Below, in pieces: positions 1 to 64,000 of a DNA stretch of 64,000 bases. Position numbers and translations under genes: made by a program. This stretch comes from Leptolyngbya sp. 'hensonii'. Lineage in GTDB: Bacteria; Cyanobacteriota; Cyanobacteriia; GCF-001939115. Under the pieces are notes generated by a model, which saw nothing but the letters and a program-made list of their open reading frames with translations, was not told the origin of the DNA and ran no database searches. The DNA lies in the NCBI RefSeq assembly GCF_001939115.1, contig NZ_MQTZ01000044.1, positions 124,001-188,000 of the forward strand, in the 5' to 3' direction. The number at the start of each line of letters is the position of its first letter. Position 1 is the stretch's first letter.

Positions 1-60
1 GATCAGCCCCTCAAATATGGTCGCAGGCCAATTAGTTGAGGGTCATTAGTCCTTTGTTAT

Positions 61-243
61 TTAATCGGTATACCCGACACAGTTGACCGTGCCATTCAGC
101 AGGACATCAATCAGCTTGCTGAGGGCTTCCATGTCCACGGTATCGAACTCTTTGCTCCAGAGGAGATGGTTGATTTCGTTTTCGACAGAGGGGGTCAAAG
201 TTTTCGCTGAAATCACTTGCTCTACGATCGTTTTGAGTCTCAT
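61..243 (-). CDS. small conserved cyanobacterial protein
   Basis: This is a short acidic protein of about 60 residues with no cysteines beyond one near the C terminus and no membrane segment. Its pattern (LKTIVEQVISAKTLTP, then INHLLWSKEFDTVDMEALSKL) is one I associate with short uncharacterised cyanobacterial proteins. I chose the ATG at 243 because a GGAAG lies six bases upstream; an in-frame ATG at 255 would add four residues. It is followed on the same strand only by the window edge, so its downstream partner is unknown. Function is unknown. Confidence 0.6.
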   Translation of the reverse strand: MRLKTIVEQVISAKTLTPSVENEINHLLWSKEFDTVDMEALSKLIDVLLNGTVNCVGYTD

Positions 244-421
244 ATTGTCTTCCATCGCACTTCAAAAAGGATAGTTACTCATCTCTGATATCTGTACTCT
301 CTCTCTTTTTCCTGGCTGATTCTGTGATGACCCGGCCAGCTCCCCGTGACTTTATCAACGTCAGGGTGTGATTTCTCTCACATCTATCCCTGGACCCCCT
401 TCTGCGCCTGAGATTCTGGCA

Positions 422-1225
422 TTATGGAAGTGCTGCTTTCTGGCCCCAGGCGGAAACCATCGTGTAGTCCAACATCCAGGTTCCGGGATCTTGGGTGCCT
501 TGTAGAAAGAGGTCAAGGTCTGCTTCCGAGACGATCCCTGTGTCTGATAGGGGTTGTTGCAGGTGTGCCACGGCCATTTGCCAGATCTGCGATCGAGGGG
601 ATGCTCCAGGGAACAGAGCAATGTTCGAATGGGTATCAATATCCTGTAAGCCCAGTTCCTGCAACAGGAGAGGCAATTGGCGTCCCAGGGCCGGATTGAT
701 CTGCAAAGAGGCATAGAACTGGCGAGTGGCCTCAAAAACCCGGTTGATGACCCGGGCGGTTTCTCCCTCCGTGAGGGCTGCAATGTTGGTGGTGAAATCG
801 GGGTCTTCCAGCAGCAGCCAACCGCCGGGTTTCAGGGCATGGACCAGATGGGCCAGCGCCTGTTGCCGATCGACAATATGGAGCAGGACGCAGCGGGCAT
901 GAATCAGATCGTAACGATTCGCCTCTACTGCTGTTTTAGCAATGTCCTGGGTGCGGATCTCCAGATTGGGCCGCTGTTCTTGGGCAATGAACCGGGGATC
1001 CAGATCCAGGGCTACGACCCGGCCCGACTCGCCAACTCGATCGCAGAGCCAACGCAGGATTGATCCGGCCCCAGCTCCCACCTCTAGACAGGTCCAACCG
1101 CTGGTGACCCCCAGTTTTTCTAGCAGGCTGGTGGTCACTGGATCAAACACTTCCTGAACCCACTTCAGTCGCTGCCATTCGGTGTCCTGTTTGGTATCAG
1201 CAAATACATAATCGGATTGAGTCAT
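422..1225 (-). CDS. class I SAM-dependent methyltransferase
   Basis: A Rossmann-fold methyltransferase of about 267 residues. Motif I reads LEVGAGAGS near residues 47-55, followed by the acidic end of strand 2 (VVALDLDPRF) and a motif IV-like segment (YDLIHARCVLLHI). Together these are typical of the Methyltransf_11/25 group, which methylates small molecules. The open frame extends 16 codons further upstream, but the protein most likely starts at MTQSDYVF, since the upstream extension is unlike the family. It is divergent from the amidase operon, with a gap of about 200 bases. The substrate cannot be told from the sequence. Confidence 0.85.
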   Translation of the reverse strand: MTQSDYVFADTKQDTEWQRLKWVQEVFDPVTTSLLEKLGVTSGWTCLEVGAGAGSILRWLCDRVGESGRVVALDLDPRFIAQEQRPNLEIRTQDIAKTAVEANRYDLIHARCVLLHIVDRQQALAHLVHALKPGGWLLLEDPDFTTNIAALTEGETARVINRVFEATRQFYASLQINPALGRQLPLLLQELGLQDIDTHSNIALFPGASPRSQIWQMAVAHLQQPLSDTGIVSEADLDLFLQGTQDPGTWMLDYTMVSAWGQKAALP

Positions 1226-1431
1226 GGGTCTATTTTGCTGGAGGGAACTGAGGATGAAACAAACCGGGTACAATTTCGCTCAGATTCTAATACTACTTTG
1301 CTGGGAAAGTGCCACAGATGGCTGTAGGAGTTCGTTCCTGCAAGTGCCAGATGAAGGGTAGGCAACCTCAAAGCAGTATCACCCTTATGACGTGACGATT
1401 TCCATCCCCCGATGAGGTGATGACTGGAGCT

Positions 1432-1623
1432 ATGACCAAAGAAAAGCCTGATGCTGTTGCCGATTATGTCGATCGCACTGCGGCACTGATGGATCTACCC
1501 CTGCAACCGGAGCATCGTCCCGGTGTGATCGCTAATTTGACTCGCATTACTGAGATCGCCCGACTGGTGACCGAGTTTCCCCTGTCAGAAGACATTGAAA
1601 TCGCTCCCATCTTCAAACCATGA
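1432..1623 (+). CDS. AtzG-like small subunit (DUF4089)
   Basis: A protein of about 63 residues whose core (VADYVDRTAALMDLPL, HRPGVIANLTRITEIA) matches the AtzG/DUF4089 family. These are GatC-like small subunits that bind and support AtzE-type amidohydrolases. A strong ribosome site GAGGTGAT lies at 1414-1421, ten bases before the ATG at 1432, so I prefer this start over the GTG at 1417 or ATG at 1420. The stop overlaps the ATG of the amidohydrolase by four bases (ATGA at 1620-1623). That predicts translational coupling and equimolar assembly with AtzE, which fits a subunit role. Confidence 0.85.
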   Translation: MTKEKPDAVADYVDRTAALMDLPLQPEHRPGVIANLTRITEIARLVTEFPLSEDIEIAPIFKP

Positions 1624-3020
1624 CTCAAAACCATGCAGACGCGACGAGCATTGCTGCTTCCGTACAGGGTCGGGAAGTCACAGCCAGGGAAGTGGTGGCC
1701 GCTGCTCTGGCCCGCATTGCAGCTCAGAATCAGGTTCTCAATTGTTTTACCACGGTGATGGCTGCAGCGGCCCTGGTGGATGCCGATCACCTGGATGCGG
1801 CGATCGCGGCTGGAACCGCTCCTGGCCCTCTGGCGGGGGTGCCTTTTGCGGTCAAAGATTTATTCGACATTACCGGGATTCCCACCCTGGCTGGCTCCAA
1901 AATCAATGCCGAAAAACCTCCAGCAACGCAAGATGGGCGGGCTGTTGCGCTGCTGAAGCAGGCGGGAGCTATCCTGGTGGGAGCCCTGACCATGGATGAA
2001 TACGCCTATGGATTTACGACAGAAAATGCCCACTATGGGGTCACCCGCAATCCCCATGATCTGAATCACGTGGCGGGGGGGTCATCTGGCGGTTCGGCAG
2101 CGGCGGTGGCGGGGGGACTGGTGCCTTTCAGCCTGGGGTCGGATACCAATGGTTCGATCCGCGTGCCCTCTTCCTTCTGTGGTTTATTCGGTCTCAAACC
2201 CACCTATGGTCGGTTGTCGCGGGCAGGCACCTATCCTTTTGTGGGAAGCCTGGACCATATTGGTCCTTTTGCCCGATCGGTGCGGGATCTAGCCCTGGTG
2301 TTTGACCTCTTGCAGGGGCCTGATCTGAATGACCCGGCCTGTACCGATCGGCCCCCGGAACCCTGCCTGCCCCACCTGAACCAGGGCATTGAGGGACTGC
2401 GGATCGCTATTGCGGACGGGTATTTTGCCAGAGGCGCTGACCCAGAGGTGTTTGCCGCTGTCGAGCAGGTGGCTCAGGCTTTGGGGGTGACCCGCCGGGT
2501 GACGTTGCCCGAAGCCGAGCGAGCCCGGGCGGCGGCTTTTGTGATCACGGCTGTTGAAGGGGCCAATCTGCATCTGGCTGATTTGAAAACCCGCCCGCAG
2601 GATTTTGACCCGGCCACCCGCGATCGGCTGCTGGCTGGAGCCCTGATTCCAGCCAGTTGGTATGTGCAGGCGCAGCGATTCCGGCATTGGTACCGCGATC
2701 GGGTGCGTCAGGTGTTTCAGGAGGTGGATATCATTCTGGCCCCCACGACCCCCTGTGCTGCTCCTCTGATCGGCCAGAAAACGATGGTACTGGATGGGGT
2801 GGAAATGCTGACCCGGCCCAACATTGGTCTGTTTACCCAGCCCCTCTCCTGTATTGGCCTGCCGATCTTGAATGTGCCGGTGCAACGGCCTGGGGCTTTG
2901 CCCCTGGGGGTGCAAGTGATCGCTGCTCCCTATCACGAAGCCCTGGTGCTGCGGATGGGGGCTTTCCTGGAGGCTCAGGGAATTGTTTCGGCACCGATCG
3001 CTCAACTTGGGACCCCATGA
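1620..3020 (+). CDS. AtzE-family amidohydrolase (amidase signature)
   Basis: A 466-residue amidase-signature enzyme. The Ser-cisSer-Lys triad is visible: Lys79 in PFAVKDLFD, Ser155 in the glycine/serine motif GGSSGGSAAAVAGG, and nucleophile Ser179 in SDTNGSIRVPSS. The DTNGSIR variant and the adjacent AtzG partner favour the AtzE family (1-carboxybiuret hydrolase in Pseudomonas) over GatA. No gatB or true gatC is linked here; a real gatC lies separately near 34 kb. Its physiological substrate in cyanobacteria is not established, and the neighbouring oxidoreductase and glycosyltransferase do not fit a simple triazine pathway. Both ends overlap neighbours by four bases. Confidence 0.88.
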   Translation: MTQNHADATSIAASVQGREVTAREVVAAALARIAAQNQVLNCFTTVMAAAALVDADHLDAAIAAGTAPGPLAGVPFAVKDLFDITGIPTLAGSKINAEKPPATQDGRAVALLKQAGAILVGALTMDEYAYGFTTENAHYGVTRNPHDLNHVAGGSSGGSAAAVAGGLVPFSLGSDTNGSIRVPSSFCGLFGLKPTYGRLSRAGTYPFVGSLDHIGPFARSVRDLALVFDLLQGPDLNDPACTDRPPEPCLPHLNQGIEGLRIAIADGYFARGADPEVFAAVEQVAQALGVTRRVTLPEAERARAAAFVITAVEGANLHLADLKTRPQDFDPATRDRLLAGALIPASWYVQAQRFRHWYRDRVRQVFQEVDIILAPTTPCAAPLIGQKTMVLDGVEMLTRPNIGLFTQPLSCIGLPILNVPVQRPGALPLGVQVIAAPYHEALVLRMGAFLEAQGIVSAPIAQLGTP

Positions 3021-4189
3021 AAACTTTTGATTGGATTGTCATTGGTGCCGGGATTACTGGTGCGGCGCTGGCCTACGAACTGGTCCGGCAGGGGTTCTCG
3101 GTGCTTGTGCTGGAGCAGCATGCTACTCTGGCTGGGGCTACCCGCTTTGGTTACGGGGGGATTGCCTGCTGGGCTGGAACGACAGACCTGACCCGGCAAC
3201 TCTGTCGTGAAAGCCGAGCTCGCTACCCAACCCTCTCTGCTGAACTGGAGACGGATATTCAGTATCGGGAACTGGATTTGCTGCTGACTCTGCCTCCCGA
3301 TGCTGTTCCGGAGCAGGTCGCGGCTACCTATACTACTTGCGAGGTGCCGCCTCAATTACTGACTGTGGCTGCTGCCTGTGACCGGGAGCCCCTACTCAAT
3401 CCTGCTGCGATCGGAGGGGCTCTGCTGGCCCACCACGGCCACATCCACTCTCTAGCAGCTGTGCAGGGCTACTGTCAGCAACTGACCCACAGGGGGGGGA
3501 CGTACCAGATCGAGACTGTTCTGGACCTCGTGCGGCAGGGCGATCGAATTCTGGGCGTCCGGACCGCAACAGCGACCTATGGTGCCGAGAATGTGGTGGT
3601 CTGTGCTGGGGGAATCAGTCGCGCCTTATTGAAGCAGGCTGGTATTCCAGTGCGGATTTACTTCACCCATGCCGAGGTGATTGAGACCCCTCCGGTTAAC
3701 TTGCGCTTGCAGACCATGCTCATGCCTGCTCAGACCGATCGCTATCGCCTGGAGGGGGCAGCCACCCGTCCCGAACTGGATACCCTTTGGGATCAGCCTG
3801 GGCAAGAACCGGTGCCGCCGATTCTGGATGTGGGTATCATTCAATTCCTGGACGGTAGTCTGCGGATTGGGCAGATCAGTCGGGTGCTGACCGATCCCTA
3901 CGCCCAGCCGAACCCGGTGCAGAGTGAGGCCGAGATGCGGCTTGGGATTGGGACATTACTCCCAGCCCTCCAGGATCTACCAGGGACCTGGCATCATTGT
4001 CTGGTGGCCTTCAGCCACGATCGGCTGCCCCTGATTGGACCCCTCCCTGGCCTGGATGGGATTCACCTGTTCTCTGGCTTCAGTAATCCTCTGGCGATCG
4101 TTCCACCTCTGGCCCAGCGATTTGCCCAATGGGCGAACGATCGATCCGATCCCCTGATTCCGCAGCTTTCCCCGGCCCGGTTGCTATGA
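3017..4189 (+). CDS. FAD-dependent oxidoreductase, DAO family
   Basis: A 390-residue flavoprotein. The N-terminal dinucleotide-binding motif VIGAGITGAALAYEL is at about residues 8-22, with a ThiO/glycine-oxidase-like layout and a C-terminal FAD-contact region (LIGPLPGLDGIHLFSGFSN). The family oxidises amino acids or secondary amines to imines. The open frame runs 120 codons further upstream inside the amidase gene; the start at 3017 is chosen because it begins exactly at the FAD motif and forms an ATGA overlap with the amidase stop. The coupling implies that it acts with the amidohydrolase, perhaps on its substrate or product. Specificity is not visible. Confidence 0.85.
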   Translation: MKTFDWIVIGAGITGAALAYELVRQGFSVLVLEQHATLAGATRFGYGGIACWAGTTDLTRQLCRESRARYPTLSAELETDIQYRELDLLLTLPPDAVPEQVAATYTTCEVPPQLLTVAAACDREPLLNPAAIGGALLAHHGHIHSLAAVQGYCQQLTHRGGTYQIETVLDLVRQGDRILGVRTATATYGAENVVVCAGGISRALLKQAGIPVRIYFTHAEVIETPPVNLRLQTMLMPAQTDRYRLEGAATRPELDTLWDQPGQEPVPPILDVGIIQFLDGSLRIGQISRVLTDPYAQPNPVQSEAEMRLGIGTLLPALQDLPGTWHHCLVAFSHDRLPLIGPLPGLDGIHLFSGFSNPLAIVPPLAQRFAQWANDRSDPLIPQLSPARLL

Positions 4190-7100
4190 ATGACCAGCAA
4201 TTCATTCGCCATCTCCCTGATTTCTATTGGGATTGGGGCCAGGAGTCGGTACGACCCCGGGACGATCGCTTTGCCCAGATGTTGGCTCAGGTCGAAAGTT
4301 CACTGTCTGCCAGTACCCTGCAGTTGCTGAATGTAGCGGTGACCTGCTTAGAAGCGGAAGAGGTGTACTGTGAGGTGGGGTCTGCCCAGGGGGCTAGTTT
4401 GATCGCAGCCCTGCTGGATCATCCGGACACCTTGGCCTTGGCCGTTGATGATTTCTCAGATGGGGATCCTTTTGGCACCAATGCCATCCAACTGATGCAC
4501 CATTTAGAAACGGCAGCCCTGACCGAACAAGTCCTCTTTTTTCAGCAGGATTTTGCAGCTTTTTTCTATGATCTGGCCCAGGAAGAATTCCCACCGAAAA
4601 TTGGTCTTTACTTTTATGATGGAGCCCATGATTATCGCTCCCAGTTAATGAGTTGGCTGCTGGTCCGCCCCTTTCTGGCCGATCGAGCCCTGCTCATTTC
4701 CCCTCACAGTAACTGGGAGGCCGTACAACAGGCCAGCCTGGACTTCATCGCAACCTATCCAGCTTGCAAAGTATGGCTGAATTTATTTACAGACCATCCC
4801 CATCACCCCAGTTTTGGCAATGGCTTGCAGATCTTAAGTTGGAATGTCCACAACCGCCAGCCCTATCCCTGGGAGATCTTGCAGGAGGCCCGTCACCCGA
4901 TTTTGATTGAGGCGATTCAGGGCTTGCAGGCTCCGCGAAAACAGGAAATCGTTGCGCCTTTAATCACGGCTGCGATCGTCGCCCAGGCCGAATATAATCC
5001 CCAGGCGTTGCGGGATGACGAGCGCAATCCAGGCACCGTGGCCTGGCTGCAAAAACCCCTGCTCCGGGCGGCCCGAGCCTATCGGCAGGCCCTGAATTGG
5101 GCACCTTCCAGGGCCGATCTCTGGCATCACCTGGGTACGGTGTATATTGAACTGGAAGCCTATCCCCAGGCGATTGAGATGTTGCAGAAAGCGCTGGAGC
5201 TGGAGCCCCATCAGGCGGTTCGCCATTATAATCTCGGCTTTGTGGCTGAAAAAGCGGGCGATCGGGCGCGGGCGATGGAGGCTTATCAGAGGGCGATTCA
5301 GATCGATCCAATGTTGGCTCAGGCTTATGAGGGATGGGGCAGACTGCTGATTCAGGCTGGGGAGGATGAGCAGGCAGAGGCCATCTATCGCGACGCGATC
5401 GTCCATCTGCCGGAACAGGGTTTTGGCTATGCTGGGCTGGGGGAGATGCAATTTCGTCTGGGTCACCTGGATGCGGCGATCTCAGCCTATCAACAGGCCC
5501 TGGCGATCCATCCATCCCAATGCCAATGGTTGGAGCAATTAGGATTGGCTTTTGCGGCCCGACAAAATCCTCTCCAGGCAGCATTTTATCTGGCAGAAGC
5601 GGCCTATGGGGTGGGACAGTATCAGACGGCGATCAACCAGTATCAACGCTGGCTGACCCTGAGATCGCCGGAAACTGACGTTCCTCTTTCCCTTTATCTC
5701 AATCTGGCCAGAGCATACGAAGCCCTGCAGCAGCCGGTCGCCGCAGCCACGGTTTACCGGCAGGGATTGCAGAACTTTCCCCACCAGGACATCCTGCTGT
5801 TTTCCTTACTGACGACTCTGCAGCATAGTGGGGAGACGGCGGCGGCCCTGCAGGTGGCAACAGAGGTGGTGCAGCAGCAGCCCGATCGGTTGGACTGGGA
5901 GTTTGAGCACTGCCGAATTTTCCCAATCCTGTATGAGACACCTGCTGAGATCGAGGTCTACCGGAACCGATTCACAGTTGGACTGGCCAAGCTGACCTCT
6001 TCGATCGACTTGATTGCTCCCCCGACTCGTTCCCAGGCTCTAGCGATCGCATCCCGTCGGACTAACTTTTTTCTCCAGTATCAGGGGCAGGACGATCGAG
6101 GCTTGCAGGCCCAGTATGGTCACTACCTGCAGCAGGTAATGGCAGCCCACTATCCTGAGTGGTCCCAACCCTTACCCCGGTACCGGACCAGTGATCCCGA
6201 TCGGATTCGGATTGGGTACTGCTCTGCTTTCTTTTACCAGCATACGGTGGCCAAATTGTTCCTGGGCTGGTTGAAATACCGCACTGTGCCAGAGTTTGAG
6301 GTTGTGTGCTACCACCTAGGCAACAGTACGGATCCCTTCACCCGGCAATGGCAGGCCCACAGCGATCGCTTTCACCATCTCCCTGGCGATCTGGAAGCGG
6401 TCTGTCGTCAGATCCGGGCCGACAACCTGGACATCCTGGTTTATCCTGAACTGGGCATGCATCCGATGACCCTGATGTTAGCGGGACTGCGACTAGCTCC
6501 TGTGCAGTGCATGGCCTGGGGGCATCCCATTACCTCCGGCCTGCCCACGATCGACTACTTCCTCTCCAGTGATTGGATGGAACCAGAGGCAGCCCAGTCC
6601 CATTACAGCGAAACCCTGATTCGCCTGCCCCAGGCGGGGATCGCCTATCCCCGACCCGACGTGCCGCCCCCGACCCGCACTCGGGCAGATTTTCGGCTGC
6701 GAGAGGACGCGATCGTTTATCTCTCCAACCAGTCCCTGTTCAAATATCTACCCCAGCACGATCGGCATTTCGCCGAAATTGCCTGTCAGGTGCCCCAGGC
6801 CCAATTTGCTTTCCTGGGGTATCAAATCGGCTCCCGCGTCAATGACCAGTTTTGGCAGCGGCTGCAGCGGGCTTTTGCCTGCTTAGGACTGGCTGTTGAG
6901 GATTACTGTGTGATTGTGCCCCGCTTGAGCCAGGTCGGGTTCTGGAATTTAAACCAGATCTCAGATATTTTCCTGGACACCCTGGATTGGGGCGGTGGTA
7001 ACACGACCCTGGACGCGATCGCCTGTGGTTTGCCGATCGTCACCTGTCCGGGCCAGTTCCTGCGGGGACGACATGCCTCGGCCCTGCTTCGCACCCTGGG

Positions 7101-7290
7101 CATGACAGAAACGATCGCCTCGACCCCAGCAGCCTTTGTCCAGATTGCCGTTCGCTTGGGCCTGGATGCCAACTATCGGGCTGATATTCGGCAACGAATG
7201 CAAGGGCAGAGCGATCGTCTCTTCGACGATAGAAGCTGTCTGCCTGCCCTAGAAGCTTTTTATCGGCAGGTGGTAAAGAATCCTGGGTAG
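4186..7290 (+). CDS. methyltransferase-TPR-SPINDLY-type O-glycosyltransferase fusion
   Basis: A predicted 1034-residue protein with three parts. Residues about 40-240 look like a class I SAM methyltransferase fold (YCEVGSAQGASL, then LYFYDGAHDYRS). Residues about 290-600 are TPR repeats with the usual spacing (W/Y at 8, G at 8-11, A at 20, P at 32). Residues about 620-1030 are a Glyco_transf_41/SPINDLY catalytic region (IGYCSAFFYQHTV, WGHPITSGLPTIDYF, LDWGGGNTTLDAIACGLPIV), the family of protein O-GlcNAc and O-fucosyl transferases. The start at 4186 overlaps the oxidoreductase stop by ATGA. The protein should be cytosolic. The acceptor protein and sugar donor are unknown, and the methyltransferase part may be non-catalytic. 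Confidence 0.85.
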   Translation: MNDQQFIRHLPDFYWDWGQESVRPRDDRFAQMLAQVESSLSASTLQLLNVAVTCLEAEEVYCEVGSAQGASLIAALLDHPDTLALAVDDFSDGDPFGTNAIQLMHHLETAALTEQVLFFQQDFAAFFYDLAQEEFPPKIGLYFYDGAHDYRSQLMSWLLVRPFLADRALLISPHSNWEAVQQASLDFIATYPACKVWLNLFTDHPHHPSFGNGLQILSWNVHNRQPYPWEILQEARHPILIEAIQGLQAPRKQEIVAPLITAAIVAQAEYNPQALRDDERNPGTVAWLQKPLLRAARAYRQALNWAPSRADLWHHLGTVYIELEAYPQAIEMLQKALELEPHQAVRHYNLGFVAEKAGDRARAMEAYQRAIQIDPMLAQAYEGWGRLLIQAGEDEQAEAIYRDAIVHLPEQGFGYAGLGEMQFRLGHLDAAISAYQQALAIHPSQCQWLEQLGLAFAARQNPLQAAFYLAEAAYGVGQYQTAINQYQRWLTLRSPETDVPLSLYLNLARAYEALQQPVAAATVYRQGLQNFPHQDILLFSLLTTLQHSGETAAALQVATEVVQQQPDRLDWEFEHCRIFPILYETPAEIEVYRNRFTVGLAKLTSSIDLIAPPTRSQALAIASRRTNFFLQYQGQDDRGLQAQYGHYLQQVMAAHYPEWSQPLPRYRTSDPDRIRIGYCSAFFYQHTVAKLFLGWLKYRTVPEFEVVCYHLGNSTDPFTRQWQAHSDRFHHLPGDLEAVCRQIRADNLDILVYPELGMHPMTLMLAGLRLAPVQCMAWGHPITSGLPTIDYFLSSDWMEPEAAQSHYSETLIRLPQAGIAYPRPDVPPPTRTRADFRLREDAIVYLSNQSLFKYLPQHDRHFAEIACQVPQAQFAFLGYQIGSRVNDQFWQRLQRAFACLGLAVEDYCVIVPRLSQVGFWNLNQISDIFLDTLDWGGGNTTLDAIACGLPIVTCPGQFLRGRHASALLRTLGMTETIASTPAAFVQIAVRLGLDANYRADIRQRMQGQSDRLFDDRSCLPALEAFYRQVVKNPG

Positions 7291-7326
7291 AAAGGGCATG
7301 CTCGGCATATTTTGCGGCTCTGTGGT

Positions 7327-7983
7327 TTATTCCCCCTGCTCCCGGACCCAGGCTTTAAACTCCCGAATGGCCTTAGTTTCACCCAGGATAAGGCGCTTTT
7401 GCAGGAATTCCAGGATGATTGCAGGCGGTAACCAGGGAAAAGTTGGACTCTGGTCCACAGGTACGTAGTCCTGATCCTGGAGAATGTAGTACTGCAACGT
7501 TTTGCCATCATACTGCCAGAGTTCTGGCACCCCCAGATTGGCATAGATGGGCAGGCGGCGGGTTGAGGGACTGGTGATATCTACCTCCAGCACCAGATCA
7601 GGGGGTGGAGCGGTCCGCAGGTCAATTTCAACGATGCTCCGAACGATCGCTTCATTCTGAATGTAGTAGCAGGAATCTGGCTCACCCCCTGCCCTGCGAT
7701 CGCGGCGCTTCAGGGTCAGGGAACCCAGCTTCCGCATGTCAATGTCCAGTTCCTCCACGATTGCGCTAATTAAGCTTTCAATAAACCGATTGCTACCTTC
7801 ATGACGGGACAGGGGTGCCATAATTTCTAAGGTTCCCTCCAAGTAATGAAACCGGGTGTTGCGGCAATCGCCTGCCTCCGCCAGGAGTTGTTCGAAGGTT
7901 TCCCAACTGATGTTGTGCAGCATGACCCGTTCTTCCGCAAACAGGGGAATCTCTGATGCTGGAACCAGGATTTCGGTACTCAT
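7327..7983 (-). CDS. Uma2 family (DUF820) PD-(D/E)xK nuclease-like protein
   Basis: A 218-residue Uma2-family protein, one of a family greatly expanded in cyanobacteria. Visible landmarks are the TWE-like start (ISWETFEQLLAEAGD), YLEGTLEIMAPLSRHE, and the nuclease-like core PPPDLVLEVDITSPSTRR followed by GVPELWQYDG. These carry the acidic residues of the PD-(D/E)xK fold. No biochemical role is firmly known for most members. It is convergent with the operon upstream (gap 36 bases). A second, diverged Uma2 gene lies at 14.3 kb; the two are clearly different in sequence rather than a recent duplication. Confidence 0.88.
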   Translation of the reverse strand: MSTEILVPASEIPLFAEERVMLHNISWETFEQLLAEAGDCRNTRFHYLEGTLEIMAPLSRHEGSNRFIESLISAIVEELDIDMRKLGSLTLKRRDRRAGGEPDSCYYIQNEAIVRSIVEIDLRTAPPPDLVLEVDITSPSTRRLPIYANLGVPELWQYDGKTLQYYILQDQDYVPVDQSPTFPWLPPAIILEFLQKRLILGETKAIREFKAWVREQGE

Positions 7984-8004
7984 AAGGAATGGGAGGTATG
8001 AGGA

Positions 8005-8760
8005 ATGGGTGGATTGAAATGGCAGATTTTATTGAAGATCTTACCCCTGACGGCTCTGTTCTGTCTGGCTAAGTGGGGGGTGCATGAGATGGGTCTCGAA
8101 CCTTGGTCCTTTGATGGGATGACCAGTTCCCTTTTTGGGGCGGCCATCTTTGTGATTGCCTTTGTCTTGAGTGGAACCCTGAGCGACTACCGGGATAGCG
8201 GGGATCTGCCGACGCAAATTGGCATCACGATCGCCACGATCTCGGATAGTAACCAGCTTGCCAGGGCCACCCATCCGGAGTACGATCCCAGTCCCCTGCA
8301 GCAGGAGCTGATTCAGGTGGTGAATGGGCTGTTGGACTGGCTGCACCATAAACAAGACATTGCCCCTGTCTACAATGCGATTACCGCATTAAATCAGCCT
8401 TTTGTGCGGCTGAAGCAACTGAATGACGCGCCGGGAATGAGTCGCCTCCAGACCGAGCAGTCGAAACTGCGGTTATTAGTGATGCGGATGGAGGGGGTGC
8501 GAGATACGGAGTTCCTGACGCCAGCCTATGCCCTGCTGGAGTTGTTTACGATCGGCTCTTCCCTGTCGCTGTTGCTGATTCAGGGGGAGACCTTCAGTGA
8601 AAGTCTGGCTATTTCAGGTTTCCTATTCACATCTTTTATTTACTTGCTCTACCTGATTCGGGATCTGGATAACCCCTTTCAATACAAGGGTCAATCCAGT
8701 GCGGATATCAGTCTGAGTCCCCTGGAACAGGTGCTGGATCGTCTTCGGCAGGAACCCTGA
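8005..8760 (+). CDS. bestrophin-like/DUF4239-type membrane protein
   Basis: A 251-residue integral membrane protein. Hydrophobic segments are visible at about residues 10-25, 42-60, 172-190 and 200-218. They flank a soluble helical section containing FVLSGTLSDYRDSGDLP, which resembles the signature region of bestrophin-like DUF4239 proteins. The family is related to bestrophin anion channels, but no function is established for this branch. The gene is divergent from the Uma2 gene with only 21 bases between the start codons, so their promoters must overlap. Confidence 0.6.
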   Translation: MGGLKWQILLKILPLTALFCLAKWGVHEMGLEPWSFDGMTSSLFGAAIFVIAFVLSGTLSDYRDSGDLPTQIGITIATISDSNQLARATHPEYDPSPLQQELIQVVNGLLDWLHHKQDIAPVYNAITALNQPFVRLKQLNDAPGMSRLQTEQSKLRLLVMRMEGVRDTEFLTPAYALLELFTIGSSLSLLLIQGETFSESLAISGFLFTSFIYLLYLIRDLDNPFQYKGQSSADISLSPLEQVLDRLRQEP

Positions 8761-8849
8761 TCCCCAGGGGGGACGCACGATTGTTCCGGCAGAAAAATTT
8801 TGGGCGTTGCTGAATAGAAGGATGATTTTCGTGCTTGAGCCTTATGCAG

Positions 8850-8932
8850 CCCTCACCCTAGCCCTCTCCCAAAGGAGAGGGAACAAGAGTTTTAGCTCCC
8901 TTCTCCTGCGGGAGAAGGGTTGGGGATGAGGG
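8850..8932. repeat. dispersed palindromic repeat (CCCTCACCC type)
   Basis: This sits in the 287-base gap between the bestrophin-like gene and the CorC-type gene. The outer ends form an inverted pair (CCCTCACCC at the left, GGGGATGAGGG at the right). Inside are two short hairpins, CCCTCTCC/GGAGAGGG and CCCTTCTCC/GGAGAAGGG. The same architecture recurs at 15.15 kb and 21.03 kb in this window, so it is a non-coding dispersed element. The rest of the gap shows nothing else recognisable. Confidence 0.75.
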
Positions 8933-9047
8933 TAATTCATATTTGCATTCAGCAAAGCCAAATTTTGACGGGTCGAAGACCCGCAAAATTTAACCCTAAT
9001 CAACAACCTGGATTTTGGTTGACCGTCAATCATTGATTGACTTACCA

Positions 9048-10376
9048 CTAGTTTTGGGAGGATTCCAGGGAGTTCTTGTTGATCTGATTTCGGTGTGGCA
9101 TCACCATCACCTTATCGACCCGATTGCCATCCATATCCATCACCTCAAACCGCAGGCCCTGCCACTCAAAGTAATCGGCAGAGGTGGGAATCCGGCCCAG
9201 ATGCATAATCACAAACCCCCCCAGGGTGTGGTAGTTGCCCCGTTCTTCGCCGGGGATCTCTTCAATCTCCAGCACTTCTTTGAACTCATCCACGGACATC
9301 ATCCCATCCAGCAACCAGGAGCCATCCTCTCGCTGAATGGCCTGGGGCTCTTCCAGGGTGCTGATGGAGGGGATATCTCCAATAATCGCCTGCAGAATGT
9401 CATCCAGGGTGACTAAACCCTGGATCACCCCGTATTCATCCACCACCAGGCCCACATGGGTACTGGCCTGTTTGAATAGCTCCAGGATTTTCAGGGCTCT
9501 GGTACTTTCGGGGATAAAGAGGGGTTGTTGTAGAGATTCCACCAGGTTGATCGACTGGTCTTCGAACATCCGCTTCAAGAGATAGTTGACATGCACGACC
9601 CCCAGAACGTTATCCAGTTCTCCCTGGCAAACGGGAAAGCGAGAATGGGCACTCTGACTGATCACCCGGCGATTGATTTCGATCGAGTCATCGACATCTA
9701 GCCAGACAATATCTGGGCGCGGGGTCATGAGAGAGCTGACCCGTCGATCGCCCAGGCGAAAGACTCGCTCTACCATGTCCTGTTCCGCTTCCTCAATCAT
9801 GCCGGACTCGGTTCCCTGTTGCAGCAGGACTTTGATTTCCTCCTCTGTCACCTCTGGTTCATCGGACGGGTTGATCCCCAATAACCGCAGCACCAGATCG
9901 GTGGAACCGCTCAGGAGATGGACGAGGGGATACACGATCGTCGAGAGGGTCTGCATGGGCTGGGCAAGGGCAGTGGCAATCCTTTCTGGATTACTCATGG
10001 CCAGACGCTTTGGCACCAGTTCTCCCATAATCAGAGAGAGATAGGTAATCACCAGCACCACGATGCCAAAAGCTAGAGCATCTGCATAAGGTGCAACGGT
10101 GGGAATGGTCTTCAGGGCGATCGCGAGCCGATTGGCAAGGGTGGCTCCTCCAAAAGCACCGGCCATAATGCCAATCAGGGTGATTCCGACCTGAACAGTG
10201 GACAGAAAATGGTTGGGGGAATTGGCCAGATCCAGGGCTGTAGCGGCTTTCTTATTGCCCTTATTCGCGAGTTGTTGCAGGCGAGTCTTGCGGGATGAAA
10301 CCACTGCAAGCTCAGACATGGCAAATACACCGTTAGCAATGATCAGGAGCAGAATGATGAAAATTTCAACAGCCAT
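9048..10376 (-). CDS. CNNM/CorC-HlyC family membrane protein (DUF21-CBS-CorC_HlyC)
   Basis: A 442-residue protein. An N-terminal DUF21 membrane domain holds four hydrophobic segments within residues 1-170. It is followed by a tandem CBS domain pair (about residues 210-330, including MTPRPDIVWLDVDD and LVVDEYGVIQGLVTLDD) and a C-terminal CorC_HlyC domain (DGMMSVDEFKEVL onward). Relatives are often labelled hemolysin but act in divalent cation, especially magnesium, efflux or homeostasis. I place the start at 10376 (MAVEIFIILL), where the membrane segment begins; an extension of 18 codons is possible but unlikely. Confidence 0.88.
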   Translation of the reverse strand: MAVEIFIILLLIIANGVFAMSELAVVSSRKTRLQQLANKGNKKAATALDLANSPNHFLSTVQVGITLIGIMAGAFGGATLANRLAIALKTIPTVAPYADALAFGIVVLVITYLSLIMGELVPKRLAMSNPERIATALAQPMQTLSTIVYPLVHLLSGSTDLVLRLLGINPSDEPEVTEEEIKVLLQQGTESGMIEEAEQDMVERVFRLGDRRVSSLMTPRPDIVWLDVDDSIEINRRVISQSAHSRFPVCQGELDNVLGVVHVNYLLKRMFEDQSINLVESLQQPLFIPESTRALKILELFKQASTHVGLVVDEYGVIQGLVTLDDILQAIIGDIPSISTLEEPQAIQREDGSWLLDGMMSVDEFKEVLEIEEIPGEERGNYHTLGGFVIMHLGRIPTSADYFEWQGLRFEVMDMDGNRVDKVMVMPHRNQINKNSLESSQN

Positions 10377-10815
10377 AGCTATAGGTTTGTGAAGTTGCCC
10401 ATGGAATGCTGGGCGACACCCGCAGCGCACTTCTCAGCTTGAGAACTGGCTGTTCGGTTGAGGTGAGATCCTCCGACCGAAAGGGATAAAAGTTCTGTCA
10501 CGTCAATTAGTATCCTATGATCAAATCCCGGTTTTCTGATAAAAAGCTCTATCCGTGGCCTGGATTGCAGGGCTCTGTCGCTTTCTTCCCCCAGATTTTG
10601 GCATGGGCATTGTGGCCTTCTGGTGCTCAGCCCCAGGGACATTCGGGAGTGAAAGGAATCAACTGTTGTGGGGGGAAACGGGCAGGGAAGCGCTATCAGG
10701 ATTGCCCCGATCGGGGGAATTTGATGGGAAAAGGCAACCAGACTCGGACAGCCTTCTAGAATAGGTAAAGATCAGTAACGCTACTGTCTGCCTCTGTCCG
10801 GTTTCCTCCTCGCCT
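10377..10815. other. intergenic region upstream of mfd
   Basis: This 439-base gap lies between two divergent genes and should hold both their promoters. Short open frames exist on both strands (for example 10517-10759), but their translations are low-complexity or rich in rare residues and show no ribosome site or family resemblance. A TAGAAT sequence near 10756 could be a -10 element for mfd, without a clear -35. I see no RNA gene or repeat here. Confidence 0.4.
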
Positions 10816-13800
10816 ATGGCTTTCTCTGCAATTATTCGGTCCCTGGGGCGATTGCCCCTCACCTCAGAACTGTCCACTAAGTTGAATCAACAGCAGTTTC
10901 TGACGTTGAATGGCTTACCTCGTCTGCCTAAGGGTATCGTTACGTCTGCGCTGGCGCAGTTTCGGCAGCGACCACTGCTGGTGATCACCGCCACCCTGGA
11001 GGAAGCAGGCCGCTGGACGGCCCAACTGGAGGCCATGGGCTGGCAAACCGTCCATTTCTATCCCACTTCAGAGGCCTCCCCCTACGAGCCTTTTGATCCG
11101 GAAGCTGAAATGACTTGGGGACAGATGCAGGTGTTGGCCGACCTGGTTAAGAATGTCCAGAGCCAATCTTCAGCGATCTCTACCCTGGCGATCGTTGCTA
11201 CCGATCGCGCCCTCCAGCCCCATCTGCCACCCGTTGAGGCGTTTCGGGCCTTTTGCCTGACCTTGCAGCGGGGTATGGAGTTGGATCTGGCCACCCTCAG
11301 CAGCGAACTGGCCCGCCTGGGGTATGAGCGGGTGTCTCTGGTGGAGATGGAAGGGCAGTGGAGCCGTCGGGGAGACATCATTGACCTGTTCCCGGTCGCG
11401 TCGGAGTTGCCGGTGCGCCTGGAGTGGTTTGGAGATGAGCTGGATCAGTTGCGGGAATTTGATCCGGCGACTCAACGATCGCTGGACCGGATCGATCACC
11501 TCACTTTGACGCCGACTGGCTTCGGTCCGATTGTTTTCCCAGAACTGACCGGGAAATGGGCAGAGGCTGTCCAAGCCCACCTCTCGCCCCAGGAGCAGGA
11601 GAAGTTTGCCGAAAAGAATCCACCGGAAGGGATTCGTCGTTTCCTGGGGCTGGCCTACGATCGACCGGCCTCCCTGCTGGATTACCTGCCTGCCGAAACC
11701 CTGATTGCGATCGATGAACTGGATCAGTGTCGCGCCCACAGCGATCGCTGGCTGGAACACAGTGAAGAACAGTGGCAGGAAGTCAGTACCTTACCCAAAA
11801 TTCATCGCTCCTTCCAGGAAGCCCAGGCTGAGGTGGACTGCTTCCTGCGGCTGTATCTGACAGAACTGGCGGAAGAAAAAGTAGGGCTGAATCTGGCCAG
11901 TCGGCCCGTACCCGCGATTCCCCACCAATTTGGCAAGCTGGCGGAGACCTTGCGGGGAGAACGCGATCGGGGGTTTGCGATCTGGCTGATGTCGGCCCAA
12001 CCCTCCCGCTCGGTGTCCTTGTTGCAGGAGCACGACTGCCCGGCCCAGTTTATTCCCAATCCCAGGGATTTTCTGGCGATCGAGAAGCTGCAAAACCAGA
12101 AGACCCCCGTGGCCCTGAAATATTCCGGGGCAGCGGAACTGGAGGGTTTCATTCTGCCGACCTTCCGGCTGGTTCTGGTTACCGATCGGGAATTCTTTGG
12201 CCAGCATTCCCTGGCCAGTCCGGCCTATGTGCGTAAGCGGCGACGGGCAGCATCCAAGCAGGTGGACCCGAATAAACTCCAACTGGGGGATTTTGTCGTT
12301 CATAAGAGCCATGGCATTGGGCGGTTCCTGAAGCTGGAAAGCCTGACCATCAATCAGGAAACCCGCGATTACCTGGTGCTGCAATATGCGGATGGCCTGT
12401 TGCGAGTGGCTGCTGATCAGGTGGGTAGCCTGTCTCGCTTTCGCGCCGTTGGGGAGCAGCCGCCGGAACTGAGTAAGATGTCCGGCAAAGCCTGGGAGAA
12501 AACGAAAAGTAAGGTCCGCAAGTCAATTAAAAAACTGGCGGTGGATCTGCTCCAGCTTTATGCCAACCGGGCGCAACAACAGGGCTTTCCCTACCCGATC
12601 GACAGCCCCTGGCAGGAAGAGATGGAAGACTCTTTTGCCTATCAGCCTACCCCGGACCAGCTCAAGGCCATCCAGGATGTGAAGCGGGATATGGAGAGCG
12701 ATCGGCCTATGGATCGGCTGGTCTGTGGCGATGTCGGCTTTGGCAAGACAGAAGTGGCCATTCGTGCTATCTTCAAGGCCGTCACCGCCGGGAAACAGGT
12801 GGCGTTGCTGGCTCCCACGACGATTCTGACCCAGCAGCACTACCACACCCTGAAGGAGCGGTTTGCCCCCTATCCTGTTCAGGTGGGTTTGCTGAACCGG
12901 TTCCGGACGGCTGAGGAACGGCGCAATATTCAGCAACGATTGGTGACGGGTGAGCTGGATATTGTGGTTGGAACCCATCAGTTGCTGGGGAAAGAGGTGC
13001 GCTTCCGGGATCTGGGGCTGCTGGTGGTAGATGAGGAACAGCGCTTCGGGGTGAACCAGAAGGAGAAAATTAAGACCCTCAAAACTCAGGTGGATGTGCT
13101 GACCCTGAGTGCGACGCCCATTCCCCGCACTCTGTACATGGCCCTGTCGGGAGTCCGGGAAATGAGTCTGATTACCACACCACCGCCTTCTCGCCGTCCG
13201 ATCAAAACCCATCTGGCGGCCTATGAATCTGAATTGGTGCGGACGGCCATTCGTCAGGAACTGGATCGGGGTGGTCAGGTCTTCTATGTGGTGCCCCGGG
13301 TGGAAGGGATTGAGGAAATTTCCGGTCGTCTGCGGGAGATGATTCCGGGGGCCAGACTGGCGATCGCCCATGGCCAGATGCCAGAGGCGGAGTTGGAGGC
13401 TACCATGCTCACCTTCAGTAACGGAGACGCCGATATTCTGCTCTGTACCACGATCATCGAATCCGGTCTGGATATTCCTAGGGTGAATACGATCCTGATT
13501 GAGGATGCCCAGCGCTTTGGCCTATCTCAGTTGTACCAGTTGCGGGGCCGGGTTGGCAGGGCCGGGATTCAGGCCCATGCCTGGTTATTCTATCCGCGCC
13601 AGGACACCCTATCGGACGCGGCCCGTCAGCGGTTGCGGGCGATTCAGGAGTTCACCCAGTTGGGGTCGGGCTATCAGTTGGCTGTACGGGATATGGAAAT
13701 CCGGGGGGTAGGCAGTCTCCTGGGGGCGGAACAGTCGGGGCAAATGGATGCGATCGGCTTTGATCTCTATATGGAAATGCTAGAGGAAGCCATCCAGGAG

Positions 13801-14295
13801 ATTCGCGGTCAGGAAATTCCCCAGGTGGACGACACCCAGATCGATCTCAGCCTGACGGCCTTTATTCCGGCAGACTATATCCCCGATTTGGATCAGAAGA
13901 TGAGTGCCTATCGGGCGGTGGCCGCAGCTTCCTCAAAAGCGGAACTCACCCAGATTGCGGCTGAGTGGAGCGATCGCTATGGTCCCTTGCCAACGGCAGC
14001 CCAACAACTGATTCGGGTGCTGGAGCTGAAACAGGTAGCCCGCAAACTGGGTTTCTCCCGCATCAAGCCAGAGGGCAATCAGCATGTGGTGCTCGAGACG
14101 CCGATGGAGGAACCAGCCTGGAATTTGCTCCGGGCTAACCTGCCGGAGAATCTGCACACCCGCTTTGTCTACAGCCCCGGTAAAGTAACCGTGCGGGGAC
14201 TGGCGATGATGGGGGCTGATCGACAACTTGACAACCTGATCGACTGGTTGAGCAAAATGCAGGGAGCCCTGCCAGAAGCTGTTCTTACCCGTTAG
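10816..14295 (+). CDS. mfd: transcription-repair coupling factor Mfd
   Basis: An 1159-residue protein of full family length. It displaces RNA polymerase stalled at DNA lesions and recruits UvrA for nucleotide excision repair. The UvrB-like N-terminal module occupies about residues 1-330. The RNA-polymerase interacting domain begins at [20 protein letters not shown] (about residue 488). The RecG-like translocase has Walker [15 protein letters not shown] (about 640) and the DEEQ box [10 protein letters not shown]. The C-terminal regulatory domain follows [16 protein letters not shown]. The gene stands alone, with a Uma2 gene 40 bases downstream on the same strand. Confidence 0.97.
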
Positions 14296-14335
14296 CAGTT
14301 TTATACTGAAATCAGGGTAGTTGGGAGCAAGCCTG

Positions 14336-14980
14336 ATGGATGTCGTAATTACGCCAGAAAGCATCGATCTGTCGCCCGGTGGAGAAGTGATTCTCTGTCA
14401 TCAAACCTGGGCCAATTATGAGGCCCTCTTAGAGAGCCGTCAGGACCAGGCTGCGATCAAAATTTCCTTTGATGCCAGCACTCAGAAACTTCGTCTTATG
14501 GCCCCTTTACCCAAACACGGTAATGGTTCGGATATTCTTGCCGATTTGGTTAAATGTCTGCTCCGCCATCAAGGGCAAGACTGGCAAAGCTTCCATCCTG
14601 TGACGTTGAAGCGGTTTAAACAGATTGGGTTAGAACCCGATAGCTGTTTTTATATTCAAAATCGTGCCGCTATTTTAGGAAAAGAAACGATCGATCTGGA
14701 GTGTGATCCTCCCCCAGATTTAGCCATTGAAATTGACCTGACTTCCTTCACGCAACCAGAAGATTATGAGCCGATCGGGGTGCCTGAACTCTGGATTTAC
14801 CAGGGTCAAACTCTGGCGATTTATCTGTTCGATGGACAGCATTACCAGGCCAGTTCCACCAGTCTTCTCTTCCCGAATATTCCTGTGCCGCAACTGATGC
14901 CAACCTACGTTGAGCAAGCCTGGACAGAAGGTTCGAGTGTTGCTTTAAGAGCCTTTGAAAGTACGTTGCAAAATTATTAA
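14336..14980 (+). CDS. Uma2 family (DUF820) protein
   Basis: A 214-residue Uma2-family member. The core PPPDLAIEIDLTSFTQ followed by GVPELWIYQGQTL carries the PD-(D/E)xK-like acidic residues, and LEPDSCFYIQNRAAIL is a family signature shared with the gene at 7.3 kb. The ATG at 14336 is preceded by GGGAG at 14323-14327 with good spacing, so I reject the upstream TTG at 14321. It could be read through from mfd (40-base gap). Biological role unknown. Confidence 0.88.
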   Translation: MDVVITPESIDLSPGGEVILCHQTWANYEALLESRQDQAAIKISFDASTQKLRLMAPLPKHGNGSDILADLVKCLLRHQGQDWQSFHPVTLKRFKQIGLEPDSCFYIQNRAAILGKETIDLECDPPPDLAIEIDLTSFTQPEDYEPIGVPELWIYQGQTLAIYLFDGQHYQASSTSLLFPNIPVPQLMPTYVEQAWTEGSSVALRAFESTLQNY

Positions 14981-15098
14981 TCCAGTCTGGGTGACGGTTA
15001 TCCTGTTGTTAGATCACTTGGAGCTTGAGGTAAACAAGCTGCAAGATTGTATCGGTAGCAGCCTTCTGATGATGAAACCTCCTGGAACCACCCGCAGG

Positions 15099-15279
15099 GT
15101 GCATCCCAGTTTTGCAAGGTTGCCCACCCCAGGGGAAGCCGCTCTGCGTCTACATCCCCCAGCCCCTTCTCCCTTATTGGGAGAAGGGGAGCCAGATTCA
15201 AAGTCCCTCTCCCAGAACGGGAGAGGGATTTAGGGTCTAGCTTGCTTCCCGCAGGGTGGGCTACAAAAGTGGGATGCAC
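15099..15279. repeat. MITE-like element with imperfect terminal inverted repeats
   Basis: The left arm (15099-15130, GTGCATCCCAGTTTTGCAAG then GTTGCCCACCCC) is the imperfect reverse complement of the right arm (15255-15279, GGTGGGCTACAAAAGTGGGATGCAC). Between them lie two perfect short hairpins of the dispersed CTTCTCCC/GGGAGAAG and CCTCTCCC/GGGAGAGG type. There is no coding capacity. The element fills the gap between the Uma2 gene and the hypothetical gene on the minus strand and overlaps the last codons of the latter. Confidence 0.65.
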
Positions 15280-16076
15280 TCCCACCGTTTTCTGATCCAC
15301 TCCCACCGTTTGCTAAAGCGTTTCTCTTGGCTGGTTCCAGCATCAAGCTTATCGGCAGGAACAATACCTTTTTCTTGGCAACTTTGAACATAGCCACTAA
15401 CTACATTACGCAACCAACGAGTGACAAGTTTAGGACCAAAACTGATCGTAATTCTCTCATCGTCAGAGGACGACCAATAATACATAATCTCTTCTCCGCG
15501 CGTGAATCCATGTGTGCGTCTTGACCCAGTAGCAAGATGAACTAGAGGACAACGGTAAAACGTGTAGAGCAGAGAACCATATTCATATTCTTCTAAAAAA
15601 TCAAAAAGATTAGGGCGAGTTAGGAGGTCAGGGCACTCTTGAGCAAGCTCGTCGCGTGATACATCTAGATACGACTTGGGCAATTCATGGGATCTAAGGA
15701 ATTCATTAGGATTATCGCTCAATCGTTTACTGAGAAGTTGATCAGCAATGTGAGCATCTTTTGGGCAATAGTATTTCCAATCTTCGGCGAAGCATACAAC
15801 AGCGACTTTACTGACACGAAGATCATTTGGAACAAAGCTCTTTAAAAGCCGAGCTAGTCGAATGGAAGATGGAACACTTCCACCTAATTCACTTTCCAGT
15901 TGTCGTTTAACATTGGGAAAGTCATTGAACCAAATCTCGGCAAGTGCGTCAAGAGATGCTGTTGCTAGTGTGTATGCATCGACAGTAGAACCTGAATCCG
16001 CCATATCATCTGCCAATTGAGCACGTTTGTAGAAATAGTGTTCAAAAGGATCATTTGAAACTGGCGTGAAAATCAT
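15261..16076 (-). CDS. hypothetical protein, unusual C terminus
   Basis: A predicted 271-residue soluble protein without recognisable domain signatures. It is rich in aromatic residues and acidic/basic pairs (YKRAQLADDMADSG, VVCFAEDWKYYCPKDAH, GEEIMYYWSSSDDER). The gene is visibly more AT-rich than its neighbours, which could mean recent acquisition. The start at 16076 (MIFTPVSN) is an ATG; a TTG five codons upstream is possible. The final residues RFSKRWEWIRKRWECIPLL are encoded by a short tandem repeat and by the arm of the adjacent repeat element, so the original stop was probably displaced. Confidence 0.65.
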   Translation of the reverse strand: MIFTPVSNDPFEHYFYKRAQLADDMADSGSTVDAYTLATASLDALAEIWFNDFPNVKRQLESELGGSVPSSIRLARLLKSFVPNDLRVSKVAVVCFAEDWKYYCPKDAHIADQLLSKRLSDNPNEFLRSHELPKSYLDVSRDELAQECPDLLTRPNLFDFLEEYEYGSLLYTFYRCPLVHLATGSRRTHGFTRGEEIMYYWSSSDDERITISFGPKLVTRWLRNVVSGYVQSCQEKGIVPADKLDAGTSQEKRFSKRWEWIRKRWECIPLL

Positions 16077-16137
16077 AAAAACAGAACACAATACAATTGT
16101 AGTTTGATTGTAACACGCTCATCTGGCTAACAAACAG

Positions 16138-16659
16138 TTAGGGTGATTTATCCTGTTCTGCTTCGATCCATTCACTCGGTTCACCGGGATAGAAGCGACT
16201 ATCCAGGATTTCCGCCAAACTGTAAGGGCATTCTGTCGGAAATGTGCGATGCGGTAAATTTGTCTCTCCAACTGCCAGTTCCACCCCCTTCAGATACGCT
16301 TTGCGAACTGCTGCTGCAACGTAGGGGGTGAGACTGGGGTTGTCTTCCAGAAGTTCAGTGATATCCAGGCGTTGAATGCGAAGGGTTGCTAACCAGCTAC
16401 GGCTGCGATGTTGGGGTTGATAGTGCCATTTCAGCAAATGCCCAAGCAACAGGCTCAAGCGGTTACGAAGTTCCTGGCGTTGCTGCTTTCCCAAAGATTC
16501 AATTTCCTCAATGAGATTTGGCAAATCAATTCGGCTCCACTGTTGGGTGCGCAGCAGCAGAGCCTGTTCCTGTGTCCAGGCATAGAAATCGGCGTTGTAG
16601 AGATTGGGCGCAGCCATGGGATGTTTTGCCGTTTCTGAATTTGTTTCGGGCACGGGCAT
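16138..16659 (-). CDS. DUF29 family protein
   Basis: A protein of about 173 residues matching the DUF29 family, which is multi-copy in cyanobacteria and has no known function. The signature is LYNADFYAWTQEQALLLR near the N terminus, then LIEEIESLGKQQRQELRNRL and LLKWHYQPQHRSRSW. I chose the ATG at 16659 because GGAG lies seven bases upstream; ATGs at 16689 and 16617 are alternatives. Same strand as the hypothetical gene downstream, with a 61-base gap. Confidence 0.85.
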   Translation of the reverse strand: MPVPETNSETAKHPMAAPNLYNADFYAWTQEQALLLRTQQWSRIDLPNLIEEIESLGKQQRQELRNRLSLLLGHLLKWHYQPQHRSRSWLATLRIQRLDITELLEDNPSLTPYVAAAVRKAYLKGVELAVGETNLPHRTFPTECPYSLAEILDSRFYPGEPSEWIEAEQDKSP

Positions 16660-16836
16660 CAACTTACTCCAACCGCGATCTTTTACCATTTTAAAGCGTT
16701 CTTTATGGGTTCACTCCATGAATTGCTTCTCGGGCAACTAGAATCCAGGCTTTTCAAACATCCTCTAAAATGGTGACTAATTCTACGGATTGCTTGGCTC
16801 TACATTTGTTCAAACCTCATAAAGCTACGTTTTCCT

Positions 16837-17445
16837 ATGGATCAACCCTATTCCCAGTCCGATCCGATTACGTTGGTGATTTCTGAGATTGTTCACCCCG
16901 ATCGCATTCCGGAATACGAAGCTTGGACCCAGGGGATTAATCAGGCAGTCCAGCAGTTTGAGGGCTTTCTGGGGGCCGAATTGTTTCGGCCTCGAGATCA
17001 TGACTACCCCGAATATGTGGTGATTCTCAAGTTCGATACCTATGAGAACTTCAGAACCTGGACGACCTCCGCCGTTTACCGGGACTGGATGGAGAAATCC
17101 CGTGGACTGGTCACGGTGCGATCGCGCCAGCAATTTCTCAGTGGCATGGAACTTTGGTTTACCCTCCCATCCGCTTTGAAATCATCTGCCCAACCGGCCT
17201 ATTACAAAAAGGTGATCATCGGCATTCTGTCTGTTTATCCCCTGATTGTCTTGAGTAATCTCCTGTTAGGGCCTCTGTTAGCCGGATTGCCCCCCCTGCT
17301 GGGGTTGTTGATTTCCGTCAGTCTCGTTTCTGCCCTGTTGACCTATCCAGTGATGCCCTGGTTAACCCAGTGGTTGGAATTCTGGCTCTACCCCTCCGTA
17401 ACCAAACGGCACAACCGGGTAGACAATGGTCATAGGAGCCCATAA
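16837..17445 (+). CDS. antibiotic biosynthesis monooxygenase-domain membrane protein
   Basis: A 202-residue protein. The first 110 residues form an ABM-type ferredoxin-like fold (ITLVISEIVHPDRIPEYEAW, FEGFLGAELFRP, YVVILKFDTYENFRTW). Two hydrophobic segments follow at about residues 126-146 and 150-172. The combination ABM plus C-terminal membrane pair is a known architecture of uncharacterised proteins. The ABM label does not imply antibiotic synthesis. The next gene begins nine bases after its stop, so the two are probably cotranscribed. Confidence 0.8.
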   Translation: MDQPYSQSDPITLVISEIVHPDRIPEYEAWTQGINQAVQQFEGFLGAELFRPRDHDYPEYVVILKFDTYENFRTWTTSAVYRDWMEKSRGLVTVRSRQQFLSGMELWFTLPSALKSSAQPAYYKKVIIGILSVYPLIVLSNLLLGPLLAGLPPLLGLLISVSLVSALLTYPVMPWLTQWLEFWLYPSVTKRHNRVDNGHRSP

Positions 17446-17454
17446 ATTTCTGTG

Positions 17455-18243
17455 ATGCACGTTGTTAATCAGACCTCAACCCAATTGATTCTCCGTCATT
17501 TTCCCCTGCGGGCCTGGGTGCTGAGCGGTTCCCTTCTGACCACGATGATTGTTCTGGGATTGTTGCTGATCCAGGGTGGACAAAGGACCACCCTGGACTG
17601 TCGGCGATCGGTCCCTGACCAGGGCAACTGTCGGTTGCTGGTGGGGGTGCCCGGACGGGACCCCCTGGCGGATCAAACCATTCCCCTGACTGAGATTGCC
17701 GAGGCGGAAGTGCAGACGTTTACCACTGGGGCCGTTGCGAAGGGGGCTGAGGAGACTTATACAGTTTTATTGCTGACGCCCACTCGTAAAATTTCCTTCC
17801 AGTCTCTCCAGTCTTCCAGGGCGGAAGCAGAAGCAGTTGTCAGCCGCATCAACCAGTTTTTGCAGAATCCCTCCGAACAGATCCTGACCCTGACCTATCG
17901 CCACAATACCTTTAGCTGGCGGCTGGATTCTGGTTTCGTGGTCCTGTTGCTTCTGGTTGGTGTCCCCGCCTTAGTGTTGTTGCTGATTCTGGTCTCTGCC
18001 GAAAGCCAGATCCTCACCTACACTTTTGATAAGACCCAGGGACAGTTGACGATTAAGGCCAAGGGGATATTCGGTCAGCGGGTCGAGCAGTTTCCCTTGC
18101 ATGAGATTGGTCCAGCTCTGGCGGAGATTTCCTACTCGGGGCTGCCCTTGATTTTGCCTAATACTCCGATCGCGACGGCAGGCACAATTCACATTAATTT
18201 TGATCTGAAGTGTCAGATTGCCCTCAAGAGCTTTTTTAGCTGA
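17455..18243 (+). CDS. hypothetical membrane protein
   Basis: A 262-residue protein with two hydrophobic segments (about residues 21-40 and 160-182) and soluble sections between and after them. I do not recognise a family. The layout, a hydrophobic pair separated by a beta-rich region and followed by a region resembling a PH-like strand pattern (TYTFDKTQGQLTIKAKG), suggests a membrane-anchored protein facing the cytoplasm. The ATG at 17455 follows a GTG at 17452. It probably forms a two-gene unit with the ABM-domain gene and is convergent with trhO (12-base gap). Confidence 0.7.
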   Translation: MHVVNQTSTQLILRHFPLRAWVLSGSLLTTMIVLGLLLIQGGQRTTLDCRRSVPDQGNCRLLVGVPGRDPLADQTIPLTEIAEAEVQTFTTGAVAKGAEETYTVLLLTPTRKISFQSLQSSRAEAEAVVSRINQFLQNPSEQILTLTYRHNTFSWRLDSGFVVLLLLVGVPALVLLLILVSAESQILTYTFDKTQGQLTIKAKGIFGQRVEQFPLHEIGPALAEISYSGLPLILPNTPIATAGTIHINFDLKCQIALKSFFS

Positions 18244-18255
18244 GGAGGCAGTCTT

Positions 18256-19068
18256 TTAAGCACAGTAGGGACAGCTCACACCCGCTTCATATTGCTCTGA
18301 AGTCCTGTCTGCTTCAGACAGGGGATGACCGCAGGCCGGGCACATGTCATAGGTGCCTTGGCTCAGACCGTGTTCTACCGCCACCCGCTGATCAAAGACA
18401 AAGCACTCTCCTTCCCAGAGGCTGTCTTCGGGGGGCACCTCTTCCAGGTAGTGGAGAATGCCGCCCTGCAGATGGTATACCTCCGGAAAGCCCAGACTCA
18501 GCATGTAAGCGGATGCCTTTTCGCAGCGAATGCCGCCCGTACAGAACATGGCCACTTTCCGATGCTGGCCTGGATTGAGATGGCGCTGGACATAGGCTGG
18601 AAATTCGCGAAAGGATTCTAGATGGGGATCGATCGCCCCCTTAAAGGTGCCCACCCCCACTTCGTAGCCATTGCGGGTGTCGATCACCAGTATCTCTGGG
18701 TCGGAAATCAGGTCATTCCAGTCCTGGGGAGCCACGTAGGTGCCTGCCCGATCGCCTGGATTCACTTCCGGCATCCCCAGGGTGACGATCTCCCGCTTCA
18801 GGCGCACTTTCATCCGATCGAAGGGCAGCACCTCGGCTGTGGATTCTCGTGGGTACAGGTCTGTTAGCCGGGGATCGGCTCGCAGGAACGCCAGCACGGC
18901 ATCCACTGCGGCGCGAGACCCGGCGATCGTCCCATTGATCCCCTCCTCAGCCAGGAGAAGGGTTCCCCGTAGCCCCTGCTGCTGGCAGAAAGCCAGTAGG
19001 GGCTCGCGTTTTTCGGCATAATCTGGCAATCGAACGAACTTATAAAATGTGGCAACAATGACTTCCAT
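18256..19068 (-). CDS. trhO: tRNA uridine(34) hydroxylase TrhO (rhodanese family)
   Basis: A 270-residue TrhO/YceA protein. TrhO performs oxygen-dependent hydroxylation of uridine 34 in certain tRNAs, the first step to cmo5U/mo5U. The N-terminal acylphosphatase-like domain carries [17 protein letters not shown]. The central rhodanese domain has the active-site loop [11 protein letters not shown] with Cys176 and Cys182. The C terminus holds two CPxC pairs (CPAC, CPYC), probably metal binding. The tRNA-Ala(UGC) gene, whose wobble base is U34, lies 115 bases beyond its start, on the other strand; this may be coincidence. Confidence 0.92.
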
Positions 19069-19183
19069 GTCCCCATGCTAAAAAAATTTGTCCCTCAAGT
19101 GACAAAAACTTTTGCAAAACTTGCTATTTAACCTGGTACGATTAGAAAAGTGCATGTACAGGTTTGCCTGTAACCACAAGTAA

Positions 19184-19256
19184 GGGGAATTAGCTCAGTT
19201 GGTAGAGCGCCTGCTTTGCAAGCAGGATGTCAGCGGTTCGAGTCCGCTATTCTCCA
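19184..19256 (+). tRNA. tRNA-Ala (anticodon UGC)
   Basis: A 73-base cloverleaf without encoded CCA. The acceptor arm GGGGAAT pairs with ATTCTCC (one G-U), the discriminator base is A at 19256, and the D arm is GCTC..GAGC. The anticodon stem CCTGC/GCAGG encloses the loop TTTGCAA with anticodon TGC at 19217-19219. The T arm has GGTTCGAGTCC. It stands alone between trhO and the hydrolase gene rather than inside an rRNA operon. Confidence 0.97.
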
Positions 19257-19337
19257 TTTTCTAAACCTGATAAATTCTTTTTACAAATTTTTTAAGGGAT
19301 TGATCTGGATTTGTCCGTATTCACACTGAATGAGTCA

Positions 19338-20540
19338 ATGGACCTTTCTCCAAGATCCTTTATGGCAACTCCAAGCATCCTACCCACTCCAGAACAGATT
19401 CAGCAGGCCCAGCAGGCAATCTCCGCCTACGTGCAGGAAATTGATGCCAATCCTGAGCGTCGGGATGGGGCCTACCCTTACGCCCTCTTCCACGAGGCTG
19501 GACAACCCATTTTCGGAACTGTCCTGATGTTCCATGGGTTCAGTGCGAAGCCGCATCAAATGTGGCGACTGGCAGACTATCTCTTTCAGAATGGGTTCAA
19601 TGTCTATCAGGTCACTCTGGCCGGTCATGCCTCTATTAACCCAGGCAAAAACTGGCCCCAGGTGGATCTGCGCCCTGAGATTGCAGACCCTCTGAAGCAG
19701 AAGATCCAGGCTGATCCGGTCCTGCAAAATTATCTGAACAACCAGATGGCCAATCCCCAGAGTGGCCAGAACCCCAGCTACATGCAGCGTATCGCCCTGA
19801 TGCATCGGCTGCTGAAAATTGAGCCGCGTCTTCTGGATATTAAGCAAGCGATCGAAAAAAGTGATGATCCTGACTTCGATCGCTATTTCATCTCGTCCCA
19901 CATGAACTATCTGATCGAGGCCCGCCGTTGTCTGGAACAACTGGCATCGATCCCCGGCCCCGTGTATACGGTTGGCCTTTCCGTGGGAGGGGCGACGGCC
20001 CTGGGTCTGGCGGCTGACCAGCCCGATCGGATTCAGAGAACGGTTGCTTATGCGCCGTTACTCAAAGTCTATGGTGAAGAAAATAGGCAATATGTGAATT
20101 TAGCGGGTCCTTTGGATATTAAGGAAGTGGGTTGGGATCCCAACCTGCAGTTTCCGCTGGGAGCCTTTACGGCTGCCGATCGCTTTGGCAGTGCTTTCGT
20201 GCTCAAGTGGGACAATGTGGAGATCCTGAGCCGGATTCCCACCTTTCTGGTGCTGACGGAAAATGAAGATGCTGCAGATATTGAGACCAATAAGCAGTTT
20301 TTCAAATCCATTGGGGGCGATTCTAAAGGCCATCGCCACTACCTCTATCCAACATCTGATCTGGTTCCCCATCCCATGGTGGATCCGACTGAGGTCAGCC
20401 AGAATATGAGTAACCGCTTTTGGCAGAGTCTTTACCAGGAAACATATCGCTTCCTGACGACCGGAGACATTGATCCGGCCAATTTGGGTAATGTTGAGCA
20501 GAACCCAGAACTGCCGATCGTGCCCTCCGTAACTCCATAA
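19338..20540 (+). CDS. alpha/beta hydrolase
   Basis: A protein of about 400 residues with the alpha/beta hydrolase fold. The oxyanion region is LMFHGFSAKPHQMW, the nucleophile elbow VGLSVGG has the serine, and a late acidic/histidine pair (NEDAADIE, VPHPMVD) could complete the triad. A long helical insertion lies between about residues 120 and 200. No export signal is evident. The start could be the ATG at 19338 or at 19362; neither has a strong ribosome site. Substrate unknown. Confidence 0.8.
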   Translation: MDLSPRSFMATPSILPTPEQIQQAQQAISAYVQEIDANPERRDGAYPYALFHEAGQPIFGTVLMFHGFSAKPHQMWRLADYLFQNGFNVYQVTLAGHASINPGKNWPQVDLRPEIADPLKQKIQADPVLQNYLNNQMANPQSGQNPSYMQRIALMHRLLKIEPRLLDIKQAIEKSDDPDFDRYFISSHMNYLIEARRCLEQLASIPGPVYTVGLSVGGATALGLAADQPDRIQRTVAYAPLLKVYGEENRQYVNLAGPLDIKEVGWDPNLQFPLGAFTAADRFGSAFVLKWDNVEILSRIPTFLVLTENEDAADIETNKQFFKSIGGDSKGHRHYLYPTSDLVPHPMVDPTEVSQNMSNRFWQSLYQETYRFLTTGDIDPANLGNVEQNPELPIVPSVTP

Positions 20541-20547
20541 ACGGGAC

Positions 20548-20581
20548 CGGCTAGAGATGCAGTACGGTACGTCTCTAGCCG
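20548..20581. terminator. strong hairpin between convergent genes
   Basis: A perfect 10-bp stem (CGGCTAGAGA paired with TCTCTAGCCG) closes a 14-base loop that itself contains GTAC-G-GTAC. It sits between the stop codons of the hydrolase and the psb35-like gene, the position of a bidirectional terminator. There is no clear U tract on either strand, so intrinsic termination is uncertain. Confidence 0.5.
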
Positions 20582-20615
20582 ATCACATCACATCCTGGTC
20601 AATCCAAATCAAGGA

Positions 20616-20837
20616 TTAATAATTTTCTGCGAAATTAATACTGATGTTCCGAGAAGGAACCCGATTGCTGTAGTCAAACTTTTTCCCGGTTACGGTTTCA
20701 GCCAGTTTTTCAAAGGACTCGGAGTTCCAGTTCCGCACATGAATGGGCTTGGACTGTTCACCCAGGAAGTAGGCTTGAGTTCCCAGAACAGCGGCAGCTA
20801 CCCAACCAACAATAAACAGGGCAATCAGAATAGTCAT
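20616..20837 (-). CDS. psb35: probable photosystem II protein Psb35
   Basis: A 73-residue protein with one N-terminal transmembrane helix (residues 3-24) followed by a polar stretch (GEQSKPIHVRNWNSESFEKLA). This pattern matches, from memory, the cyanobacterial Ssl2148/Psb35 family, a small thylakoid protein associated with the CP47 module of photosystem II. An AAGGAG lies nine bases before the ATG. A sequence matching the HLR1 (RpaB-binding) consensus lies 34-51 bases upstream, which fits light-stress control of a photosynthesis gene. Confidence that the gene is real is high; the exact family name is less certain. Confidence 0.65.
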   Translation of the reverse strand: MTILIALFIVGWVAAAVLGTQAYFLGEQSKPIHVRNWNSESFEKLAETVTGKKFDYSNRVPSRNISINFAENY

Positions 20838-20870
20838 GGCTGTAACTCCTTGAGTTAATCGTTGTTTCCA

Positions 20871-20888
20871 TCTGTAAATAAATGTAAC
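20871..20888 (-). promoter_or_regulatory. HLR1-like RpaB site upstream of psb35
   Basis: Read on the minus strand the sequence is GTTACATT-TA-TTTACAGA. This is two direct copies of the (G/T)TTACA(T/A)(T/A) half-site separated by two bases, the known HLR1 consensus bound by RpaB, with one mismatch. Its second copy is also part of a perfect 10-bp inverted repeat (20871-20880 with 20893-20902). A plausible promoter, TTGACG (20910-20905), 18 bases, TACATT (20886-20881), overlaps it. That position would favour repression in low light. Confidence 0.55.
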
Positions 20889-21026
20889 AATCTATTTACA
20901 GAATCGTCAATGGAGTGTTATCCGCATTCCTTGAGTTCGGTTAACCTGCAGAGACCTTGTCGGGAACGTCTCTGCAGATGTCTCTGGGCTAATTTGGGCA
21001 TTAATAGACGCTATGCACCAAAACTG

Positions 21027-21296
21027 CCCTCACCCCCGGCCCCTCTCCCAGAGCGGGCTACTGTGTACCCATAATCCCCTCCTGGGAGGGGTAGGGGTGG
21101 GTTCAACGCTCCTGCTCCCGTTCCTAGACCCACCCCGGCCCTGCAGGCCACCCCTCCCGAGAGGGGATTTCACGCGAGTCTGCTGACTTGAGCCAAACTT
21201 TTCAGAGATCTGTATACGCGGTAGCCCAAAGCGGGAGAGGGGAGAAATTAAGCGTTAATCTCCCTTCTCCCACAATGGGGGGTGGGGGATGAGGGG
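21027..21296. repeat. composite nested palindromic repeat
   Basis: The outer element has the same ends as the repeat at 8.85 kb (CCCTCACCC at the left, GGGGATGAGGGG at the right) and an inner CTTCTCCC hairpin half. Its first internal hairpin (CCCCTCTCCC with GGGAGAGGGG) is interrupted by a second element of 173 bases at 21055-21227. This fills most of the 559-base gap between psb35 and hisC; the remainder holds the psb35 promoter and about 100 bases before hisC with nothing recognisable. Confidence 0.65.
21055..21227. mobile_element. MITE-like insertion with GGGCTAC terminal inverted repeats
   Basis: Ends are GGGCTACTGTGTA on the left and, reverse complemented, GGGCTACCGCGTA on the right (11 of 13 identical). 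The flanks AGAGC (21050-21054) and AAAGC (21228-21232) may be a decayed target duplication. Inside are CCCCTCCTGGGAGGGG and a long inverted pair GGGGTGGGT/ACCCACCCC. There is no open reading frame of note. Closing the sequence across the insertion restores an intact hairpin of the host repeat. Confidence 0.5.
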
Positions 21297-21396
21297 AAAG
21301 GGATTGGTGTGCCAAGGATATTGTTGCCCCAATTTGCCGATCGGGAGTCAGGGTTTTGGCCTATCCTGAAGATCCAATCTTCATGCTGTGACGCCT

Positions 21397-22554
21397 ATGC
21401 TGCCTTTCCTGAGATCGGACCTGGCCCAGTTTCAAGCCTATGCCCCCCATCCGGGTGGCGAGGGGGATGCGGCCCCGGCGGTTTCGTCTTTCGATCGTCT
21501 CGATACCAACGAAAGTCCCTATCAACTGCCAGAAGAGTTGAAGCAAAAGTTGACCTGGACGTATCAGCATCTGATTGAGACGAACCGCTATCCAGATGGG
21601 GGCCATCACGAGCTGAAGCAGGCGATCGCTGGCTATGTGAATGAGTCAGCCGGGTTAGTTGCTGATTCTGGGTTCACGCCAGCCCAGATTTCGGTGGGCA
21701 ATGGTTCGGATGAGCTGATTCGCTCGTTGCTCATCGCGACCTGTCTGCGGGGAGAGGGATCGATCCTGGTGGCAGAGCCCACCTTTTCTATGTATGGGAT
21801 TCTGGCGGAAACCTTAGGCGTGCCGGTGGTCCGGGTGGGGCGATCGGAAACCGATTTCGCCCTTGATCGAGGGGCTGCCACCAGGGCAATGCAGCAGACC
21901 CAGCAGCCTCCGATTCGAACGGTGTTTGTGGTCCATCCCAATTCCCCAACGGCTAATACGTTGCAGGCTGCAGAATTGGACTGGCTGCGGGCTCTGCCAG
22001 AACAGGTGTTAGTGGTGATTGACGAGGCGTATTTTGAGTTTAGTGGTACAACGATCGTGGCTGAAGTGCTGCAACGGCCCAACTGGGTTGTGCTGCGGAC
22101 ATTTTCCAAGGCCTTTCGACTGGCGGCCCATCGCGTCGGCTATGCGATCGCCCATCCGGAACTGACGGCAGCCCTGGAGAAAATCCGCCTGCCGTACAAT
22201 CTGCCCAGTATGACTCAGGTGGCGGCCCTGCTGGCTCTGAACCATCGGCAGCAGCTCCTGACCGCCATTCCCCTGATTCGCAGGGAACGGGATCAGCTTC
22301 TGGAGCATCTGGCCCAGGAGCTAGGGCTGCAGGTGTGGCCCAGTCAGGCCAACTTCATTTTTGTCCGGCCCCGGTTGACGGTTCCCGATCCGGGTCGGAG
22401 CACAGCCCTGAGCCAGGCTATCCGCGACCAGTTGAAGGCCAGGGGAACATTGGTGCGGCAGATTAGCGGGGGGCTGCGGATTACGATCGGTTCTCCAGAG
22501 GAAAATCAACGAACCCTGCTTCACCTGCGGGAAGTGCTCAGGAGCCGCCTTTAA
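21397..22554 (+). CDS. hisC: histidinol-phosphate aminotransferase
   Basis: A 385-residue class II PLP aminotransferase for the conversion of imidazole-acetol phosphate to histidinol phosphate in histidine synthesis. Landmarks are [14 protein letters not shown] near the N terminus, [35 protein letters not shown], and the PLP-binding lysine at about residue 238 in [16 protein letters not shown]. The final arginine motif is near [14 protein letters not shown] prefer the ATG at 21397 to the GTG at 21388. It stands alone, as his genes usually do in cyanobacteria. Some HisC paralogues act on aromatic amino acids, so specificity is inferred. Confidence 0.9.
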
Positions 22555-23039
22555 CTCTCGCTGCGATCGTACTGAAACCGGGCCTGGTCAGCGACCAACG
22601 AGAGGTGCTTGGATGTGGCACGGGTGGGAGCATAAACCCCTTTCTCCCATTCGCTGACGGTTTGCTGGCGGACCCCGAGTTGCTGGGCGAATTGAGCCTG
22701 GGTCAGATTCATGTGACGGCGCAGGGCGCGGACCATGAGCCCATTCCAGAGGACTGTATCCCCTACCCGCCTAATCTCATAGTCGATCGTGGGCTTGCGA
22801 AAGGTCACCTGTTCCTGCTCAAAATCTATGTCTTCTACTAGGTAGCCTGCTGTCATCCAGGCCATTGCCTGCAAGGCACCCTGATTGCGATTGCTCCACC
22901 AACCCCGATTTCGACGGGCAGAATCGGGCAAGGTGCCCCCTAAAAGGGATTCAATCTCGGCAAAGGTCAGGACGACCTCCTGCAGAGAACTTTGCTGCAA
23001 GTGGTTTAGAAGGGGTTGATACTTGCTGCCACCTTTCAC
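22551..23039 (-). CDS. DUF7662-XRE type DNA-binding protein
   Basis: A 162-residue protein. The N-terminal part ([40 protein letters not shown]) is the domain called DUF7662, found in small nuclease- or toxin-associated proteins. The C-terminal part is an XRE helix-turn-helix ([25 protein letters not shown]) at about residues 105-130. The gene overlaps the hisC stop by four bases on the opposite strand and starts 20 bases after the asnS stop on its own strand, so it is probably cotranscribed with asnS. Target genes unknown. Confidence 0.8.
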
Positions 23040-23059
23040 CGTCGCTTTGCTCCGTCAGG

Positions 23060-24451
23060 TCAGAATTCTGCACTCAAAGGTGTTCGGGGAAAGGGAATCA
23101 CATCCCGAATATTACTCATGCCGGTCATAAATTGGACCAGCCGTTCAAACCCCAGACCGAAACCTGCATGGGGAACCGTTCCATAACGACGCAGATCCAG
23201 GTACCACCAGTAATTTTCCAGCTCCAGACCCTGGGCTTGAATCCGCTGTTCCAGGACATCGAGCCGTTCTTCCCGCTGAGATCCCCCAATGATCTCCCCA
23301 ATCTTGGGAGCCAGGATGTCCATCGCTCGAACCGTTTTTTCATCCTCATTCAGGCGCATATAAAAAGCCTTGATTTGGGTGGGATAATCTGTCACGATCA
23401 CGGGCTTCTTAAACAATTCCTCAGCCAGGTAGCGCTCATGCTCTGATTGTAAATCGACTCCCCAGGTGACCGGAAATTCAAAGGGACGATCGGCCTTTTC
23501 CAGTTGAGCGATCGCCTCTGTGTAGGTCAGTCGCTCAAACTGATTGTTAATGATGTTTTCTGCTGTGGCAAGTACTGAATTATCAATTCGGGCATTAAAG
23601 AATTCCATGTCTTCCGGGCACTGCTCTAGCACGGATTTGAATACATGCTTGAGGAAAGCTTCAGCCAGGTCCATATCCCCGGCCAGGTCACAGAAAGCCA
23701 TTTCGGGCTCCACCATCCAGAATTCAGCCAGATGGCGGGATGTATTGGAGTTCTCAGCCCGAAAGGTGGGGCCAAAGGTATAGACATTCGAGAAGGCCAT
23801 GGCCATGATTTCTGCTTCCAGTTGCCCACTGACCGTTAAATAGGCCGGTCTACCGAAAAAGTCTTGACCGTAATCCACATCTTTGGTAGCTGTCAGGGGA
23901 ACCTGTTTCAGGTTGAGACTAGTGACATTAAACATCTCACCCGCCCCCTCACAGTCGCTGGCGGTGATGATGGGCGTATGGACCCAGAGAAAACCCCGCT
24001 CCTGGAAAAACTGGTGAATGGCTGCAGAGCAGGCATTTCGGACGCGAAACACTGCGCCAAAGGTGTTGGTGCGGGCTCGTAAATGGCCGATCGTACGGAG
24101 AAATTCAAAGGAATGGCGTTTTTTTTGCAGAGGATAGGCTTCTGGATCGGCATCGCCATAGACGGTGATAGCCTGGGCTTTGACTTCAATCCGTTGCCCT
24201 TTTCCAGGGGAGGGGACCAGTTCTCCCGTCACGGAGATGGAACTGCCCGTATTTAACTGACGCACCAGGTTGGCATATCCGGGTAACTCTTGCTCGATCA
24301 CAACCTGCAGACTGGCCATGGCTGAGCCATCATTTACCTCAATGAAGGAAAACCCCTTCAAATCGCGTCGGGTCCGAATCCAGCCCTGAATTTGGACCGA
24401 TTCTCCAGGTTGCCCGGTTCGAAGTAAATCGATGATGCGTTGTGTCGCCAT
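23060..24451 (-). CDS. asnS: asparaginyl-tRNA synthetase
   Basis: A 463-residue class IIb synthetase charging tRNA-Asn. The N-terminal OB-fold ([20 protein letters not shown]) binds the anticodon. The catalytic domain has motif 2 ([20 protein letters not shown]) and motif 3 ([16 protein letters not shown]). The asparagine-type sequence [15 protein letters not shown] separates it from AspRS. Full family length. Together with gatC at 34 kb, this means asparaginyl-tRNA is made directly here, while GatCAB is probably needed for Gln-tRNA. Confidence 0.97.
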
Positions 24452-24487
24452 ATTGAACTGCTCCCGCCAGATGTAATCGTTATTCCA

Positions 24488-24886
24488 CTAAGTGGCACAG
24501 CTTTTCAAAATCCAACCCAGGATGACCCCCAGTCCTCCAAAACGAACCATTTGCCAGAATCCCTCTTGCACGCTGTGCCAGGAAAATAAACGGCTTTCCA
24601 GGGCAAGCTCCAGCTCTTCCAGTCGGGCTTTGATCTGCTTCAGTTCCGATCGCAAGCCAACTCGGCGGTTGGCTTTGAGTTCTTGCTCTGTGCGATGTAG
24701 GGACTGCCGCAGGTCTGCTTGTTCTTGACGATCTTGCTGGACCTGAGCATACCGGGTCTTGAGATCCGCCAGCAGGATTTCTACTTCCTCCAGTGCTTGC
24801 TCAAACTCTCGATCTTCTGGAGCAGAAGTTAGGCTGCTTTCTGGGGAAGAATGTGGCGAAAATGGCGGTTCTTGAGGCGGCTGCAT
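24488..24886 (-). CDS. coiled-coil protein with C-terminal membrane anchor
   Basis: A 132-residue protein. A proline/serine-rich N terminus (residues 1-25) precedes a long helical coiled coil (about 26-98, FEQALEEVEILLADLKTRYA onward). A hydrophobic segment follows at about residues 112-128, ending SCAT. It resembles tail-anchored small proteins conserved in cyanobacteria, but I cannot name a family. It lies 36 bases upstream of asnS on the same strand, so the two may be cotranscribed. Confidence 0.7.
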   Translation of the reverse strand: MQPPQEPPFSPHSSPESSLTSAPEDREFEQALEEVEILLADLKTRYAQVQQDRQEQADLRQSLHRTEQELKANRRVGLRSELKQIKARLEELELALESRLFSWHSVQEGFWQMVRFGGLGVILGWILKSCAT

Positions 24887-25001
24887 GTCAGCATATTATA
24901 GTAGGGAACGGTGGGTTACCGACTTGATCCGTTCACTACCATAACGTGTATTCCCATCGTTGACTGCGTTGATACCCTCTTGTCAAGATTGAATTTACCC
25001 T

Positions 25002-25319
25002 ATGTCCAGTTCTACATCCCCATCCTTCACAGGGTTGAATCCAGCTCAGAAGTCTGATTTACAGGCTTACACAGCTCTGGAGCTGGCTCAAGCCCTTTTA
25101 GGTCAACTGAGTATTACCGATCAAGATTGGCATCGCTTAAAAGCCAATCGTCAGGCACGGGCCAGTGAGCAGGTGGCAGCGGCGATCGTCTTCTTGCTGA
25201 AAGAGCAACCAGAAGAAGCCATGCCTCGCCTGCAACAGGCGATCGGATGGCTGGATCGATCGCTATCAGCCCCCCCTTGCCCTACCCATGGCCATGGCAA
25301 ATCCCACGAAAAACCTTAA
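25002..25319 (+). CDS. conserved cyanobacterial protein (DUF6439-like)
   Basis: A 105-residue helical protein (LQAYTALELAQALLGQLSIT, WHRLKANRQARASEQVAAAI, LLKEQPEEAMPRLQQAIGWL). I believe it belongs to the cyanobacterial DUF6439 family, although this is from memory. The C-terminal tail is low complexity (CPTHGHGKSHEKP). Its start is 115 bases from the divergent coiled-coil gene, so the gap should contain both promoters. Function unknown. Confidence 0.7.
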   Translation: MSSSTSPSFTGLNPAQKSDLQAYTALELAQALLGQLSITDQDWHRLKANRQARASEQVAAAIVFLLKEQPEEAMPRLQQAIGWLDRSLSAPPCPTHGHGKSHEKP

Positions 25320-25322
25320 TCC

Positions 25323-25580
25323 TTAGGGAAGGGAAGGACGAATCTGCTCTATGGCAGGTTTGTTCGCTGTGGGCAGGAAAAGTGGATGATTGACCAGAGA
25401 ATGACAGAACAGAGCTAGCAAGAAGGAGCAACCTGCCAGAAGCAGAAAATCCAGGTTTTTGCTTTGAGTTAGCCAGGCTCCCTTAACTGGTATATGGGCT
25501 ACAGCAACGATCACGGAGGATGGGTTGCCTGGGCTAACTCGAGAACTGGATAAACGGCGACTGGATAATCTGCGTTGCAT
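25323..25580 (-). CDS. possible small single-pass membrane protein
   Basis: An 85-residue open frame beginning with an arginine/serine-rich stretch (RRLSSRRLSSSRVSPG), then one hydrophobic segment (LDFLLLAGCSFLLALFCHSL) and a short tail. It is in the same orientation as the kinase gene 50 bases upstream and ends four bases from the convergent gene. There is no clear ribosome site and no recognised family, so it may be spurious. The positive-inside character (basic N terminus before the helix) is what makes it plausible. Confidence 0.35.
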   Translation of the reverse strand: MQRRLSSRRLSSSRVSPGNPSSVIVAVAHIPVKGAWLTQSKNLDFLLLAGCSFLLALFCHSLVNHPLFLPTANKPAIEQIRPSLP

Positions 25581-25630
25581 AAGCACTATTTTCTCAAGAA
25601 TGACCCGTTAAATGGTAACTGAAATTTTCA

Positions 25631-26077
25631 TCAACAAATGAGGGGAGCTTTTTGGCGAGTGCTGACCTGCTTACGTAACCGCAGTTCTGTTCCCTGGGAA
25701 TTCCACTGCACTTGGTCAAAGATCTGGTGCAGAATGTAAAGACCGCGACCGCACTCCCCGCTCTCACCTGGAACACATCTACAGGTCTCTCCCTCGTTGC
25801 TGGGAGGAGCAAAGCCAGAACCCTGGTCTGAAATAATCCACCAGTAGTCATTTTCAACGACTGAGAAGCGAACCACCACTGTTTTAGTGGGGTCGAGAGC
25901 GTTACCGTGTTTCGCTGCGTTAACTAAAGCCTCCTGTAAGCCAAGCCGCAATTCAGCTTTCCACTGGACTGGAACTTCAGCTAGCAGCAAGTCTAAAATC
26001 GGACATAAATAAAGGGTTGAGGCAAAGCTAACTGTACCCCAATTTCGCCCTATCGTTCGAGGTGAAATGGCAATCAC
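25631..26077 (-). CDS. RsbW/anti-sigma type ATP-binding protein
   Basis: A 148-residue GHKL ATPase domain protein of the anti-sigma-factor kinase group (HATPase_c_2). The N box is GLQEALVNAAKHGN (about residues 46-59), the G1 box DQGSGFAPP (84-92) and the G2 region ECGRGLYILHQIFDQV. Such proteins bind sigma factors or phosphorylate STAS anti-anti-sigma partners. No STAS gene is adjacent. Three cysteines (Cys99, Cys101, Cys109) cluster in the ATP-lid region. The gene is followed by a weak small open frame on the same strand. Confidence 0.85.
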   Translation of the reverse strand: MIAISPRTIGRNWGTVSFASTLYLCPILDLLLAEVPVQWKAELRLGLQEALVNAAKHGNALDPTKTVVVRFSVVENDYWWIISDQGSGFAPPSNEGETCRCVPGESGECGRGLYILHQIFDQVQWNSQGTELRLRKQVSTRQKAPLIC

Positions 26078-26526
26078 TCAGAAAACCCTACAACTCCTTA
26101 CTAACCGGACACAGAATCAACTTAAAAAGTCAACAGCGAAAGCAACGACTTGAAGGCAATTCTGTGAAGTAGATTCAGGCAGTCATCAAAAAAGATAGGA
26201 GAAAATAAAAACAGATCCAAACAAAAAAGGCCTAAATAAAACAGACCTAAATAAAACAGGCCTTGAGGAACAAGAAAAGTACGCTAAAGCAAAGACAAAT
26301 AGAGCCCAGATATTTAGTAAAAAAAGACAAGGCAATAGCTCAAATCCGCTATTAAAATAAATTGCTTAAAAAGCAATTGCTTAGAAAGCTTCTGTACTCA
26401 AAGTTAATATGAGGTGGAAGGATGTCTTCCTCATATTCCCCGGAATACATCTATAGTATAACTTTTTATGGTCAAAAAGCTCAACTACTCTGACCTGTGA
26501 AAGCGGTAGAACTGGAGGGAAGAATT
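26078..26526. other. AT-rich intergenic region with short repeats
   Basis: 449 bases, markedly AT-rich, between two minus-strand genes. It contains two tandem copies of a 15-mer (CCTAAATAAAACAGA and CCTAAATAAAACAGG at 26231-26260), bounded by AAGGCCT and AGGCCTT, which are inverted. There is a 9-bp inverted pair AATATGAGG (26406-26414) with CCTCATATT (26429-26437). A TTGCTT/AAGCAA hairpin followed on the minus strand by TTTATTTT lies near 26355-26380 and could terminate the glycosyltransferase transcript. No coding sequence is supported. Confidence 0.5.
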
Positions 26527-27708
26527 TTATGGGAGCACCAATCCGGCAGCCCCTAACAAATCAGCTAGATTTTGACGAAATCTGGGAAAACCGAACTGCT
26601 CAACTGTTTTTAGACGCAGGATCTCGGGCTGATAAATCAGTGGATTGGAGAAGTTGCCCTGCAAAATTTGAATGAGATTGTCCGCGATCGCATCCACATC
26701 GTCTGGGTTCACTAAACAGCCGAGCTCCCCCTGATTCAAGGGATCAACGGCACCATCCTGATTGCCAGCTAGAACTGGCTTGCCACAGGCCAGGGCTTGC
26801 AGATAAACGATTCCAAAACCCTCTCCCTTACTGGGCATGGCAAAGACATCGCAAAGATTGAAATGATCTGCTAGCTCTGTTTCCGCAATAAAGCCTGGCA
26901 AGGTGACGTAATCCTGTAAACCCAGTTCCTGAATCATTGCTTCGATGGCGGATCGATTGTCCCCTTTGCCAGCCAGGATGTAATGCACATTGGGCAGATG
27001 CTGTCGAATCTGGAGGAGTGCCTGGATGATTTGCCGGTAACCTTTGTAGCTGGTTCCTCGACCTAGCCGGGTTAAGGTGAAGATCACAGGTTGATCGGGT
27101 GTCAAATGATAGCGCTCTAATAAGTAGGATGGCTTGGGACCGATATGGAATCGATCCGCTTCAAAAGTGTTGGGTAAAACCACCATGTTCCCAGGATTGG
27201 TAGGGAGCTGTTGGAGGGTACGATCGCGGGTATAGGTGCTCACCGAAACTATCCGATCGGCGCTCTGAAGGGCAGATTTTAGCAAGGGATTGGTGATATT
27301 CCAGGCTTCCAGTCCGTGAAGCACAACCCAGTAAGGGACACCTGTGAGAAGACTGCACCCGTGAAAAGCAATACTGTACAGATCAAAATGAGTGGTCAAA
27401 ATCAGGGTGGGACGCTGGTGGAGAGCAAGACCCACAATTTTGGCGGCGGCCAGAAAAGCCTGGGTGTAACGTCTTCCCGGATTGGGATCCCCATGGTGGT
27501 GACCAAAATAGTGAAATTTTGTCTGGGGAAGGAATTCTAGATTTTGGACGTTGACCTGATTGGACTGATCGTACTTAAGAAAAACGTCATACTGACCTTC
27601 TGGATAAAGCTCCTGGAGAGCCTGAAGCAGGAATGCAGAATAGACTTGAATGCCACCCATGAACCCAAAAATATTGGGAAATAGCAGATAAAAGTGAGGT
27701 TGGCGCAT
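26527..27708 (-). CDS. glycosyltransferase family 4
   Basis: A 393-residue GT-B glycosyltransferase. The N-terminal half begins HFYLLFPNIFGFMGGIQVYS with a typical GGIQ/GGxE motif. The C-terminal donor-binding half has FTLTRLGRGTSYKGYRQIIQ, YILAGKGDN, and the E-x7-E motif in GEGFGIVYLQALACGKPVLA. It should be cytosolic or peripheral at the membrane, adding a sugar to a polysaccharide or glycolipid. The start at 27708 (MRQPHF) is chosen because the fold begins there; 28 further upstream codons are unlikely. Given its surroundings it may serve exopolysaccharide or S-layer synthesis. Confidence 0.88.
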   Translation of the reverse strand: MRQPHFYLLFPNIFGFMGGIQVYSAFLLQALQELYPEGQYDVFLKYDQSNQVNVQNLEFLPQTKFHYFGHHHGDPNPGRRYTQAFLAAAKIVGLALHQRPTLILTTHFDLYSIAFHGCSLLTGVPYWVVLHGLEAWNITNPLLKSALQSADRIVSVSTYTRDRTLQQLPTNPGNMVVLPNTFEADRFHIGPKPSYLLERYHLTPDQPVIFTLTRLGRGTSYKGYRQIIQALLQIRQHLPNVHYILAGKGDNRSAIEAMIQELGLQDYVTLPGFIAETELADHFNLCDVFAMPSKGEGFGIVYLQALACGKPVLAGNQDGAVDPLNQGELGCLVNPDDVDAIADNLIQILQGNFSNPLIYQPEILRLKTVEQFGFPRFRQNLADLLGAAGLVLP

Positions 27709-27792
27709 AAACGACTGGGCGCAATTATATAGAGCAATAATATATTTTTTATCTTTGAGGCTCCTTGGCGGGAGACGGCAAGCTGAGCACAT

Positions 27793-27822
27793 GAAAAAGC
27801 TGGAAATGTTTCATTTCCAGCT
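27793..27822 (-). terminator. intrinsic terminator of the PEP-CTERM gene
   Basis: A perfect 11-bp stem (AGCTGGAAATG with CATTTCCAGCT) and a three-base loop are followed on the minus strand by TTTTTC. It lies 39 bases after the stop of the PEP-CTERM gene and upstream of the glycosyltransferase, so these two genes are separate transcription units. Confidence 0.85.
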
Positions 27823-27860
27823 CTCCTGTGCATCATATCAAACTGGGAGTCAGACAGCTT

Positions 27861-28553
27861 TTACGCCCGCTCTGCCTTCCGACGGCGAGAGGCAGCAAGG
27901 AGACCGGCCATAGCACCCAGGCCGACCAACATGGTTGGTTCGGGAACGGTCGCTTTGATAATCCAGTCTTGATAGTCGTAGTAGAAATTGCCATCCCCTT
28001 TAGCTTTGAAACCACCATCTTCAAAACCAATGAACCAGGCATTGGGATCAGACACTGTGTTGAAAACTTCAGGATTTTGTTGGTCAGACTTTACAGAATA
28101 CTGGAACTGGCCCTGGTCAGAGACAGCAAAGGAATCCTGTCCGACAATATCGGTACTTAACCCTAACTTGTAAGTCTTACCAGCTTTGAAGATCACGCTC
28201 TTAGAGCAGGGCTGAATGGAGGTGGGGCAGGTGCCTAACCAGTCGTTAGCATTGCTTGAACCCGGATCAGAACCCTGGCTTTCTGTAAACAGAGAAGTAA
28301 AGGTATTGCCTTCCCAAAAACCAACATGGTTTTGGTTCATTCCTTTGCTGAAGACAACGGTGAAGTTGACTTGCGTATCGGCACCAAATGAGAAAGTGCT
28401 GGATACGAAGGGGAATGGCTTAGTGCTAATGTCTTTGATGTCGGTCGTTGTGGTATCTACTGTATCCGTACCCAGAAAAGCGGCTTGCGCGGGAGTAGCC
28501 ATCAAACCAACGCTAATGGCAGCAGCAAGTACAGTCAATCGCTTAAAATTCAT
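27861..28553 (-). CDS. PEP-CTERM sorting-domain secreted protein
   Basis: A 230-residue exported protein. It has a Sec signal peptide (residues 1-24, ending TPAQA-A), a beta-rich body of about 180 residues with one cysteine pair (CPTSIQPC), and a C-terminal PEP-CTERM tripartite tag. The tag is VPEP, a hydrophobic span (TMLVGLGAMAGLLAA) and a basic tail SRRRKAERA. Such proteins are processed by exosortase-type systems and are placed at the surface or in exopolysaccharide. A GGAGG lies eight bases before the ATG. No exosortase is in the window. The ligand or role of the body is unknown. Confidence 0.92.
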   Translation of the reverse strand: MNFKRLTVLAAAISVGLMATPAQAAFLGTDTVDTTTTDIKDISTKPFPFVSSTFSFGADTQVNFTVVFSKGMNQNHVGFWEGNTFTSLFTESQGSDPGSSNANDWLGTCPTSIQPCSKSVIFKAGKTYKLGLSTDIVGQDSFAVSDQGQFQYSVKSDQQNPEVFNTVSDPNAWFIGFEDGGFKAKGDGNFYYDYQDWIIKATVPEPTMLVGLGAMAGLLAASRRRKAERA

Positions 28554-29060
28554 AAATGCCTCCGTATGAATCTATAGACGAAAAGATCAGACTAAGAAAG
28601 TGATCCAGCTGAGTTTTATACGTGCCTCACAAGCTGGCTGACCAAGCCTGAAGTTCGACTGTCACCAATTAAGGGATTGCCGCAGGAACGGCAGTTAATC
28701 AGGACAGAGGAAGAGGTAGGACAGCGAATGGAAGCTTCTGAGGTTGCATGGGGACGCTGGGACCAGATTTGGGAGATGCTAGCCCTGGTCAAGTCCTGCA
28801 TACTGCTGCCGGAAATCGAACTCAGGGATCGATCAAGCTAGCCTAGGAAACAGAGACTCACACTTCAGGAGAATACTCACCCAGTACATACAGGGAAAGC
28901 ACTGAAACCACTATTGTGCATGAATCACAAGCTGATTTCTTTCACTGAAAACACTCTAACCTAAGCCTGTGGAATACACTGTTGCCGGTTCAGGATCTTC
29001 ACTCACTCTTTAAGCTGAAAAGCTGTCTTGTGAAGATGAAGTTAGAGAAACCCTAGATGA
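28554..29060. other. intergenic region with no supported gene
   Basis: 507 bases between two minus-strand genes. It should contain the promoter of the PEP-CTERM gene (a TATAGA at about 28570-28575 on the minus strand is a candidate -10) and the 3' region of nblB. A 61-codon frame at 28616-28801 has no ribosome site and no recognisable family. I see no repeat or RNA signature. Confidence 0.4.
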
Positions 29061-29726
29061 TTATAGGGTCAGGCTGGCCTGGGCTTCATTGGCTACCTGT
29101 TCAAATTCATCCTGGGCTAGGCGTTGTAGGGCTTCTCTCGCTTCATCAGGGCAGCCTAACTGACCCAGGGCTTTGGCGACTCTGTGGCGGATTTGCCAGT
29201 CTGGATGGGAAGCTAAAGGAATGAGCAGGGAAACGGCATGGACATCGCCGAGTTCTCCCAGAGATCCAATAGCGGCAGTCATGAGTAAATCACTCTCTGA
29301 CTTCAGTGCATCTTCGAGTAAAGGTAAAGAGCGAAGATCACCGAGTTCTCCCAGGGCAGCAACAATACTGAATTTAACCAGCCATTCTGGAGTGGTTTGA
29401 TAAAGATGCTCCAGATCTGGGAAAGCATCTGTGAGTTTTAGGGCTCCGATCGAATCGGCTGCTGCCGCCTGAACGTCTGGTTCTGGCTCGTTTAACAGAC
29501 GATCTCGGAGAATGGTCATTGACTGTTGCGGATTTTGTGTACCCAGGCTGGCCAATTGACTGATGGCAGCATATCGGACTCGGACATGACTATCGTTCAC
29601 CACACTTTGAATGAGCTCGAAAGCAATTCCAGGGTCAAGCTGGCGGAGCTGGTTGATACCCCGCATCCGATCGCTAAAGTCTGCAGATGCTAAAAGCTCT
29701 TGCACCGATTCAGGATTAATACTCAT
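29061..29726 (-). CDS. nblB: NblB-like HEAT-repeat protein (phycobilisome-related)
   Basis: A 221-residue protein made of about six HEAT/PBS-lyase-type repeats (RVRYAAISQLASLG, VQAAAADSIGALK, WLVKFSIVAALGELGDLRSL, LLMTAAIGSLGELGDVHAVS, WQIRHRVAKALGQLGCPDEA). The length and repeat order match NblB, which is related to phycocyanobilin lyases and takes part in phycobilisome degradation or chromophore detachment. Alternative: another HEAT-repeat bilin lyase-like protein. The gene stands 77 bases downstream of the pentapeptide-repeat gene on the same strand and may be cotranscribed with it. Confidence 0.75.
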   Translation of the reverse strand: MSINPESVQELLASADFSDRMRGINQLRQLDPGIAFELIQSVVNDSHVRVRYAAISQLASLGTQNPQQSMTILRDRLLNEPEPDVQAAAADSIGALKLTDAFPDLEHLYQTTPEWLVKFSIVAALGELGDLRSLPLLEDALKSESDLLMTAAIGSLGELGDVHAVSLLIPLASHPDWQIRHRVAKALGQLGCPDEAREALQRLAQDEFEQVANEAQASLTL

Positions 29727-29803
29727 TTTTTTATAACTCAGAGATCCCCAAAGTTAGTCTATCGGTTCTCTAACCTGTTTTATCGGGGACTGGAGAAGAT
29801 GAC

Positions 29804-30550
29804 TTACTCCTGCAGCCATTCTTCCAGGGTATCGTAGACGGGCTCTGCCACGGAGCTGGCAGGCTGGCCTGCGGGTGATCCCAGGGATGCAGAGGATGTT
29901 TGCTGAGCCTGCATCTTATGACTGTGGGCTCGAGCAGACTCAATCAGACTTTTGAGTTTGTCTGCTGGGATTTCCAGGGTTTCCTCTTGGGCAAGACGTT
30001 CTCGTTCTGGCTCCGTTGTGACGATCGGGGAAACGAGTTCGGCCCCAGATGAGTTGGCAGAGAGAACCGATTGAGCTGGGTTGGCCAGGGGGTGTTCTTG
30101 GGTTTGGTGTGGATTCACGGGCACCTGCGCTTCTGATGTAGAGAGGGGGTCTGAAGATTGGGGAGATCGGGGGAGGGTGGCTCCAGTCAGGTCTGCTTGA
30201 TCAAGATTCGTATCTTGCAATTCTGCTTCGCGCAGGTCCGCAGCCCTCAGGTTTGCTTGGGCCAGGTTTGCCCCCCTCAAATTGGCAAAGCACAAGTTAG
30301 CCCCCCGCAGATCTGCTCCTTTCAGGTTGGCATCTGTGAGATCAGCCCATCTGAGGTCAACGCCGGTCAGATTGGCTTGCTCCAGGACCGCCCCCAATAA
30401 ACTGGCCTCGCGTAAATCAGCCCACCGCAAGTGAAGCCCGCTCAGGTCAACACCGATCAGATCCACTTGGACCCCAGGATTGTCACGTCTCCATCTGTTC
30501 CATCGGGCTACATCCTGTTTCAGGAGAACCAGATGTTGATAGTTTGCCAT
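29804..30550 (-). CDS. pentapeptide-repeat protein
   Basis: A 248-residue protein. Residues about 30-125 form an A(D/N)LXX pentapeptide-repeat beta helix (ADLREASLLGAVLEQANLTG, ADLTDANLKGADLRGANL). The remaining half is a serine/proline-rich linker and a charged helix (IPADKLKSLIESARAHSH), ending DTLEEWLQE. There is no signal peptide, so it is probably cytosolic. Cyanobacteria carry many such proteins, mostly of unknown function. Codon use is similar to its neighbours. Confidence 0.88.
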   Translation of the reverse strand: MANYQHLVLLKQDVARWNRWRRDNPGVQVDLIGVDLSGLHLRWADLREASLLGAVLEQANLTGVDLRWADLTDANLKGADLRGANLCFANLRGANLAQANLRAADLREAELQDTNLDQADLTGATLPRSPQSSDPLSTSEAQVPVNPHQTQEHPLANPAQSVLSANSSGAELVSPIVTTEPERERLAQEETLEIPADKLKSLIESARAHSHKMQAQQTSSASLGSPAGQPASSVAEPVYDTLEEWLQE

Positions 30551-30817
30551 GAGTGCTTAACCCAGTCGAGAAGTAGTTGCTGCAGAGGCGGCCCTATGGT
30601 GTTCAGGTTTTATCGATAGCAGGAGTACCATTCCAAGCATCAAAAGGGATGAGAGGCAGCCTGCTTTGTCAAGCCAGAACAAACCTGATTGGGATGGCTG
30701 AACCTTTGGGTAGAGCTTCTCAGGAGGCTACAAGAGTAGTCCCAAAAAAAACGATAGGCTGCATTGTGTTTAATTTACGACCTTCGGATTCCTCTGTCCG
30801 GAAGCAGTAAAGTGTGA

Positions 30818-30847
30818 TTGACACGTTAAAAAGCCAGACCTTATCCT
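30818..30847 (+). promoter_or_regulatory. sigma-70 type promoter for the GT2 leader
   Basis: TTGACA at 30818-30823 is a perfect -35 box. TATCCT at 30842-30847 is a reasonable -10 box with 18 bases between them. Transcription would start near 30854. No other gene on the plus strand lies between here and the GT2 start. Confidence 0.5.
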
Positions 30848-31380
30848 AGACTAGAATCCATGAAGAAATATTTAACTCTTTTGGGGGACTTTAATGTCCT
30901 TTGACAGATGTTAACTTAACTGACTTGTGAAAAGAGAGCTTCAGGCAGGTAAAAAGTTGAAAGATATCGTAAATTTTGACACCGCTTGGATTCGTGCGAA
31001 CTTGTGTAATCGTTAATCAGTCAATTGAGATTTCGTTATTTTATGAAATGCTTCTACAGCAGGAGCCTTGTGGGGAGTGAACTCGGTCGTCGTTTTATCC
31101 AATTGTTGAGAGCCAGTAGCCATATCCGAAACCTGAAAACCTGTCAGTGTTTTCAGAACCTTGACAGCGGCATTTTCTGAAGAGGTCTCAGAACGATGGT
31201 TACTGCTGAGGATTCTCAGTCCCGGTGTATGGTATGGCCTGTGGAGATTTTGACCTCTGCAGCTCTATTTTCAACGGCTTTGTTGCCTGTTTACCATGTT
31301 GACTCCCCATTTGAACATGGTGATTTGAATGAACAACTTGCCGGATTGATTGACAATTTGCAGCAATTGCATTTCGTGAC

Positions 31381-31407
31381 AAGGAGCCTGATCAGGTCAG
31401 GCTCCTT
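31381..31407 (+). terminator. terminator-like or attenuator hairpin
   Basis: A perfect 11-bp stem AAGGAGCCTGA with TCAGGCTCCTT encloses a five-base loop. It is followed by CGTTGCCTTTT, an imperfect U tract. It lies in the predicted GT2 leader before the start codon, so it could act as an attenuator or end a separate upstream RNA. Confidence 0.5.
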
Positions 31408-31475
31408 CGTTGCCTTTTGCAGCTTGCAGAGGGCCAACCAGTCAAGAGCCGATAATCAAACTGGAGATAACTCAA

Positions 31476-32957
31476 GTGAAGAGATGGACGACCGATATAG
31501 ACAAGCTAGTTTTTACCCATGTTGTGCTCATCGGGGTTCCTACACTTTTTTGCTATTGCCTGCGCTTGAGCGGTTCTGATCTGCTGAACTGGCATCTTGC
31601 GATCGCAACCATCTATCTCCTGAGTTCCGTCATTACGATTGTCGAGAGTACGAATGCTCTATTTCTGCGATTCGCGACGAACGAAAAACGGTTCATTGAG
31701 GGCAGGGTTGAACAATTTTTGCAACTATTTAAAGTGGCTCTAGGGGTGAGTGGGGCAAAACGTCCCCAGCCCAGGCAACCGCTACCGAAGTGCTCCTTTG
31801 TGGTCGTAGCCTATCTTCCCAATGAGCAAGACATCATCCTTGAGACGCTCAAACATATTCTGGTCAAAGTTCAGCGGCCACCAGCGGGCCTGGAGTTGAT
31901 CCTGGCCTACAACACACCTGTGGATTTACCCATTGAGGATGACCTGCGTTTGCTGGCAGAGTTCCATCCAGAGTTGCGGCTGTTGAAGGTAGAGGGAAGT
32001 CGCTCCAAAGCAGAAAACCTCAATGCTGCCTTGGAGGCTGTTACGGGTGAGATTACCTGTATCCTGGATGCAGATCATCAACCCTGTCCAGATTGTTTTG
32101 TCCGGGCCTGGCGCTGGTTAGAGCGAGATTATGATGTGGTCCAGGGACGCAATGTCATCCGCAACCATCCCTATAATTTTCTGACTGAAACGATCGCCAT
32201 TGAATTTGAATCTCTCTACGGGGTCAGCCACGCCGCCAAATCGTTCCTCTCTGATACCAGTATTTTTGGTGGGTCCAATGGCTACTGGCGCACGACTGTT
32301 TTAAGACGCATCCGGTTCAACCCCACGATGTTGACGGAGGATATTGATGCCTCCCTGCGCACCCTGCTCAGTGGTTACCGGATTCTGCACGATCGCAGCA
32401 TTATTGCGACAGAACTCGCTCCCACGGATCTGTCGGCTTTCTGGTTTCAGCGCAAGCGCTGGGCCCATGGCTGGTTAGAAGTCAGTCTACGCTACCAGTT
32501 GCGCGTGTTGCAGTCCCGTCGATTCACCCTTTGGCAGAAGATTTATTGGACCTATTTGCTCCTGACCACTGCCAGTTTTACCCTGGTTTCCCTGCAGATC
32601 CTGCCGATTATTCTCAGTTCATTTTTGTTCCAGGGAACGATTGCTTCTGCGAACAATACGTACCTCTGGTTTAGTACGGCAATTACGTTTTTGAGTGGAG
32701 TTTACCAGGCTCTCGTGACGATGAAAATTGCCTATATCCGTTATCCTCTCCGATATTTTTTCCAGTACAGCCTCTTCGTGTTCTTTTACACGGTGCTGAA
32801 AAACATTATTTCTGTGGTGGCGGTCTATGACTATCTGCACGGACATAGTGAGTGGGTGGTGACCCCACGCAAGCGGCGGGAGTTTGTCAGTCGGCCCCGG
32901 CAGCGATCGGCAGCCCTGGCATCCGGGTCTTCCCGGCTCACCTCGACTAAGTCCTGA
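31476..32957 (+). CDS. processive family 2 glycosyltransferase (cellulose/hyaluronan synthase-like)
   Basis: A 493-residue membrane glycosyltransferase. Two N-terminal membrane segments (about residues 10-50) precede the catalytic domain. That domain has CSFVVVAYLPNEQDII, the DxD region ILDADHQPC, the TED motif (MLTEDIDASL) and the QxxRW motif (FQRKRWAHGW). Three or four C-terminal membrane segments follow (about 350-450). This is the arrangement of polymerising, secreting synthases. I place the start at GTG 31476 because GGAG lies nine bases upstream; no ATG is available in frame nearby and TTG 31410 is less likely. It is probably cotranscribed with the glycosidase nine bases downstream. Confidence 0.88.
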   Translation: MKRWTTDIDKLVFTHVVLIGVPTLFCYCLRLSGSDLLNWHLAIATIYLLSSVITIVESTNALFLRFATNEKRFIEGRVEQFLQLFKVALGVSGAKRPQPRQPLPKCSFVVVAYLPNEQDIILETLKHILVKVQRPPAGLELILAYNTPVDLPIEDDLRLLAEFHPELRLLKVEGSRSKAENLNAALEAVTGEITCILDADHQPCPDCFVRAWRWLERDYDVVQGRNVIRNHPYNFLTETIAIEFESLYGVSHAAKSFLSDTSIFGGSNGYWRTTVLRRIRFNPTMLTEDIDASLRTLLSGYRILHDRSIIATELAPTDLSAFWFQRKRWAHGWLEVSLRYQLRVLQSRRFTLWQKIYWTYLLLTTASFTLVSLQILPIILSSFLFQGTIASANNTYLWFSTAITFLSGVYQALVTMKIAYIRYPLRYFFQYSLFVFFYTVLKNIISVVAVYDYLHGHSEWVVTPRKRREFVSRPRQRSAALASGSSRLTSTKS

Positions 32958-32966
32958 TCTGGTGAT

Positions 32967-33968
32967 ATGGTTGATGGCTGCGATCGTCCCCGACGCCTGG
33001 GCACAACCTTCAGTCCCCTGCAATGCTATTACCTGGGCATTGACTACCAGCAGGCTTTTTCTGCCATCTGTTCCCTCGGATGGGATGTGATCCGATTGTG
33101 CGGCTACTGGTTTGAGATTGAACCCGTGGCCGATCGATACAATTTCACCGTGCTGGACTGGCTCCTGGAGGAAAGTCAGCGCTATCCAGTTGACATTGTG
33201 CTCACTGTTGGCATGAAGGCCCCTCGGTGGCCAGAATATCACTTCCCAGACTGGGTGAAGCAGGCAGCCAAGACAGACCAGACTTCCCGCCCCCTGGACC
33301 ACGATCGAACCATCGCCGATCGCACCCTGAATTTCACAACTACCCTCCTGCAGCATGCCCGTCAGAGGCCAAACCTGAAATACTGGCAGGTGGAAAATGA
33401 ACCGGCCATTCGCCAGCCGATTACCTCCGGACGATGGCTCAGTCCGGAGTTTGTGCGCCAGGAAACTGACCTAGTCCGGAGCCTGAGCCTGCCTGGGCAA
33501 AAAATTCTCCTCACTACCGCGATTGGGATGCCCTTCGCCCTCTCCCCTGCAGACGATCGGGCCTTTCGCCAGAGTCTGGAACAGGCGGATGCGGTGGGAA
33601 TTAACGTCTATACCAAGATTGGCCTGGGCCTGGGCCTCTATCTGCAGCCCTCTCCCCTATACTGGTACCGCCTGCAGACCTGGCAGCAGGCTATGGCCCA
33701 ACAGGGTCGGGAAGCCTGGATTGCGGAAGCTCAGGCTGAGCCCTGGGAGAGAAAAAAACTGGTGGCGATCGATCGCAGCAATTATCCCAGTGCTTCCCCC
33801 CATCGGACGCAAAAGCTGGTCTCCAAACTGGCCCATATGGGCTATGAGACAGTGATGCTCTGGGGGTGTGAATACTGGTACTGGCAGTGGTTACGGGGGC
33901 ACCAGGCTTGGTGGAATGGAGTACGGAACCTTCTGAGAGGAGAACCAGTTAATCGCCGCCTTCCATAA
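32967..33968 (+). CDS. clan-A type glycoside hydrolase
   Basis: A 333-residue (beta/alpha)8 hydrolase. The acid/base glutamate is Glu145 in [12 protein letters not shown] and the probable nucleophile Glu254 is in [10 protein letters not shown]. Early strands match the clan-A pattern ([33 protein letters not shown]). No signal peptide is visible, so it may act at the cytoplasmic face or be exported in an unusual way. Pairing with a polymerising GT2 resembles the synthase-plus-glycanase arrangement of cellulose and other exopolysaccharide systems. The substrate is not known. Its last 20 bases overlap gatC, which is convergent. Confidence 0.75.
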
Positions 33969-34245
33969 TTTTGGGAACTTTGAAAAAATCATCCGCCCGG
34001 TCCGGAGCCGAGTTCAGCAACGCTTCCCGATCGGGATAGGGCTTCAGATCATCGGGGCGTGTCACATTGCTCCTCTCGATCGCCCGGGTGGTGGGTGGCA
34101 CGTCACGGGTATCTAGTTCGCTGAGCTGCTGGAAGTATTCCAGAATGCGACTCAACTGGGTTGTAAATTCCTCTTCTTCTGTGGGGGTAAGTTCCAGGCG
34201 GGCGAGATGGGCGACTTTACGGACTTGGTCACGATCGATCATCAT
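33949..34245 (-). CDS. gatC: aspartyl/glutamyl-tRNA amidotransferase subunit C
   Basis: A 98-residue GatC, stabilising subunit of GatCAB, which amidates Glu-tRNA(Gln) (and Asp-tRNA(Asn) where needed). The N terminus [18 protein letters not shown], the [12 protein letters not shown] segment and the C-terminal [18 protein letters not shown] are diagnostic. gatA and gatB are not nearby, as is usual in cyanobacteria. Its 3' end overlaps the glycosidase gene by 20 bases tail to tail. Confidence 0.96.
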
Positions 34246-34273
34246 AGTTTAGTGGTCATGGGTCATTAAGTTC

Positions 34274-34318
34274 ATCCCCTCCCAGGAGGGTTGGCCCGCA
34301 GGGCCAGGGTAGGTTTGG
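34274..34318. repeat. dispersed CCCCTCC-type palindromic repeat
   Basis: CCCCTCCCAGGAGGG forms a short hairpin, followed by GGCCCGCAGGGCC and AGGGTAGGTTTGG. The same block (CCCCTCC hairpin followed by a (A/G)GGGT(A/G)GGTT-like arm) occurs at 40012-40055 and twice, in opposite orientations, inside the insertion at 21055-21227. Located between gatC and ycf3. Confidence 0.6.
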
Positions 34319-34335
34319 ATGCAGGGCTCAAATGA

Positions 34336-34857
34336 TTAAAAATAAACATCCATTTTGGAACGGCCAGTATTTTTGAGCCAGTTTTGGGCTTCGATATAGT
34401 TATTGGGAGCAACGCGGATAGCCCGTTTCCAGTAGTCGGCAGCTTTGTCAAACAATTCTTCCGCTGCTTCAGCGTTACCGGTTTCTTTCTCCCGTTCCCC
34501 CTGGTAATGATAGATCACAGCCACATTGTTGAGGGCCTGGGGCATGCGAGAATTCAGCTCTAGAGATTCATGATAGAGTTCCAGGGCTCTTTCATGCTCT
34601 CCGTTGCTGGCATAAATTAGGCCCATGTTGTAAAGGATATAGCTGCGATCTAAGGGATCTTCTTCCAGCTTCAGGGCCTCATTGTAGTTTTCCAGGGCTT
34701 CGGCATATTCTCCTTCAGCTTGGGCTGACATGCCATCCCGGTAGTAGGCAAAAGCTTCCTTGGCTTGTTTATTGGCAGGCAGTAACTTAAGAATCAGATC
34801 TGCCATCACCGTAAAGCTTTTATCAATGAAGTTATCGTTGCGTTGAGATCTGGGCAT
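34336..34857 (-). CDS. ycf3: photosystem I assembly protein Ycf3
   Basis: A 173-residue protein conserved in cyanobacteria and plastids that acts as a thylakoid-associated chaperone for PsaA/PsaB assembly. The N terminus [20 protein letters not shown] is diagnostic. Three TPR units follow ([54 protein letters not shown]). It ends close to the usual length. Good cyanobacterial marker. Upstream on the plus-strand side are 120 bases to the DUF4340 gene end. Confidence 0.96.
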
Positions 34858-34980
34858 AGGAATTTTTGCAAATTTTGGGTGCTATGTTGCCTGACTGTGG
34901 GCGTTGCCTGGAACGCCACTGCCGATCTGTCCGGGTAGGCTCAACCTTTAATTTAGCGCTTCTGGGGCGCTCATTCACAA

Positions 34981-35550
34981 TTATTCAGGTGATCTCCATT
35001 CGGCCAAGGGGCGATCGACCGCACTGGCAAATTCAATCGGGACCAGCAACACAGACCATTCCGAGACTTTATGGGTGGGTGGATCGGCCTGAGCATAGAG
35101 AAACTTGCCACTGAAGTCGGGCTTGCCCAGAATCAGGCGGTGGGTCTTTGGGGTGCTAAGGCTGACCGTGATAGTGGCCAGGGGTTGGTTGAGGCCAAAT
35201 TCTGCGAGGCGAGCTGTTGGGACTGTCAGGGTTGTCTGGGTCTTGCCTGTAGCTAGAAGATTGAGCAGATAGGCGATCGAGGCTTCATCTGCTGCTCCTG
35301 CCTGGGGTTTTTCCATGTACCAAGTGTTTGCACGGGTTGTCTTTCCTTTGGCGAAGGACAGAACACGCTCGCCCCTCTGGATCTGGAACGACTGGATCTG
35401 ATCTTCCTGAAATGTAAAGATCAGGGTGTCTTGGGGCTGGGGGGTGTCTTGGGCAGTAGGGGGCCGATTCTGCCTGTCCGCCCAGTAGAACCCGCCGCTC
35501 AAAAGCACCGCCATAACCAGCAATGCGATCGTGGTGTTTTGAAGTTTCAT
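34981..35550 (-). CDS. DUF4340 domain protein
   Basis: A 189-residue protein with an N-terminal membrane anchor (residues 8-26) and a periplasmic beta-rich DUF4340 region. The recognisable parts are FQIQRGERVLSFAKGKTTRA then TWYMEKPQAGAADEASIAYL, and GLNQPLATITVSLSTPKTHR. DUF4340 genes usually follow GldG-type genes of the gliding-motility ABC cluster. Here that cluster lies 2.8 kb away on the same strand (38.3-41.9 kb), with a U32 gene in opposite orientation between. Function unknown. Confidence 0.85.
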   Translation of the reverse strand: MKLQNTTIALLVMAVLLSGGFYWADRQNRPPTAQDTPQPQDTLIFTFQEDQIQSFQIQRGERVLSFAKGKTTRANTWYMEKPQAGAADEASIAYLLNLLATGKTQTTLTVPTARLAEFGLNQPLATITVSLSTPKTHRLILGKPDFSGKFLYAQADPPTHKVSEWSVLLVPIEFASAVDRPLAEWRSPE

Positions 35551-35696
35551 TCCTCCAGATTAGCGAATGATCCAGAGGTTAGCGGCAGGATAGACCATAC
35601 CTAGACAAATTATCGATTGCGCCAGCACAAACTCAAAAGACATTTGCGAAAATAGGGTTTGGGATGTGCCTGGTCCGCACGGGAATTAAACATTTT

Positions 35697-38279
35697 ATGA
35701 CAGAAAGAATTCGCCCGGTGAAGCCGGAAGTGATGAGTCCGGCGGGCTATTGGCCCCAGTTACAGGCCGCGATCGAAGCGGGTGCGGATGCAGTTTATTT
35801 TGGGCTGCATCACTTTACAGCCAGGGCCAAGGTGGGGTTCTCCCTGGAGGAGTTGCCAGCGGTGATGCGAACCTTGCACCAGCGAGGCGTCAAAGGCTAT
35901 ATCACCTTCAACACCCTGGTCTTTGATGCGGAACTGGAGGCTGCAGCAAGAACCCTGGCGACGATCGCGACAGCAGATGTGGATGCAGTGATTGTGCAGG
36001 ATGTGGGGATTGCTCAACTGGTGCGACAAATTGCTCCGGACCTACCGGTGCATGGCAGTACCCAGATGAGTATCACCAGTGCTGAAGGGGTGTGGCTGGC
36101 CCAACAGTTTGGGGTGAGTCGAGTGGTGCTGGCCCGGGAATTGTCTCTGAAGGACATTCGCACCATTCGCACCCAGACGGACTGTGACCTGGAGATCTTT
36201 GTCCATGGGGCATTATGCGTCTCTTATTCCGGACAATGCTTCTCCTCAGAGGCCTGGGGCGGACGCAGTGCCAACCGGGGCCAATGTGCCCAGGCCTGTC
36301 GCCTGCCCTATGATCTCTTGGTGGATGGGCAGAAGCAACCTTTGGGAGATGCCCGCTATCTGCTGTCTCCAGGTGATTTGTATGCCCTGCATCAGGTTCC
36401 GGAGATCATCCAAAGTGGGATTTCTACCTTAAAAATTGAAGGTCGCTACAAGGATGCGGATTATGTGGCCCTGACAACACGGGCTTATCGGCAGGCGGTA
36501 GATGAAGCCTGGGCAGGATTGCCGTTGAGTTTGAGCCGTCAGGAAGAATTGCAACTGGAGCAGGTGTACTCCAGAGGGTTGGGTCCCTACTTTGTGACCG
36601 GAACCAATCATCAGGCAGTGGTGGGGGGGCGATCGCCCCGTCACCGGGGTGTCCTGATGGGCCGGGTGCTGCGGGTTGCTGCCGATAGGGTGACGATCGC
36701 TCCGTCACCGATGCCACCAGAGATGGGGCTGAAGGCCGGGGATGGGGTCGTGTTCGATGCAGCGGACTGGCGCAGCCCGGGACTGGCGGAGGAAGGGGGA
36801 CGGCTTTATCAGGTGATTCCGGTAGCCAAGGCCAGTCTGGAACTGCGGTTTGCCAACGGGGCGATCAACTTTGCCCGGATTCGTTCGGGGGATTGGGTCT
36901 GGCGCACCCATGATCCGAATCTGGATCAGGTGGTGCGACCCTTTGTGGCCGCTAAAACCCCTGTAGCTAGACAACCCGTACAGGTGCGGGTGGTGGCCCA
37001 GACCGGGGAACCCTTGAAGTTATGGTGGGAGCTGATTAACCAGCCCCAGATCCAGGTGGTGGTGCAATCTCCAGAACCCTTGATGCCTGCCCAAAATCGG
37101 TCCCTCACTCCGGAGTTCCTGCAGGAGCAACTGGGTCGCCTGGGCAATACTCCCTATGAACTGACCAGGGTGGAACTGGAGATGCAGGGCCAGCCTTTTG
37201 CCGCCAGTTCTCTGTTGAACCAGTTGCGACGGCAAGCGATCGAGCAATTGATCGATCAACAGAGTCAGAACCGAACCAGATGGGTCAATCACCCTTCCGC
37301 TACCCTGGAAGCTGTCCTGGCCCAGATTCAGCGACAGGACACAATCTCGTCCGATGAATACCATCTGCACCTGCTCGTCCGTACTCCGGAGCAGTTAGAG
37401 GCAGCCCTGGCAGAGCGGCCCGCCAGCATCACCCTGGATTACCTGGAACTGTATGGCCTGCGTCCAGATGTGGAGCGGGTTCGATCTGCCGAGATTACGG
37501 TTCGGGTGGCCAGTCCCCGGATTCTCAAGCCTAATGAGCAGCGGATCCTGCGGTTTCTGCTCAGCCTGGATTGCGCCCTTCTGGTGCGATCGGGCGGTCT
37601 GCTTCAGGCGCTGCAATCAGAAGCCCATCCTCCCCTGATCGGGGATTTCAGTCTGAATGCCGCTAATGTTCTCTCGGCAGCTACCTTCCTGGAACTGGGT
37701 TTGGACCAGATTACTCCCACTCACGATCTGAATGCCGCCCAGGTGAAGACCCTGGCCCATTACCTCGGTCCGGACCGACTGGAAGTGATTGCCTATCAGC
37801 ACCTGCCGGTGTTTCATACCGAACATTGTGTCTTTTGTCGCTTCCTGTCCGAGGGCAGCAGTTATAAGGATTGCGGTCATCCCTGTGAACAGCATCGGGT
37901 GGCCCTGCGGGATAGTCAGGGACGAACCCATCCAGTGATGGCGGATGTGGGCTGCCGCAACACCGTGTTTGGAGCGGAAGCGCAAGAGGCCAGTCGGCAT
38001 CTGGATTCCTGGCGGAATGCGGGACTGCGTCATTTCCGCCTAGAGTTTGCCCATGAGACAGCAGAGCAGGTGAGCCAGATCAGCCGGGTGTTCCGGGAAA
38101 CCCTGCAGGGACAGCGATCGTCCGCTGACCTGACCCGTCGCCTGCAACGTCTCGCCCCCCAGGGCACGACCCAGGGCAGCCTTTACATCCCCTCAAAGGC
38201 GCTGGATGAATATAGCTTTGGCCAGAAGGCTGAGGACCATTCCAACGGGGCAATTGCCGAGTTTAGGCAGGCTTTCTGA
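35697..38279 (+). CDS. U32 family protein with DUF3656 (RlhA-like)
   Basis: A protein of about 860 residues. The N-terminal U32 domain starts VKPEVMSPAGYWPQLQAAIE and contains the cysteine-rich signature HGALCVSYSGQCFSS followed by GQCAQACRLPYDL. The family's cysteines bind an iron-sulfur cluster. A DUF3656-like region and a second cysteine cluster (HCVFC, DCGHPCEQHR) follow. The long form resembles RlhA, which hydroxylates a cytidine in 23S rRNA in E. coli; several U32 proteins act in RNA or ubiquinone hydroxylation rather than proteolysis. I use the ATG at 35697; ATG 35664 would add 11 residues. Confidence 0.85.
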   Translation: MTERIRPVKPEVMSPAGYWPQLQAAIEAGADAVYFGLHHFTARAKVGFSLEELPAVMRTLHQRGVKGYITFNTLVFDAELEAAARTLATIATADVDAVIVQDVGIAQLVRQIAPDLPVHGSTQMSITSAEGVWLAQQFGVSRVVLARELSLKDIRTIRTQTDCDLEIFVHGALCVSYSGQCFSSEAWGGRSANRGQCAQACRLPYDLLVDGQKQPLGDARYLLSPGDLYALHQVPEIIQSGISTLKIEGRYKDADYVALTTRAYRQAVDEAWAGLPLSLSRQEELQLEQVYSRGLGPYFVTGTNHQAVVGGRSPRHRGVLMGRVLRVAADRVTIAPSPMPPEMGLKAGDGVVFDAADWRSPGLAEEGGRLYQVIPVAKASLELRFANGAINFARIRSGDWVWRTHDPNLDQVVRPFVAAKTPVARQPVQVRVVAQTGEPLKLWWELINQPQIQVVVQSPEPLMPAQNRSLTPEFLQEQLGRLGNTPYELTRVELEMQGQPFAASSLLNQLRRQAIEQLIDQQSQNRTRWVNHPSATLEAVLAQIQRQDTISSDEYHLHLLVRTPEQLEAALAERPASITLDYLELYGLRPDVERVRSAEITVRVASPRILKPNEQRILRFLLSLDCALLVRSGGLLQALQSEAHPPLIGDFSLNAANVLSAATFLELGLDQITPTHDLNAAQVKTLAHYLGPDRLEVIAYQHLPVFHTEHCVFCRFLSEGSSYKDCGHPCEQHRVALRDSQGRTHPVMADVGCRNTVFGAEAQEASRHLDSWRNAGLRHFRLEFAHETAEQVSQISRVFRETLQGQRSSADLTRRLQRLAPQGTTQGSLYIPSKALDEYSFGQKAEDHSNGAIAEFRQAF

Positions 38280-38315
38280 CTTACCTTCGCCAAGCTTTGC
38301 AGGGCTAGGGCTATA

Positions 38316-39980
38316 CTAGCGCCGCTGCCACCAGACGATCGCGGCAGTGCTAAACCCCAACAGGGGCAAGACCCCCAGCACCAGCAGGTATAACAGGCTG
38401 GTCTGGCCCCAGGTTAGGACAATGCGGCGGTTCTTCACGTCCTTGGGACTGATCGAAAGCACTGGGTCATCCCGTTTGCTCAGCCAGCTTACGGCATTAA
38501 GAAACAGATCGCCATTCACATATTGGCCAAACAGGCCATCGGCGGCGAAGCTGGAATTGCCAATCACCACTATGCGGGCTTCGGGGGCTTGGGTAGGTCC
38601 CCGATCGGCAGTGACGTTCCAGGGTAACGCCCCGGCTGGGACTGGAGTGCTTCCTGGCCGGGGCGTTGGGGCAGGGGTAGCCGTCTGTTGTGGAGATGGA
38701 ACCAGGACGCTAGCTGGACGGCTCAAAGCCACGCCCAGCAGTAGGGGACCGGGCCGATCGCCTGCCTGAGGATTCAACTCTAGTTTGGGATTTTTCAAGT
38801 CGCTTTCCGCCCAGGTTTGTTCTCCCGTAATCAGCAGAGGAATTTGTTGTACCTCTGGTACTGGCGTCAGTTCTAGGGGACGGGCAAAGGGGTAAATTGA
38901 GAAACTATTACGGAAGGCTTTGGTAATGGGGTGATCCCCATACTGGTTAATCACCGAGGCCGCTGGACCAAACCCGGCTGCCTGCTGGCGCGAGGCGTTT
39001 ACGGCCAGCCGATCGTCCAGGATCACGCCCCAGGTTTTGAGCAAAGGGTCGAGTTTGACATTGGCTTTGGGGTCCAACAACAGGAGCAGGCTACCCCCCC
39101 GATCCAGATAAGCCTCTAGAGCTTTTACCTCTCCCGTTTGCAGGGGCTGGGATGGGCCTGCCACGACGACCACTGCGGCTTCCCTGGGCACCTGAGGTTG
39201 TTGTGCCAGGTTCAGGAGTTCAACGGTCAGGTTTTTTTCTGCTAACAGGGCAGCCGCCTGGGAATACCCCCCTTGGCCCGGTTGGGGTTGGGCCTCCCCA
39301 TGGCCCTGTAGAAAATAGACTTTGGTGGTGGTATCGGTGGCAATCTGCTCCATCTGATTGGTTAACCGACCTTCAGACAGGGGTTCCATGCGGAGGCTCT
39401 GGACAAATTGCTTTCGCGCCCCCGATTGTAGGTAGACCCCTTCATTCGCTTGCTCATTCAGTTCAAACTCGGCTGCCATCTGGGGCTGGGCTTGAGGATT
39501 GACGAATGTGAAGCTGAAGCGGTTTGCCCTGTCCTGCCGATCGTATTCTTCCAGCAAAGCCCGGACCCTGGGATCGGGTTCTGATCCGAAGACGACCACC
39601 TTGACCGGGCGTTTCAGCCGCTGCAGGACCTGAATTGATTGGGGGGCTAGGGTGAAAACCTTGCTCTCTGTCAGGTCTACCCGCATCGGAAACCTGACTG
39701 CCAGGCTATTCACCAGCCCCAGAATCACCAGAAGTGCCAGAGTGGCGACGATCGCATTCGTCCCTGCCAGAGTGGAACGACGACCCCAGAATTGCGGCGA
39801 GGCCATTGTTTGCAGTACCAGCCAGAGGGTCACGATCGTCCCTCCCCCCAGCATCAGCCCGATCGGAATCGCTCCCCAACTACCAGCCACTAATCCTGCC
39901 GAGCCTCCCATCACCAGCAAACAGGGACCTAGCCAGAAGAGAACAGTCAGGTATTTTCGGTACTTCAGCAGGAGTTTCAT
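38316..39980 (-). CDS. GldG-like ABC-associated protein
   Basis: A 554-residue protein. Two or three N-terminal membrane segments (residues about 12-100) lead to a large periplasmic domain of the GldG/ABC_transp_aux type (RVDLTESKVFTLAPQSIQVL, KVVVFGSEPDPRVRALLEEY, VVVVAGPSQPLQTGEVKALE, GGSLLLLLDPKA). A proline/threonine-rich stretch and a C-terminal membrane segment (LLYLLVLGVLPLLGFSTAAI) follow. It is the third gene of the ATPase-permease-GldG set, 78 bases after the permease gene. Its cargo in cyanobacteria is unknown. Confidence 0.85.
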   Translation of the reverse strand: MKLLLKYRKYLTVLFWLGPCLLVMGGSAGLVAGSWGAIPIGLMLGGGTIVTLWLVLQTMASPQFWGRRSTLAGTNAIVATLALLVILGLVNSLAVRFPMRVDLTESKVFTLAPQSIQVLQRLKRPVKVVVFGSEPDPRVRALLEEYDRQDRANRFSFTFVNPQAQPQMAAEFELNEQANEGVYLQSGARKQFVQSLRMEPLSEGRLTNQMEQIATDTTTKVYFLQGHGEAQPQPGQGGYSQAAALLAEKNLTVELLNLAQQPQVPREAAVVVVAGPSQPLQTGEVKALEAYLDRGGSLLLLLDPKANVKLDPLLKTWGVILDDRLAVNASRQQAAGFGPAASVINQYGDHPITKAFRNSFSIYPFARPLELTPVPEVQQIPLLITGEQTWAESDLKNPKLELNPQAGDRPGPLLLGVALSRPASVLVPSPQQTATPAPTPRPGSTPVPAGALPWNVTADRGPTQAPEARIVVIGNSSFAADGLFGQYVNGDLFLNAVSWLSKRDDPVLSISPKDVKNRRIVLTWGQTSLLYLLVLGVLPLLGFSTAAIVWWQRR

Positions 39981-40011
39981 TGTGTCATTTGTCAGGGGTT
40001 ATTTCATCAGA

Positions 40012-40055
40012 TCCCCTCCGGGGAGGGGGGCTCCCAGGGTCGGGGTGGGTGATTG
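40012..40055. repeat. dispersed CCCCTCC-type palindromic repeat
   Basis: CCCCTCCGGGGAGGGG forms a near-perfect hairpin, followed by GTCGGGGTGGGTGATTGG. This is the same block as at 34274-34318 and inside 21055-21227. It lies in the 78-base gap between the permease and GldG genes, so it is transcribed with them and may form structure in the mRNA. Confidence 0.6.
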
Positions 40056-40058
40056 GCA

Positions 40059-40841
40059 TTAGGATCGCTGGAAGCGTAGGGCCTCGATCGACTGAGCGGT
40101 CAGGAATAGACCCAGCAGAATGTAACTGGCGAAGAGGATCAAGCTACTGCTGTCTACGATCCCTTGGACCAGGTTGGTATAGTGCCGGAGCAGGGAAAGG
40201 TGGCCCAGCAGATTGCCCAGAGGCCCCGTCAGGCCCTTGGAGAGACCGTCCAGTACCCAGAGAAACAGAACCAGAGCGAAGCTGAGGATGGCGGCCAGAA
40301 TGGTACTTTCGGTCAGGGATGAAATAAACATACCCAGGGAGAGAATGCCCGTGGCCATCAGCATCAATCCGGCATGACCGGTGATCAGGGTAGTCATGGG
40401 AAAGGCCGGAGTCGAGGCACTCAGAACGATCGTTTCATAGACCATCAGGGGCAGAATCAGGGTGAAGAAAAAAGTGGTCACCCCTAGGAGTTTGCCCAGA
40501 GCTACGGCCCAGTTGGCGATCGGAGAGGTGGCCAGAAGCTCCAGGGTGCCACGCTTCCGTTCTTCGGCGTACAGACCCATGGAGAGGATGGGCAGAATGA
40601 ACAGGGAGAGAAAACCCATCACCCCCAGGAAGTCTTGCAGGATAATAAAGGGCATATCGGTGGGGCGGCCCTGCAAACTACTGTCTACGGCCAGGGCAAA
40701 GGCTCCCCGCAGCACAATCAGGAAAAAGAAGCCTGCCAGGAGCCAGAAGATCCCAGCAACTCCGTAGGCCAGGGGGGAAGCAAAGTAGCTCTGGAGTTCC
40801 TTCTGATAGATGGCCACAATGCTGTTGATCATTCGTCTCAT
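40059..40841 (-). CDS. ABC transporter permease (GldF/NosY type)
   Basis: A 260-residue ABC-2 permease with six hydrophobic segments (about residues 25-50, 65-85, 110-135, 145-170, 175-195, 230-250). The cytoplasmic N terminus IYQKELQSYFASPLAYGVAG is typical of GldF-like permeases. Its ATG follows the stop codon of the ATPase gene directly (TAGATG), indicating translational coupling. Works with the ATPase at 40842-41873 and probably the GldG-like protein. Confidence 0.88.
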   Translation of the reverse strand: MRRMINSIVAIYQKELQSYFASPLAYGVAGIFWLLAGFFFLIVLRGAFALAVDSSLQGRPTDMPFIILQDFLGVMGFLSLFILPILSMGLYAEERKRGTLELLATSPIANWAVALGKLLGVTTFFFTLILPLMVYETIVLSASTPAFPMTTLITGHAGLMLMATGILSLGMFISSLTESTILAAILSFALVLFLWVLDGLSKGLTGPLGNLLGHLSLLRHYTNLVQGIVDSSSLILFASYILLGLFLTAQSIEALRFQRS

Positions 40842-41873
40842 CTAAGTGGCCTCCTCGATAGATGCTGTAGATTCTGCCGACGACAGATCATGATAGGCAT
40901 CTGAGTTGTCCGATGCCAGGGACTCTGTCAGGGTCTGTTCTGCCATTGTCAGCTCTAGGAAGACATCCTCCAGGCTGAGCCGGGTCCGTTTCATCTCATA
41001 CAGACCCAGATTTGCCCCGACGATCGCCGCAGCCAGTTCTCGACCCATCTCCTGACCATTCTCCAGCCTGACATGCACGACACAGCGATCGGGCAGGGTC
41101 GTGTCTGAGGCGGCCTCGACCTGGGTAACAGCAGGAACGGTCTGCAGGGCTTGCCGGATGGCCGAGAAGGAGCCTTCGATCTCCAGTTCATAACCGATGC
41201 CGCCCGCCAGTTCCGCCGTCAGTCGATCGGGGCTGTTCGTGGCGACAATTTCTCCTCGGTTGATGATGGCGACCCGATTACAGGTCATGCTGGCTTCGGG
41301 CAAAATGTGGGTCGAGAGGATGACGGTATGATCGCCTGCCAGACTTTTGATCAGCTTGCGAACTTCAATAATTTGTCGGGGATCAAGCCCCACCGTGGGT
41401 TCGTCCAGAATGATGGCGGGAGGATCGTGGACGATCGCCTGGGCAATGCCCACCCGTTGCCGGTATCCCTTGGAGAGTTTGCGAATCAAGACCTGGCGCT
41501 TGTCCAATAGGCCGCAACGCTGCAGGGCAGTTTCGACTCGCTGGGGGCGATCGCCCGCACTGACTCCCTTAAGTCGGGCGACAAAGTGCAGAAATCCTTC
41601 GACGCTCATCTCCAGATATAGGGGCGGAACTTCTGGCAAATAACCAATCCGCTGGCGCACTGCTAGAGACTGTTCATGGACGTCGTAACCGGCAATCCGG
41701 GCGGTGCCGCTACTGGCGGGTAGATAACCGGCCAGAATGCGCATGGTTGTGGTTTTGCCAGCTCCATTCGGACCCAAAAAACCGAGGATTTCCCCCCGTT
41801 CTACTGCAAAGGTGACATCCCGAATGGCTGTCGTTGAGCCGTAGATTTTGCTTAAATGTTCGACTTCGATCAT
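40842..41873 (-). CDS. ABC transporter ATP-binding protein
   Basis: A 343-residue ATPase. Walker A is GPNGAGKTTT (about residues 35-44), signature LSKGYRQRVGIAQA (about 134), Walker B IILDEPTVGLDP (about 155) and the H-loop STHILPEA. The C-terminal extension, about 100 residues after the ATPase, includes an acidic tail (SDNSDAYHDLSSAESTASIE). This is the first gene of the ATPase-permease-GldG operon. In Bacteroidetes the homologous set is linked to gliding motility, but a wider role in export or lipid transfer is possible. Confidence 0.93.
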   Translation of the reverse strand: MIEVEHLSKIYGSTTAIRDVTFAVERGEILGFLGPNGAGKTTTMRILAGYLPASSGTARIAGYDVHEQSLAVRQRIGYLPEVPPLYLEMSVEGFLHFVARLKGVSAGDRPQRVETALQRCGLLDKRQVLIRKLSKGYRQRVGIAQAIVHDPPAIILDEPTVGLDPRQIIEVRKLIKSLAGDHTVILSTHILPEASMTCNRVAIINRGEIVATNSPDRLTAELAGGIGYELEIEGSFSAIRQALQTVPAVTQVEAASDTTLPDRCVVHVRLENGQEMGRELAAAIVGANLGLYEMKRTRLSLEDVFLELTMAEQTLTESLASDNSDAYHDLSSAESTASIEEAT

Positions 41874-41989
41874 TCCGAATCAGGGTATCGCACTCACCGG
41901 GATCTATCATATCGATCCCATGCCCCCTTGATGGGGAAATGGAACAGATGCTTGCGGTGGGAATGGTCTCTAATGCTTTTCAATGGACA

Positions 41990-42020
41990 AACGAAAGCCC
42001 CCAACCACCGGGTTGAGGGG
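41990..42020 (-). terminator. intrinsic terminator of the fasciclin gene
   Basis: On the minus strand CCCCTCAACC, a CGGT loop and GGTTGGGGG form a strong hairpin, followed by CTTTCGTTT. It lies 62 bases after the fasciclin stop and upstream of the ABC operon. Confidence 0.7.
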
Positions 42021-42081
42021 TAATTCCTGAAGACAAAAATTTGCCTTACTGGTTCAACGTGAAATCTTGGGAATGGTTATT

Positions 42082-43038
42082 CTACGGCGTTGAGGGAGTG
42101 CTGGGGCTTAAAGGCTGGCTGGGGTTGGGAGACATAGGGGTGCTGCCTGGGTTCGGGATGGCTGGATTAGCACTTGGCTCAGACGATCGGCTCCCACCTT
42201 GGGGATTGCTGATATCTGAGGAATCTGGATACTGATTTGCGGGAACACTGCCAGGTAGTTGATTCCCGCTACCTGGGGTAAAGATATTGCCTCTCCCAGG
42301 GGTCATATCAGATCCGTTAGGAATCCGATTGCCAGTTCTGGGAGCATTACTGTCCTGGGTCAGGGCGCGATAGCGCTCGAGCGTAGACGGACCTAAGGCT
42401 AGGGCATTAATCCGGGATTGCAGTTTGGGGGGAATCATCACCCGATCGATAACCTGGATGACGCCATTACTGGCCTGAATATCTGGTTTGATTACAGAAG
42501 CATCATTAACCATGACCGTTGCGGTAGCGGAGGAATCTCCTGGCCGTATGGTCAGCATGGCACCGTTACTAGTCTTCAACTCACCAGTACGAATATCGGT
42601 GGCCATGTAAGACCGGGGGACGACGTGGTAAGACAAAAGTTGGAGCAGTAGGTCCCGATTTTCCGGCTGCACCAGGGCCTTGACCACACCTGCAGGGAGT
42701 TCAGCAAAGGCCTGATCGGTAGGAGCAAAGACAGTATAGGAGCCATTGCTGTCCAACATGGAGACAAAACCACCCGATTGTCCCTGATCAGCAACCGGTA
42801 AAAGGGCGTTCAGTATGGTGAACGAGTTGCTGCGCTTCAGGATCTGGGAAATGGTCTGCGGTTGATCAGAAACCGGCACCATGATTTCAGTCGTGTAATT
42901 GCGTTGAACTGGAGCATAGGGGGGCTCCTGGAAAATGGTGGGGTTGGGGTTCAACTGGGCTGAGACAGGTAGCCCCGCCCCCAGAGTTAGGCCAAGAATT
43001 CCGGCAAACCCTGTGATTGACTTGAACGAATACTTCAT
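42082..43038 (-). CDS. secreted fasciclin-domain protein
   Basis: A 318-residue exported protein. A signal peptide (residues 1-27, ending PVSA-Q) is followed by one fasciclin/FAS1 domain at about residues 55-210. The domain has the family H1 and H2 motifs (YTVFAPTDQAFAELP, IQASNGVIQVIDRVMIPP). The C-terminal 100 residues are a proline/serine/asparagine-rich tail. FAS1 proteins mediate surface adhesion. The start at 43038 is supported by AGGAG six bases upstream; the longer frame is rejected. Probably cell-envelope or sheath associated. Confidence 0.88.
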   Translation of the reverse strand: MKYSFKSITGFAGILGLTLGAGLPVSAQLNPNPTIFQEPPYAPVQRNYTTEIMVPVSDQPQTISQILKRSNSFTILNALLPVADQGQSGGFVSMLDSNGSYTVFAPTDQAFAELPAGVVKALVQPENRDLLLQLLSYHVVPRSYMATDIRTGELKTSNGAMLTIRPGDSSATATVMVNDASVIKPDIQASNGVIQVIDRVMIPPKLQSRINALALGPSTLERYRALTQDSNAPRTGNRIPNGSDMTPGRGNIFTPGSGNQLPGSVPANQYPDSSDISNPQGGSRSSEPSANPAIPNPGSTPMSPNPSQPLSPSTPSTP

Positions 43039-43193
43039 ACCTTGCTCCTGCAACTGCATGGGAAGAACAGAAAAGTTTTGCATCACATCGTCAAGCTATC
43101 GAAAGTTGAGCGAGTCTTGCCTCCATCAATTGGAAGAAGGTCGGGATGCATGATTCGTCGAACGGCGTAGGCCGAGGGGATGAAAAATTGCCA

Positions 43194-43224
43194 CCAAAAA
43201 ACGGCCATCCTACTGGAAAGCCGT
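43194..43224 (-). terminator. intrinsic terminator of ilvN
   Basis: On the minus strand ACGGCTTTCC, an AGTA loop and GGATGGCCGT form a hairpin that is followed by TTTTTT. It lies about 40 bases after the ilvN stop. Confidence 0.8.
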
Positions 43225-43260
43225 CTTCAATTCATCCTGGGTTGGGTCTGGTTGATTCCC

Positions 43261-43779
43261 TTACAGTTTTGCTTCCAGAGACTTCAGATATTCGGTATTG
43301 ACACCGGACTCGCGAGTCAGAGAAACCTTGCCGGTACGGGCAATTTCCCGAATACCAAACTTGGTTAATACCTGAACGATCGCCACCATTTTGCCGGGAT
43401 CGCCAACGACTTCCAGGGTCAAAGAATCTTCGGCGACATCCACCACCCGGGCTCGAAAAATTTGCGCCAGTTCCAGCACTTCAGACCGGGTTGCCGTGTT
43501 GGCGTTCACCTTCATCAGCATCAGTTCCCGCTCTACGCAGGGCACATTCGTCACGTCCTGGACCTTGAGCACGTTGATCAGTTTGTAGAGCTGCTTGGTG
43601 ATCTGCTCAATGATGCGATCGTCTCCAGGGACAACCATGGTAATCCGTGAAATCCCCATTTGCTCAGCCGGTCCCACAGCCAGACTTTCGATGTTGAAAC
43701 CACGGCGGGCAAACAGGCCAGCGATCCGGGTGAGCACCCCGGCCTCATCTTCTACCAGGACGGAAAGGGTGTGTTTCAT
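43261..43779 (-). CDS. ilvN: acetolactate synthase small (regulatory) subunit
   Basis: A 172-residue regulatory subunit for the first step of branched-chain amino acid synthesis; it confers valine feedback inhibition on IlvB. The N-terminal ACT domain is [20 protein letters not shown] through [11 protein letters not shown], with LNVQDVTN-like linker [20 protein letters not shown] and a second ACT-like domain. The ATG at 43779 is the usual start; ten upstream codons in frame are unlikely. It begins 19 bases after the hydrolase gene on the same strand. ilvB is elsewhere. Confidence 0.95.
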
Positions 43780-43798
43780 GGCGATGTCAGCAATTCGG

Positions 43799-44758
43799 TT
43801 AAACTTCAATCTTATCTTGCTCTGGAGAGTCCACCAAGTCTCTGGACCAGGATTTTATCCATTCCAGAATTGCTTGGTTCACAGGCTCTGGACATTCATC
43901 ATGGGGACAATGGCCACAGTCTTCCAGCTCAATCAGAGTTAAGCGTGGATTGTACTGGATGAATTGTTGGGGCCGGGCCAGGGGATAGGGGACCATCCGA
44001 TCCTGTTTGCCCCAGATCAGTAAAATGGGGATGGTCAGGGTGGGCAGCAGGAGTCGGGCGCTGAGGCCCGGTTCTGGCAGACTCATTCCTTTGAAGATGG
44101 CTGCGAAAGCCCCAACCGCTCCCCGATCTTGAGCAGGACCGACCAGAATCTCCACCAGTTCATCGGTGACAGCCTCTGGATTGGCATAGGCGACACCAGC
44201 CCATTGCCGCACAAATCCGGGACGGCGAACGACGTAGAAAGCGGGCATCAGCAGGGCAGCCACAACTTTTTTGGTAAGCATGACCAGAGGACGCAGGGGG
44301 GCGGGCACCAGATCGGCCTCCAGATGCGGGTCAGGCAAACTCATCATAACAATACCCTGAACCATCTCTGGATGGGCGGCTGCTGCTGCCATGCAGACCA
44401 GAGAACCGATCGAATTCCCCACCAGGACGACGGGTTTTCTAATCAACGTTTGCCAGAAATCATAGATTTGGTCCACCCAGAGGCTGACGTTGTAGGTTGT
44501 GATCGGTTTCTCTGTGGCCCCAAAGCCCAGCATATCCAGAGCATAGACCGCATGGGACTGGCCTAATTCCGTAATGTTGTGACGCCAGTGACCGATCGAG
44601 GCCCCGAATCCATGCAGCAAAATGAGTGGGGGAGTCTCGATCGGGGTCTGGGGGTCGCGCAGAAAGGTGTAGCGGGTTTGCCAGCCACGCCAGACCCAAT
44701 CCCGCTGGTTGCCGACCCGTTGTTGCCAGGGTAAACAAGGTTCTGTCTCTATCTTCAT
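43799..44758 (-). CDS. alpha/beta fold hydrolase
   Basis: A 319-residue alpha/beta hydrolase of the epoxide-hydrolase/pheophytinase-like group. The oxyanion motif is [17 protein letters not shown], the nucleophile elbow [16 protein letters not shown] (serine in GNSIGS), the acid in [11 protein letters not shown] and the histidine in [18 protein letters not shown]-type elbows are common among chloroplast and cyanobacterial hydrolases. Cotranscribed with ilvN (19-base gap), although no functional link is obvious. Substrate unknown. Confidence 0.85.
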
Positions 44759-44885
44759 AGGGGATTCTGCTCAGCCCGCACCGTTTAACTCTATGATATA
44801 GACCGGGATATGACTCAAAAAATAGCCTTAGAGCTCTTCCCTTGGATTATCTTCTAACCTTGTTTCCTGCTCTGGAGGTACGGCA

Positions 44886-45428
44886 ATGAGCACCACAGAA
44901 CCTGCTAAACCCAGCAGCCGTAGAAGTCGGCCCAGAACGAGTCAGGTAACCCATGGAACTGAGACAGTCGATGTTTCCAGTACTCCTGTTGATCCGGCAG
45001 TTGCTGTCCCTGCGGAAACTCCGGTTGAGATTGAGACAGGCCAGCATCCTGATGCGGGTGAACCGATCGAAGTTCCCTATGAACCTGCTCCGCTGCCGTC
45101 CCTGCAGATGAAAGAGTCAGAGCCGCCAGTAGAGAAGGCGGGGGGGTTAGTCGCAGCACCACCCGCTCACCTCGCGACGACACCGCTGCCGGGGAATCGC
45201 CCGATTACCCCCAGCAAGCTACAATTTCGCTACTCCCGCGATTTGCCCCATCGTCCGGTGGCTATCAGTCCGACCCCAATTCGCCATTCTGAGACCCTAC
45301 CCGGGAATCGCCCGGTCGGTCCGGGAGCGTTAAAGGAGTTCTATACCGGATCTTTGCCGGGGAATCGCCCGATCGTTCCGACGAACAAAAGTACGGAAAC
45401 GGAAGAGATGATTGGTTATCTAGACTAA
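44886..45428 (+). CDS. LPGNRP-repeat protein, low complexity
   Basis: A 180-residue protein without membrane segments or signal peptide. The first 95 residues are rich in proline, serine, threonine and glutamate. The second half carries a short repeated motif: LPGNRPITPS (residues 101-110), the degenerate LPHRPVAISP (120-129), LPGNRPVGPG (138-147) and LPGNRPIVPT (157-166), about 19 residues apart. The protein is probably intrinsically disordered, with repeated docking motifs. A GGAGG lies upstream of the ATG. The pilin-like lipoprotein starts 22 bases downstream, so the two may be cotranscribed. I do not recognise a named family. Confidence 0.7.
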   Translation: MSTTEPAKPSSRRSRPRTSQVTHGTETVDVSSTPVDPAVAVPAETPVEIETGQHPDAGEPIEVPYEPAPLPSLQMKESEPPVEKAGGLVAAPPAHLATTPLPGNRPITPSKLQFRYSRDLPHRPVAISPTPIRHSETLPGNRPVGPGALKEFYTGSLPGNRPIVPTNKSTETEEMIGYLD

Positions 45429-45450
45429 TATCTGGATTAAGGTAAATTCC

Positions 45451-46023
45451 ATGAACCAGCCATTTTTCCTGACTGTATTGAAAAGCCAAAAGTTAGCTGC
45501 GGCGATCTCCCTGGGGTTAATTGTGGCTGCCTGTAATCAGGCTCAGGAGCCATCCCCGACCTCTTCCGTTCCTACTCCCCTGGCTTCAGAACCATCCTCT
45601 GCCTCGCCTGGTGCTACTCCCCCAGCAGTTTCGTCGATGGTTAGCGCTGCCGCTGAACGGGAGGCAACGGTTTACATGGGCAGTATGGCCAGGGCGCAGC
45701 AAGCGTTTTATCTGGAACAAGCAAAATTTGCGGCGACGATTAAAGATTTGCTGGTGGGGATTCCTGAAGCTACAGAGAACTACCAGTACCAGATTGTGTC
45801 TGCTGCTCCCACCCAGGTCCAGATGACCGCCATCCCGAAAAAGGATGGCCTCAAGAGTTTTCTGGCTGCTGTTTTTATTGTGGGTAAAGGAGCGGAGGGT
45901 TTGCCCCAGGCGATTACCTGTGGGACGGATCAGCCTTCCAAAACCCCGCCAGGGATGCCTGCTGCTCCCAAGGCTGCGACTGAGGCCCTCAAGTGTCCAG
46001 CAGGGTCTTCGATCGCAAAGTAA
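45451..46023 (+). CDS. lipoprotein with type IV pilin-like domain
   Basis: A 190-residue protein. Residues 1-28 form a lipoprotein signal with lipobox VAAC (Cys28). A proline/serine-rich linker follows (30-60), then a domain reading EREATVYMGSMARAQQAFYL, with LEQAKFAATIKDLLVGIPEA and YQYQIVSAAP. This closely resembles the globular part of cyanobacterial type IV pilins, in which the E-rich helix precedes similar residues. The usual prepilin N terminus (G-FTLIE) is absent. A lipid anchor therefore seems to replace the pilin helix. Function unknown. Confidence 0.75.
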   Translation: MNQPFFLTVLKSQKLAAAISLGLIVAACNQAQEPSPTSSVPTPLASEPSSASPGATPPAVSSMVSAAAEREATVYMGSMARAQQAFYLEQAKFAATIKDLLVGIPEATENYQYQIVSAAPTQVQMTAIPKKDGLKSFLAAVFIVGKGAEGLPQAITCGTDQPSKTPPGMPAAPKAATEALKCPAGSSIAK

Positions 46024-46033
46024 CGATCTGGGA

Positions 46034-48730
46034 TCAAACACCAAAAATGTCGAGCTGCTCTGCTGGTTCCCCTACGGAATGACCCTGGTGGGTGGGTTTG
46101 GTCGATAAGCTGCCCTCCGATCGGCTTCCCTTCCGCAGGCCGACAGCAATTTTGGAATGTTTTTCAATCTGGCCCAGCACCTGTTTCGCCCGCTGAATTA
46201 CAGCCGGGGGCAGGCCAGCCAGACGCCCCACTTCGATGCCGTAGGAGCGATCGGCCCCACCGGGACGAACCTGGTGCAGGAACACGATCCGATCAGGGAG
46301 TTCTTTGACCACCACCTGATAGTTGGCCACATTTGGCAAAATGGAGGCCAGTTCATTGAGCTCATGGTAATGGGTGGCAAAAATCGTGTAGGCTTTGATC
46401 TCTGTGGCCAGATGCTCGGCGACGGCCCAGGCGATCGACAACCCATCGAAGGTTGCGGTGCCTCGACCAATCTCGTCCAGGAGGACCAGGGATCGATCAG
46501 TGGCATGGTTCAGAATATTCGCCGTTTCATTCATCTCGACCATGAAGGTAGATTGACCCGTGGCCAGGTCATCCACGGCCCCGACGCGGGTAAAAATGCG
46601 ATCGCAAATCCCCAGAATGGCTGCCTGGGCTGGGATGAAACTACCGATCTGGGCCATGAGCTGAATCAGCCCCACCTGCCGCAGGTAACAACTCTTGCCA
46701 CTGGCGTTTGGTCCTGTCAGCACGATCAGGTCTGGGGTCAGGGTAGACCCATCGGCCTCGGTTCCCCAGGCTCCAGCTCCTAACTCCACCGAATTGGGGA
46801 CGAAAAAACCAGCGGGTAAGGACTGTTCCACCACGGGATGCCGCCCTTCCAGAATTTGCACGGTTCGCTCAGGGGTGATGACGGGACGGCAGTAACCCTG
46901 GTAAATGGCTAACTCTGCCAGGCCACCCAGGACATCTGCGGCTGCGATCGATCGGGCCACCTGACGAATCTGTTCAGCCTGTTCTCCAGCTTGGGATCTC
47001 AACTCGACGAACAGATCGAATTCCATCTGGTGGGCGGCATTCTGGGCATTGAATACCTCCGTTTCCTTCTCTTTCAATGCTGGGGTGATGTAGCGCTCCT
47101 CATTCGTCAGGGTCTGTTTGCGAATGTAATCTGCCGGGGCTTTTTCCGACTTTCCCCGTGAAATGCTGATGTAATACCCAAAGGTCTTGTTGTAACTGAC
47201 CTTTAAGGTTTGAATGCCAGTGCGCTGTTTTTCAGCCTCTTCCAGATCCCGAATCCACTGGATGTCATGGCTGATTTGGCGGCGGAGGCTGTCCAGCTCC
47301 AGGTTAACGCCTTCCCGAATCAGCCCGCCTTCAGTCAGGGTCACGGGTGGGCTATCCACTAGATGGCGATGTAATTTTCGACCTAACGCTTCCAGTCGAG
47401 GGGGAACCTGTTGCAGAGCTTGGAGGTAGGGGGATTGGGCCGATTCGACGATCTGAGCCAGTTCTGGCAGGCGGCTGAGGGAGTCTGCCAGGGCCACCAG
47501 ATCGCGGGCACTGGCCGTCCCAGAACCAGTACGTCCGGCCAATCGTTCCAGATCATAAATTTGGCCCAGAAGTTGCTGCAGAGCCTGCCGCAATCCCCCG
47601 TGGTCAACCAGTTCCTGAATTGTTTCCTGGCGGGCCTGAATTTCATCAATGTCCAGCAAGGGTTGTAACAGCCAGCGACGGAGAGCCCGCCCCCCCATGG
47701 CTGTTGCGGTTCGGTCTAGGGCCCACAGAAGTGAGCCATGAAAGGTGCCATCCCGAACTGTTTGGGTGATTTCCAGGTTGCGCCGGGTCTGGTGGTCGAT
47801 CGTCAGATAGTCCGTCAGGGTATAGGTGCGTGGGAGTTGAAGGGGGACGGACCGATCCTTCTGGGTGTCTTCCAGGTACTCCAGTAGCCCCCCCGCAGCT
47901 CGGATGGCCAGGGGCAAATGTTCGCATCCCAATCCTTCTAGCGATCGGACTCGAAAGGTTTCCAATAAACGCTGGCGAGCTTCTCCCTGGCTGAAGGGCA
48001 GTTGAGATCTCAGGGTGTAGCAAAATTGCACGGGGAGACAATCTGGCAGTTGTTCGGATGGTTCACCGGGGCGGAGTAACCCTATTAGGTCGGGCGCATG
48101 GGTAGGAAATAAAACTTCTGAAGGTTGTAACCGCATCAGTTCCTGGGTTAATTGTTCCAGGGGACTGGCTTGAGTCGTGAAAAACTCACCCGTGGAGATA
48201 TCCGCATAGGCTAATCCCCAGTGGGGACCAGCGATCACCAGCGCTGCCAGAAAATTGTTGCGACGGGCAGTCAACATGCCCTCTTCCAGCACTGTGCCGG
48301 GGGTGATGACGCGGGTGACTTCCCTGCGGACGAGGCCCTGAGCCAGAGCCGGATCTTCCACCTGATCGCAGATGGCGATCGCATATCCCTTTTCAACGAG
48401 CAGGGTGCAGTAGCGTTCCAGGGCATGATGGGGGATGCCAGCCATAAAGGCCCGCCCCAGTTCCTTGCCAGACTCTTTCCCAGTTAAGACCAGTTCCAGC
48501 TCTCGGGCGATCGTCACCGCATCCTGAAAAAAGCTTTCAAAGAAATCTCCCACCCGGTAGAGCAGTAGGGCCTGGGGATAGCGGTCTTTCATCTCCACAT
48601 AATGACGCATCATCGGCGTCAGGAGATCCCGATCGACCAGTCGGTGGTCAGCCATCCGATCTTTATTCTTAACCAGCCGCTCCGGAATGCCCTCCGTTGG
48701 ATCTGGGGTTGCAGATGAGACATCAGCCAT
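46034..48730 (-). CDS. mutS: DNA mismatch repair protein MutS
   Basis: An 898-residue MutS1. The N-terminal mismatch-binding motif is GDFFESF (consensus GDFYELF; tyrosine replaced by phenylalanine and L by S). The ATPase has Walker [21 protein letters not shown], Walker B and the signature [19 protein letters not shown], and the C terminus ends QLDIFGV. Full family length. It begins 47 bases after hmpF on the same strand, so may be read through from it. Confidence 0.97.
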
Positions 48731-48777
48731 AGAAACAGAGCCTTACCAATCTCTTTCAGACTCTATCGCAACGGAAC

Positions 48778-50508
48778 TCAGGACGCTGCCATTTCAGGGA
48801 CATTCACTAAACTTTGAACGACCTGCCTAATTTCATTGATCGCCTGGAGCTGATAATCACCGGTTTCCTGGAATTGAGCCAGCATCCCATTAATCCCTTC
48901 CAGCCTTTGACGCAAATCAGTGGTATTGTCCTGGGCAGGCTGAAGTAAGTCCTGGTAGACGTTAACCCGACCTCCGATTTCAGCCACACTGCGGAGCTGA
49001 CCTTTCAGATTCTCCTCCAGATGCTTCAAATGCTGGCGCTGACTGTCTTGATGGCTGCTTTGCTGGGCGATCGTATCCTGGAGTTGCTGAATCATGGTCT
49101 GGATTTGGCCGATCTCAGTTTCCAGATGTTGTAACCGTTCTGTTTGTTGCTGGCGCTGGGCTGCTACAACGGCCAGTACTGGTTCTAAATCAATCTGCAG
49201 TTCGGGACCGCCCTCAACCGCATAACCCTGGCGTCGTTGTAAGCCAGCTTGATACTGTTTTAATTCGGCTTCGATTTGCTTCAGCAGTTTGATCTGAGGG
49301 TCTAGCGTTTCCTTCAGCATCTCATAGCCTTCGCTTGCGTCATTCAGATCAGCCTGCAGACTGAGCCGATCGTATTCACTGGCCTGCTGGATCTGAGTTT
49401 TCAGATCTTCCACCTCTTGCTGCTTCGCTTCCAGCTCTTCCATCTGTTCACTGACCAGGGCAGACTTCTTTTCAAAGTCTTGGCGCATTTCTTCCACCTT
49501 TGCCTGCAACTGCTCTAGAGGCATATGCTCCAGTTCTTCATTCGTAACCGGCTCACCCGCTAGATGGCGAAGCTGTTGTTGCAAGGTATCCAGTTTCTGA
49601 CGTTGGGACTCCAGGTGCTGGATTTGCTCTTGTAGAGCGGTGAACAATGTTTGTTGGGCTTTTAACTCGGAGCGGGCGTTTTCCAGACTATCCTGAGCCT
49701 GATGCCACTCCTGCCATTGTCGTTGCACTTCCTGAGTTTGTCGATCTAGCTCATCCTGCATCTGTTGGGTTGCAGCTCGATGCTGGCTTAACCGTTGCCA
49801 GTGGTCATCCAGAATGGTCTGCTGCCGACTGACCATTTCTAACCCATAGTTGACCTGCTCCCGGACCGACTCTGTCGGTGCCACGACTGAAGCAAGGCGG
49901 TTCAACGTATCTTGGATTCGCCGAGCTTGCTCATCATCCAGAGAAGATTTACCCTGCAGTTCAGATTTCAGCTCATCAAACCGGCGCTTCTCCCCTTCCA
50001 GATGAGCCCAGGCACCTTCCAGGTCCTGCTTCTGCCGTTCCATTTCTTCTCGCAGTCGAGAGGCTTCCTCCATGCCACTTTCGACTTGCTGACGCTGTTG
50101 GTCGAGCCGCTCAAAGTCTGCCTCCATCTGCCGGAGCTCTTCGACGCGAGCTTCCATCTCCATTTCCCGCCGGTTCAGTTCCTGGCTTTGATAGGTCAGG
50201 GATTGCTTCCATTGCTCTATCTCTTCCTCTTGAGCCTTAAATTTCTCCTGACCCCGCGAGAAGTTCTGCAGGATGCTGACTAACTGTCGCCCTGCTTCCT
50301 GAACTCTTTGCACCTGCTTATTAGCCGTCAAATCCGCCAAGACCAGAGCACCCGCATTAAAGTTAGCAGCTTCCTCAGACGGAACTACTTCTTCCCCGGG
50401 CACAGAAGCCCAGTTTTGTTCCGACTTCTGACAAGCCAACAGCTTCAGCTTGGTCTTGCCCTTGCCCACAAATGCAGTCTCTTTTTGTACTTCCGCCAGA
50501 TACAGCAC
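48778..50508 (-). CDS. hmpF: pilus motility taxis protein HmpF
   Basis: A 576-residue protein. A short globular N terminus (MLYLAEVQKE, LKLLACQKSEQNWASVPGEE, FNAGALVLADLTANKQVQ) is diagnostic of HmpF. The rest, about residues 80-560, is almost entirely coiled coil. HmpF localises to cell junctions and is required for type IV pilus activity and polysaccharide secretion in hormogonia. It is divergent from pilG with a 1.1-kb gap, as expected for a component of the same system. Confidence 0.9.
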   Translation of the reverse strand: MLYLAEVQKETAFVGKGKTKLKLLACQKSEQNWASVPGEEVVPSEEAANFNAGALVLADLTANKQVQRVQEAGRQLVSILQNFSRGQEKFKAQEEEIEQWKQSLTYQSQELNRREMEMEARVEELRQMEADFERLDQQRQQVESGMEEASRLREEMERQKQDLEGAWAHLEGEKRRFDELKSELQGKSSLDDEQARRIQDTLNRLASVVAPTESVREQVNYGLEMVSRQQTILDDHWQRLSQHRAATQQMQDELDRQTQEVQRQWQEWHQAQDSLENARSELKAQQTLFTALQEQIQHLESQRQKLDTLQQQLRHLAGEPVTNEELEHMPLEQLQAKVEEMRQDFEKKSALVSEQMEELEAKQQEVEDLKTQIQQASEYDRLSLQADLNDASEGYEMLKETLDPQIKLLKQIEAELKQYQAGLQRRQGYAVEGGPELQIDLEPVLAVVAAQRQQQTERLQHLETEIGQIQTMIQQLQDTIAQQSSHQDSQRQHLKHLEENLKGQLRSVAEIGGRVNVYQDLLQPAQDNTTDLRQRLEGINGMLAQFQETGDYQLQAINEIRQVVQSLVNVPEMAAS

Positions 50509-50829
50509 GCCGATAGTCCCCTTCTGTCTCTATGCCCAATCTCTAACGCAGATCTCTATCTTTAACGGTCCAGCTTGCTATACAAAATCTAGTCTAGGCA
50601 AATAATTCTGGCTGGACAATACTACTGTAGCCTCTGTCGCCTCAACTCTCTGTTAAATCTCTGGTAAGTCTCAAGCTCTGTAGTTTTAAGTGTAGTGGTT
50701 TAAAAACAACCTGGCCTCGATCCAGCCAACTTTAACTGAAATTCACTCTGCTGATATTAACAATCTACCCTTGATTCTGTAAGCCCTGAGTGCAATATGC
50801 GCTGACGGCAATACCATTCGAACGGTTTC

Positions 50830-50880
50830 GATGATTGCCTTCGATGGATGATTGTCTTCGATGGATGATTGTCTTCGATA
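50830..50880. repeat. tandem array, three copies of a 17-mer
   Basis: Three consecutive 17-base units: GATGATTGCCTTCGATG, GATGATTGTCTTCGATG and GATGATTGTCTTCGATA. They differ at one or two positions. The array is in the hmpF-pilG intergenic region and has no spacers, so it is not a CRISPR. Confidence 0.85.
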
Positions 50881-50932
50881 ATTGACTGTGATACCCTACG
50901 TTGACTTGCTTGTGGACTGGCCTTAATTAATT

Positions 50933-51000
50933 GATTACGGACTAAATCCGATTGCGGACCAAATCTGATTGCGGACTAAATCCGATTGCGGACTAAATCC
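50933..51000. repeat. tandem array, four copies of a 17-mer
   Basis: Four consecutive 17-base units: GATTACGGACTAAATCC, GATTGCGGACCAAATCT, GATTGCGGACTAAATCC and the same again. Unrelated in sequence to the first array but with the same period. It lies 52 bases after it. Confidence 0.85.
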
Positions 51001-51167
51001 TAATAAAGTTTCAGCCTTCACTGACCTGCCCTTTTCAAGCTTGCCCTTTCCAACTCTTTCCAAATTGTATACGGAGTTAAAACTTCAGGCGGTGATCCGA
51101 ACGCTGAAGCTCCAGGAAAATCATTAGGGCAGGTTCTGTAGAGGAGTTGATTCAGAGTCACTCAGGG

Positions 51168-51190
51168 CTAATCTAAAAAGTATAGATTAG
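51168..51190. promoter_or_regulatory. operator-like inverted repeat upstream of pilG
   Basis: CTAATCTA and TAGATTAG form a perfect 8-bp inverted repeat with a seven-base centre (AAAAGTA). It lies about 25 bases before a TATAAT and about 420 bases before pilG, a plausible place for a transcription factor site. Confidence 0.35.
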
Positions 51191-51261
51191 AATAGTTCAG
51201 ACTGCACAGGTTTGACTATAATTTGGCATTCCTTCTGGGACCAGGTCCTGCACTTATACTC

Positions 51262-51306
51262 CATGGTTGTTTCAGACATGGTTGTTTCAGAAAATGGTTG
51301 TCTCAC
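51262..51306. repeat. tandem array, three copies of a 15-mer
   Basis: Two exact copies of CATGGTTGTTTCAGA are followed by the diverged AAATGGTTGTCTCAC. Third tandem array of the hmpF-pilG region. Confidence 0.8.
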
Positions 51307-51608
51307 AAAACTGATCCCGGAGAATGACTATGAAGCTGGAGGGCTGGGTCGCCCTTGCTAAACCCGTCTAAGATAACTCTGTTCGAGTCAAGGATGGCGA
51401 ACAACCTTGCACGAAAATATCTCACTCAGGGAATGATGAGTGAAAGCCATAGATGAAAGTTGCTTGAGGCAAGCTCAGGAAAGATCTCTAGAAGTAAGGA
51501 GAAAGTTAAGGATAACGATTCAAGATTTATGAAACTAAAGATCTCTGAAGCGTAATCCAGGCTTCGCTAAAAGATGAGGCTACTGATGGATGACACTACT
51601 TTAACCGC

Positions 51609-52925
51609 ATGCAAGGGAAATTAAGCGAGATTGATATTCGCAGTATCCTGCAACTCATTGAGTTGGGGCAGAGAACAGGGGAGCTATTTGTTGAATCCTA
51701 TGGCTCACAGGTTAGTAGTGTGGGAGTGGGCTCGAAGGAGGGGCGGAGCTTAGCCAGGGTATCTCGAGACCAATCCTGGTTTGTTTTTTTCTCTAATGGT
51801 CAAATTATTTATGCTGCAGAAGCGACAGGTCACCTCTCTCGTCTGAAGGATCATCTGCGTCGCTATAAGCTAGACTCGGCACTGGATGAGATTAGGGCCT
51901 CCACGATCGCAGCCACGAATGCACCAGAGTACGGCTACCTGTGGGCCCTTCTAGAAAACCACCTGTTGACGCCAGCTCAGGGACGTACCATTGTCCAGAG
52001 TATGGTTCATGAAACTCTGTTTGACCTGCTGACTCTCCACCAGGGCTCCTTTATTTTTGAAATTGGATCGGCACTCGCGCCTCAATTGATGACCCTTGAG
52101 ATTGCTCCACTGGTGACCCAGGTGATTAAAGAAGTGCAGGAGTGGAAGAAGTTTTATCCCCAGATTCAGTCTCCTGATCAGTGCCCGGTCATCTCTGAGG
52201 CAGAACAACTGCGAGATCAACTGCCTGAGAATGTCTTTCTAAACCTCGATCGGTGGATTGACGGGGCTAAATCCATTCGCCAGATTGCCCGCTACCTGAA
52301 CCGCGATATTTTAATGGTCGCCAGAGCGATTCATCCCTACGTCCAGCAAGGCTTGGTGCAACTCCACTACCCAGGCACAGGGGGGGCTGTGGTAGACGCG
52401 ACGGGCAAAGAACTGGTGGGGTCTGGCTTGAGCTTTGATCAATGGCAGTCATCCAGGGTGCCTCGAATTGTCTGCATTGATGATGGTGTTGCGATTTGTG
52501 AAGCAGTTGAGTCAATTCTCAACCTTCATGGGTACGAGGCGGTAGGGATTGCCGATCCGCTGAAGGCGCTCAGTCTGGTTTTTCAACTCAAACCGGATGT
52601 GATTCTCTGTGATATCGCCATGCCAGAACTGGATGGCTACGAAATTTGTGGGATGTTGCGCCGGTCAACTGCGTTTCGACAAATCCCGATCGTCATGCTG
52701 ACGGGTAAGGATGGATTTATCGATCGGGTGAAAGCCAGGATGGTCGGTGCCACAGACTACTTAACTAAACCCTTTGGGGAGAGCGAACTCCTGATGTTAG
52801 TTGAAAAATATGCAGGTTTAGTTGACATTGCCTCTATGAAACCTGCAAATCTATTAGTTGAAACGCCAGAAGATGAGTTAAATATTGATATGACTAAATC
52901 AACAGCTTCAACTCCATCAACCTAA
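51609..52925 (+). CDS. pilG: PatA/PilG-type response regulator (DUF4388 + receiver)
   Basis: A 438-residue regulator. The N-terminal DUF4388/PATAN domain begins MQGKLSEIDIRSILQLIELG and spans about residues 1-180. A helical middle (DRWIDGAKSIRQIARYLNRD) follows. The C-terminal receiver (about 285-410) has IVCIDDGVAICEA, phosphoacceptor in VILCDIAMPELDGYE and the lysine in DYLTKPFGESEL. This is the output regulator of the pil/hmp chemotaxis-like pathway (slr1041 type in Synechocystis, Hmp type in Nostoc). It is first of five genes in the same order as those loci. Confidence 0.88.
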   Translation: MQGKLSEIDIRSILQLIELGQRTGELFVESYGSQVSSVGVGSKEGRSLARVSRDQSWFVFFSNGQIIYAAEATGHLSRLKDHLRRYKLDSALDEIRASTIAATNAPEYGYLWALLENHLLTPAQGRTIVQSMVHETLFDLLTLHQGSFIFEIGSALAPQLMTLEIAPLVTQVIKEVQEWKKFYPQIQSPDQCPVISEAEQLRDQLPENVFLNLDRWIDGAKSIRQIARYLNRDILMVARAIHPYVQQGLVQLHYPGTGGAVVDATGKELVGSGLSFDQWQSSRVPRIVCIDDGVAICEAVESILNLHGYEAVGIADPLKALSLVFQLKPDVILCDIAMPELDGYEICGMLRRSTAFRQIPIVMLTGKDGFIDRVKARMVGATDYLTKPFGESELLMLVEKYAGLVDIASMKPANLLVETPEDELNIDMTKSTASTPST

Positions 52926-53041
52926 TCGGTTGCTGATACTTAATAATAGGAGCTAATTGGAAGTCCTTAGGGTTAAGTAATGGTCAGTGGTTTATTCTCC
53001 ACGGGGGTCCATGAGTTGTTGCATCTAGCAGGTAGGAGTGT

Positions 53042-53407
53042 ATGAGTAAGGTCCTGGTCGTAGAAGACAGCGTTACCCAGCGGGAGATGATTTCCGGTCT
53101 CCTGAAGGGGAGCGGTCTGACGGTTGATGTTGCCAGTGACGGTGTGGAAGCACTGGAGCATATTGAGACGAACCGTCCCGACCTGGTAGTTCTGGATATT
53201 GTGATGCCTCGGATGAATGGTTACGAAGTATGTCGGCGGATTAAGGCAGATCCTAAGACCCAGAATGTTCCAGTTGTGATGTGTTCCTCGAAGGGTGAAG
53301 AGTTTGACCGGTATTGGGGGATGAAGCAGGGGGCAGACGCCTACATTGCCAAACCGTTTCAACCCAATGAACTGGTCGGAACTGTTAAACAATTATTGCG
53401 GGGGTAG
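53042..53407 (+). CDS. pilH: CheY-like response regulator PilH/HmpB
   Basis: A 121-residue stand-alone receiver. Acidic pair VLVVEDSVTQREM, phosphoacceptor aspartate in LVVLDIVMPRMNGYE, threonine/serine replaced by MCSSKGEEFDRYW, and the lysine in AYIAKPFQPNEL. It has AGGAG three bases before the ATG. It lies between pilG and the CheW-like gene, with only six bases to the latter. Equivalent to HmpB, the CheY of the pilus system. Confidence 0.92.
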   Translation: MSKVLVVEDSVTQREMISGLLKGSGLTVDVASDGVEALEHIETNRPDLVVLDIVMPRMNGYEVCRRIKADPKTQNVPVVMCSSKGEEFDRYWGMKQGADAYIAKPFQPNELVGTVKQLLRG

Positions 53408-53413
53408 GAATGA

Positions 53414-53944
53414 ATGGTAGGTAGTCCGGACTTTCTCACAGGTAAAGGCCAGGATCAGGCACCAGAATTTCAGGAGCTGGAAAGTCCCGAAGGTGAGTTG
53501 CACCTGAGGTTTTATGTGGCTTCAGGGAATGAATTTGCCCTGCCAGCAACTGGGATTAAGGAGGTTCTGTCTCCCTCTCCCGATCGGATCACGCCCATTC
53601 CAAACGTCTCACCCCTGTTGTTGGGGACATTGAACGTACGAGGTCAGGTGATCTGGGTGGCTGATCTGGGCCAGTTTCTGGGGGATTCTAACCCTTTAAA
53701 CACCGATCGACCCGAGATTCCGGTGATTGCGGTCGAGGATCAGGACATGATGCTGGGATTGGCCGTGGATCGAATCGTCGGCATGGCCTGGTTGGATATC
53801 GATGAGGTGGATGCCCCCTCGAATGTTCCTGATAGCATGGCACCATTTTTGCGAGGAGAATGGGTGATTGAAGATAAAAGTGACAAGTATCTCCGACTAC
53901 TTGACCAAATTGCAATTTTGAGATCGGCCCGATGGGCAGCGTAA
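53414..53944 (+). CDS. pilI: CheW-like adaptor PilI/HmpC
   Basis: A 176-residue CheW-domain protein linking the receptor to the CheA-like kinase. Visible landmarks: LRFYVASGNEFALPATGIKE, PIPNVSPLLLGTLNVRGQVI (the conserved NVRG segment), VADLGQFLGD and MLGLAVDRIVGMAWLDID. The start is six bases after the pilH stop. Equivalent to HmpC. Confidence 0.92.
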   Translation: MVGSPDFLTGKGQDQAPEFQELESPEGELHLRFYVASGNEFALPATGIKEVLSPSPDRITPIPNVSPLLLGTLNVRGQVIWVADLGQFLGDSNPLNTDRPEIPVIAVEDQDMMLGLAVDRIVGMAWLDIDEVDAPSNVPDSMAPFLRGEWVIEDKSDKYLRLLDQIAILRSARWAA

Positions 53945-54172
53945 ATATAAGGCATAAAATTACCCCAAATTAAAAAAGCTGAGGTAAAACCTTTTTGGAA
54001 AGCACACTTTAAAAAACAACTGTATTAATTTGCTGCAGACAGGATAGATTGGGAGCAATTCTTTAGAGCCAGTGGTTCCGGTTGGAGAGCTTCAGGCCGA
54101 TAGATAGATTAAATCAATTTTAAGATTCAGAGAAACTTTAGCGAAGACACGCGCGACGGCAGGAGAAGGCAA

Positions 54173-57034
54173 ATGGCATCCAGTACTGAGTACGCACAAG
54201 AGTATCAACAAGCTTTGAAAGCATACTCACAGGGAAATTACGAACAGGCGGCTGAAGTGATTGATCGCCTGTCAGATAGTTTTCCTGATGATCCCAATGT
54301 TTGTTTGCTGCGCGGGCATATCTATTGCTATGGGTTACAGCAATATGCGATCGCGCGGGATCAGTATCAACGGGTGCTGACTTTAACAACAGACACTCAG
54401 TTTGTTGAGTATGCCAATAATGGTCTGAGTGATATCAGTCAGTTTAGCCCATCCCTGGGAGACGCACCATCCAATTCTACGGAAGATTTTAATCGGGACT
54501 ATCTGGACCCGATCGGCTCGGATTTGGCCAGTGGACCGGTGAGTCGGGGATATCCTCCGGCTGAGGACAATCCTTTTGATTTGGATAACACGGGTCTGGA
54601 TGGGGAGGATAGCTTTTCCTCCTATAACTCGACGGGCAGTTTCGCCACCACGGGACAGGGGCTGGATGAGACTTTTGACTCCAGTACTTTTAATGAAGGG
54701 GGAGACCCCTTTGCTGCTGATGATCCGTTTGCCTTGGAGGATTACTCCGGTAGCGCTCCAAGTACCAGTTTCACGGGTGGCAATACGGGTGGTTTTTCGA
54801 GTCAAGACTTTGCGGTTCCGACCCATTTTGATGATGGATTTCCCCCCCTGGATGCGGGGGAATCAGACCTTCAGTCCTTCGCAACGGACCCGGATAACCT
54901 CTTCAGTGATAGTTTCTTCGACGACTCCAATGGTCCCATGACCGGTCCAGGGGCTTCCAGCGCTGGCCCTCCGACCGGGCCATCTGCTACAGGGCGGTAT
55001 TCTGCACCAAAAACGGGATTCAATAATTTCAATCAACGGGTCACCGAAGAGGAGACCCTGTTTATGAATGCAGACCCGGAGGAGTCCCCTCCCACGCCGA
55101 TCGGCGATCTGGATTACCCATCCAGTAATCAGCCTACGGGGTCCAACCCCTATTCTCAGGATGACCAAACTTTTGTGTCGTCTAATAATTGGGATGGGTT
55201 TAGCCTGTCAGACGCTTCGGATGCGGGTACCTTTGGGAACAGTTCCTTTTCGACGGGGAATGGGCCGCACTCTGGACCCATCACGGGTGGTCAGACCACT
55301 GATTTTCTGCAAGAGTTTGATGAATTTGACGATCTGGGTAATTTGCCCGTTGACTTCGATCTGTCGGAGAACTCTGCTGGTTTTACCAGCCCTTCGATGG
55401 CCACTGGGTTTGGCAATCGAGACAACACGATGGGCAGTCCTAATGGAGAGGTGAGTTTCAATACGGGTAAAGAACGCTCCTCGAATATCCGGGATGATGA
55501 GATGTTCAGTATCTCCGCCACTTCAGAGCAGGTTCCTGTGTTTGCACCACCGGAAACTCGGAGTTCCGAACCTGTAGCGACTGGGGAGCGATCGTCCTTT
55601 GCCTTTTTTGAGGATGCTTCCCTGACGGCTAAGCCTCTGTACATGGCGGTGGCAACGGGAGCAATTTCTGCTGTTGCAGTGGCCCTGGCTATTTTTGGGG
55701 GGGCTGCCCTATTCAGTAAGGATAAGCCAGATGTGGTCGGTGAGTTGCGTAAAAGTGGCGGGATTGCGACAGTCCTGGCTTTTGTGGCTGGCTTTGGCAC
55801 CACACTTACCTTGGGGCAGGTCATGACCCGGCAAATTAAGCGCTCCACCGATGATCTGCAGTCTCAATTTAATGCTGTCTGCCAGAATAACCTGGATGCT
55901 CGGGCCTCGGTTTTCTCTGAGGATGAGTTTGGGCAACTGGCTACCGGGTTTAATAACATGGCCCGGTTTATTCTGACCACCACCAGTGAAGCCCAGCGGA
56001 AAGCGGAAGAGCAGGAGCAGGCTAAGGAAGATCTGCAACGTCAGGTAATTCGCCTGCTGGATGATGTGGAAGGGGCGGCCCGGGGAGATCTGACGGTGCA
56101 GGCAGAAGTCACCGCAGACGTGTTGGGCGCTGTGGCGGACTCCTTTAACTTGACCATTCAGAACCTGCGAGACATTGTGCAACAGGTGAAGATCGCCGCT
56201 CGACAGGTGGCGAAGGGTGCAACCGATTCGGAAACATTTGCCCGTGGCCTGTCTTCTGATGCTTTGCGGCAGGCAGAAGAACTGGCTGTGACTCTAAATT
56301 CGGTGCAGGTGATGACGGACTCGATTCAGCGGGTGGCAGAAAGCGCTCGTCAGGCCGAGGAAGTGGCCCGATCGGCATCGGCAACGGCACTGAAAGGTGG
56401 GGAATCGGTGGAAAGTACGGTGGCCGGTATTTTGAAAATTCGGGAAACGGTAGCAGAAACCACGCGCAAGGTGAAGCGTTTGGCGGAATCGTCTCAGGAG
56501 ATTTCCAAGATTGTGGCCTTGATTTCTCAGATTGCTTCCCGTACGAACCTGTTGGCCTTGAACGCCAGTATTGAGGCAGCCAGGGCAGGAGAAGCAGGAC
56601 GAGGGTTCGCGATCGTGGCAGATGAGGTGCGTCAGCTGGCAGACCGGGCCGCGAAAGCATCGAAGGAAATTGAACAGATTGTGTTACAGATTCAGAGTGA
56701 AACGGGGTCTGTAATGACCGCCATGGAAGAGGGGACTCAGCAGGTGATTGAGGGAACTCGCTTGGCGGAACAAGCCAAGCGATCGCTGGAGGACATTATT
56801 CAAGTGTCCAACCGGATTGATGCGCTGGTGCGGTCCATTACAGCGGATACCGTTGAACAAACAGAAACCTCCAGAGCGGTGGCCCACGTTATGCAATCGG
56901 TTGAGTTGACGGCCCAGGAAACCTCTCAGGAATCTCAAAGGGTATCTGCAGCACTCCAGAACCTGGTGGGTGTTGCCCGAGATCTGCTGTCCTCCGTGGA
57001 ACGGTTCCGAGTTGAGACAGGGGAACGCCAGTGA
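54173..57034 (+). CDS. pilJ: methyl-accepting chemotaxis receptor PilJ/HmpD
   Basis: A 953-residue receptor. A TPR-like helical N terminus (residues about 5-75, [20 protein letters not shown]) is followed by about 400 residues of Asp/Ser/Gly/Phe-rich disorder. Two membrane helices (about 487-512 and 528-548) are separated by only about 16 residues. Then come a HAMP-like region and the MCP signalling domain with the hairpin tip [20 protein letters not shown] (about residue 785). There is no periplasmic sensor domain, so the signal must be cytoplasmic or in the membrane. Fourth gene of the pil/hmp operon. Confidence 0.9.
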
Positions 57035-57247
57035 TTTCTAGTCAGGTTATGTTGCAGAGGTGTCAGTGCTTTGGATGCTGTTTGTAAACGGATCGGCTAC
57101 ATTGGAACCAGCGAAAGAATCTGCTTAGATCAGGTCATGCCCTGCTTGATTGACCGCAAAGCAAGCTTGGAGGGGGTTTCTGAATTTCTTCTGGCCTGTG
57201 GTCAATTTACTTACCCATCATGCTCTCTCTAAAGGTAGGACAGTACT

Positions 57248-60200
57248 ATGCTGCCGGAACAACAACAACGAATCATGGGCTACTTCATTGAGGAGGCGAA
57301 GGACCACCTCAATACCATTGAGCAAGGTTTGTTGAATCTGCAGAGTACGATTGCAGAGCCGGAAATGATTAATGAAGTTTTCCGGGCAGCCCATTCTGTG
57401 AAAGGTGGCGCGGCCATGCTGGGGATTAGTAGCATCCAAAAGACAGCTCACCGTCTGGAAGACTACTTCAAAATTTTGAAGGAAGAGCAGCGTCCCATCA
57501 AGATTGATCAGAAGCTGGAATCCCTTTTCTTACGAGTTTTTGACACACTGAATGAGTTGCTGGAACAGCTCCAGGGGCCTTTTGGCTTGAGTGAGGATGT
57601 GGCTAATGGCATTATGGCTAATGCTGAGCCTGTGTTTGAGCAACTTCATCACCATCTGGAAGCTCTGGTGGATCAGACAGAAGGGTCTCCCACACCTGCG
57701 GCTCAACCGGTCTGGATGTCTGCGGCTGAAGTGCCCCAGCCTGTCGTAACTCCGCCAGCAGCAACGCCAGCCACAGTTTTTCAGTCGGATGTGCCCAATC
57801 GATTGCGGGATATTCTCCAACTTTTCAAGCAGCCTGAAACGGCTGAAACCCGGCAACAATTGCAGGGGCTCTGTGAGGCTCTGAAGCAATGTGGGGATCA
57901 GTTCAATCTAGCAGGTTGGTGTGAACTTTTGGATGTGACCCGTCAGGTGCTGGGTAATTCGGCTAACCCTTATCGCACCCTGGCTCCGATCGTCATCAAG
58001 GAGCTAAAGCAAGCTCAGGATCTGGTTCTTGCTGGCCGATCTGCAGAGATTGCCTGTAGTCAGAAATTAAGAGAATTACTGCCTTTAACTGCAGCTGAGG
58101 CTCCTCAGGATCTGGATGACTTGTTCGCTGAGCCCTCCCCTGTTGCAGCGGTGGGTGCATTGGATAGCTTTGCTGAATCTGCTGCCCTGGACTCTTTCGA
58201 CCTGACCGGCTTGATTCCCTCTGGCTCAGATGGCCTGGATCAGGTGCTGGGCGATGATCTGGGCGATGATTTGGCGATCGAACAGCCTGGTCCAGAAGTG
58301 GGCATGGCAGAGTTGAATAGCCTGGCCGATCTGTTTGAGGGAGAAGCGCTAGACTTGGGCTCCACCTGGCAGGAAGAGGAGGTGCTGGGAGAGATGCAAA
58401 CGACCCTTCAGGCCCCCGATGTGCCGGAAGATTTTGGGGCAACGGGTGACTTCTCCGATCTCCTCGGGGGAGATCTGTCTAATGGGGCAGAGTCTACAGC
58501 CGATCAGGGGGATGACCTGGCCGATCTATTTGGAGATGATGATTTCCTGGGTAATGCCACGGCGCATCAGGCGGGGCCAACGATGGATCAACTGGATCCG
58601 GCTGCCCAACTGGATGATCTTCTGGGAGACGACAGCTTTGCAGAGGCACTTTCTGCCTACCCAGAAACAGCGGCTCATCCCTCCCCGCTGGCTGACCTGG
58701 GTGAATTGTTCGGTGAACTTGATGTAACGGATATGGGTGGGTCTTCTCCTCAGGCAGATGGGCCGATCTCAGACTCCGCTGAATTTGCGATCTCAGGGCT
58801 GCAAGATGCCCCCTTGGATGATCTGGATCTCTTTGATATATCAGAGTCTGAGGCGGTATCGGAGACTGGTGGAAATAGCTTTGCTCTGAGCGATTTTCTG
58901 GGAGACTCTGCTGCTCTGGAAGAACCCGGGTCCTTCAGTCAGGGGAACGATGATCTGGGAGATTTGTTCGGTTTATCTGATCAGGCTTTATCCGATGCTT
59001 CGGGGTCTGATTTGGATGATTTGTTCGAAGAATCTCAGACAACGGCTGCTTTAGAAGGCTCTTCCAGTGACGATCTGAGCCTGGATGAGCTGGAAGCTTC
59101 AGCGGCTGCCGTACCTGGGATACCTGAGAGCTTAGAGTCTGGTCTGGATCTGGACCTCTGGGGAGAAGCCCTGCCTGAGAGTGCTGCTGCCTTGGCTGCT
59201 GAACAGGCTGAAATTCCCGTGCATGAGACGGAATCGGTGCTGACTGATCTGGATGCGCTGGAGTTCTCTGCTCCAGGCCTAGAACTGGCCGATCGTGCCC
59301 CTGATCTCGATAATTTGTTTGGGGATGCCCCGGCTCTAGAGACTGCTTCTGGGGATGACTTGTTTGACTCTCCTGAGGATAATTTGTTTGGGGATGCCCC
59401 AGCTCCAGAGACTGCTTCTGGGGATGACCTGTTTGGGGAGACTTCGGCTGTAGATGTTGCCCTTGGGGATAGCCTGTTTGATGAGCCCTCATCTGACCCA
59501 ACGGCTGTGGTTGAAGACCAATCGCTTGAAGCCTGGTTGAATGAGGATGACGTGACCGGGGCAGGTGATTTTTCAGGCTCCCTGGATGATCTATTTGGCG
59601 AAGAGACAGGTCTTGCCGAAGATTCGGAGGCAGACCTGGATGAGCTGGCTGGGTTCGCCTTAGAGTCTCCTCTAGACAAGATGGTGATGCCTGACCTGCC
59701 TCCAGCCATGGCCGTGGATTTGAATGACAGCCTGGAACAGATTGAGGATGACCTGGAAGGGTTGGCTCCAGGGGAGAATTTGCCGGATCTGGAGGATTTG
59801 TCTGGACCGGGGGTCGATCTGATGGCAGGCCAGGAAGGCCCGGATCTGGATGATTTGTTTGGTGAGGATAGTCTGGCGTCTCCTGTGGATGCTGGGGCCA
59901 GCGAAGAGACGGGTAAATTGGGCGACCTGGATGACTTATTTGGTGAAGAGATTACGGCTGCAACTGGGGGGGATGAAACACTAGCTCTGGTTAGTGTAGG
60001 CGATGCCTATGGTCTGGCGGATCTGGACCTGTCAGATGCAACAGACGTAACAACACCGTCAGAAACGTTGATCACGGATGCCGAAGCTGGTTCTGGTGGG
60101 GATGAGTTTGATGATCTGGAAGCCCTGCTGGGAGAAGCCCCAGCGGCTGCTGTGGAGTCTGCGCCACGGGCTGCAACCCCAGAGATAGATGACTTTGCCG

Positions 60201-62347
60201 ATCTGGAGGCCCTCTTAGGGGATAGCCCGATCGCGGCAGAACCCTCTATGGTTCCATTACAGGCAACTTCCTATAGCGCTGCCCCATCTGCGCCTGAAGC
60301 AGAATTTGATGATCTGGAAAAACTGCTGGAAGATGCAGATAAGACGATGGGGGGAACCCCCACGGTGAAACCGGGACGGGGTGGAGCCCCCCCGGTGCGG
60401 CGTCCTCGTCCGGCTACGCTGGTAGACCAGACCATGCGGGTGCCAGTAAAGCAACTGGACAATTTGAGTAACCTGGTGGGGGAACTGGTGGTAAACCGGA
60501 ACAGCCTGGAGCAGGACCAGGAGCGTCTGCGGCAATTTCTGGATAACCTTCTCTACCAGGTGCAGCAGCTCAGTGATGTGGGCCAGCGGATGCGAGATCT
60601 ATATGAGCGATCGTTGCTGGAGAGTTCTCTGCTGGCCAGCCGCCAGAGCTACTATGCGTCGGGAACCTCTCAGACCAGCCACTCGACAGGGGCCAGCTTT
60701 GATGCCTTGGAGATGGATCGGTTCACTGGTTTCCACTCTCTTTCCCAAGAGATGATTGAATTGATTGTCCGAGTTCGGGAATCCTCATCGGACATTGAGT
60801 TCATCATTGATGAAACCGATCAGGTAACCCGTAACTTTCGTCAGGTGACGACTCAGCTTCAAGAAGGGCTGACCCGTGCCCGAATGGTTCCTTTCTCCCA
60901 GACTGCCGATCGCCTGCCCCGGGGGGTACGAGACAATGCCATTGAGTATGGCAAGCAGGCTGAATTAATCATCGAAGGTCGGGAAACCCTGATCGATAAG
61001 ATGATTCTGGAAAAACTGATTGACCCGTTGACCCACCTGGTGAATAATGCGGTGGCCCATGGGGTGGAGAGACCCGAAGTGCGAATGGCTGCTGGTAAGC
61101 CCGCGACTGGAAAAATTACTGTGCGTGCCTTCTATCAGGGGAACCAGACCGTCATTTCTGTGTCGGATGATGGGGCTGGGATTGATCCAGAGCGGATTAA
61201 GGCGAAAGCGATCGAGAAGGGGCTGATTACGCCTGCTGAGGCGAGGGGCATGTCCCGTCTGGATGTCTACGATATTCTGTTCTTACCTGGTTTCAGCGGG
61301 GCCGATCAGGTGACCAAAATCGCTGGTCGGGGAGTGGGGATGGATGTGGTCCGCACCAACCTGAATGAGATTCGGGGGGCTGTCAGTATTGATTCGAATA
61401 TTGGGCGAGGCACGACCTTTACGATTCGCCTGCCCCTGACCCTCAGTATTTCTAAGGCTCTGTGCTGTATCAGTAACCGGGCCCGAATTGCCTTCCCAAT
61501 GGACGGGGTAGAAGATATGCTGGATGTCCCCAGGGAACGGATTCAGACCAATGCCAATGGCCAACCCTGCATCCTCTGGCGGGATATGATGCTGCCGTTC
61601 CAGTCTCTTTCGGATGTGCTGAAGTACAGCCGCTACCTGGGGCGGGGCAGTGTCTACGGCGGGAACCAGGAGGATGATATTGTTTCGATCGTCGTTCTCC
61701 GAAGCGCTGGGAACTTTATTGCTCTGCAGGTAGACCAGGTTCTGGGTGAACAGGAAATTGTAATTAAGCAACTGGAGGGGCCTGTACCCAAGCCCATTGG
61801 GGTGGCGGGGGCAACGGTATTAGGGGATGGGCGGATCATGCCGATCGCCGATGTGCTGGAATTGATAGATCTGGTGCAGGGACGCATCCGCCATGGTGCC
61901 GGTCCTAACCTGTGGGATCAGAACGACCAGCCTGCTGAACCCGTGGTCACAGCAGCTGAGCCGACGGTCCTGATCGTGGATGATTCCATCACGGTACGGG
62001 AGTTGCTCTCCATGACCTTTAATAAGGTGGGCTATCGGGTGGAGCAGGCCCGTGATGGCCAGGAAGCCTGGGAAAAACTGCGATCTGGCTTGCCCTGTGA
62101 TATGGTCTTCTGTGACATTGAGATGCCCCGGATGGATGGCCTGGAGCTTCTGTCGCGCATTCAGAAGGACCCAACCCTGAACCATCTGCCGATCGCCATG
62201 TTGACCTCACGGGGAGCTGATCGTCACCGTCAGATGGCCATCCAACTGGGGGCAAGGGGCTACTTCACGAAGCCCTATCTGGAGGAGGCGCTGCTGGATG
62301 CGGCCCAGCGCATGCTCAAGGGTGAGATTTTGGTGGCTGCCGGTTAA
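57248..62347 (+). CDS. pilL: hybrid CheA-like histidine kinase PilL/HmpE
   Basis: A 1699-residue CheA family kinase. The Hpt domain is at residues 1-110 with phospho-histidine His49 in FRAAHSVKGGAAMLG. A helical Hpt-like segment lies at about 180-270. Then comes an acidic linker of about 750 residues (290-1040) with around twenty variants of a DLDDLFGE motif. The dimerisation region starts VDQTMRVPVKQLDNLSNLVG (about 1057), followed by the ATPase (HLVNNAVAHGVERP, SVSDDGAGIDPERI, GRGVGMDVVRTNL), a CheW domain and a C-terminal receiver (LIVDDSITVRELL, VFCDIEMPRMDG, FTKPYLEE). Kinase of the pilus system. The linker is far longer than the usual family. Confidence 0.93.
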   Translation: MLPEQQQRIMGYFIEEAKDHLNTIEQGLLNLQSTIAEPEMINEVFRAAHSVKGGAAMLGISSIQKTAHRLEDYFKILKEEQRPIKIDQKLESLFLRVFDTLNELLEQLQGPFGLSEDVANGIMANAEPVFEQLHHHLEALVDQTEGSPTPAAQPVWMSAAEVPQPVVTPPAATPATVFQSDVPNRLRDILQLFKQPETAETRQQLQGLCEALKQCGDQFNLAGWCELLDVTRQVLGNSANPYRTLAPIVIKELKQAQDLVLAGRSAEIACSQKLRELLPLTAAEAPQDLDDLFAEPSPVAAVGALDSFAESAALDSFDLTGLIPSGSDGLDQVLGDDLGDDLAIEQPGPEVGMAELNSLADLFEGEALDLGSTWQEEEVLGEMQTTLQAPDVPEDFGATGDFSDLLGGDLSNGAESTADQGDDLADLFGDDDFLGNATAHQAGPTMDQLDPAAQLDDLLGDDSFAEALSAYPETAAHPSPLADLGELFGELDVTDMGGSSPQADGPISDSAEFAISGLQDAPLDDLDLFDISESEAVSETGGNSFALSDFLGDSAALEEPGSFSQGNDDLGDLFGLSDQALSDASGSDLDDLFEESQTTAALEGSSSDDLSLDELEASAAAVPGIPESLESGLDLDLWGEALPESAAALAAEQAEIPVHETESVLTDLDALEFSAPGLELADRAPDLDNLFGDAPALETASGDDLFDSPEDNLFGDAPAPETASGDDLFGETSAVDVALGDSLFDEPSSDPTAVVEDQSLEAWLNEDDVTGAGDFSGSLDDLFGEETGLAEDSEADLDELAGFALESPLDKMVMPDLPPAMAVDLNDSLEQIEDDLEGLAPGENLPDLEDLSGPGVDLMAGQEGPDLDDLFGEDSLASPVDAGASEETGKLGDLDDLFGEEITAATGGDETLALVSVGDAYGLADLDLSDATDVTTPSETLITDAEAGSGGDEFDDLEALLGEAPAAAVESAPRAATPEIDDFADLEALLGDSPIAAEPSMVPLQATSYSAAPSAPEAEFDDLEKLLEDADKTMGGTPTVKPGRGGAPPVRRPRPATLVDQTMRVPVKQLDNLSNLVGELVVNRNSLEQDQERLRQFLDNLLYQVQQLSDVGQRMRDLYERSLLESSLLASRQSYYASGTSQTSHSTGASFDALEMDRFTGFHSLSQEMIELIVRVRESSSDIEFIIDETDQVTRNFRQVTTQLQEGLTRARMVPFSQTADRLPRGVRDNAIEYGKQAELIIEGRETLIDKMILEKLIDPLTHLVNNAVAHGVERPEVRMAAGKPATGKITVRAFYQGNQTVISVSDDGAGIDPERIKAKAIEKGLITPAEARGMSRLDVYDILFLPGFSGADQVTKIAGRGVGMDVVRTNLNEIRGAVSIDSNIGRGTTFTIRLPLTLSISKALCCISNRARIAFPMDGVEDMLDVPRERIQTNANGQPCILWRDMMLPFQSLSDVLKYSRYLGRGSVYGGNQEDDIVSIVVLRSAGNFIALQVDQVLGEQEIVIKQLEGPVPKPIGVAGATVLGDGRIMPIADVLELIDLVQGRIRHGAGPNLWDQNDQPAEPVVTAAEPTVLIVDDSITVRELLSMTFNKVGYRVEQARDGQEAWEKLRSGLPCDMVFCDIEMPRMDGLELLSRIQKDPTLNHLPIAMLTSRGADRHRQMAIQLGARGYFTKPYLEEALLDAAQRMLKGEILVAAG

Positions 62348-62419
62348 GCTGGCGGCTGATCTATTGGATCAGTCTTCCTGGCGCTCCCCCTGAGTGAGGC
62401 TTGCTGGAAGGTTGGGGTC

Positions 62420-63706
62420 ATGTCTAAGCCTTTCGTGAGAAATAATTCAGGGTACGATCGGGCTGAGACAATCCACCCATCTCCCATGACTTCTTCCGAC
62501 AAACATCCGATTTCCCGTCTGACCCGATTACTCCCGGTGGAGCAGGTGGCCCGCACGATCGTCCAGTGGTTTAAAGTGAGTGACGATCAGATGGCTGAAA
62601 TCTTGACCCAGGTGCGGGCTGAGTTACCCACGACTGAGGTGCTGCTGATGGGTAAGCCCCAGGCGGGCAAGAGTTCGATCGTGCGGGGTTTGACGGGGGT
62701 TTCCCCGGAAATTATCGGTCAGGGGTTTAGGCCCCATACCCAGCATACGGAGCGTTATGCCTATCCTTCTAGCGACCTGCCCCTGCTGATTTTCACCGAT
62801 ACGGTGGGCCTGGGAGATGGGGGCCAGGAGACTGAAACCATTCTGCAGGAACTGGTTAGCGATCTGCAGCCAACGAGTCGTCAGGCCCGAATTTTCATCC
62901 TGACCGTGAAGATCAATGATTTTGCCACAGCCACCTTGCGGAACATTGCCCAGGATCTGCGACGACGTTACCCGGCGATTCCCTGCTTGTTGGCCGTCAC
63001 CTGCTTACATGAGGAGTATCCCTCTGGAACTGCCGATCATCCGGCCTATCCCCCTGATTTTGAGCCAATCAGTCGCCCCTTTACCGCTCTGCAGCAGGGG
63101 TTTACTGGCCTGTACGATCGGGCCATCCTCCTGGACTTCACCCTGGAAGAAGACGGCTACACCCCCGTATTTTATGGGCTGGAGGCCTTGCGAGATGCCT
63201 TGGCTGATCTGCTACCAGAGGCGGAGGCGCGGGCCATTCACCAGCTTCTGGATCAGGGGATCGGAAAACAATTGGGTAGCCTCTATCGGGATGTCGGTCG
63301 CCGCTACATTGCCGCCTTTGCCGTGATGGCAGCGACTTTGGCTGCCGTGCCGCTGCCCTTCGCTACCATGCCAGTGTTAACGGCCCTGCAAGTGTCCCTG
63401 ATAGGGCTCCTGGGCAGCTTGTATGGTCAGACCCTGACGCCTTCCCAGGCTGGCGGTGTGGTCAGTGCGATCGCTGGCGGATTCCTGGCCCAGGCGATCG
63501 GACGGGAGTTAATCAAGTTTCTGCCGGGGTTTGGCAGTGTGATTGCGGCATCCTGGGCTGCGGCCTATACTTGGGCTCTGGGTGAGGGAGCCTGCGTCTA
63601 CTTCGGAGATGTCATGGGGGGGCGTAAGCCCGATCCCCAGCGTATTCAAGCAGTGATGCAGGAATCGTTTCGATTGGCTAGGGACCGGTTTAAAGAAATC
63701 CAGTGA
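62420..63706 (+). CDS. Era/dynamin-like GTPase with C-terminal hydrophobic domain
   Basis: A 428-residue GTPase. The P loop is GKPQAGKSS (residues 78-86), G3 is DTVGLGDG (about 131-138) and a TCLHEE segment (about 195) stands in place of NKxD. The C-terminal third has hydrophobic helices (YIAAFAVMAATLAAVPLPFA, LTALQVSLIGLLGSLYGQTL, AGGFLAQAIGRELIKFLPG), as in DUF697-type cyanobacterial GTPases that associate with membranes. The start may be ATG 62420 or 62486 (MTSSDKHP). It lies 73 bases after pilL and may be read through from it. Role unknown. Confidence 0.82.
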   Translation: MSKPFVRNNSGYDRAETIHPSPMTSSDKHPISRLTRLLPVEQVARTIVQWFKVSDDQMAEILTQVRAELPTTEVLLMGKPQAGKSSIVRGLTGVSPEIIGQGFRPHTQHTERYAYPSSDLPLLIFTDTVGLGDGGQETETILQELVSDLQPTSRQARIFILTVKINDFATATLRNIAQDLRRRYPAIPCLLAVTCLHEEYPSGTADHPAYPPDFEPISRPFTALQQGFTGLYDRAILLDFTLEEDGYTPVFYGLEALRDALADLLPEAEARAIHQLLDQGIGKQLGSLYRDVGRRYIAAFAVMAATLAAVPLPFATMPVLTALQVSLIGLLGSLYGQTLTPSQAGGVVSAIAGGFLAQAIGRELIKFLPGFGSVIAASWAAAYTWALGEGACVYFGDVMGGRKPDPQRIQAVMQESFRLARDRFKEIQ

Positions 63707-63906
63707 ATTCCGAGGATTTCTAAAATATTGGACGCAGAGCGGCTTCCTGTGGTATAGACTAAGAACCAAATTTTATCAAGTGGGGAGCCAATGCGATTTC
63801 AGTCTACCCCAAGCTTCTGGCATTCCGTGAATGGATGTAAAGTTTTGGTCCTGAAATCGGCCTTTAACGTTAGGCTCCCGGCGTAATCCTTCGACAAAAG
63901 GTCAGC

Positions 63907-64000
63907 ATGGAATACTGGGAATTTCTACTTCAAAAAGAGGGCGATCGCTCCTGGTTGCCCCTGGAATCTCCGGATGTAGAGATTCTGGAAGGACGCTATC
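63907..64000 (+). CDS. partial gene at window end
   Basis: The first 31 codons (MEYWEFLLQKEGDRSWLPLE, then SPDVEILEGRY) of a gene cut by the window edge. The wording resembles a conserved cyanobacterial protein of unknown function, but too little remains to name it. The HIP1 octamer GCGATCGC is inside the coding region at about 63941. Confidence 0.6.
   Translation, partial: MEYWEFLLQKEGDRSWLPLESPDVEILEGRY

Follow-up and report, generated by a model that had tools for sequence, protein, structure and literature searches.

Features of the locus

The window analysed here, the whole stretch of 64,000 nt taken from contig NZ_MQTZ01000044.1 of Leptolyngbya sp. 'hensonii', contains on its minus strand a small gene related to psb35, preceded by a promoter region in which several candidate regulatory elements overlap (Table 1). 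Minus-strand positions 20888-20871, which read GTTACATT-TA-TTTACAGA, matched 15 of the 16 constrained positions of the HLR1 consensus KTTACAWW-N2-KTTACAWW, as it is given in excerpts of a review (PMC13421787), the mismatch being a G close to the 3' end. This site is located 33 bases before the Psb35-related gene and was the only one in the window with a score of at least 14; the three runners-up scored 13, and the best score in the upstreams of 50 mechanically called ORFs of the window was 12.

The promoter TTGACG-18-TACATT (20910-20881, minus strand) showed 9 of 12 matches, with a TG preceding the -10, and overlaps the HLR1 in such a way that the -10 sits inside the first half-site. Two promoter-like sites were found in the 1.1 kb scanned against 0.9 expected, so the promoter call is not significant by itself and has its support in the conservation of the -35 described below. 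With a start placed 6-8 nt after TACATT, the HLR1 would cover from about -14 to +4. Both the one-mismatch HLR1 and the promoter overlapping it had been proposed in the first-pass annotation of this DNA and were confirmed.

Two kinds of repeats were seen around the gene. A palindromic repeat AGAGA-N11-ACGTCTCT flanks it with copies at 20553-20576 and 20950-20973, both of which fold as strong hairpins; in the genome, this repeat gave 17 strand-matches at 11 places and the reversed control gave 0. Upstream of the promoter, at 21030-21300, there is a C-rich/G-rich repeat-like stretch (CCCCTCTCCC ... GGGAGAGGGG), and locus L202 has a similar stretch ahead of its true psb35.

Table 1. Features of the Psb35-related locus (positions of the window) and named genes preceded by HLR1 elsewhere in the genome.
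Feature	Position	Strand	Remarks
Psb35-related gene (NCBIfam NF047380)	20616..20837	-	73 aa; 123.8 bits, cut-off 80
Degenerate third half-site	20861..20868	-	20 bases past the HLR1 start; GAAACAAC in the window; from profile and alignment
HLR1 operator GTTACATTTATTTACAGA	20871..20888	-	15/16 to KTTACAWWNNKTTACAWW; predicted RpaB target
Predicted transcription start region	20872..20876	-	6-8 nt past the -10; placed by promoter geometry
-10 hexamer TACATT	20881..20886	-	Falls in the first half-site of HLR1; many Nostocales have TATATT instead
Upstream dyad arm	20893..20902	-	TCTGTAAATA; inverted TTACA half-site, located between -35 and -10; no other genome compared has it exactly
-35 hexamer TTGACG	20905..20910	-	TTG kept in orthologues at the same 18-nt spacing
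Putative hli-type gene			Triple half-site 11 bases ahead; chlorophyll a/b-binding match of 21.7 bits, just under the Pfam cut-off of 22.3
psb34			HLR1 34 bases ahead
psbA			HLR1 121 bases ahead
PGR5 gene (L168/L169, G000:C49:53799-53826)			Opposite-strand triple half-site, ending 25 bases ahead

The downstream gene is Psb35-related and distinct from psb35

The encoded protein, whose N-terminal stretch is hydrophobic and, by reading of the sequence, membrane-spanning, passed the curated cut-off of NF047380 ('photosystem II protein, Psb35-related'; 123.8 bits), whereas against NF047378 ('photosystem II assembly protein Psb35') it reached 16 bits, below the curated cut-off of 40, and matched through residues 1-24 only. 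The true psb35 of the same genome was located elsewhere (G000:C11:61128-61304; NF047378, 95.5 bits). Therefore, the name psb35 given to the gene in the first-pass annotation was wrong and has been replaced by Psb35-related. A search of solved structures with this protein gave no match.

The NF047380 family was present in 72 of 386 genomes of the phylum, with 68 above the cut-off, and NF047378 in 30 of 79 genomes from a different draw, both draws including lineages that are probably non-photosynthetic (as guessed from the separate class to which they belong). Where the family was absent from a genome, weak NF047380 matches looked like chance, except for that of G005, through which the true Psb35 was reached. 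In G147 (locus L150) the Psb35-related gene carries stop codons and the HLR1 is degraded too. Stops inside the gene were also seen in G183 and G268, two genomes of 3.0-3.1 Mb with the same genus label; as all three genomes are small (2.8-3.1 Mb), our guess is that they could belong to photosynthesis-losing symbionts.

HLR1 is conserved upstream of orthologues

The footprinting set consisted of 80 plus 70 loci; counting the window and the window's own copy, it held 151 gene copies. Once the window's own copy (L081) and identical 100-bp upstreams were removed, 143 distinct upstreams were left (8 fewer), that of the window included. L150 and L151 had been missed by the profile; of five weak NF047380 places below the cut-off, those of G147 and G159 were retrieved and those of G183 and G268 and the second one of G011 were left out. 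HLR1 was scored on the same strand over 16 fixed positions, taking the best match within 100 bp upstream.

Phylogenetic footprinting, run as a refutation test, found the site conserved. Scores of at least 14, at least 15 and a perfect 16 were reached by 120, 109 and 72 of the 143 orthologous upstreams, a phylogenetically uneven set, compared with 2.0%, 0.2% and 0.04% of 2840 dinucleotide shuffles and with 3, 0 and 0 of 166 control upstreams from the same loci, these controls being mechanical ORFs of at least 150 aa and not curated genes. In an evenly drawn sample of the phylum, a direct HLR1 was found in 57 of 67 genomes and in 13 of 19 GTDB families. The HLR1 site is kept before the Psb35-related gene in most of the sampled cyanobacteria that have this gene, two cultured examples being Microcoleus vaginatus HSN003 (L046) and Calothrix brevissima NIES-22 (L047).

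Such conservation could also come from nothing more than a core promoter of -35, -10, start and leader, in which case a TACATT -10 in DNA rich in A and T would resemble HLR1 incidentally. A profile was aligned on the site, in which 123 of the 143 upstreams could be anchored and 20 could not, a procedure that favours the motif. In this profile, the -35, itself unselected, was conserved (T99, T106 and G85 of 122) at the fixed distance of an 18-nt spacer from the -10, and the -10 is contained in the first half-site, both as expected from a core promoter. At its fifth base, the first half-site had C in 81, T in 41 and A in 1 of the 123 anchored sites, and the T converts the -10 into TATATT, thus improving it while weakening the HLR1; these variants, which retain the -10 and harm the HLR1, also fit such an explanation. 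Against it, TTTACA, the second half-site, is dispensable for a -10 and yet was nearly invariant, with the caveat that similarity to it served to anchor the sites; not one control upstream reached the score of at least 15 attained by most orthologues; and the HLR1 moves with the psb34 tandem, as described below. We regard an origin of the pattern in the core promoter alone as very unlikely.

A partial third half-site was also detected after the HLR1 in the anchored profile. It matched at least 7 of 8 positions in 7 of 80 sites with TACA and in 24 of 38 with TATA, the other 5 of the 123 having neither. A compensatory 'register shift', in which the change from TTACA to TTATA would go along with the gain of a third half-site, may be at work, with the signal coming mostly from one lineage: within family f7, the third half-site was present in 1 of 4 TACA and 15 of 19 non-TACA sites (p = 0.067), compared to 1 of 25 and 0 of 7 in the other families of the same sample.

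RpaB is described in excerpts of the review as activating from about -66 to -45 (PMC13421787), and the HLR1 could accordingly be an activator site here, with transcription beginning at a start further downstream. However, the HLR1 most commonly had its 5' end 46-50 bases upstream of the start codon, as was the case for 59 of the 120 sites, which leaves little room downstream of it for a -10 and a leader, and the correctly spaced -35 and -10 put the start inside the HLR1. Activation through this site is, in our opinion, very unlikely.

HLR1 travels with the transcription unit in psb34 tandems

An extended set with further relatives contained 153 copies of the Psb35-related gene, 123 with a direct HLR1, 14 behind a psb34-like gene and 16 with neither; the psb34-like genes ahead belonged to NF033486 in all three that were scanned. 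In the 14 psb34-[Psb35-related] tandems, the Psb35-related gene always lacked an HLR1 of its own, and an HLR1 was found ahead of psb34 in 11 of them, that is, in 11 of the 12 scorable ones, since locus L015 ends first and L048 is cut likewise, with an upstream of only 174 bases. The HLR1 thus travels with the transcription unit. In total, 19 of the 153 copies lacked both an own HLR1 of at least 14 and a scored one ahead of psb34, some of these upstreams being cut by contig ends. In L012, L060, L109, L084 and others, psb34 directly precedes the Psb35-related gene, with one HLR1 common to both, and in L084 the pair occurs twice in succession.

A perfect inverted repeat overlaps the HLR1 site

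The promoter also holds a perfect inverted repeat, TCTGTAAATA (20871-20880) and TATTTACAGA (20893-20902), with 12 nt between its arms; when the 73 bp holding it were shuffled 5000 times, a perfect repeat of at least 10 bp arose in 0.1% of cases. The repeat had been described as surrounding the HLR1 and as the possible target of a second, symmetric binder competing for the site. Its existence and its 10-bp length stood, but it does not surround the HLR1, since the 20871-20880 arm is itself an HLR1 half-site (the second one plus the 2-nt spacer) and the centre of the dyad is occupied by the first half-site.

That the perfect dyad forms a second, conserved operator was rejected as a general feature: its exact form was present in 1 of the 123 anchored promoters, that of the window, with arms of at least 8/10 in 13 of them, and at one location in the genome even when up to 3 mismatches were allowed. 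L001, whose protein is the nearest match at 85% identity, lacked it. The dyad arms do not spell the GTA-N8-TAC of an NtcA site but, by reading of the sequence, GTA-N10-TAC.

The dyad could still accommodate a symmetric regulator that competes with RpaB, or an inverted half-site that takes a further RpaB subunit. Besides the perfect dyad itself, two excesses speak for this, both counted in 47 thinned orthologous promoters in which relatedness was controlled only roughly: arms of at least 9/10 occurred in 5 against an expectation of 0.07, and the spacer held TGTAA in 10 where 2.6 were expected. Nevertheless, the spacing of the inverted half-site varied in the alignment and its recurrence was scattered. 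Because the exact dyad is confined to one promoter and one place in the genome, and because one of its arms is an HLR1 half-site, a separate symmetric regulator has no support; an inverted extra half-site for RpaB is a possible reading. As an alternative to control through the direct half-sites, we hold either version of this explanation to be very unlikely.

RpaB and other HLR1 sites in the genome

RpaB is encoded in the genome (G000:C57:34465-35145; NF045944, 397.6 bits, cut-off 330). HLR1 with at most one mismatch gave 20 matches in the 5.94 Mb of the genome and the reversed control pattern gave 8, so about eight of the 20 are likely due to chance. Among the genes preceded by such sites (Table 1), the one 11 bases past a triple half-site probably encodes an Hlip, as suggested by its Pfam score together with a reading of its sequence. 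Further matches precede genes for an SDR and a DUF4079 protein, one for an ArsA-type ATPase (opposite strand) and others without an assigned name. At L166 (G000:C47:76050), a one-mismatch HLR1 was seen 25 bases before a 55-aa protein with no Pfam or NCBIfam match.

A model for the control of the Psb35-related gene

According to the accessible parts of two sources (PMC13421787, PMC6331805), RpaB binds HLR1 in low light, represses when the site is over the core promoter and is released in high light. Sites between -38 and +23 are listed as repressing in those of the review (PMC13421787), and in section 2.4 of PMC6331805 the sign of RpaB control is said not to be always set by the position of HLR1. 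As the predicted -14 to +4 location falls inside the repressing range, the gene would be expected to be silent in low light and to respond to high light by induction. The deeply conserved RpaB-type operator on this promoter appears to be real, judging from the comparison of orthologues, and we infer from it the binding of RpaB, the sign of repression, the start site and the light response. In all probability, this is a genuine HLR1 over the -10 and the start, through which RpaB would repress the Psb35-related gene in low light and free it in high light. In low light, RpaB would occupy the two direct half-sites and block RNA polymerase; in high light, RpaB would leave, and the gene would come on along with the hli, psb34 and PGR5-type genes, which in this genome have the motif too. 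Of the light control of psb35 by RpaB put forward in the first-pass annotation, the RpaB-type control via an HLR1 over the -10 is thus strongly supported by conservation, and the identity of the gene had to be corrected.

The comparative evidence is strong and would place an uncharacterised photosystem II family in the high-light set of RpaB, a family now separated from psb35 and linked to psb34. Psb35 has been reported, in excerpts from a group of papers, to bind the CP47 module and to stabilise Hlips (among PMC13421787, PMC9145668, PMC9458560, PMC12341915, PMC11449106, PMC12130749, PMC9458580, PMC6331805). It is conceivable, but on balance doubtful, that the Psb35-related protein is an unrecognised high-light subunit acting in CP47/HLIP assembly, placed under RpaB in many cyanobacterial families by a nearly invariant operator, in some cases as one operon with psb34, and a light-inducible partner of psb35, which had no same-strand HLR1 in the sample. 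In the same tentative proposal, the operator would be made of up to three direct half-sites, at times with an inverted one, and the -10 and the RpaB site could become offset by one 10-bp half-site, a possibility suggested by the TATATT / GTTACA arrangement of many Nostocales.

Our literature search found nothing on the Psb35-related family or NF047380, or on an HLR1 before it. Riediger 2019, on the RpaB regulon, and Pascual-Aznar 2021, on Psb35, are reportedly the key papers, and an earlier mention in them is possible.

Comparison with known systems

The protein resembles that of psb35 (ssl2148, NF047378) in its N-terminal stretch and differs from it in the C-terminal part, the two being separate genes in the same genome. 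They also differ upstream: in contrast to the conserved HLR1 of the Psb35-related genes, none of 30 upstreams of true psb35 (150 bp each, one of them from the window genome, with L224, the second copy of that gene, excluded) had a same-strand HLR1 of at least 14. Opposite-strand HLR1-like matches of at least 14 were found in 6 of the 30, from three genera (L204, L211, L212, L222, L223, L232), close upstream of the genes, so RpaB may yet control some true psb35 genes from sites in the opposite orientation.

The psb34 (ssl1498) promoter of the window genome carries the same motif (TTTACAATCTGTTATATT, 34 bases before the ORF), and HLR1 also precedes the psb34-[Psb35-related] tandems elsewhere; unlike in these, psb34 and the Psb35-related gene are separate units in the window genome, with an HLR1 each.

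A close parallel is with the HLR1-containing, RpaB-repressed hli (scp) promoters of Synechocystis PCC 6803, which in the excerpts of both sources (PMC6331805, PMC13421787) likewise have two direct KTTACAWW half-sites 10 bp apart, placed on the core promoter near the start, and serve light-protection genes. In comparison with them, the site in the window, recognised from its sequence, has one mismatch and extra degenerate third and inverted half-sites, and the gene that it would control is the uncharacterised Psb35-related one.
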